DNA from: a virus
Direction: 5' to 3' (one strand)
IMG/VR virus record: IMGVR_UViG_3300031885_000079
Coordinates: 1-29,628 of that record
Length of the DNA stretch: 29,628 nucleotides
Shown here: positions 1 to 29,628 of the stretch, one piece after another
How the letters are laid out: every line of letters starts with the position of its first letter
Numbering within the stretch: the stretch's first letter is position 1
Position numbers and translations under genes: made by a program
Notes under the pieces: generated by a model
Told to the model about the DNA's origin: nothing
Databases searched by the model: none
Seen by the model: the letters and a program-made list of their open reading frames with translations, nothing else

Positions 1-284
1 TCTTTTTTAATTAGCTCATCCTCCATAGATTCCAAATAGGATATGATATGAGGCAATAAGGCGGGAAAATTATTTAATATCGCCTCCTCATTTATATGCT
101 TACTAGGAATGCGAACATATACGCTAACCTTAGCAGTGCTTGCAGCCACCTTCGGATCACGCCTGTATAGGCACTTCACTATCCGAGTACCCGCGATTTC
201 AGCTATCGGAAGCTGCGAATCATAGGGGAGATACTCGCCAAGGACGAAAGTGGTGGCCGGACTGAATTCTAGATTATTGCTCAT
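1..284 (-). CDS. Hypothetical early protein, cut by the window edge
   Basis: The minus-strand frame is open from an ATG at 284 to the left edge, giving 94 residues without a stop, so the C-terminus lies outside the window. The protein begins MSNNLEFSPATTFVLGEY and contains the stretch IAGTRIVKCLYRRDP. It is a mixed soluble sequence with no membrane segment or catalytic motif that I recognise. The start is preceded by GGGAATACAATT, which resembles the leaders of the genes at 667 (AGGAAACACACC) and 1515 (AGGAAATACAAT). Repeat copy R1 lies about 60 bases upstream, as for its neighbours, which suggests the same expression scheme. Function unknown. Confidence 0.7.
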   Translation of the reverse strand, partial: MSNNLEFSPATTFVLGEYLPYDSQLPIAEIAGTRIVKCLYRRDPKVAASTAKVSVYVRIPSKHINEEAILNNFPALLPHIISYLESMEDELIKK

Positions 285-310
285 AATTGTATTCCCATAA
301 TGAATTGAAT

Positions 311-375
311 GATTGAATAATGAATAATGAATTGAAAAGAGCTAGGCACCAGCTAGTGGCACCTATTATATATTA
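311..375 (-). repeat. Intergenic repeat R1 with 9-bp hairpin
   Basis: Copy 1 of a four-copy repeat. It has an ATTCA-rich, start-proximal part and a hairpin at 343-365. On the minus strand the arms are TAGGTGCCA and TGGTGCCTA around a CTAGC loop. All nine pairs form, two of them as G-U pairs that would be C-A mismatches on the plus strand. The hairpin lies between the stop of the 380-667 gene and the start at 284. Confidence 0.75.
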
Positions 376-379
376 CGGG

Positions 380-667
380 TTACTTTGCAATTTGGCAGGG
401 CATCCAGATACCCCTAGTAAACGTTCCCTGCACGTAGTCCGCCAAGGACTGGCGGAAGGGATCCGCTACAAAGGGCTTAGCGAAAAACGAGTCGTTAACC
501 CATGGGGTTAGTATGGGCGTAGTCTTGCCCTTCAGTAGGCTTTTTAAAGCTTCCCGTTCCCATCCACTAGGGCGGGAAGCAATGGCTTTTCGTACAGATC
601 GCTTGAAGGTTTTTTTGGATATTCTGTTCTGTCTGTATGTCTTGCCTTGAATGCGTAAGAGTGCCAT
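380..667 (-). CDS. Hypothetical small basic protein
   Basis: This 95-residue protein starts MALLRIQGKTYRQNRISK. The ATG at 667 is preferred over an upstream in-frame ATG at 745 because it follows AGGAAA at a proper distance, and because the longer start would translate repeat R2. The N-terminal half is very basic, with K/R-rich stretches such as KTFKRSVRKA; the C-terminal half is aromatic and lacks a known motif. The charge would fit nucleic acid or protein binding by an early phage gene, but that is inference only. It sits between hairpin repeats R2 (upstream) and R1 (downstream). Confidence 0.65.
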   Translation of the reverse strand: MALLRIQGKTYRQNRISKKTFKRSVRKAIASRPSGWEREALKSLLKGKTTPILTPWVNDSFFAKPFVADPFRQSLADYVQGTFTRGIWMPCQIAK

Positions 668-681
668 GGTGTGTTTCCTAT

Positions 682-755
682 GATTGAATAATGAATAATT
701 GAATAATGAATTGAAAAGAACTGAGCACTGGCTAGCAGTACCCATTATCTATTAT
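682..755 (-). repeat. Intergenic repeat R2 with 9-bp hairpin
   Basis: Copy 2 of the repeat. The hairpin is at 722-744, with minus-strand arms TGGGTACTG and CAGTGCTCA around a CTAGC loop. All nine positions pair. Relative to R4, one pair has changed on both sides (A-U to G-C) and another has gone from G-U to A-U, so pairing survives sequence change. The stop of the 752-1195 gene overlaps its outer edge, and the start at 667 follows after 55 bases. Confidence 0.75.
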
Positions 756-1195
756 AGCTCAGGTGTTGTGAGCTCGCCAGTGGCGATTCTGTATTTCACC
801 CATGCGGCGTCAGCCACTTTGGCCGCCGCTCTGCTCACCTGTATTGCGTCCCTATCTGCCTGCACCGTCGCCAACCACTCGGCGCGCAGTAATTCTACTG
901 CCTCGGCGGTGATGGTTGGGTCGGTCCTATATCTGAATAATGATTGAAATAACTGATTGAAATATCCGAAAGAACTAGCCACTGGCTGGCGGTGGCTATC
1001 GCACTCAGATATTTCAAGGCGCTTACCAATGGCGAGCCTATACTTCAACCCGGCAGCGTTAGCCACCTCGTTTGCTTGCAGGCGAACCTGTAGCGCCGCG
1101 AGGGACACCTTAGTAGCCGCAATAAACGCGGCATATAGTACTTCGATCCGCAGCTCTGGATCTAACTCATCTAACTGTAAGTATGCACTGTTCAT
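752..1195 (-). CDS. Hypothetical protein, apparent fused tandem duplication
   Basis: This 147-residue protein starts at 1195 behind AAGGGGAAATAAA. Its start overlaps the previous stop as ATGA, so translation is probably coupled. The two halves resemble each other: AANEVANAAGLKYRLAIG-type sequence near residues 40-57 and AAKVADAAWVKYRIATG near residues 122-138. Between them the frame runs through hairpin repeat R3, which elsewhere is non-coding. Where the second copy's start codon should be, 12-15 bases after an AGGA, there is an in-frame ATC (Ile95). The simplest reading is two paralogous genes joined by loss of the first stop and second start. Composition is Ala-rich and helical. No function is recognised. 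Confidence 0.65.
   Translation of the reverse strand: MNSAYLQLDELDPELRIEVLYAAFIAATKVSLAALQVRLQANEVANAAGLKYRLAIGKRLEISECDSHRQPVASSFGYFNQLFQSLFRYRTDPTITAEAVELLRAEWLATVQADRDAIQVSRAAAKVADAAWVKYRIATGELTTPEL
935..1001 (-). repeat. Repeat R3, hairpin copy inside an open frame
   Basis: Copy 3 is the most diverged and lies inside the 752-1195 coding frame. The hairpin is at 976-998, with minus-strand arms TAGCCACCG and CAGTGGCTA around CCAGC. Eight of nine positions pair. Three pairs differ from the other copies but still match, including a G-C to C-G swap. The ATTCA-like A+T-rich segment (935-970) is also recognisable. It seems to be a former intergenic unit captured by the fusion. Confidence 0.65.
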
Positions 1196-1515
1196 TTTAT
1201 TTCCCCTTTAATAGCGGGTTGGATGGGTAGCCAACCCATACGGCCGTTAACCACTCCGTGGTATTGGTGCGAACCATCTGCCCAAACGCGGAGGGCAAAA
1301 CCCACTCCTACGTCGCTAGGCTCTTGGTTCGGATCTAGGTCAACCTCGCCCGCGCGGATGAGGCCCTCGGGCCGCCTCCACACTAGCACAGATATATCGG
1401 CGTCGGTCCAGTCCTCCTCGCTGTCCAGGAATCTCAGGACAGCACGCTTGGAGCTGGCGCACTTAACGCCGAACCGGATTAGCTCCAGTTCGGTGTTGGC
1501 TGTTGAATTGTTCAT
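1192..1515 (-). CDS. Hypothetical small acidic protein
   Basis: This 107-residue protein starts MNNSTANTELELIRFGVK. The ATG at 1515 follows AGGAAATACAAT; a longer in-frame start at 1572 would read through repeat R4 and is rejected. The middle is acidic with several Trp residues (SEEDWTDADISVLVW), and the end is VNGRMGWLPIQPAIKGEIK. There is no membrane segment and no recognised motif. Its stop overlaps the start of the next gene by ATGA, the only boundary in this group without a hairpin repeat, so the pair is probably translationally coupled. Codons are richer in GCG/GCC/GGC than in the virion genes. Function unknown. Confidence 0.65.
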   Translation of the reverse strand: MNNSTANTELELIRFGVKCASSKRAVLRFLDSEEDWTDADISVLVWRRPEGLIRAGEVDLDPNQEPSDVGVGFALRVWADGSHQYHGVVNGRMGWLPIQPAIKGEIK

Positions 1516-1530
1516 ATTGTATTTCCTAGT

Positions 1531-1597
1531 GATTGAATAATGAATGATTGAATACTGAAAAGAACTAGGCACTGGCTAGCAGCACCTATTATATATT
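1531..1597 (-). repeat. Intergenic repeat R4 with 9-bp hairpin
   Basis: Copy 4 has its hairpin at 1566-1588. The minus-strand arms are TAGGTGCTG and CAGTGCCTA around CTAGC, followed by GTTCTTTTC. It lies between the stop of the 1597-1767 gene and the start at 1515, 51 bases away. The moderate stem and interrupted U-run could make a weak terminator or attenuator. A processing or protein-binding site is equally possible. Confidence 0.75.
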
Positions 1598-1767
1598 CAC
1601 ACTGGAAGTTTGCTTCTAGCTTCCAGTACCGCCGCATGCACTGCGGCAGATTGCCTGTCGAACATTGCCAGCTTCTCGGCTGTGGATGCGTCCAACAAGT
1701 ACCAAACCCCGTTCTCGGCGACGAACTTGGCAAGAGCCAAATCCGCTGCTGGTTTTAATATTACCAT
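1597..1767 (-). CDS. Hypothetical 56-residue protein
   Basis: A short minus-strand gene, MVILKPAADLALAKFVAENG through to LEARSKLPV. The start at 1767 follows AAGGGGAATAAA, nearly the same leader as the gene starting at 1195 (AAGGGGAAATAAA). It is the first gene downstream of the predicted promoter at 1816-1844. The sequence is Ala-rich and probably helical, with no recognised motif. A longer overlapping frame in another register (1512-1733) translates the repeat and has no ribosome site, so this frame is chosen. Confidence 0.6.
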   Translation of the reverse strand: MVILKPAADLALAKFVAENGVWYLLDASTAEKLAMFDRQSAAVHAAVLEARSKLPV

Positions 1768-1815
1768 TTTATTCCCCTTAAACTGGAAGCGCCCTATGCC
1801 CTCCCCACTAAGAAA

Positions 1816-1844
1816 ATAGTACCACCTAAGCTAACTAAGCACAA
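1816..1844 (-). promoter_or_regulatory. Likely sigma70-type promoter for the leftward genes
   Basis: On the minus strand, TTGTGC (1844-1839) and TACTAT (1821-1816) are separated by 17 bases, about 50 bases upstream of the ATG at 1767. The -10 box matches the TATAAT consensus at five of six positions; the -35 box keeps TTG. This is the best candidate in the divergent region for driving the five leftward genes from host polymerase. Confidence 0.5.
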
Positions 1845-1855
1845 GCCCTATTTGC

Positions 1856-1970
1856 TTAGATTATTCAATTAAATGCAATTAAATCTAAGATTACTCAAAT
1901 TATCTAACTAATTCTAAGCTAGCCTGCGCTATCTAGATAGCAATAGATAGCTAATAAGAACTATTCTTAT
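1856..1970. promoter_or_regulatory. Palindrome-rich divergent control region
   Basis: This A+T-rich stretch contains three inverted repeats: TTAGATT/AATCTAA arms (1856-1862, 1882-1888) flanking a direct repeat of CAATTAAAT; a perfect 14-base palindrome, GCTATCTAGATAGC (1928-1941); and ATAAGAA-CTA-TTCTTAT (1954-1970), followed by an A-run. Such spacing fits operator sites for dimeric regulators, or part of an origin. No gene on either strand between 1768 and 2203 is supported. Confidence 0.4.
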
Positions 1971-1984
1971 TTAAAAAAATGAAA

Positions 1985-2010
1985 AGACTAAAGACTAAAG
2001 ACTAAAGATA
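1985..2010. repeat. Short tandem repeat, 7-bp unit
   Basis: Three exact copies of GACTAAA (1986-2006) are followed by a degenerate fourth, directly upstream of the terminator-like hairpin at 2017-2034. The function is unknown; slippage of a short A-rich unit is enough to explain it. Confidence 0.6.
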
Positions 2011-2016
2011 AAGGAG

Positions 2017-2034
2017 GGGGCTAAAGCCCCTTTT
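2017..2034 (+). terminator. Terminator-like hairpin, plus strand
   Basis: A GGGGC stem, TAAA loop and GCCCC stem are followed by TTTT. The shape is a compact intrinsic terminator reading rightward. It lies upstream of the virion block, so it would stop plus-strand transcripts starting between about 1850 and 2010, or transcripts antisense to the leftward genes. Attenuation of late transcription is another possibility. Confidence 0.5.
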
Positions 2035-2203
2035 ACAGTACCACTGCCTGTGTATCCTAAGAGACTTATAAAATATTCCTAAACTTTTTTCACATATCTC
2101 CTAATCTAAGCACCCCCATTCTGAACCCTATAATCATTCATTCCTATCTAAGCTTATAATAACCTCATATTAGTAGCCTTTATAGAAGGCAGGAGATATT
2201 TAT

Positions 2204-2815
2204 ATGGGCACTTTATTAGCGGAACTAGGTACTGGGGCAGCTTCCCTTCCGGCCCCTTCATCTCATTATTCCACTGGCATTACATCCAGTGTAGAAGAAA
2301 GAGCAATGAGCCTCTTGGGAGCTGGAATTAAGCAGGAAGCAGTAGCTTCCGCACTAGGTGTCTCTCCTAGCAGAATCACTCAGCTACTATCTGACGAAAC
2401 TTTCGCAGCAGGTGTATCAAAACTAAGATATGATGCACTTCAGAGTCACTCTATTCGCGACTCTAAATATGATAGCTTAGAAGATAGGCTATTAGTGAAG
2501 TTAGAGAATAGCTTGCCGCTAATGATGAAGCCAGAATCTATTCTGAAAGCACTATCTGTGGTTAATGGAGCTAAAAGAAGAGGCTTAGATTCTCCTGAAG
2601 CTGCCGGAGGAGTCACTAATATAGTGAATCTAATGTTACCTGCTGTCATTGCAGAGAAATTCACTGTTAATATAGACAATCAGGTAACTAAGGCAGGAAC
2701 TCAAGATCTGCATACAATGTCTTCAGGTAATCTGCTAAAGCATGTGGAGGCAGCGGAGACAAATAGACTAGCTGTAGCTTCTGCAAGAGCTATAGAATTA
2801 CTTAAGAAATCATAA
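2204..2815 (+). CDS. Putative terminase small subunit
   Basis: This 203-residue protein stands two genes before the large terminase, as small terminase subunits usually do. Residues 30-62 form a helix-turn-helix-like segment (IKQEAVASALGVSPSRITQL), which fits recognition of the packaging site on phage DNA. The middle (about 75-130) is helical and could carry oligomerisation. The start is preceded by GGCAGGAGATATTTAT. The small subunit positions genomic DNA for the large subunit's ATPase and nuclease. The assignment rests on position plus the HTH; the sequence is too divergent to name a subfamily, and a packaging-linked DNA-binding regulator is the alternative. Confidence 0.65.
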   Translation: MGTLLAELGTGAASLPAPSSHYSTGITSSVEERAMSLLGAGIKQEAVASALGVSPSRITQLLSDETFAAGVSKLRYDALQSHSIRDSKYDSLEDRLLVKLENSLPLMMKPESILKALSVVNGAKRRGLDSPEAAGGVTNIVNLMLPAVIAEKFTVNIDNQVTKAGTQDLHTMSSGNLLKHVEAAETNRLAVASARAIELLKKS

Positions 2816-2829
2816 ATGAGGATATTCCT

Positions 2830-3003
2830 ATGTATATTCAGCCAGGTAGATATATCAATCCGCCAAGAAACATCAATCCAGCGTATTCCCCGCTAGTTCG
2901 AGTGGATATCACTGCAGCTCAGACAGTATTAGCTGGCATCCTTGCTAAGTTAGGAAAGCCTGCTGCCGCATCTAGTTCCACTAAGAGTTTAGTTATTTTA
3001 TGA
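2830..3003 (+). CDS. Small protein coupled to terminase
   Basis: A 57-residue gene, MYIQPGRYINPPRNINPAYS onward, with GAGGATATTCCT before its ATG. Its stop overlaps the terminase start as ATGA, so the two are probably translated together. The N-terminus is rich in Pro/Asn/Tyr and the C-terminal half is Ala/Ser/Lys-rich with a short hydrophobic helix (AQTVLAGILAKLG). No family is recognised. A role as an accessory packaging or minor virion peptide is a guess from position only. Confidence 0.55.
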   Translation: MYIQPGRYINPPRNINPAYSPLVRVDITAAQTVLAGILAKLGKPAAASSSTKSLVIL

Positions 3004-4577
3004 GTAACTCAGACCTCTTAGCTAAGTTAGAGAGTGCCGATCTTAGTAGCCCTATCAATGCACCAACTACCTTCACTCCCTCTACTATAGCCCCTAAGCA
3101 GGAACTAGAACTAGCAGAACTTGGAGTATCTTCAGAGGAAGTGCAGCTTCTAGCTAAGCAGGATGTGGATTTCTTAGGCGCACTAGCAATGCCCTTAGTA
3201 TTTATATACTGCTTTCCTCCAGTCTATAGATCAGTATGGTCTTGGCTCAGATCCTATGTAGATCAATCCAGAACATTTCCGCAACTAGCTCTAGGCTTAC
3301 CTCGCGGCTTTGCTAAATCTACACTAATGAAGCTATTCATTATATTCTGCATCCTATTCACCAATCGTAAGTTCATTCTAGTGATAGGAGCTACTGCTAA
3401 ACTAGCAGAGAATATCCTATCTGATGTAATGGATATGCTAGAGGAACCTAATATAAAGGCTGTCTTTGGAGACTGGAAACTAGGTGTAGAGAAAGATACG
3501 CAGTCTCTAAAGAAGTTCGGCTACCGTGGTAGGAATGTAATCATAGCTGCTATCGGTGCAGAATCTAGTGTTCGCGGACTTAATCTAAAAAATGCTCGTC
3601 CAGATGTAATGCTAATGGATGACATACAATCCAGAGAATGTGCAGATTCAGAAGTACAGTCCGCTAGCTTAGAAAGCTGGATGGTAGGTACTCTTATGAA
3701 AGCTAAGTCTCCGCTAGGCTGCATGTTCCTATTCGTAGGTAATATGTATCCCACTAAATACAGCATCTTAAGAAAGCTCAAAAAGAACCCTACTTGGATT
3801 AAGTTCATAGCTGGGGGTATTCTTGCGGATGGAACTTCTCTATGGGAAGAACTGCAACCTATTGCGCAATTACATGCTGAGTTTCAGAATGACTTAGCTA
3901 TGGGACATCCTGAGATCTTCTATTCAGAAGTTCTTAATGATGAGAATGTGCAGGCGAATAATCTAATTGATCTATCTAAGCTACCTGAGCCTGCCTATCA
4001 GGAGGGGGATATATCTGCAGGTAACTTCATTATCATAGATCCTGCCACGGATAAGAAAGATTCAGATGCTGTGAGCATAGGTTACTTTGAAGTGCATGAT
4101 GCGCGACCTATGTTAATGAAACTTCGGGAAGGTAGATTCTCACCAGGTGAGACTATCAGAGTTAGCCTAGAGCTTGCCTTAGCAAACAACTGCCGCCTCA
4201 TAGTATCAGAAGCTAATGCCTATCAATACAGTCTCCTCTATTGGTTCGAATTCATATCCAAGCAACTTGGCATAGTAGGTATAGAGTCAGTTCCTATCTA
4301 TTCTGGGTCTAAATCTAAGATTGCTAGAATCATTGAGATGCTTAAAGGTTATGGATCTGGTGAGATCTATGTGCATGAATCTGTTCGCTTAGAGGTGCAT
4401 ACTCAGATAACTCAATTCAATCCATTGAAACTTAACAATACAGACGGCATCCTAGATTTACTTACTTACGCGCCGAGAGTCTTATCTGAGTTCGGAGAAT
4501 TTGTAATCTCAGGTAATATCATTGAGATGCAGGAATACGAAGGTATAGAAGTACCTGAGTTTAATAGCGACTTCTAG
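3000..4577 (+). CDS. terL: Terminase large subunit (packaging ATPase-nuclease)
   Basis: This 525-residue motor pumps DNA into the prohead through the portal and cuts the concatemer. The ATPase domain has a Walker A-like LPRGFAKST at about residues 101-109, resembling the RGxAKS form of T7-like terminases, and a Walker B VMLMDD ending at Asp207-Asp208. The C-terminal RNase H-like nuclease shows acidic clusters: FIIIDPATD near 343-351, IVSEAN near Glu404, and TDGILDLLTY at 481-490, which supplies the last metal-binding Asp. Length fits the family. It overlaps the preceding stop by ATGA. An unexplained G+C-rich stretch follows its TAG, where an ordinary late gene would follow within a few bases. 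Confidence 0.92.
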   Translation: MSNSDLLAKLESADLSSPINAPTTFTPSTIAPKQELELAELGVSSEEVQLLAKQDVDFLGALAMPLVFIYCFPPVYRSVWSWLRSYVDQSRTFPQLALGLPRGFAKSTLMKLFIIFCILFTNRKFILVIGATAKLAENILSDVMDMLEEPNIKAVFGDWKLGVEKDTQSLKKFGYRGRNVIIAAIGAESSVRGLNLKNARPDVMLMDDIQSRECADSEVQSASLESWMVGTLMKAKSPLGCMFLFVGNMYPTKYSILRKLKKNPTWIKFIAGGILADGTSLWEELQPIAQLHAEFQNDLAMGHPEIFYSEVLNDENVQANNLIDLSKLPEPAYQEGDISAGNFIIIDPATDKKDSDAVSIGYFEVHDARPMLMKLREGRFSPGETIRVSLELALANNCRLIVSEANAYQYSLLYWFEFISKQLGIVGIESVPIYSGSKSKIARIIEMLKGYGSGEIYVHESVRLEVHTQITQFNPLKLNNTDGILDLLTYAPRVLSEFGEFVISGNIIEMQEYEGIEVPEFNSDF

Positions 4578-4793
4578 ATTACCTCGAGGCGGCGCCGGCA
4601 ATACCGCCTGACCGCGTAGGGGCTGACGCTAGATCACAGGGCCCCGATGTCAAGCGCGTTTTTGCGTGCCTAGCGAAGCGGCTAAGCAAACAACCGCTTT
4701 ACGTTGGGTGATGATCTGGCTAAGCTACCCAAGCAGTCAGCGTTCTTGCCAGAGCTGCCGGACTATCCACTTTAACTAATAGGAATACTAACA
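4578..4793 (+). other. G+C-rich, structure-prone island between terminase and portal
   Basis: The 216 bases after the terminase stop are clearly richer in G+C than the genes on either side. Several stems can be drawn: GGCGG/CCGCC (4588-4611 region), GGGGC/GCCCC (about 4618-4645), GCGCG/TGCGTGC, AAGCGG/CCGCTT (about 4675-4700) and TTGGGT/ACCCAA (about 4704-4732). There are two reading-frame stretches without starts: one from 4568 to about 4711, and one from 4686 to the TAA at 4773, the latter in the terminase register and ending SAFLPELPDYPL. It could be a structured RNA, a degenerate coding insert or a packaging-site element. The portal ribosome site AGGAATACTAACA lies at its right end. Confidence 0.45.
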
Positions 4794-6818
4794 ATGGTAG
4801 CTGCAACTGTAATACCTCTCAATCCTGCATCTCAGCAATTATTCATGACATACTATAGTATGCTGCAGAACTCTCAGAATTCTATTCGTGATTCTCAGCG
4901 AGCTAGATTTGCAGAAGTAGATAGAGAGTATCAGCGAGAAAAGAATCGCACAGATGAACACCTTATGGCTAAGCAAGCTAATAAGTTAGGAGACTCTACT
5001 CGCTTCCGTGATATGACTGTACCTATAGTTATGCCTCAAGTAGAATCTGCTGTAACTTATCAAGCTTCTGTATTCCTGACTGGAGTACCTCTGTTCGGCG
5101 TAGTTGCATCTCCAGCTTATATGGATGAAGCAGTGCAGATGGAATCTCTTATAGATGAGAATGCTACTAGGGGTGGCTGGATTCGTGAGCTAATCCTATC
5201 TTTTCGGGATGGAGCTAAGTATAACTTTGCACCTATGGAAATCTGCTGGAAAGATGAGACTACAGCAGTACTGGAAACTGACATAACTAAGAGTGTTACG
5301 CAAGGTACTCCCAGAGAAGTTATCTGGTCAGGTAACTCCTTACGTCGCTTAGATCCATACAATACTTTTGTGGACCCTAGAGTACCTCCTACAGAAGTTT
5401 ATAAGTCTGGAGAATACGCTGGGTATACTGAGATCATGTCAAAGATAGCTCTTAAGAGTTTCGTAGCTAGTCTTCCAGATAAGCAACTAGCTAATGTGCG
5501 TCCAGCTTTTGAATCTCCTAGAGGCGCAGTAGGTACTTTAGGTGCGCTAGATGCTAAAGGTTACTATATTCCTTCTATCAATCCTGAAGTTACTGCTGAT
5601 GACTACTATGCTACGGGTATTAACTGGGATGCTTGGGCAGGAATATCAACCAAGAAAGATAATAACTCCATTCAATATAAAGATATCTATGAAGTAACTA
5701 CGCTATTCTGCAAGATCTTACCCTCTGAGTTTGGATTAAAGGTTCCTTCTGCTAATACTCCTCAGATCTTTAAGCTAGTTATCGTAAATCATTCAGTCAT
5801 CTTATACGCAGAGCGCCAAACTAATGCACATAACTACTTACCTATACTAATAGGTCAGCCGCTAGAAGATGGATTACGTGACCAAACTAAGTCATTGGCT
5901 CAGAACGGCGCAGAGTTCCAGAATTTAGCTACGGCTTATATGAGCAGTATCATAGCTTCTCGTCGCCGCGCAGTAACTGACCGAGTACTTTATGATCCTA
6001 GTCGCATAGCAGCAGCTCACATAAATAGTCCTAACCCTTCTGCTAAGATCCCAGTACGTCCTGCAGCTTATGGTAAGAATATATCTGACGCAGTCTATCA
6101 GTTTCCTTATCGTGAAGATCAAGCTGCTGCATCTATGCAACAGGTTCAAAGTATCATAGGATTATCTAATACTGTAGCTGGTCAGAATTTAGCTGGACAA
6201 GGTCAGTTTGTAAAAGGTAATAAGACTCTGCATGAATTCGAATCCACTATGCGTAATGCTAATGGTCGAGATCAGCTAGCTGCTATCTTATTTGAGCATC
6301 AAGTACTAATTCCACTTAAGCACATTCTTAAGCTTAATATCTTACAATACCAAGGCGGTACTAGCATCTATAATAGAGATGTTAGGAAAGTAGTAGAGGT
6401 AGACCCAGTAGCTCTACGAAAAGCAGTTATGGAATTTAAGATTTCAGATGGATTAGTACCAAGCTCTAAACTACTTAACACTGACGCTTTCTCAACTGCC
6501 GTGCAAGTAATAGGCTCATCTCAGCAGATTGCTGGATCTTATAACTTAGGCCCTATGTTCTCTTACATTATGAAGAGTCAAGGTGCAGATCTGACACCGT
6601 TTGAGAAGACTCCTCAGCAAGTAGCTTATGAACAAGCTTTGCAGCAGTGGCAGCAGATAGCTACTATGGCTATAGATAAAGGTATAGATCCTAACGCTAG
6701 CTTACCTCCTATGCCATTGCCAGCGCAGTACGGCTTCAATCCTCAGAATGTTAAACCTGCTCCGCCAGAAGCTCAGGCTCCAGCAGATAACTCAAATAGC
6801 GGAGTAATCCCACAATGA
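4794..6818 (+). CDS. Portal protein
   Basis: This 674-residue protein is placed directly after the terminase genes and before the scaffold and capsid genes, the standard portal position. The portal forms the dodecameric ring at one capsid vertex through which DNA enters and to which the tail adaptor binds. The N-terminal region (IRDSQRARFAEVDREYQ) is helical. Then come MPQVESAVTYQASVFLTG (about residues 80-97) and a long mixed alpha/beta core. The tail from about residue 640 is Pro/Gln/Ala-rich, typical of the flexible end of large portals. The length fits podovirus portals. The stop overlaps the next start by ATGA. Confidence 0.8.
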   Translation: MVAATVIPLNPASQQLFMTYYSMLQNSQNSIRDSQRARFAEVDREYQREKNRTDEHLMAKQANKLGDSTRFRDMTVPIVMPQVESAVTYQASVFLTGVPLFGVVASPAYMDEAVQMESLIDENATRGGWIRELILSFRDGAKYNFAPMEICWKDETTAVLETDITKSVTQGTPREVIWSGNSLRRLDPYNTFVDPRVPPTEVYKSGEYAGYTEIMSKIALKSFVASLPDKQLANVRPAFESPRGAVGTLGALDAKGYYIPSINPEVTADDYYATGINWDAWAGISTKKDNNSIQYKDIYEVTTLFCKILPSEFGLKVPSANTPQIFKLVIVNHSVILYAERQTNAHNYLPILIGQPLEDGLRDQTKSLAQNGAEFQNLATAYMSSIIASRRRAVTDRVLYDPSRIAAAHINSPNPSAKIPVRPAAYGKNISDAVYQFPYREDQAAASMQQVQSIIGLSNTVAGQNLAGQGQFVKGNKTLHEFESTMRNANGRDQLAAILFEHQVLIPLKHILKLNILQYQGGTSIYNRDVRKVVEVDPVALRKAVMEFKISDGLVPSSKLLNTDAFSTAVQVIGSSQQIAGSYNLGPMFSYIMKSQGADLTPFEKTPQQVAYEQALQQWQQIATMAIDKGIDPNASLPPMPLPAQYGFNPQNVKPAPPEAQAPADNSNSGVIPQ

Positions 6819-7072
6819 GTCATGTAATTCAAAATACGTTCTCTACTTATCAGCTAGACGAAGATGAACTAGTGCAAGGTACGCTACTTACTACTTTGCA
6901 GAAGCAAGTTATCCAGACTCAGATAGGAACCATAGCTGATGAAAAGCTACGGCTAGAATTTGATTCGGATAAGCCCATGCAGTTTATGCAGCAAGAAGCA
7001 TATAAGCGTGGACAACTCGATGCACTCAGTTATCTACTACAAGCTTCAGAAGCTTTGGAACTAAATAATTAA
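6815..7072 (+). CDS. Small conserved-position head protein, unknown
   Basis: This 85-residue protein overlaps the portal stop by ATGA and is probably translationally coupled to it. It is acidic and helical, with YQLDEDELVQGTLLTTLQKQ near the N-terminus and EAYKRGQLDALSYLLQASEA near the C-terminus. There is no membrane segment or catalytic motif. Small genes between portal and scaffold are common in podoviruses and usually have no known role. A portal-assembly or scaffold-linked function is possible from position only. Confidence 0.6.
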   Translation: MSHVIQNTFSTYQLDEDELVQGTLLTTLQKQVIQTQIGTIADEKLRLEFDSDKPMQFMQQEAYKRGQLDALSYLLQASEALELNN

Positions 7073-7138
7073 GTGCACTCCTTAGTTACACTCCCCTTGC
7101 ACTATCCCCCAACTAACACAACCTAAGAGCACCTTATC

Positions 7139-7858
7139 ATGAGCGTATTTGATATCTTTACTAGCAAAGCACCAGCTCCAGCAGCACCAACTCCAGCTAC
7201 TCCTGGTAACATTCCTGCACCTACTATACAACCTGGAGTAGCTCCTGGAATGGATCTTAACGGCTTAGTTCCAGCAGTACCTACTCCTACGGTAGCTGAA
7301 ACCCCACTCACTCCATTCACTAACTTATGGGACGATGTACCATCGCCTAATGCAGCAGCTACTAATCTTAACTCGTACAATCCACAAGATATAGCTACTG
7401 CTATGGGTAAGATAGACTTATCCTCTGCTATTACTCCTGAGCATATGCAAGCTATAACTCATGGCGGTCAAGATGCTGCCGCAGCTTTTGCTGCTGCTAT
7501 GCAAGCAGTTGCTCAGAAGGCTATGGTACAAGCAACCTTAGTTAGTAGTCAGTTAACTAAGAAGGCTGTTGAAGATGCTGTAGCTGCAACTAGAGCTACA
7601 TTGCCAGACTTGCTACGCGAGCAAGGTGCTCAAAACCACATGCGCGAAACTAACCCCCTATTCAGCAACCCAGCAGTTAAACCAGTTATTGAAGCCGCTC
7701 GATCTCAACTACTATCTAAGTATCCTAATGCAACTCATAGCGAGATAACTGGTATGGTTAATGACTATATCCGTGCTATGGGAACTGCATTTGCTCCTCC
7801 TGCACCGAGTGTAACTGGAGATAATGACGTAGATTGGGAAGCTTTTATGAAGGCTTAA
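7139..7858 (+). CDS. Capsid scaffold (assembly) protein
   Basis: This 239-residue protein sits immediately before the major capsid gene, where scaffolds lie. The first 75 residues are Pro/Ala/Thr-rich and low in complexity. Residues about 80-170 are Ala/Gln-rich helix (AAAFAAAMQAVAQKAMVQ). The C-terminus is short and ends DNDVDWEAFMKA, like the acidic, aromatic tails that contact coat protein in other scaffolds. It would guide prohead assembly and then leave before or during packaging. Composition and position make this assignment quite safe, although no enzyme motif can confirm it. No protease motif is visible. Confidence 0.75.
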   Translation: MSVFDIFTSKAPAPAAPTPATPGNIPAPTIQPGVAPGMDLNGLVPAVPTPTVAETPLTPFTNLWDDVPSPNAAATNLNSYNPQDIATAMGKIDLSSAITPEHMQAITHGGQDAAAAFAAAMQAVAQKAMVQATLVSSQLTKKAVEDAVAATRATLPDLLREQGAQNHMRETNPLFSNPAVKPVIEAARSQLLSKYPNATHSEITGMVNDYIRAMGTAFAPPAPSVTGDNDVDWEAFMKA

Positions 7859-7892
7859 TAATAAAACCTTTCACTTTCCTTTCTAATTTTAT

Positions 7893-7908
7893 GCGATCAT
7901 AAGATCGT
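7893..7908 (+). promoter_or_regulatory. Small leader hairpin upstream of capsid gene
   Basis: A CGATC stem, ATAA loop and GATCG stem (plus one outer G-U pair) end directly before the capsid ribosome site GTGGAG, after a pyrimidine-rich stretch. A 5' hairpin here could stabilise the abundant capsid mRNA or mark a processing point. No promoter is recognisable with it. Confidence 0.35.
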
Positions 7909-7919
7909 GGAGAACTATC

Positions 7920-9146
7920 ATGCCTACTGGTATTTTTACTACTTCCAACTTTGCTACAGATTTAGCTAAGAAGTCATTTGCGGGTATGATTACTCGCTTA
8001 ATGCCTAATGGCTCTGCTCCTTTGTTTGGCTTATCTTCTATGTTAGCTGACGAAACTGCGGTTTCTCCTGAGCATGGATTCTTTAGCAAAACTATGGTAT
8101 TCCCTGAAGCTAAGATCAACAACGGCGCTGGCTATAACTCAGCTGCTACTACCTTTACAGTTGACTCTCAGACTGTGCTACTTCCTGGCATGATCTTACG
8201 TGTTGAGCGTACTGGCGAAAACATCATTGTTAATACTGCTGCTGCTACTTCTATTACTGTTACTCGTGCAGTTGGTACTGTTGCTGCTGCTGCCTTACTT
8301 GATGATGATTTTCTGTATCAAGTTGGTAACGCATTTGAAGAAGCTTCTACTCGCCCAACTGCCAATAACATGTTACCTGTGCGGATCACTAACTTAACTC
8401 AGATCTTCCGTAATACTTGGTCTGTCTCAGGTACTGCTAGCTCTGTAAGTGTTATTGCTGGGGAATCTACTGATGCTGAAAGCCGTCAAGATTGTGCTGC
8501 ATTCCATGCTGCTGAGATTGAAAAGGGTATCTTCTTTGGTCAGAAATCTTCTGGTACTCGTAATGGTCAGCCCTTCCGTACTATGGCTGGTTTGATCTCT
8601 ACTGTAGAAGATGTTACTAACTATCCACCTATCTCTGGCGGCGTAGTTAATAGTTTCGTTGCAGGCAGCACTACTAACTGGAGCCAGTTGCTTGGTTTCC
8701 TAGATCCAGTATTTCATCAAGCTACTAATCCTCGCGGTGCTAGTGAGCGAACTCTATTCGTTGGCGGTAAAGCTAAGTTAGTAATCAATGAGATTGGTCG
8801 CTTAAATGCTACTTATCAATTGGTTGAAGGTGCTACTAACTTCGGGCTAGAATTCTCTACCCTGACTACTCCTCGCGGTAAGTTCCGTATCATCGAGCAT
8901 CCGCTCTTTAATACCAATGCTACTTGGTCTAAGATGGCAGTCGCTGTAGATCTTCCTACCTTTAAACTAGCTTACTTAGCTGGCCGTAAGACTCAGAACA
9001 AAGAGTTCAATACTGAAGGCAAGTCTGCACAAGATTCTGGTATTGATGCTATTGGCGGAACTCTTACTACTGAGCTTACTACAGTAATTAAGAACGTTGC
9101 TGCTAACTGTGTTATCCGCAATCTTACTGCGGCTGCTGTAGGTTAA
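7920..9146 (+). CDS. Major capsid protein, SU10-like (HK97 fold)
   Basis: This 408-residue protein begins MPTGIFTTSNFATDLAKKSF and contains EHGFFSKTMVFPEAKINN and a beta-rich insert (residues about 75-125). It then has AAEIEKGIFFGQKSSG and MAGLISTVEDVTNY, features I associate with the SU10/DUF5309 major capsid family of HK97-fold coats. It follows the scaffold gene, has a strong GTGGAG ribosome site and is followed by a strong terminator, all fitting the most abundant virion protein. Codons are concentrated on ACT/GCT/GGT/CGT, the pattern of a very highly expressed gene, compared with more AGA/AGG/CTA in neighbours. It self-assembles around the scaffold into the icosahedral shell. Confidence 0.85.
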   Translation: MPTGIFTTSNFATDLAKKSFAGMITRLMPNGSAPLFGLSSMLADETAVSPEHGFFSKTMVFPEAKINNGAGYNSAATTFTVDSQTVLLPGMILRVERTGENIIVNTAAATSITVTRAVGTVAAAALLDDDFLYQVGNAFEEASTRPTANNMLPVRITNLTQIFRNTWSVSGTASSVSVIAGESTDAESRQDCAAFHAAEIEKGIFFGQKSSGTRNGQPFRTMAGLISTVEDVTNYPPISGGVVNSFVAGSTTNWSQLLGFLDPVFHQATNPRGASERTLFVGGKAKLVINEIGRLNATYQLVEGATNFGLEFSTLTTPRGKFRIIEHPLFNTNATWSKMAVAVDLPTFKLAYLAGRKTQNKEFNTEGKSAQDSGIDAIGGTLTTELTTVIKNVAANCVIRNLTAAAVG

Positions 9147-9159
9147 TAGTTAGCCCCCT

Positions 9160-9210
9160 GTCCTATAGCTTAGTTATCTCGCTAAGCTATAGGACTTCTC
9201 TTTTTCTTTT
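9160..9210 (+). terminator. Strong intrinsic terminator after capsid gene
   Basis: A perfect 14-bp stem (9160-9173 with 9182-9195, outer bases GTCC/GGAC) surrounds an 8-base loop and is followed by a T-rich run to 9210. It should reduce readthrough from the capsid gene into the tail genes, which fits the high dosage needed for coat protein. Confidence 0.8.
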
Positions 9211-9225
9211 AGGATACTACTCCCC

Positions 9226-9591
9226 ATGATTACAAACCCCTCAGAAGTAACCCCAAGTAAAGTATACAGAGTTTACGCATCTGCACTTCCTTCTATTCGC
9301 ATGATAACTCCTAAAGGATACAGTATTGTATTTACAGGTTATCGTTGCTATACTCAGATTCCCGAAATTATCGAGTATCTAGATCTGTGCATTGCAGAAG
9401 GTGTTCCTGGCATATCTAATGAACCTGATTGCGAAGCTGATGAAATTACTCCTGAAGGCTCTATGCGCAAGAAGTACTATGCTGAATTCTTAGCTGAGCA
9501 AGAAGCACTTAAGTCTCCTAATCGTGATATGGGAACTACTGAAGGTGCAATCAAAACCGGCGCATTAACTTCTAAGCAAGTAGCTAATTAG
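9226..9591 (+). CDS. Hypothetical virion-block protein downstream of capsid
   Basis: This 121-residue protein lies isolated between two hairpins. The N-terminal half reads as a small beta-rich domain (SKVYRVYASALPSIRMITPK, then YSIVFTGYRCYTQIPEIIEY). The C-terminal half is acidic and charged (EFLAEQEALKSP). A short gene after the SU10-type coat is often a head-completion or decoration candidate, but no family is recognised here. The start follows a TTTTAGGATACTACTCCCC leader. Cys residues at about 46, 57 and 72 are too spread for an obvious zinc site. Confidence 0.6.
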   Translation: MITNPSEVTPSKVYRVYASALPSIRMITPKGYSIVFTGYRCYTQIPEIIEYLDLCIAEGVPGISNEPDCEADEITPEGSMRKKYYAEFLAEQEALKSPNRDMGTTEGAIKTGALTSKQVAN

Positions 9592-9601
9592 TAGGCTTCA
9601 C

Positions 9602-9638
9602 TTATCTCTCTAGTACTTATTCATCGCTAGAGAGATAA
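9602..9638 (+). other. Long perfect hairpin without U-tract
   Basis: A perfect 12-bp stem, TTATCTCTCTAG with CTAGAGAGATAA, surrounds a 13-base loop. It is followed by CTAAAACTT instead of a U-run on either strand. It is therefore more like an RNA processing or stabilising hairpin (an RNase III-type site, for example) than an intrinsic terminator. Confidence 0.55.
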
Positions 9639-9663
9639 CTAAAACTTACTGGCAGGCACTCTT

Positions 9664-10254
9664 ATGAACTATTCCGAACTGGTAGCAGAAGTCTACCTGA
9701 TAACTAATCGTCCAGATAGAATATCAGAGACAGCCTCTGCTATTAAGTCTGCAACTCTTAAAATGCACAATAGCGATTTCTATTCTAAAGATATCTATGA
9801 GACTGGAGTGCAGTTTGATACTTCGGCTTTTCGCCAATCTTTAGATTACATAGATCTAATTCCTAACTACCGTGCTCTCAAGTACTTTCGCATAGTTACT
9901 GGAGCTACTGATGATGCAGGTAGATTTATAACTATCATTACCCCTACTGAAGTTCTAGATTCTTATGGCAGAACTAGGAATGATATAGGCTACGTAGCTG
10001 GCAGGGTATTGAATATAAACTCTGCAACTACCTTTCAGTACGCACTAATGGGAGCTTATGTTAATCCTATAGTGCGAGCTGAAGCATACTCTTCTTGGGT
10101 AGCTGAGCAGTTTCCTTATGCTATTATTCATGAAGCTGCTAGACAGGTATACACAGCAACTGGTCAGATGGAAGAAGCTCAAGGTCAAGCTAGGCTTATG
10201 CTTGAGCAATTAGCAGAACTTAAACAATCAGCACTCTCAGACGTAGGATACTAA
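9664..10254 (+). CDS. Tail adaptor / tail tubular protein A-like
   Basis: This 196-residue protein lies between the capsid gene and the tailspike, the usual place for the podovirus adaptor that joins portal and tail (the gp11 position in T7). It starts MNYSELVAEVYLITNRPDRI, a helical opening commonly seen in adaptor proteins. A central beta segment (about 60-130) follows, and it closes with a long helix containing HEAARQVYTATGQMEEAQGQ. T7 gp11 has about the same length. The ribosome region reads ACTGGCAGGCACTCTT. The call rests on position, size and secondary-structure pattern, so the exact tail role could differ. Confidence 0.6.
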   Translation: MNYSELVAEVYLITNRPDRISETASAIKSATLKMHNSDFYSKDIYETGVQFDTSAFRQSLDYIDLIPNYRALKYFRIVTGATDDAGRFITIITPTEVLDSYGRTRNDIGYVAGRVLNINSATTFQYALMGAYVNPIVRAEAYSSWVAEQFPYAIIHEAARQVYTATGQMEEAQGQARLMLEQLAELKQSALSDVGY

Positions 10255-10256
10255 TC

Positions 10257-12272
10257 ATGGCTAATAACGCAGACGTATGGCAACCCAGAGAACTCCTAGA
10301 ATTATCTGGGGATACTAAACAAGTAGAAGAGCGCCAAGTAGCTATATCTGGGCAGTTCTTCTTTACCCTTACTACTTTTGCATATGCAATAAATACTGGT
10401 GCACTGGAGATCTATAAGAACGGTCTTCATCTATCTAAAGGTACGGATTGGGTAGAAAATACCTCCACTACTTTCTCACTAGTCTCTCCTTGCACTACTG
10501 GAGATGTTATTATAGCAGTAGGTAAAGTTGGTATTACTGCTAATGTAGATGTGCGAGATACTGATATCTTTATAGCTAACGTACAGAATCTGCGAGATTA
10601 CGCAGGTACTGAAGTTACTGTCTATGTACAAGGTACTACTGCCATAGCTGATGGCGGCGAAGGCATGTTTAATAAGAAGACTGGAGCTGCTCCAGGAACT
10701 TATGTAGACGATGCTGGCGTAACTACTATAGTTCCTACTGGGGGTAATGGTAGTTCTGGCTGGAAACGTAATGCCTTAGATTCTAGGCTTGCCGCTTCAC
10801 CAGGATCATCGCTGATTGGATTTATTCAGGCGGGCACTGGCGCGGTAGCGCGGACTGCGCAGACTAAAGCGCGGGAGCGAGTATCTGTAGCGGATTTCCT
10901 AAGCAATCCTTCATCCCCTTCAGCCACAGATTGCACAACTGCTTTGCAGTTAGCACTTAATAGTGGAGCCAAACGTGTTTATTTAACAGGCGATTACACT
11001 ATAAATGGCGGAGTGACTCTTGCTGCGAATCAGGTATTAGATTTTGACGGAGGTAGTTTAATAATTCAGGCAGGAACGGTTGCCGCGAATGGTATTTTAT
11101 ATGGCTCGTCTAAATACGGAATAACAATTAAAGACCCCAACATCGATGCCTCTGCAACAGCAGGAATAGGTGGAATAAATCTCGTTGACTGCCCTAGTGG
11201 GAAAGTTGTTCGCGGAACTTTAACAAAGTGCAATCTAAATTTTCAATCTAACTCAGCATCGACACGAATGGGTTACTCCTGTCGAGATACGTTCGTCAAT
11301 ATGGCGGGATGGGTTACTGCTACCGCTTGCTATGTTTCAAAATCGAAAAATGTTAGGTTAAGTGGTGTTGAGACCGCAAACGGCAAGGAAGGATTTGGGA
11401 TTTATAATGGAGCCACTAATGTTCGGCATACCGACTGCGACAGTTATGGTCATACTCAAGACGGTTTCGTAGTCATTGCCGGTAGTCTGATTAGCTATAC
11501 AGGCTGCTCGGCTTATAGTAACGCGCAGAGCGGCTTCACAACTCAGCGCCAAGCTGCTGCGACGGACACGGTTAAGATTTCTTACGCGAACTGCCAAGCT
11601 TATTCAAACTCATTTGACGGTTTTGATCTTCGTGGTAAAACTGCAAGCGCAGCGTTCGGCGTTGACATTTTCATTACGGCCACGTCTTGCCAGTCATATA
11701 GCAACGCTGGAACAGGGTTTTACGTTGTGCTCGCTGAGGGCACGACATTGACGGGATGTGTTGCAAGCGTAAATTTAGGTCAAGGGTTCTTCATTCAAGA
11801 GTCAGCTAGAACTATATTAACTGGCTGCCGAAGCAACTCGAACGCATCAACTGTAGGCGCCGGGACAAGTAAGGCTGGCATTTTAGTTCAAGACGCGGCT
11901 TATGTGCAGCTTAATGGGTGCGTTTCAACTAACGCGGCAGGCGCAACCCAGAGCTATGGGTTAAGTTTTACTGGTGCCGCATCTACTAACGGCAGCGTGT
12001 CAGGCGGTAATTACGAAAACAACTCTACCGCACCGATTTATCTGGGAGCGTCTGGCACAGCTACGTATGTAACTGGCGCAGCAATACAGACAACTGGCAA
12101 CGTTTGGTGCGATACAATAACTGCTAATACCGGTGCGTATAGCGAAACTGGATTCGGTGTTCCAGCTCACACTAGACCAAAGGGTTCTATTTTCAGGAGA
12201 ACTGATGGGGCTGGCGGTGAGATTTATATGACAAACGGTGGCGGTGTGTGGACAGGTATTACGATACCTTAA
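10257..12272 (+). CDS. Tailspike with right-handed beta-helix receptor domain
   Basis: This 671-residue host-recognition protein has three parts. Residues 1-175 are an attachment domain (FFFTLTTFAYAINTGALEIY, then KNGLHLSKGTDWVENT). Residues about 195-225 carry the linker RTAQTKARERVSVADF, a form of the motif that joins virion-binding and receptor domains in many tailspikes. The rest is a parallel beta-helix with repeated GCxxYSNxxxGF-type rungs (GCSAYSNAQSGF, SCQSYSNAGTGFYV), as in pectate-lyase-like depolymerases. The C-terminus has KGSIFRRTDGAGGEIYMTN, a common spike ending. From about 10820 onward codons become richer in GCG/GAC/GGC than the phage backbone, suggesting exchange of the receptor module. 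The sugar substrate cannot be inferred. Confidence 0.85.
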   Translation: MANNADVWQPRELLELSGDTKQVEERQVAISGQFFFTLTTFAYAINTGALEIYKNGLHLSKGTDWVENTSTTFSLVSPCTTGDVIIAVGKVGITANVDVRDTDIFIANVQNLRDYAGTEVTVYVQGTTAIADGGEGMFNKKTGAAPGTYVDDAGVTTIVPTGGNGSSGWKRNALDSRLAASPGSSLIGFIQAGTGAVARTAQTKARERVSVADFLSNPSSPSATDCTTALQLALNSGAKRVYLTGDYTINGGVTLAANQVLDFDGGSLIIQAGTVAANGILYGSSKYGITIKDPNIDASATAGIGGINLVDCPSGKVVRGTLTKCNLNFQSNSASTRMGYSCRDTFVNMAGWVTATACYVSKSKNVRLSGVETANGKEGFGIYNGATNVRHTDCDSYGHTQDGFVVIAGSLISYTGCSAYSNAQSGFTTQRQAAATDTVKISYANCQAYSNSFDGFDLRGKTASAAFGVDIFITATSCQSYSNAGTGFYVVLAEGTTLTGCVASVNLGQGFFIQESARTILTGCRSNSNASTVGAGTSKAGILVQDAAYVQLNGCVSTNAAGATQSYGLSFTGAASTNGSVSGGNYENNSTAPIYLGASGTATYVTGAAIQTTGNVWCDTITANTGAYSETGFGVPAHTRPKGSIFRRTDGAGGEIYMTNGGGVWTGITIP

Positions 12273-12414
12273 TTTTTAATGCTCCATAATATCCAGCGAA
12301 ACATCTAATAACCTGACTATAGATAACGCGAGAATATTGCAAATGCCAAATAAGTCAAAACCAAAAAATCCACCAACCGCGTTACTATAAACGGCTGCTA
12401 ACTAGGATACTATC

Positions 12415-12726
12415 ATGCTAAAGACCGTACAGACTGGAGCTAATGCTACTGCAACCTCGCGGTCTGTAGTATTTCCTGCTGGCCCTACCACACTAAGCGC
12501 TACTTTATATACAGATGTAGTCTGTATTGTACAGGGCGCTTATCCTATCACCTTACCTAGTGCAGTTGGAAATACTAATAGATACGCTGTAGAGAATGCG
12601 CATAGTGCTAATATCACTGTAAGCACAACTAGTAGCCAGACTATAAATGGATCTCTTACTGCTGCAATGATTCCTAATCAGGCATTAGAATTTATTTCTG
12701 ATGGCGCTAACTGGAGAATATTTTAA
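12415..12726 (+). CDS. Small tail-associated beta-domain protein
   Basis: This 103-residue protein starts behind CTAGGATACTATC. Its C-terminal 60 residues follow a pattern common in phage fibre and tail proteins: a strand segment ending ITLPSA, then NITVSTTSSQTINGSL, then QALEFISDGANWRIF. Such modules form small beta-sandwich units on fibres. A related segment occurs in the 17999-18457 gene. The stop TAA shares its last base with the next ATG. Between it and the tailspike lie 142 bases with no supported gene; a 15-codon frame at 12343-12390 is too short to credit. It is probably a virion or tail accessory subunit. Confidence 0.6.
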   Translation: MLKTVQTGANATATSRSVVFPAGPTTLSATLYTDVVCIVQGAYPITLPSAVGNTNRYAVENAHSANITVSTTSSQTINGSLTAAMIPNQALEFISDGANWRIF

Positions 12727-14537
12727 TGGCTTATATTCCGCCTAACCCAAATGGGCAGGCTACTTCTGCCAATAGTGCGCCTGTAGTTATTGCTAGTGAT
12801 CAGTCCGCAATCTCAGTTAACGCTAGCACTATAGCAGGAACTAGCGTTGCCACCGGCGCTGGGACTACTACTGCTGGTACTCAAAGAGTAACTATTGCTA
12901 CTGACCAAACTGTACTGCCAGTTAACCAAACTCAGATGAATGGCGTAGCTGTTGCTGCTGGATCTGGTGCTTCATCTACTGGTACTCAACGAGTTATTCT
13001 TGCTACCGATCAGCCAGTTATTCCTGGTAACCAGACGCAAGTTAATGGTGTTGCAGTAGCAACTGGGTCAGGGGTGAACTCAACTGGTACTCAGCGCGTA
13101 ACAATCGCCACAGATCAGGCTGCTGTAGCATCTAATAATTCCCAAGTAGCTGGAACCACTACAGCTACAGGCTCTGGAGTAATGACTGCCGGAACTCAGC
13201 GAGTAGTTTTAGCTACAGATCAGCCAGCAGTTTCTACCACTGGAAATACTACGCAGTTAGGCGGAATTGCAATAGCTTTAGGTGCTGGCAATTCCTCCAC
13301 TGGAACTCAGCGAGTGGTAGTAGCGACTGATGATGTGAATCTAGCCGCGATTAATACCGCTACAGTTGCAATAGATGCAAAGACTCCAGCGCTAGGAAGA
13401 GCTGCAGCAGCATCTAGCTCTCCAGTAGCATTATGCACTGAAGATATTACTGATACTTTCGTAACTGGTCAGGCTGCTCAGACTGCTACTGTCAATAACA
13501 TTCTCACAACTACAGCAGGGGCAGCTGCTACAGATGTAGGTAAGTTCAGATCATTTGCTATTCAGATAGTATCTACTGCTACAGGTGGTACATTTATATT
13601 CGAAGGCTCTAATGATAATGTTAACTTTATTACCCTAGCTTGCCAGAATACTGCGCAGGGAGGTGGCGCACTTATTACTAGTGCAGTTACCGCGAGTGCT
13701 AGTAGTACCATATATGCTAGCAGTTGCCTAATGCAGTATATGAGAGTGCGCATTGTCACAACAATTACTGGAGGATCAATTCAAGCATTCTCAGTATTTA
13801 GTCCAGTAAGTTATGCGCCAATAAGTCAGATTGTTGGAAATAATACTGCTGGCAACCTTACAGCAACAATTACTCCATCTACGTCCTTTAACTGCTATAA
13901 AGCTGAAGATGCGGTAGCTGCTAGTGCTGACATTCTATGCACTATCGGAGTAGTTAGGAATGATCTGCTTACTAGTAACGTCAGTGCTAGCGGTGATTAT
14001 GCTGTACCCACTTGTGATATCTACGGAAACCTAGTAGTAAAAAATCAGCAATTACATAAAGCAACTTATAGAACTGCTTTTGTTGTTGCTCCTGCTGCTA
14101 CTGCTACTGATATTTTCCAGATCATTGGCAGCGGAACAAAGACTGTTGAGATAACTAGGATCATTATAGGCGGAACACAGATTACTACCGGACAAGTTGC
14201 ATTCTATATTAAGAAGCGCAGCACTGCTAATACTGGGGGAACATCTTCAGCTTCTACTATGGTTCCATTATTATCTACTGATGCAGCAGCAACCGCAGTT
14301 GGGGCAATCTATACAGCCAACCCCACTACTGGAACTACTGTTGGAGATGTGGATATAAGGCTAGTTCCTATAACTGCAACTACTGTGGCAGACACTCAAG
14401 CTACAGAGCTTAATTATGGAACGCTAGGTAAGCCAATAACTTTATCTGGAGTAGCGCAAGCACTGGCTATAAATCTTAATGGCGTTACGATAACTAGCGG
14501 ATCTATTGCTATAGCTATCGAATTTACGGAGTACTAA
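12726..14537 (+). CDS. Repeat-containing virion/tail protein
   Basis: This 603-residue protein is rich in Thr/Ala/Ser/Val. The N-terminal third has five copies of a roughly 33-38-residue unit centred on GTQRVxxATD, usually with a NxTQxNGVAVAxGSG-like spacer. The rest is beta-rich, with segments such as FRSFAIQIVSTATGGTFIF (about residue 275) and GTKTVEITRIIIGGTQIT (about residue 470). There is no Cys cluster or enzyme motif. GTQRV-type repeats occur in many tailed-phage structural proteins, where they probably make extended beta or fibrous segments. Position after the tailspike suggests a second fibre or tail-appendage protein. Confidence 0.65.
   Translation: MAYIPPNPNGQATSANSAPVVIASDQSAISVNASTIAGTSVATGAGTTTAGTQRVTIATDQTVLPVNQTQMNGVAVAAGSGASSTGTQRVILATDQPVIPGNQTQVNGVAVATGSGVNSTGTQRVTIATDQAAVASNNSQVAGTTTATGSGVMTAGTQRVVLATDQPAVSTTGNTTQLGGIAIALGAGNSSTGTQRVVVATDDVNLAAINTATVAIDAKTPALGRAAAASSSPVALCTEDITDTFVTGQAAQTATVNNILTTTAGAAATDVGKFRSFAIQIVSTATGGTFIFEGSNDNVNFITLACQNTAQGGGALITSAVTASASSTIYASSCLMQYMRVRIVTTITGGSIQAFSVFSPVSYAPISQIVGNNTAGNLTATITPSTSFNCYKAEDAVAASADILCTIGVVRNDLLTSNVSASGDYAVPTCDIYGNLVVKNQQLHKATYRTAFVVAPAATATDIFQIIGSGTKTVEITRIIIGGTQITTGQVAFYIKKRSTANTGGTSSASTMVPLLSTDAAATAVGAIYTANPTTGTTVGDVDIRLVPITATTVADTQATELNYGTLGKPITLSGVAQALAINLNGVTITSGSIAIAIEFTEY
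12822..13340 (+). repeat. Coding tandem repeats (GTQRV units)
   Basis: Five imperfect in-frame repeats of roughly 100-115 bases each encode a GTQRVxxATD core. The cores lie near 12880, 12985, 13090, 13195 and 13305. The DNA has diverged (GGTACTCAAAGAGTA, GGAACTCAGCGAGTG and so on) while the protein core is kept, indicating old duplications under selection. Confidence 0.7.
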
Positions 14538-14540
14538 GTT

Positions 14541-14738
14541 ATGAATATCTTATGCGTAAATTGTGTTAATTACGGGAGGTCAAATGGGAAGTGCAGAGTA
14601 TTCTCACTACGTGATCCTATTACTGGGGAGCTTACTCCTCTGAGTGCTAGGGACTGTAGGCTATCTGAGCAGATGTGTGGGATGGCGGCAGTTAAGTTTG
14701 TAGAAGATACAGTTGAAAATGTGGAGGGGTGGCAATGA
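14541..14738 (+). CDS. Small Cys-rich, probably metal-binding protein
   Basis: This 65-residue protein starts MNILCVNCVNYGRSNGKCRV. Cys5, Cys8 and Cys18, with Cys39 and Cys46 near the end (ARDCRLSEQMCG), give a CxxC...C...C...C pattern typical of small zinc-ribbon-like phage proteins. The middle carries DPITGELT. It ends with an acidic helix and overlaps the next start as ATGA. It lies inside the tail block, where such genes are usually of unknown role; an assembly factor or regulator is possible. The metal is not identifiable from sequence. Confidence 0.6.
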   Translation: MNILCVNCVNYGRSNGKCRVFSLRDPITGELTPLSARDCRLSEQMCGMAAVKFVEDTVENVEGWQ

Positions 14739-15004
14739 GTACTTTAGTTACAGTTCTTATGGGCAATGAAATAGTGACTGGTCTAGATATAGTTAAGGCA
14801 TTAACTCCTCCAGATGGGGCTACTATTGCTGTAATAAAGCCAAAGAATGCTCCCATCCGCTGGAGTACTAGCGGAGAGCCTAGCGCAACTGTTGGTAATC
14901 TTTTACATCCAGGAGACTCTAGGCAGTTCGAAGGAGATCTTAATACTATTCAATTCATCGAAACTACTCCTAGTGCTTCACTAGAAGTTACTTATCTCTC
15001 CTAA
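14735..15004 (+). CDS. Hypothetical virion-block protein
   Basis: This 89-residue protein starts MSTLVTVLMGNEIVTG. The ATG at 14735 is chosen over a GTG at 14729 because the GGAGG at 14723-14727 then has a normal spacing. It appears beta-rich throughout, with IAVIKPKNAPIRWSTSGEP in the middle and a hydrophobic C-terminal strand (ASLEVTYLS). There are no Cys or catalytic residues in a known arrangement. It could be a small tail or decoration protein. It is coupled by ATGA overlap to the Cys-rich gene before it. Function unknown. Confidence 0.6.
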   Translation: MSTLVTVLMGNEIVTGLDIVKALTPPDGATIAVIKPKNAPIRWSTSGEPSATVGNLLHPGDSRQFEGDLNTIQFIETTPSASLEVTYLS

Positions 15005-15019
15005 CTAGGAATCATTGTC

Positions 15020-15373
15020 ATGGCTACAGCTTCATCTATAGCATTTAAGAAGTTAGGTAATACCGTAGTAGTGGCTGCTGCTGCTGCTGCTCCCACTGGT
15101 AAGCAAGCTCCAGTTACTACTGCTGCCTTAATAGCTGCCGGTAACTATCGTATAATCAATCCTAGCAGTTCAGTTACTGTATTCTTAGGCACGGGAGTAG
15201 ACGCAGCAGCAGCTCAAGCTAGTGCAGTTGCTCCTACTGCTGGAACTCCTAGCTCAGCCCTAGTGCTTATTCCTGGTACTGTAGAAGTATTATCTTTTGC
15301 TGATGATGTATACTTTAGTGGCTTAGCTGCATCTGCAGTCTCAATCTATATCACTCCTGGCAGAGGTATGTAA
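15020..15373 (+). CDS. Hypothetical Ala-rich small virion protein
   Basis: This 117-residue protein has AGGAATCATTGTC before its ATG. It contains an Ala run near residue 20, encoded by a run of GCT codons (15078-15091), then beta-like segments YRIINPSSSVTVFLGTG and LVLIPGTVEVLSFADDVYF. It ends in VSIYITPGRGM. The INPSSSVTVFLG pattern resembles small beta-sandwich virion proteins, but no family is recognised. It is placed directly before the muramidase gene, two bases away. Confidence 0.6.
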   Translation: MATASSIAFKKLGNTVVVAAAAAAPTGKQAPVTTAALIAAGNYRIINPSSSVTVFLGTGVDAAAAQASAVAPTAGTPSSALVLIPGTVEVLSFADDVYFSGLAASAVSIYITPGRGM

Positions 15374-15375
15374 GT

Positions 15376-15957
15376 ATGGCTTCGCAGCTTCTAGCTAGTA
15401 TTACCCAAGCAGTAATCAATACTGGAACTCTTATCTCAGTTCCAACTCTGCAAGCTTTCATAGCTGTAGAGTCTGGAGGTCTGGGATTCAGTAAGGATAC
15501 TGGAAAGATAATTATCCAGTTTGAGCCGCACTATTTCAAGAAGCGTGAGCCTTATGCACCTAGCGGCGCTTGGTCAGTGAATAAGGTAGATGTACAAAGC
15601 AAGGAATGGATAGCATTCAATAATGCATTCTCTATTGATGCTTATAGTGCTATGGAATCTACTAGCATTGGACTTCCTCAGATTATGGGAGCTCACTGGA
15701 AGCGCTTAGGCTATTCTAATGTAGGTGAGATGTGGGATCATTTCAAATCTGGAGAGGTAGCTCAGATAGAAGGTCTCATACAGTTCATCCTTACTGACGC
15801 TACCTTATATAAAGCTGTGCTTAATAAGTCTTGGACTAAAGTAGCAGAGCTTTATAATGGTGCAGGCTTTAGGGAGCTTGCTAAGAAATATGGCAGGGAG
15901 CCTTATGATTTAAGCATGGCGAAAGCCTATACTAAGTTCAGTTCCACGCCCACTTAA
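15376..15957 (+). CDS. Endolysin, N-acetylmuramidase (DUF3380-like)
   Basis: This 193-residue cell-wall hydrolase has FIAVESGGLGF with Glu32 as the likely catalytic acid, then IIIQFEPHYFKK (about residues 45-56) and SAMESTSIGLPQIMGAHW (about 91-108). It ends with an AELYNGAGFRELAKKYGR-like region. These follow the N-acetylmuramidase family (PF11860) found in phages of Gram-negative bacteria, which cleaves the glycan strand of peptidoglycan. There is no signal peptide or SAR anchor, so it should need a holin, and a candidate lies 16 bases downstream. It sits in the middle of the virion block, so expression must be late. Confidence 0.85.
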   Translation: MASQLLASITQAVINTGTLISVPTLQAFIAVESGGLGFSKDTGKIIIQFEPHYFKKREPYAPSGAWSVNKVDVQSKEWIAFNNAFSIDAYSAMESTSIGLPQIMGAHWKRLGYSNVGEMWDHFKSGEVAQIEGLIQFILTDATLYKAVLNKSWTKVAELYNGAGFRELAKKYGREPYDLSMAKAYTKFSSTPT

Positions 15958-15973
15958 TCTTTGGAGACGCAAT

Positions 15974-16162
15974 ATGAAACGTTGGTACGCAAGTAAGACC
16001 CTTTGGGTAAATGCTATAGCAGGTGGATTAGTTACATTGGAGGCTAATACTGGAATTCTTCAGCCATTACTTCCAGCTAATACCTATGCACTCATAGCTG
16101 TAGCATTGCCAGTAGTTAATATGGCACTCCGCACTATGACCACTTCTGCGTTAACTAAGTGA
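15974..16162 (+). CDS. Putative holin (two membrane helices)
   Basis: This 62-residue protein has two hydrophobic stretches: LWVNAIAGGLVTL (about residues 11-23) and YALIAVALPVVNMALRTM (about 38-55). A short basic N-terminus (MKRWYASKT) precedes them and a Lys ends the protein. Size, membrane pattern and position right after the muramidase are those of a class II-like holin, which would permeabilise the inner membrane on a timed schedule and release the endolysin. The start is preceded by TTGGAGACGCAAT. It overlaps the next gene by GTGA. Confidence 0.75.
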   Translation: MKRWYASKTLWVNAIAGGLVTLEANTGILQPLLPANTYALIAVALPVVNMALRTMTTSALTK

Positions 16163-16491
16163 CTAGTCCGCTAGATAACTTTAGGAGTACGGACTTGCCA
16201 CATACCATTGAAATCGCCAAGTTACACCGTGTACTAACTGAGCATATCCTAGAGTGCACTGCTCATAAGGCTGAGATGTTAGAGTTAGCTAAGCTAAATC
16301 AGGAGGCTCATTCTAGGAATATGGAAGCTATAGCTGCACTTACTAAGGCTACTGAAGGTTTAGTAGAAGCTTGGTGTGCAGTTAATACTATGCAGCGCTT
16401 TCTAAAATGGCTATCCTCATTTGCTATCTTAGGTGGAGTTGCTGCTTGGGCGATAACTAAACTCTTTCCTCACTTACCTACTCCTCCTTAG
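16159..16491 (+). CDS. Membrane-anchored lysis accessory protein, XhlA-like layout
   Basis: This 110-residue protein uses a GTG start that overlaps the holin stop. Residues about 15-75 are helical and probably coiled coil (TIEIAKLHRVLTEHI, LELAKLNQEAHSRNMEAI). One membrane helix follows at about 82-101 (WLSSFAILGGVAAWAI), then a short Pro-rich tail. A cytoplasmic coiled coil with a C-terminal anchor next to a holin is the layout of XhlA-type lysis partners. It is the reverse of inner-membrane spanins, which anchor at the N-terminus. A regulator of holin timing (antiholin-like) is an alternative. Confidence 0.55.
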   Translation: MTSPLDNFRSTDLPHTIEIAKLHRVLTEHILECTAHKAEMLELAKLNQEAHSRNMEAIAALTKATEGLVEAWCAVNTMQRFLKWLSSFAILGGVAAWAITKLFPHLPTPP

Positions 16492-16500
16492 GATGTTCTT

Positions 16501-17997
16501 ATGGCACAGCAAGACTATAGCATAGAATTACTTAGCGCTTATTTCCCTATGCTGTCTACTCAGCAAACTAGGACAACTACAGGCGCTACTCTGGGCAGAG
16601 CTCCTGCACAACAGGATAAGCCAGGAGTAGCTTATGCGCATAATGTAATGCCCGATGCGTATGGTTATAATTCTGTAGGCTATAGAACTGCTGTGCCTGC
16701 TTTTCCCTATTCAGCTATCCTAACAGAAGTAAGATCTATCTTTAGTATGCTGGGAGAAAGATACCTAGTAGCCTTTACAGTATCCGGAGATGTATATACT
16801 CTGGCCTCTGGAGCCACTAGCTGGAATCCAGTAAGTACGCCTATCTTTTCCACAACTACTGATCTAGCTAACAATGTCACTATAGGCACTGTTAATGGGA
16901 TCAGTTACTTATTCTATAAAGGCTTGAGTGCAGTTAAGTATGACTCAAGCACTAATACATTCCCTGCGGTTACTCTCACTGCACTTACCCTACCAGATAT
17001 CCTAGGCATAGTAGCTAGTAATGGCTACTTGCTGGCATATACTAAGGATGCTATAGCTTGGAGTAGCACTATAGATCCTACTGACTTTGCACCTAGTGAA
17101 GTCACTGGAGCTGGGGGTGGTAAGGTAGCAGACATAGCTGGTAATATAGTCTTTGTAGCTACCAATACATTGGGGCTAATTATCTACACTGCTGCTAATG
17201 CAGTAGCTGGAACCTATACTGGCAATGCCAGGTTCCCATTTAAGTTCAGAGAGATTCGCGCAGCTAAAGGTGTAGCTAGGGCTTCCTTAGTAGCCTATGA
17301 AGCTAACTCAGATAGTCAGTTCGTATATTCAAAGAGTGGACTGCAAGCTATTACCTCAGCTCAAGCTGAGATCCTATTACCTGAAGTTACTGATTTCCTC
17401 ACTGATGGAATCCTAGAAGACTATAATACTGGCACTAATCAGTACGAATACACATCTGGGCCTAGCATGGTAACTAAGCTCACCTTCGTAGCTTCTAGGT
17501 ATCTAGTTATATCCTATGGGATAACTGAGTACACCCATGCAATGATATTTGATATCTCTCTTAAGAAGCTGGGTAAGCTTAGAGTAACTCATGTGGATAT
17601 CTTTGAATTCCTAGGCGATCCTCAGGTTCCAGATAAGCAATTCATAGCTATTGGCCAAGCCTCAGGAGAGATTAAGTTAGTTGAGCTCTCCGCCAAGTCA
17701 GATAATTCTAACGGGGTGCTTATCTTAGGTAAGCTGCAATTAACCTTAGGCTCTCATTTGCAACTGCATACAGTGGAGCTAGAAGGTGTAGAGGAGTCCT
17801 CTGCATTCACTCTTCAGTCTCAGGTCAGTCTTACTGGAACTTCATTCACTGTAGTTACTGGCAGTGTATTAGAATCCTCTGGAAGATTCAGAAGCTATGG
17901 ATTCAGAGCTACAGGTAAGAATCAATCTCTAGTGTTGAATGGTAAGTTCTCTATTCGCACTGCGCTAGTAACCTGCTCTTCTGTTGGGAGGGTGTAA
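16501..17997 (+). CDS. Putative beta-propeller tail protein
   Basis: This 498-residue protein is beta-rich, with repeated strand-turn units such as RYLVAFTVSGDVYTLASGA, ISYLFYKGLSAVKYDS, GYLLAYTKDAIAWSS and GKVADIAGNIVFVATNTLG. The blades and the phrase AIAWSSTIDPTDF recall propeller-type tail proteins: P22 gp10 (tail stabilisation) and the T7 gp12 nozzle. In this gene order it would form the lower tail tube below the adaptor encoded at 9664-10254. No enzyme motif is seen. The assignment is from fold pattern and context only and could be wrong about the exact tail position. Confidence 0.5.
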   Translation: MAQQDYSIELLSAYFPMLSTQQTRTTTGATLGRAPAQQDKPGVAYAHNVMPDAYGYNSVGYRTAVPAFPYSAILTEVRSIFSMLGERYLVAFTVSGDVYTLASGATSWNPVSTPIFSTTTDLANNVTIGTVNGISYLFYKGLSAVKYDSSTNTFPAVTLTALTLPDILGIVASNGYLLAYTKDAIAWSSTIDPTDFAPSEVTGAGGGKVADIAGNIVFVATNTLGLIIYTAANAVAGTYTGNARFPFKFREIRAAKGVARASLVAYEANSDSQFVYSKSGLQAITSAQAEILLPEVTDFLTDGILEDYNTGTNQYEYTSGPSMVTKLTFVASRYLVISYGITEYTHAMIFDISLKKLGKLRVTHVDIFEFLGDPQVPDKQFIAIGQASGEIKLVELSAKSDNSNGVLILGKLQLTLGSHLQLHTVELEGVEESSAFTLQSQVSLTGTSFTVVTGSVLESSGRFRSYGFRATGKNQSLVLNGKFSIRTALVTCSSVGRV

Positions 17998-17998
17998 T

Positions 17999-18457
17999 AT
18001 GGGAACGCCTACTAATACATATAGCTCTAATATAAATCTTAACTTAGGTCATGTGCCTCCAGTGGAAGATAGGAATCTATATGAGTACCTACTAGATCTG
18101 CATAATGCTCTGGAGATCCTAGTCACTGCACAGACTGATGCAGTTGCTTTAGATAATACTGCAGTGTTAGTTAGTAGTAACTATGCTGTTCTTCCTACTG
18201 ATAGGACCATCTATGTAGATGCTAGTGCAGGGAGTATTATCATCACTCTTCCTGCTAGTGGTACTGTTGCTGGGGCCGCATTCGATATCAAAGTTCTGGC
18301 TCAAGGTACTGGATACACTATCTCAGTAATAGGCTCTGGAGCTGAGATTATAGATGACTATGCTACTGGAGTAGGTCTAGATATATGGGAAGATATCACC
18401 TGCAGATCTAAGACTACTCTAGCCACTCCTTCACTAACCGGATACGCTATCATATGA
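17999..18457 (+). CDS. Tail-associated protein with fibre-type beta module
   Basis: This 152-residue protein starts at the ATG at 17999 with GGGAGG seven bases upstream; an in-frame TTG at 17984 would lack a ribosome site. Residues about 10-45 include an amphipathic helix (RNLYEYLLDLHNALEILV). Residues about 60-130 follow the common phage tail module NYAVLPTDRTIYVDASAGSI, then ITLPASG, then DIKVLAQGTGYTISV, and finally an IID...DIWEDITCRS segment. A shorter relative is encoded at 12415-12726. It is probably a minor tail or fibre-attachment protein. The stop overlaps the next start by ATGA. Confidence 0.6.
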   Translation: MGTPTNTYSSNINLNLGHVPPVEDRNLYEYLLDLHNALEILVTAQTDAVALDNTAVLVSSNYAVLPTDRTIYVDASAGSIIITLPASGTVAGAAFDIKVLAQGTGYTISVIGSGAEIIDDYATGVGLDIWEDITCRSKTTLATPSLTGYAII

Positions 18458-19383
18458 CTACTCCATTTAATCCTAAGAATCCTAATAAGACTTCTATCTT
18501 AACTAGGGCAGGAGTTCCTGAGTATACTAAGCTTCATGCTGCTGCTTATCCTACTCCTCCCGCTGCTGATATAGGAGTGGAACTAGAAGTCACTGATACT
18601 GGAGATAGATACAGATGGACTGGCAGTGTGTGGGTACAGATAGTAGAGCAAGGAGCCAGCATAGTTAATGTGGATGAGATAGCTGAGGTATCTGTAGATG
18701 TACCTCTGAATCTTAATGGCACTCCTACTACGCTAACTGCTACCGCTACTGCCGGCACTAATAGTATCACTGTAGCTAGCACTGCTGGTATAGTCGTGGG
18801 CACTAGCCTCAAGATATTCAATGCAGCGCAGACTACTGCAGAATTTAAGTTTCCTAAGGTACTAGTTATAGTAGGCTTAGTGCTAACCTTAGATCATCCC
18901 CTAGATAACTCATATGCCTCTGGAGACTCTGTACTTCCAGTAACTGTATCTATGAATGTAGTGGGCACTCTGGCTAGCCCTATAATCTTTAGAGCAGGTC
19001 CTCCTGCTTTACCAGTAACCTTTCATGTAGCTAGATTGTTAGTTACTATGACTGATGCTACTGCTGGAGACATGGGAACATTTGGAGGTATGGCAGCTCT
19101 TACTAATGGAATAGTATTCAGAGTGCGCAGAGGAGGGAACTTCAGTACTCTAGGAGTTTGGAGGAGTAATGAAGACTTAGCATCTAGCTTATTTGATGTG
19201 CGCTTCGATACTCGTGCTGGCGGTGGAGGTACTTATGGAGTAACTGCATGCATAGACTTATTAGCATTACGGGCGGGTATAGAGTTAGAAGGTACCTCAG
19301 GAGACAGATTGGAGATATTAGTTCAGGATAACCTTACTGGGCTGCTAAATCTAAAAGTAATCGCACAGGGGCATAAGGTATGA
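18454..19383 (+). CDS. Hypothetical structural protein
   Basis: This 309-residue protein carries a TDTGDRYRWTGSVWVQIVEQ segment at about residues 47-66, a phrase often found near the N-terminus of phage fibre and tail proteins. The rest is mostly beta: Thr/Ala/Val-rich sequence to about residue 190, then LLVTMTDATAGDMGTFGGMA and a Gly-rich stretch (DTRAGGGGTYGV). There is no enzyme motif. It overlaps the genes on both sides by four bases, linking it to tail genes upstream and ejection genes downstream. A minor tail protein is likely, but no family is recognised. Confidence 0.55.
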   Translation: MTTPFNPKNPNKTSILTRAGVPEYTKLHAAAYPTPPAADIGVELEVTDTGDRYRWTGSVWVQIVEQGASIVNVDEIAEVSVDVPLNLNGTPTTLTATATAGTNSITVASTAGIVVGTSLKIFNAAQTTAEFKFPKVLVIVGLVLTLDHPLDNSYASGDSVLPVTVSMNVVGTLASPIIFRAGPPALPVTFHVARLLVTMTDATAGDMGTFGGMAALTNGIVFRVRRGGNFSTLGVWRSNEDLASSLFDVRFDTRAGGGGTYGVTACIDLLALRAGIELEGTSGDRLEILVQDNLTGLLNLKVIAQGHKV

Positions 19384-19829
19384 GTAGTGCTTATACTATC
19401 CTAGATGGAGTAACTATAGGTCCTGCGACCATAGAAGATTTCAATGAAGTATTCTTAGACACTGCTCTGCATACAAGAGTTACTGAAGGACTACATGGAC
19501 ATAGTCCTGAATTCAATAGTAGCTATATGCTGATAAGCTATGGTAAGTATAAGCAGCTAGGAACCTATAGAGTCTTAGGTAATGGATTCTGTGAGGTGCA
19601 TATAGCCTGCCCTAAAGATAGTATTAAAGCTAGCAGATTACTTACATTTGCTGCTATGCGCTGGCTGCTAGAGATTAAATATCCCGAACTACAAGGGCTA
19701 GTAACTACATGCCCTGATAGTATGGTAATGGTACGAAATGCCCTATATAAGTTGGGCTTTAAAAAGATAACTTTTGAAGGTAGCTCTGTATATTTATATA
19801 TAGCTCCCTCTCCTTCCTTAATCACTTAA
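19380..19829 (+). CDS. GNAT-like protein in the T7 gp13 position
   Basis: This 149-residue protein has ASRLLTFAAMRWLLEIKYPE (about residues 84-103) and VRNALYKLGFKKITF (about 120-134), the latter typical of the C-terminal part of GNAT acetyltransferases. T7 gp13, a small protein encoded just before the core proteins gp14-gp16, has been linked to the same fold, and this gene has the same place and size. The classic acetyl-CoA loop (Q/RxxGxG/A) is not clearly present; the nearest is PKDSIKASRLL, so catalysis is doubtful. It more likely serves in virion or core assembly. It overlaps the preceding stop by ATGA. Confidence 0.6.
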   Translation: MSSAYTILDGVTIGPATIEDFNEVFLDTALHTRVTEGLHGHSPEFNSSYMLISYGKYKQLGTYRVLGNGFCEVHIACPKDSIKASRLLTFAAMRWLLEIKYPELQGLVTTCPDSMVMVRNALYKLGFKKITFEGSSVYLYIAPSPSLIT

Positions 19830-19846
19830 CTAAAAGGTACGTAGTC

Positions 19847-20221
19847 ATGAGCATAGGCGGAAGCGCAGAAACCACTAGAAAAGATAGCACTACTCAGAAT
19901 GATAAGACTACTAATGTCAGTGGCACTAGTACTGATCAGCTGGTAGTGGACCAGGCGGGCATAGATAAATTAGTGCAGGATATCCTTAGCAGTAATCAAG
20001 GACTATCTGAGATATTTGCAGGTGAGCAGAGTTCTGGACTATATAACTCCACTACTGCTGCAAGCATGGCTGGAGACTTAGCATCTAAGGTAGCTGGAGA
20101 GATAGCTAAGTTAACTGGCAAGCGCACCATTGCTGAAGATAAGGATATTCTGGAGTATGGCAAAGAGACTACTAGGGGCACTGATACTAAGATTGGCGTT
20201 AATGCGCAGACCCCTAAATAG
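19847..20221 (+). CDS. Small ejection-protein candidate (T7 gp14 position)
   Basis: This 124-residue protein has a Thr/Ser/Asn-rich, probably disordered first third (SAETTRKDSTTQNDKTTN). A helical centre follows (AGIDKLVQDILSSNQGLSEI; then STTAASMAGDLASKVAGEIA), and then a charged tail. T7 gp14 is larger and forms the outer-membrane pore, so equivalence is positional rather than shown. No strong membrane helix is visible, though the Ala/Gly-rich segment about 69-88 could be amphipathic. It is likely a virion internal protein acting during DNA entry. The ribosome region is AAAAGGTACGTAGTC. Confidence 0.5.
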   Translation: MSIGGSAETTRKDSTTQNDKTTNVSGTSTDQLVVDQAGIDKLVQDILSSNQGLSEIFAGEQSSGLYNSTTAASMAGDLASKVAGEIAKLTGKRTIAEDKDILEYGKETTRGTDTKIGVNAQTPK

Positions 20222-20254
20222 CTTCCTGCTTCCTAAACTTCTCTGGAGAATACC

Positions 20255-22222
20255 ATGGCTAATCCCATACTGAATGCTGCGTCAGGTGCTGCAACAGTTA
20301 ATTACGATAATGTGCAGCAAGTAGATTTCGAAGCTATGAAATCTGATATTGGCGCTGAGATAACTGGAGTAAAGCAAGCTGCCGCTGATTATAAGAATGC
20401 AGCTGCTACTGCCTTAAGTATAACGAATGCTGCTACTGCATCCACTGTATCAGCACTTGATGTTAAAGGCGCCTCCAATGCTATAGTAAAAAGAGCTGCA
20501 GCTAATGCAGATCTAAAGGCTCAGCGCGATACGCTAACTGCTGCCAATGCTATTGGTGGTCAGGATAGACAGCTTAGTCTTCTAGGAGATCTTAAGGCTC
20601 AAGGTGAAGAAGAGGCTAAGTTATTAGCAGAGCGCAAAGCTAGATTCGCTCAAGAGCATACCGGCTATAGTGTGATAGATCTAGTGATCAATGCAGTGCA
20701 GGATATTAAACCCAATGTTGCATTGCAGTCTGTGAAGATGCAAGAACAGCAGACTGCTCAGCAATTAGATTATATGTCTAGCGCTACAACTCAAGCAGCT
20801 CAGACGGCGAATTTAGCTAAGCAGACTCTAACTGATGCTGCTATTGAAGCTAATCTAAATGCTATGGCTGCAGATACTAAGATACTACAAGCTCAAGCTA
20901 GGCTAGCAGGAGCTGCTGCTAATACTCAAGGTATGGCTCAGCTTATGAGTGCTAGCACTGCTGCTCTGGGTGCAGTGAAAGGTGAATATGATATGCAGGT
21001 GGAGGTTGCTGGTCAGCAGGTTAGGATGGCTGAGTTTCAAGCGCAGACTGAAAGTAGGCAGGTTGCTCTAGCAACTAATAAGTTGCAACTAGCTAATCTT
21101 CAGGCTACCTCTGAATTCACAAATAAGGCTACTCAAGTTGCAGCTACTCAGAATGTAGAGAGAGATCGTATGATAGAAGCTACAGCGGCTACATATACTG
21201 AGAACGCTATGATCGGAGCAGCTGCATTAGGACTGCCTAATCCTGATCCTATAGCTCTAGGTATGGCCGTTAGAGGAGGTTCTGGTAAGGATGCTCAGGA
21301 GCGTGCACTGCACCTAGCTACTATAGGCCAGCTGCCCGGTGCTCCAGTAGGTAAGAATTTTGGAGATGCTGTGTTTAGTTATAACGAGCTCTTTCCTAAT
21401 GGCAATATCCCTGAGACTCCCATGACTAATCTTATGCACCATATAATTCAGCGAGAGACTGAGGCTCATGCTCAGGGCACTGTCAATGAGTCAGGTAAGA
21501 GAGTTCCTCCAAAGGCTAGGAATGAGGCAGCTCAGACGGAAGGGCTTAATAATAAAGCTGCTGAGATTATGTCTGTATATGCTTCAGATATTACTCCTGG
21601 AAATCCTTTTGAATCCAAGCCGCTACAAGTATTGGCTCCTTACCTAGCTAATAAGCGCATTCCTTTCTATGATAAGGTGTTAGCTAAGATGCCTAGTCAG
21701 AGTATGGATGCTGCAGAGATGTTGCAGCTAGCTAAGAATGCTATTAGTACAAAGCTCATTACTGCTGAGGAGGCTACTAAGGGTATAGCTGACGTATATA
21801 AATTTGCCGTGGAGCATAATAATACCTCTCAAGGCGGCTTTGCTAGAGTAGGATTACCTAATCAGGAATCTTATATGGTTACTGTACGGAGAGATCCTTC
21901 TATTAGGGAGAGTATCTTTGGAGGGTTCTCAGGTTCTGTATCTTCAGGTATTGTTGGGGCTTTCACGCCAGCATCCTTTATGCTACTTAAAAATACTATA
22001 GGGCCTTCAGTCAGTGAAGGTATTAAGGCCGCAAAGGGAAAGTTCACTGCAGGAGAAGATATACAAGCAGCGGCTGAAGATCGTTTCGCCGGAGGTAAAA
22101 CACTCAGAGTCAATATGGTAGATGAGGTTAGTGTGCAAAATGCACTGACTAAGATACACATGGACAAAGACGTTCCTCCACTTCCAAATAGTTCTAATGA
22201 GGGTACTAGCAATGGCAAGTAG
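20255..22222 (+). CDS. Large internal virion protein (T7 gp15 position)
   Basis: This 655-residue protein is Ala/Gln-rich and strongly helical over its first 370 residues, with long coiled-coil-like runs such as AEFQAQTESRQVALATNKLQ. A more mixed C-terminal part follows. Its order, size class and composition match the T7 gp15 core protein, which with gp16 builds the periplasmic tunnel for DNA. No catalytic motif is visible. The start is preceded by CTCTGGAGAATACC. The C-terminus overlaps the next gene by 11 bases, so the two are probably made in a set ratio. The protein would be packaged in the capsid and ejected ahead of the genome. Confidence 0.65.
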   Translation: MANPILNAASGAATVNYDNVQQVDFEAMKSDIGAEITGVKQAAADYKNAAATALSITNAATASTVSALDVKGASNAIVKRAAANADLKAQRDTLTAANAIGGQDRQLSLLGDLKAQGEEEAKLLAERKARFAQEHTGYSVIDLVINAVQDIKPNVALQSVKMQEQQTAQQLDYMSSATTQAAQTANLAKQTLTDAAIEANLNAMAADTKILQAQARLAGAAANTQGMAQLMSASTAALGAVKGEYDMQVEVAGQQVRMAEFQAQTESRQVALATNKLQLANLQATSEFTNKATQVAATQNVERDRMIEATAATYTENAMIGAAALGLPNPDPIALGMAVRGGSGKDAQERALHLATIGQLPGAPVGKNFGDAVFSYNELFPNGNIPETPMTNLMHHIIQRETEAHAQGTVNESGKRVPPKARNEAAQTEGLNNKAAEIMSVYASDITPGNPFESKPLQVLAPYLANKRIPFYDKVLAKMPSQSMDAAEMLQLAKNAISTKLITAEEATKGIADVYKFAVEHNNTSQGGFARVGLPNQESYMVTVRRDPSIRESIFGGFSGSVSSGIVGAFTPASFMLLKNTIGPSVSEGIKAAKGKFTAGEDIQAAAEDRFAGGKTLRVNMVDEVSVQNALTKIHMDKDVPPLPNSSNEGTSNGK

Positions 22223-25200
22223 CTTAGAGTCAGCCTATGAAGCTTCCTTAGCTTCTTCAAGAAAGTCTATGCCTAGTCACTTCACTGCTGCGGATACTTT
22301 ATCCATAGCAAATGGGAATGAGTCGCTATTAGATAGTGCAGCTTCTACTATATCTAACATACCTTCATTCATATTTACCAGTATTGTCTCTGGAGCCAAT
22401 GCTCTATATAATATCCCTACTGATATTGGCAATGCCTTCGGTGGAGATTTCGAACGTAGTAAGACTGAAGATGTTATTACCAGTCTTGATTCTGATCTTG
22501 GCGCTTATTACTCTCAGCACAAGAAGAGTACAGATCTTGCTGGATTCTTAGTGAGCTCTATAGCTCCTGGGACAGTTGGCATTAAAGTACTCAATGCAGG
22601 GCAGGCTAGTCTTAGAGGAGTTATAGCTTCTGGCAAGTTCGGAAGTAATATGGGAAAAGCATTAGGGCTACTTGCTCCAGATAAGGAAGCTGGATTGCTT
22701 AGAGCTATAGAAGCAGTAGCCACTAATAGCGCACCTGCCAATCTGATATCTAGGAATGGTCTGCGCGCTATGGCTAGTGGATTAGGTCAAGGTACTCTGG
22801 AAGCTTTAGCATTTGAAACTGCTGTTAGTGCTACCTTATTTAAGTCTCCTATCCTAGAGAATCAGGACATGGGAGACTTCGTAACTAACGTAGCTTTTGG
22901 CGCTGGTATCTTTGGAATAGTCAGTGGCGGTATCAATGCAGTGAAATTGAAATACGCTATATCCAATGCTGCGGATACTGCTGCATTAGAAGCTAATGTA
23001 TTTAAGCACCAGAGAGACGTTAGTCCTGCCACTGCACCTTCAGATAACTTAGCATTGGTCTATGAGCAGCGTGCATATATTCCTGACGTACCTGAGGAGT
23101 TACATCCTAGTCGCTATCAGTATCTAGCAACAGCCAGAGAGAAGTTAATTAAGAATCTGGATAATGAGGCTAAGACTGTTATGCAGAGATTAACTAATGG
23201 AGATCTGGAGACTGCTTATGCTATGCATAGAAATCTGAAGATGGCACCTAAGGACTTTCAGCAAGGTACTGTGCTAGCTCTTGATGAGATAGTGCGAGTC
23301 ACTGAGAATTCTAAGCTAGGTGCTAGGTTTGATGTACTGCACGGAAAGGTATTAGATGGCAAGGCTAGTCTTAAGGAAGTAGATGAGTTCATGAACTTAG
23401 GAGTTAGTACTAAGTATGTTCGCATGTTTGGTGAAGGTGAAGGTACCATGACTTCTACTAAGCCTACTACCCTATACTTGTCTGATACTCTAAAGGCGGG
23501 CGAGAAAGTTACCATATCCCCTGTCGGAGTTAAGGCAGGAGCTCTGGATTACAGATTCACGCAGACTCCTAACTTTCCTATGTCTGTTGCAGCTAGCAAA
23601 CTTACTGTTCCTGCTACTCACTGGAATATTATGAAGGCTACTGCGTTAGAAACTAATGCTAGATATGGCTGGGTAAGTAAGCTGCCTAAGTTCACTCCTA
23701 ATGAAAAAGCTCCGCTGGTAGTGGACATCAATGATATTCCTATGCTGGAGAAAGTAGTTAGGGATGTTACTGATCCTGATATGCTTGAGCATGTGCGACT
23801 AGCTGGAGTAGAAGGTAAGTCTGCTGTAGCAATCACTGGAGATCTTACTGATTTAGTTATAGCTCAGAAGCTGAAGGTAGCTAATGAGTTACTGAAGCAG
23901 ACTGGAGGGGCACTTAAGACTCAGGAAGAGATAGCGGCAATAGTTAATATGCGCTCCAGTGCATTATCTGGAATATTAGTAAGAGATCCTATTAGGGAAA
24001 TCAATAGCGCTGACGCCTTTGCATTGCAGCATCATGCTGAACAGTATACTAGGAAGCTTGTAGCTCAAGGTGACTGGGACGAGGCTAAGGGCTTAGTGGA
24101 TATACATAATGTTCCTCATACTCTCAAGCTTACTTATAACTTGACTCCTACAGGTAGACTACCATTTCAAGGAATCAATAACTTCGTAGTTGAGAATATG
24201 GTTATCATTAAGCAGCAGCAGAAACTATATCAGGAAGGTGTAGATAAGGCTGTAAGTACTGCATTACCTAAAGGTATCTATGATCAGCTAGAACCTATAG
24301 ATAGTGGAACAGTCCTTTCTAAAGCTGTACCTAGTGGGGCTGGGCATAGTTTTACAGGCGGAGCTAATGGAGATTTTGGAGCTCTAGCAAGTAGTGTCCA
24401 GAGTATAGGTGCAGCAGTTACTAGAGCTGAAGCACTTGCTAAGGGAGCTGTTAGAGATGTGCTAACTCCTTTGTTAATTAAGCTTGCAGCTAATCAGAAG
24501 GCTGCTATTGAATGGAGTACGCTTAAGGCTACGGTCCGTAGTATTGAAGGAGAGTATGGACTTAATAAAGCTGGGGATGCACTGGAGCCGCTGCTTATAG
24601 TTAGGTGGCTGAAGAAAGTGGATGAGGCTAATGCTGCTGGCAAGAGGCCACCTAATCGTCCTAATCTATCTAATCCTGCTATGCCACCTAGATTGGAATT
24701 AGTATCCGATGAAGTTAGGAAACTTGCTGCTGCGCATATTGAGATAAATGGTAGTCGCACTATTAAGCAAGCCGGAATACGATCTGCGCAAGGAGCTGAG
24801 TTTAACAGGGCACCTGACGTATTCTATCCTATCCCTGTAGATGAGAAGGCATTTCCATTCTTTGCTACAGTAAGAGATAACAGTGTCACTAGTGGTAACC
24901 ATACTAGTAGGCTCTATGCTACTACTCCAGAAGAACTTCAAGGAATGATAAATAAGCTTAAGGATATTCCTCACCTTGTCATTAAGACTAAGGGTGAGAT
25001 TGAAGCTGACTTCAGAGCTGAAGGTATATGGGATTATGAGAAGTCTCTTAACTCTAACTACATGGACACCATGCTGAAAAGGAAAGGTATTAGTGCTCCT
25101 TATCTAGTAGATACAGATGTTAATAAGATCACTGCCGATATGCTGAACTGGCATTTAGATAGAGAGTCTGGACTGGTACGGGAAGCTATACTTGCTAAGT

Positions 25201-27215
25201 ATGAAGTTCCATTTGAAGAGCTGAAGAGGCTAGGCAATGAGTATAATAACATTGCCACTTCTAAGTTCGGAGCTAAGACTACTATAGAGTCTATCAGCGC
25301 TGTTAAAGATAATCCATTTGCAGATTACATTAAGACTGCACTTGCGCTTAAGAAGGATGCTGATTATCCATGGTGGGTGAATGCTAATAGGACTCTGGAT
25401 CAGAAGGTTACTGATGTGCTTAAGCGAGTTAGCGCTATCGTAGATACTGCTAGATCTGGACCTGAACTTGCTAAAGCTAATGAGTTACTGAAGCAAGCTG
25501 GGTATAAAGGAGGTGCATACGATGAGGAGATGAGTATCTTTGCTAACCTTCAGGCTGACAGAGGTGCACTTACTGCTGTAGTTCAGAAGGCTAATAGTGT
25601 ACTAGCTGCCGTAGTAATACGTATGGATTTTCTTAATGCTCTTACCAATGCTGTATCAGCTAATGTATTATTAGGAGCTGAGACTGCTAGCCTCACTAGA
25701 CTTATCAATAGTGGTGGCGCTGGGGCTGTTAATGATTTCAATGCTCTTACTAGGATTAATGTACCTGGCACTGATAAGACTATCTTTGCTCCGCATAAGT
25801 TAATAGCTACTTCTATGAAGAACTTCCATAGTGGCGATCCTGCAATGAAGAAGTTCTATAAGGATCACGGATTCAGTACTGGCATTGCTGATCAGTGTAG
25901 GGATGCAGTTAGTGCATTAGCTTATGACGGTAGAGAGAGCGTAGTTAGCTGGAGCACTAGAGTGGATAAGGTGCAAGCTGGGTTAAGGGAGCTGGCTAAT
26001 AAAGGTGAGAAGTGGACAGGTAATAGGTTAGCTGAAGAGTTCAATAGATTTGTAGCTGCTGATGTTATGAGGCAGATGACTGATGTAGCTATAGCTAAAA
26101 ATCTAATGACTCCTAAGCAAGCTATATCTTATATGAATACCTTTGTTAATAGGACTCAAGGTAACTATCTAGCTAGCCAAAGACCTATGATGTTTCAAGG
26201 GCCTATTGGTAAATCTATTGGGCTATTCCAGACCTATCAGTTCAATTTAATACAGCAACTACTTCGGCATGTAGGTGAAGGGCCTGCTAAAGATACTATG
26301 ACATTGTTAGGGCTACAAGGTACTATTCACGGAATGAATGGCTTGCCTGGATTCAGTGCTATCAATACTCATATCCTTGGAACTGCTAGCGGTAATACTG
26401 AGCATAAGGATGCGTATACAGAAACATACAGAGCTGCTGGGCATGAAGCAGGTGACTGGTTGTTATATGGTATGGCCAGTAACATGATGCTATTGCCTGA
26501 GCTTAAAGTGAATCTATATACTAGGGGAGATATTAACCCTAGGCACGTATCTATAGTTCCTACTAATCCTGCCGATGTTCCTATAGTTGCTGCCACTGCT
26601 AAGGTGTTTGCTAATATATTCAATACCGCTGATAAGCTGGGGGCTGGAGGTGATGTAGCTGCTACTATACTTCAGGGCATTGAGCATAATGGATTATCAA
26701 GACCTCTTGCAGGATTAGCTCAGACTCTAGCAGGGCTAACTAATGTAGAGCAGGCTAGTTACTCCACTACTAACTCTGGTAATCTGATTGCGGCTAATGA
26801 TCTATTTAGTTTAGCTAATCTCGGTAGGATTGCAGGAGGTAAGCCACTAGATGAAGCTGTAGCTATGGATCTTATGTATAGGAATAAGGCTTATGCTGCT
26901 GTAGATTCTGATAGGAGGGATGGTCTAGGCTCTGCTATTAAAGCTAGCATGATAGGTGGGGGTGTGCCGAAAGCTGAGGATATAGAGAAGTTTGCTGAGC
27001 AGTATGCTAAGTATGGCGGGAAGCAGAAGCAGTTTAATCAGTGGTTCGGGAACTTATATAAGGAAGCGAACACTGCTCAAGCTAATGCTATTAAGAATGG
27101 ACTGAGTACTCCGTATGCTAGAAGTATGCAGGTTATCATGGGAGGTAAGGATCTAGGTGATTTTAGTGGCAGTGAAATGGTAGCGCCGGAGAGTAGTAAT
27201 AGTCTGGAGCAATAA
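22212..27215 (+). CDS. Giant internal virion / ejection protein (T7 gp16 position)
   Basis: This 1667-residue protein is the largest and last of the virion block. The ATG at 22212 is preferred over one at 22197 because GAGGG lies eight bases upstream. The N-terminal 260 residues have three hydrophobic stretches: IPSFIFTSIVSGANALYNIP, FLVSSIAPGTVGIKVL and FVTNVAFGAGIFGIVSGG. The centre is helical and charged. The C-terminal part contains FVNRTQGNYLASQRPMMFQG and GLFQTYQFNLIQQLLRHVGE, seen by me as typical of large podovirus ejection proteins. Unlike T7 gp16, no transglycosylase-type ES-G motif is seen at the N-terminus. It probably spans the inner membrane and helps pull DNA in. Virion RNA polymerase was considered, but no polymerase motif was found. 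Confidence 0.7.
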   Translation: MASSLESAYEASLASSRKSMPSHFTAADTLSIANGNESLLDSAASTISNIPSFIFTSIVSGANALYNIPTDIGNAFGGDFERSKTEDVITSLDSDLGAYYSQHKKSTDLAGFLVSSIAPGTVGIKVLNAGQASLRGVIASGKFGSNMGKALGLLAPDKEAGLLRAIEAVATNSAPANLISRNGLRAMASGLGQGTLEALAFETAVSATLFKSPILENQDMGDFVTNVAFGAGIFGIVSGGINAVKLKYAISNAADTAALEANVFKHQRDVSPATAPSDNLALVYEQRAYIPDVPEELHPSRYQYLATAREKLIKNLDNEAKTVMQRLTNGDLETAYAMHRNLKMAPKDFQQGTVLALDEIVRVTENSKLGARFDVLHGKVLDGKASLKEVDEFMNLGVSTKYVRMFGEGEGTMTSTKPTTLYLSDTLKAGEKVTISPVGVKAGALDYRFTQTPNFPMSVAASKLTVPATHWNIMKATALETNARYGWVSKLPKFTPNEKAPLVVDINDIPMLEKVVRDVTDPDMLEHVRLAGVEGKSAVAITGDLTDLVIAQKLKVANELLKQTGGALKTQEEIAAIVNMRSSALSGILVRDPIREINSADAFALQHHAEQYTRKLVAQGDWDEAKGLVDIHNVPHTLKLTYNLTPTGRLPFQGINNFVVENMVIIKQQQKLYQEGVDKAVSTALPKGIYDQLEPIDSGTVLSKAVPSGAGHSFTGGANGDFGALASSVQSIGAAVTRAEALAKGAVRDVLTPLLIKLAANQKAAIEWSTLKATVRSIEGEYGLNKAGDALEPLLIVRWLKKVDEANAAGKRPPNRPNLSNPAMPPRLELVSDEVRKLAAAHIEINGSRTIKQAGIRSAQGAEFNRAPDVFYPIPVDEKAFPFFATVRDNSVTSGNHTSRLYATTPEELQGMINKLKDIPHLVIKTKGEIEADFRAEGIWDYEKSLNSNYMDTMLKRKGISAPYLVDTDVNKITADMLNWHLDRESGLVREAILAKYEVPFEELKRLGNEYNNIATSKFGAKTTIESISAVKDNPFADYIKTALALKKDADYPWWVNANRTLDQKVTDVLKRVSAIVDTARSGPELAKANELLKQAGYKGGAYDEEMSIFANLQADRGALTAVVQKANSVLAAVVIRMDFLNALTNAVSANVLLGAETASLTRLINSGGAGAVNDFNALTRINVPGTDKTIFAPHKLIATSMKNFHSGDPAMKKFYKDHGFSTGIADQCRDAVSALAYDGRESVVSWSTRVDKVQAGLRELANKGEKWTGNRLAEEFNRFVAADVMRQMTDVAIAKNLMTPKQAISYMNTFVNRTQGNYLASQRPMMFQGPIGKSIGLFQTYQFNLIQQLLRHVGEGPAKDTMTLLGLQGTIHGMNGLPGFSAINTHILGTASGNTEHKDAYTETYRAAGHEAGDWLLYGMASNMMLLPELKVNLYTRGDINPRHVSIVPTNPADVPIVAATAKVFANIFNTADKLGAGGDVAATILQGIEHNGLSRPLAGLAQTLAGLTNVEQASYSTTNSGNLIAANDLFSLANLGRIAGGKPLDEAVAMDLMYRNKAYAAVDSDRRDGLGSAIKASMIGGGVPKAEDIEKFAEQYAKYGGKQKQFNQWFGNLYKEANTAQANAIKNGLSTPYARSMQVIMGGKDLGDFSGSEMVAPESSNSLEQ

Positions 27216-27228
27216 GCAGTAAGCAAAA

Positions 27229-27266
27229 AAAAGGCCTATTAGAGAATATCTAGTAGGCCTTTTGTC
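27229..27266. terminator. Bidirectional intrinsic terminator between converging units
   Basis: AAAAGGCCTA (27229-27238) pairs perfectly with TAGGCCTTTT (27254-27263). Five more pairs (one G-U) close a GAATA loop. Runs of A before and T after provide U-tracts for transcripts from both sides. It ends the virion block and the leftward nucleotide-metabolism genes. Confidence 0.9.
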
Positions 27267-27292
27267 GTTATGGGTTATGTTAGATATTGTAC

Positions 27293-28240
27293 TTAGGGTA
27301 TGCAGACTTCTAAGTCTTTACATACTCTACGTGCACTGTTCCACAGCCAATAAATATCCCCGTTATTATCTAGCTTTATCATAGTTCTGCTATCATAAGG
27401 AATAGTGAAAGATGTAGCAGGCTCAGGCTTAACTCTATCACTAGCATCTACCCAGATAACATAATCAAATAGCCTAGCTTCCATGCAGGCAGTGTACTCT
27501 GCAATGTTCCGCATACCTACATATATATCTGCTACCTTTAAGATCTCTCTAGCTAAGCGAGTCTTATCTGGAGTATTGTATTCAGCAATAGCATTGAACC
27601 AAGTGTTCCTATGATTCGCTCTATCCTTATAACAGGACTGCCAATCTAAGTATCCCTGCATTTTAGGGTTAGGGTATACTACATGCTCAGCGCAGAATTC
27701 AGAAGAGGATCGGAATTTAAGTCCGGTGAGGTCTGCTAATATTTCTGCTACTGTATCCTTACCATGACGGCCATGCCCTAAGATCAGGATAGTTGGAGCT
27801 GGCTTCCTAATCTTAGGAGTTGATTCAGTAGCAGTGAACATATCCGCCTGCTTATCTGCTCTATCCTGCGCTTGCTTATCAGTATACTTACCTAGCTTAT
27901 ACCGAGCCTTATCACTTAGCAGTAACTTCTCCATATTAGCAGTGAGAGTTTCCCCTCTGGAGATATCTAGCTCCTGCCTAATACCTTCCATATAGAACTC
28001 AAGATCGCCAAGCTCCTCAATTATATTCTCTCTGTCCAGCTCCTTATCATACACTACATGCTTCTTAATAGCATCTAGCAATTCACCTGCTTCTCCAGAT
28101 ACTCCAGCTACCATATGTAGCAGATTAGACTTCTCTGGAGTTAGTGTATTGAGTATATCTATACCTGGCTTAACCAATGCTGCAACCATATCTTTGTAAT
28201 CAGTGGGAGTATCATTAGTGCTATCATTATCATTACTCAT
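27293..28240 (-). CDS. Fusion of MazG-like NTP pyrophosphohydrolase and P-loop (d)NMP kinase
   Basis: This 315-residue protein has two domains. Residues about 15-120 carry the MazG pattern ExxE...ExxD: GVSGEAGELLDAIKK gives Glu50 and Glu53, and IIEELGDLEFYM gives Glu76 and Asp79. That fits Mg-dependent removal of pyrophosphate from (d)NTPs or related alarmones. Residues about 138-315 begin ILILGHGRHGKDTVAEIL with the P-loop GHGRHGKDT (Lys151). Further on are RANHRNTWFNAIAEYN and DYVIWVDASDR, like phage deoxynucleoside monophosphate kinases. A charged linker (DKQAQDRADKQ) separates them. The pair could recycle unwanted nucleotides into dNTPs; the substrate is inferred. Its start overlaps the upstream stop by ATGA. 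Confidence 0.75.
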   Translation of the reverse strand: MSNDNDSTNDTPTDYKDMVAALVKPGIDILNTLTPEKSNLLHMVAGVSGEAGELLDAIKKHVVYDKELDRENIIEELGDLEFYMEGIRQELDISRGETLTANMEKLLLSDKARYKLGKYTDKQAQDRADKQADMFTATESTPKIRKPAPTILILGHGRHGKDTVAEILADLTGLKFRSSSEFCAEHVVYPNPKMQGYLDWQSCYKDRANHRNTWFNAIAEYNTPDKTRLAREILKVADIYVGMRNIAEYTACMEARLFDYVIWVDASDRVKPEPATSFTIPYDSRTMIKLDNNGDIYWLWNSARRVCKDLEVCIP

Positions 28241-28500
28241 AAAGGGATACCTATTAAGGGAGTCTTTAAGCCGCTACGACTAGCGACCAGTTTGTGATAT
28301 AACTTATCAGCTAATATATCTAGCTGAAGGTGAGAGTAATAACCTTCCATCGCAATATTAAAGTGAGCTGCTACAGTAGCTAGAAGATTAGGGTAATCAT
28401 CTGCCTCTGCTGCTTCTACCTCTTCTAGTATCTTTGGATGGTTATTAAGTTCTCTACTTAGAGCTATCTTTGCTTCACTCCACATTTCAATGCTGGCCAT
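28237..28500 (-). CDS. Hypothetical small acidic protein
   Basis: This 87-residue protein lies between two nucleotide-enzyme genes, overlapping both (14 bases upstream, 4 downstream), so it is translated in the same unit. It is helical and acidic in the centre (ILEEVEAAEADDYPNLL), with a His/Tyr-rich region (YYSHLQLDILADKLYHKLV). It has no membrane segment and no motif I recognise. An adaptor or regulator of the neighbouring enzymes is possible from context only. Confidence 0.6.
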   Translation of the reverse strand: MASIEMWSEAKIALSRELNNHPKILEEVEAAEADDYPNLLATVAAHFNIAMEGYYSHLQLDILADKLYHKLVASRSGLKTPLIGIPL

Positions 28501-29596
28501 TGCTAATCTCCTGCTTCTCTTTCATTCCAAGAATCATATGACAGCTGACATCTATATCCTGCAAGCTATGCAGTGCCCGATAGATATCATTAGCATAGAA
28601 GCCTGCTGCCTTAGCATGACCTCCACCTCCGAAAAGTCTAGCTAATATAGATACATCTACATAGCTACCATCCGGTCTATCCACTGAGCGGAGTGAGAAC
28701 TTATAAGTTTCTCCGTCCTTTGCAGGGTCGGCAAGAGAGTAAGTCACACTGTAGTATCCCTGCTTTTCTGCTAAGATATTACCTACATCACTAGCGTATT
28801 CAGGGGGACACTGAGCATAGAGTACATTCCTAGCCCTAGGCGTGTCTGGCTTGGAACCTAGGATACCATAACCGTTAGCATACTTCTGAACTTGTACCTT
28901 ATACCTTTCCAGTAACTCCTTCCCTTCCTCAATCACCTTCGGCAATGCCTCCTCCATAGCTAGCATTAACTTATCCATAGCAGCTAGCTGCTCCTTAATA
29001 TGAACTGGAGATATGGATAATACCCACTCCTTAAGTACTTGATTAATCTCCTCTGTGCCATGTAGCTTCTTCTGCCATAGATCTCGATCCTTTATGTATA
29101 GATAAAGTATTGGTATATAATATTCATTATATCTATGGTCAGATAGTTCCTTATGTACTAGGGTAGTTCCGCACTCGCTAAGATCTAGGACGATTTCTAG
29201 GTTAGTAGCTCCGTCATTGTGAGTGCTTTTATTGAGGTACCAATCCCAGTCAGGTATAATATTAGGGAATGCAGTCTTATACATTTCATACGCAGTCTTA
29301 TGATGATCCATGATGTAGATATTATCCAGTGGCGGAGTAATATTTAGTATGTCATCTAATGTTATTACTGGTAATGAGAAGTCCACTACAAATAATTCAC
29401 AGTACTCATCGCTAGCTATTTTCTTTATTAGCTCCTCATAACTACCGTCAGTATATCTCATTGCCAGATAGTCTAACCGCTCTGGCAGTATATCCCACTT
29501 ATCCGGATCAGTCAGTGCTTTCGTTACTGCGTGTGCTGCGCCTATACCATCTGCGCAATTAGCGTGATAGGCTATCAGAATCTTTTTAATGCTCAT
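28487..29596 (-). CDS. DHH-DHHA1 family phosphoesterase
   Basis: This 369-residue protein has the DHH catalytic set: YHANCADGIG (His11, Asp16), VVDFSLP (Asp72), the signature IMDHHKTA (about residues 96-103) and IKDRDLW (about 168-174). The C-terminal DHHA1 substrate-binding motif FGGGGHAKAAGF lies at about 322-333. The family, which includes RecJ, NrnA/B and GdpP, uses two Mn ions to hydrolyse phosphodiesters in short RNA, 3'-phosphoadenosine phosphate, ssDNA or cyclic dinucleotides. Length suits the nanoRNase/NrnA-like group rather than RecJ. It leads a leftward unit with nucleotide enzymes. It could recycle oligonucleotides or destroy cyclic nucleotide defence signals; the second role is speculative. 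GAAAGGGC lies 9 bases before the ATG. Confidence 0.85.
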   Translation of the reverse strand: MSIKKILIAYHANCADGIGAAHAVTKALTDPDKWDILPERLDYLAMRYTDGSYEELIKKIASDEYCELFVVDFSLPVITLDDILNITPPLDNIYIMDHHKTAYEMYKTAFPNIIPDWDWYLNKSTHNDGATNLEIVLDLSECGTTLVHKELSDHRYNEYYIPILYLYIKDRDLWQKKLHGTEEINQVLKEWVLSISPVHIKEQLAAMDKLMLAMEEALPKVIEEGKELLERYKVQVQKYANGYGILGSKPDTPRARNVLYAQCPPEYASDVGNILAEKQGYYSVTYSLADPAKDGETYKFSLRSVDRPDGSYVDVSILARLFGGGGHAKAAGFYANDIYRALHSLQDIDVSCHMILGMKEKQEISNGQH

Positions 29597-29628
29597 AATA
29601 TCAATGCCCTTTCATATTCAGTTAATAA

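Follow-up and report, generated by a model that had tools for sequence, protein, structure and literature searches.

A short intergenic hairpin is repeated four times in the leftward gene cluster at the left end of an uncultured viral contig, with its pairing kept through compensatory changes, its place held behind the stop codon of one small gene and ahead of the following gene's start codon, and one copy enclosed by a tandem duplication of the gene termed here g2; the small genes around it have turned over between the contig and a close relative, in which a fifth copy occurs. The window, i.e. the whole stretch of DNA analysed, is this entire contig of 29,628 bases and is probably a genome fragment. 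We tentatively read the hairpin as intercistronic mRNA punctuation, either a leaky terminator or a processing or 3'-end element. On this reading, in the leftward mRNA the hairpin would lie directly behind the stop codon of a small gene and ahead of an unstructured leader that carries a ribosome-binding site for the gene that follows; it would protect the upstream message, and that gene would be translated from its own G-free leader. Hairpin and leader would have been copied as a unit with the insertion or duplication of small ORFan genes in an interval set by two fixed anchors: on one side the leader of the first leftward gene, on the other the left-end gene, lg. Phages gain and lose tiny genes constantly, and a hairpin-leader unit copied with them would supply ready-made expression signals; the presence of four copies within one genome makes for easy testing with reporters.

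The hairpin copies and their genomic setting

The window contains a rightward operon for packaging, head and tail (terS-like, terL, portal, major head protein and lysin genes); its right end is occupied by leftward metabolic genes and its left end by the short leftward cluster. Its large terminase is only 23-36% identical to those of the nearest named phages (Aeromonas phage P5, EBPR podovirus 3, Pseudomonas phages 119X and PaP2, and Polaromonas phage Tiera), and two uncultured contigs are close to it, L004 (terminase 92% identical) and L005 (99%), the latter beginning within terL. Strong palindromic terminators are found at 9160-9195, downstream of the gene for the major head protein, and at 27229-27263, between converging operons. 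The structural operon closes with a 1672-residue protein (22197-27215, plus strand) that lacks a Pfam match and is possibly an internal virion protein. The divergent intergenic region at 2017-2132, which is conserved with L004 and partly with L010, L014, L018 and L029, contains a GGGGCTAAAGCCCC hairpin with a T-tail as well as CTAAAGA repeats, and is probably the control region for the leftward and rightward operons.

Table 1. Features of the leftward cluster in the window, in the order of leftward reading
Feature	Position	Strand	Description
g4	1597..1767	minus	56-aa ORFan that opens the leftward cluster; stop codon 8 nt before R4
R4 hairpin	1566..1588	minus	TAGGTGCTG-CTAGC-CAGTGCCTA; 9 bp, loop of 5
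R4 tail and leader	1516..1565	minus	Tail GTTCTTTTC, ATTCA-rich leader, Shine-Dalgarno-like AGGAAA ahead of g3 (ATG 1515-1513)
g3	1192..1515	minus	107-aa ORFan; ATGA overlap with the start of g2
g2	752..1195	minus	147-aa ORF; fused tandem duplicates g2a and g2b enclosing R3
R3 hairpin	976..998	minus	Degenerate; in frame within ORF 752-1195, between g2a and g2b
R2 hairpin	722..744	minus	TGGGTACTG-CTAGC-CAGTGCTCA
R2 tail and leader	668..721	minus	Tail, G-poor leader, AGGAAA ahead of g1 (ATG 667-665)
g1	380..667	minus	95-aa ORFan
R1 hairpin	343..365	minus	TAGGTGCCA-CTAGC-TGGTGCCTA
R1 tail and leader	285..342	minus	Tail, G-poor ATTCA leader, GGGAA ahead of lg (ATG 284-282)
lg	1..284	minus	N-terminal part of the left-end gene

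The four stems lie exactly where a preliminary description of this DNA had placed them (Table 1), and its account of a minus-strand stem of 9 bp closed by a 5-base loop holds for R1, R2 and R4, each with the loop CTAGC. R3 (loop CCAGC) departs from it by a single C-A mismatch at the eighth pair on that strand and forms all nine pairs only in plus-strand RNA (-13.9 kcal/mol). Minus-strand folding energies for the three other copies are -10 to -13 kcal/mol, and z-scores of the hairpins against shuffled sequence are modest (-1.4 to -2.0); the whole intergenic stretches that contain a hairpin fold with z of -1.1 to -2.1, which is not beyond the other intergenic stretches of this phage. Since the window holds other hairpins of nine pairs and a 5-base loop, four on the minus strand and ten on the plus strand, a lone hairpin has little meaning, and it is the repeated, covarying set that counts. 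The copies have covariance-model E-values of 1e-8 to 1e-11; they are therefore homologous, and their repetition is not a matter of chance.

Each intact copy is closely tied to the genes on either side. The stem follows the stop codon after 14 nt at R1, 7 nt at R2, 8 nt at R4 and 14 nt in the L004 copy, and the next start codon follows the stem after a further 58, 54, 50 and 41 nt, respectively, where a spacing of 51-63 bases had been claimed for the window copies. In R1, R2 and R4 this interval consists of a U-rich tail immediately 3' of the stem and then an almost G-free, ATTCA-rich leader, which contains UC and might conceivably serve for the loading of Rho.

Pairing in the stem and the folding molecule

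Over the five copies, i.e. the four in the window and that in L004, 44 of 45 pairs are kept. Four of the nine stem pairs have changed on both sides, as the preliminary description had noted for the stem, three have changed on one side by way of G-U, and two are invariant; R3 displays a double transversion from G-C to C-G. In a pairing test none of 500 shuffles was as good as the observed arrangement, and sliding the partners abolished the signal. A stricter, branch-wise mutation null, which scatters the inferred substitutions randomly on each branch and for which ancestor and tree were a parsimony choice, returned P values of 0.0004, 0.0019 and 0.018 with 67%, 80% and 100% transitions, respectively; about 6-9 broken pairs would be expected under neutrality, and one is observed. 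By these comparisons the structure is preserved beyond chance, albeit modestly, five copies in two phages limiting the covariation that can be seen. The earlier proposal of a repeated intergenic element that preserves pairing rather than stem sequence, in an orientation matching the leftward genes, is supported.

These figures also bear on the idea that the hairpins are relics without present function, arising by tandem duplication of the leader and by recombination, in which pairing persists through shortness of time or through exchange between copies. Similarity between the copies across the entire module is 56-82%, the ATTCA repeat of the leader is prone to slippage, the mutation null reaches its highest P value when all changes are transitions, and the L004 copy is not nearest to R1, as expected under exchange; the shortfall of broken pairs and the double transversion in R3 nevertheless argue against such a history, which we regard as distinctly unlikely.

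As to the molecule that folds, the preliminary description had named the RNA of the leftward genes on the strength of G-U pairs. About three independent G-U events agree with the minus strand and one with the opposite strand, but R3 provides a counterexample and, taken by itself, this evidence falls short of significance; we take it as suggestive only. A kissing-loop interaction through a GCTAGC palindrome was considered and dropped, as R1 and R3 do not have the palindrome. Tentatively we infer RNA, rather than DNA, to be the folding molecule. That the arms differ within one genome whilst loop and tail are nearly constant favours a structure over a DNA operator more strongly than the G-U pairs do. 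An inverted-repeat operator directly behind a -10-like hexamer would equip every cassette with a repressed promoter of its own, as has been proposed for the extended start-associated sequences (ESAS) found in mycobacteriophages of cluster K (Pope et al. 2011, PMC3203893; PMC11373665). Such a hexamer does stand immediately 5' of the repeat in four of the five copies (TATAAT at R1, R4 and L004, GATAAT at R2), and the Adephagia ESAS unite SigA-like promoters with an inverted repeat (PMC11373665). However, only R2 has a properly spaced -35, which is weak, the number of promoter-like sites is below that in shuffled sequence, and a single repressor would hardly tolerate half-sites that differ within one genome and yet remain complementary, so that we consider an operator unlikely.

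If the hairpin is an RNA structure, the loop CTAGC and the tail AGTTCTTTT are its nearly fixed parts (four changes in 70 cells), next to a stem that varies in sequence with its pairing kept. This pattern, along with the similar distance to each start codon, is what would be expected if a phage or host protein recognised loop and tail and controlled translation or stability of the downstream gene, the cluster forming a small regulon. We rate this as somewhat unlikely, given that 41-58 nt separate the end of the stem from the downstream start codon, with the ribosome-binding site left uncovered, that all copies, five only, lie in one cluster, and that no candidate protein emerged. The more specific proposal of a phage-specific RNA regulon, with one protein reading the conserved loop and tail of a hairpin that travels with captured small genes, is very doubtful; if true, it would place newcomer genes under shared post-transcriptional control.

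Gene turnover and distribution of the element

Alignment of the window with L004 runs from the structural genes as far as the first leftward gene's start codon and picks up once more at the hairpin that precedes lg. Between these anchors L004 has a single gene (g5, 63 aa) and a single hairpin, whereas the window has g4, g3, the duplicated g2 and g1 with four hairpins, and the first leftward genes of the two, g4 and g5, are without homology. No homologues of g1, g2, g3, g4 or g5 were found among the related loci compared; searches for relatives of g3 in viral contigs, for protein matches to lg, g1 and g3 in a phage collection, and for DNA matches to window positions 1-2400 in the same collection also returned none. 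The left-end gene lg is conserved in more than 10 relatives. The L004 hairpin is closest to R4 and not to its positional partner, R1, and therefore copies have been exchanged or moved.

Within the window R3 is the most diverged copy, with no stop codon before it and, as previously described, no start codon after it; this former intergenic hairpin and its leader are now part of the reading frame. The two halves of the surrounding ORF, g2a and g2b, are about 40% identical; 42 residues align, and none of 300 shuffles was as good. Because the halves are duplicates, the placement of R3 inside the ORF is explained by tandem duplication followed by loss of one stop and one start codon. R3 also has an extra outer stem, GAAATATC...GGATATTTC (957-1017), that is not present in the other copies.

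A covariance model built on the four window copies located one further intact copy among the relatives, a fully paired hairpin before the lg orthologue of L004, and none in the other related loci or in 14 other relatives searched over their full records. A lack of copies in related phages, which the preliminary description had named as evidence against the element, thus applies to every relative but the closest, L004. In viral contigs a strict pattern gave no matches, a second pattern matched L004 only, a looser one matched L004 and two chance coding sites with unpaired arms, and a tail-plus-leader pattern matched 20 further contigs, in none of which was the stem found; a strict pattern gave no matches in genome contigs. 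The earlier failure to match the element to a known family agrees with the covariance models of Rfam 15, which gave no matches at gathering score, the sole hits being microRNA hits at R3, far under threshold. In more distant relatives the stretch before lg often contains hairpins of unrelated sequence, or is absent; these hairpins were rejected as homologues, being unrelated in sequence and no stronger than other intergenic stretches. A leader before lg is common to L018 (approximately 331-450) and L029/L044, and comprises one long hairpin, another that is small and what looks like a closing stem (TTTAATGACTTAACA...TAAGTTAAGA...AATAACCAGCTAA), with z approximately -2.6 to -2.9.

Elsewhere in the window, the 216-nt noncoding stretch between terL and portal (4578-4793, plus strand; G+C 0.55 vs 0.43) folds into a long rod of -84.6 kcal/mol, with z of -3.4 and none of 200 shuffles as good. 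Its identity is 92% in L004 and 99% in L005, and L008/L009, L013 and L023 carry diverged counterparts at the corresponding position, with GTCAAG and GCGNAGCG in common. It has no Rfam match, and the L013 counterpart folds no better than shuffled sequence. We regard this stretch as a candidate for an unknown structured RNA; it may be a more interesting find than the hairpins.

Terminator-like features and comparison with known systems

The element, which is real, had been put forward as an RNA control element; attenuator, processing site and protein-binding site, the three functions then offered, are candidate functions. Like intrinsic (Rho-independent) terminators, the hairpin is placed behind a stop codon and carries a U-rich tail. 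Unlike them, its U-tract is interrupted and begins with G, and its stem is weak and contains G-U pairs. As to the terminator hallmark of a G+C-rich stem with an immediate U-tract, R1, R2 and R4 agree with a loose consensus; a weighted terminator score is -5 to -30 for all copies and +18 to +26 for three clear terminators of the same phage. A strong terminator is therefore unlikely. The punctuation reading, in which termination would be leaky or the hairpin would mark a processed or 3' end, has as counterpoints these negative scores, the ordinary intergenic z-scores, the plus-strand pairing of R3, the restriction to two phages with five copies between them, and the unrelated folds, or absence, of the stretch before lg in more distant relatives.

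The T7 gene 10 leader has a 5' hairpin, then an AU-rich leader and then a Shine-Dalgarno sequence, and the order of hairpin, unstructured leader and Shine-Dalgarno is the same here. By analogy, each copy might mark a start site for a phage single-subunit RNA polymerase, with TATAATA before and GG after the start and the hairpin forming the 5' end of the transcript; GG does come right after an AT-rich block and is followed by the hairpin, the AU-rich leader and the Shine-Dalgarno sequence. However, unlike the T7 leader, the hairpin stands behind a stop codon within a gene cluster, the motif TATAATAGG occurs nowhere else in the window, and a search for PF00940 polymerases, positive for the T7 control, found none in the window and 12 related records (some of 41-47 kb; the window and L004 are fragments). 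With no such polymerase in 13 records a T7-type promoter was rejected, and we find a polymerase start site scarcely credible.

Two known systems are closer in kind. Promoter-early stem-loops (PeSL) are stem-loop cassettes among the small ORFs of hypervariable phage regions, where they are associated with gene shuffling, and consist of a stem-loop terminator coupled to an early promoter. The present element shares the cassette arrangement between small ORFs, and different genes lie between the same anchors in the window and L004. It differs in having no promoter behind the hairpin (on the minus strand, the interval from stem to start codon showed no sigma-70-like site at any copy, and at none was a terminator coupled to an early promoter before the next gene) and in its poor terminator score. 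The phage group is also unrelated, PeSL being known from T4-type phages (Arbiol et al. 2010; Comeau et al. 2014, as cited in PMC4503421).

The likeness to ESAS lies in a short, imperfect inverted repeat, intergenic, in one orientation and upstream of the start codons of small non-structural genes, that is confined to a few related phages. In ESAS, however, the arms measure 17 bp and adjoin a 13-bp SAS located at the ribosome-binding site, and SigA-like promoters accompany a single arm consensus per genome, whereas here the arms are of 9 bp and vary within the genome, the -35 is inconsistent, and 17-bp inverted repeats with SigA-like -35 and -10 were not found at the copies. The 13-bp SAS (GGGATAGGAGCCC) is likewise absent from the 3-7 bp before the start codons, the leaders ending in sequences of the AGGAAA/GGGAA type. 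The element thus resembles PeSL and ESAS in its place and in its association with gene shuffling, and is a member of neither; with five copies in two phages it is a small case, yet it provides a further example beside these two, to which it is unrelated in sequence.
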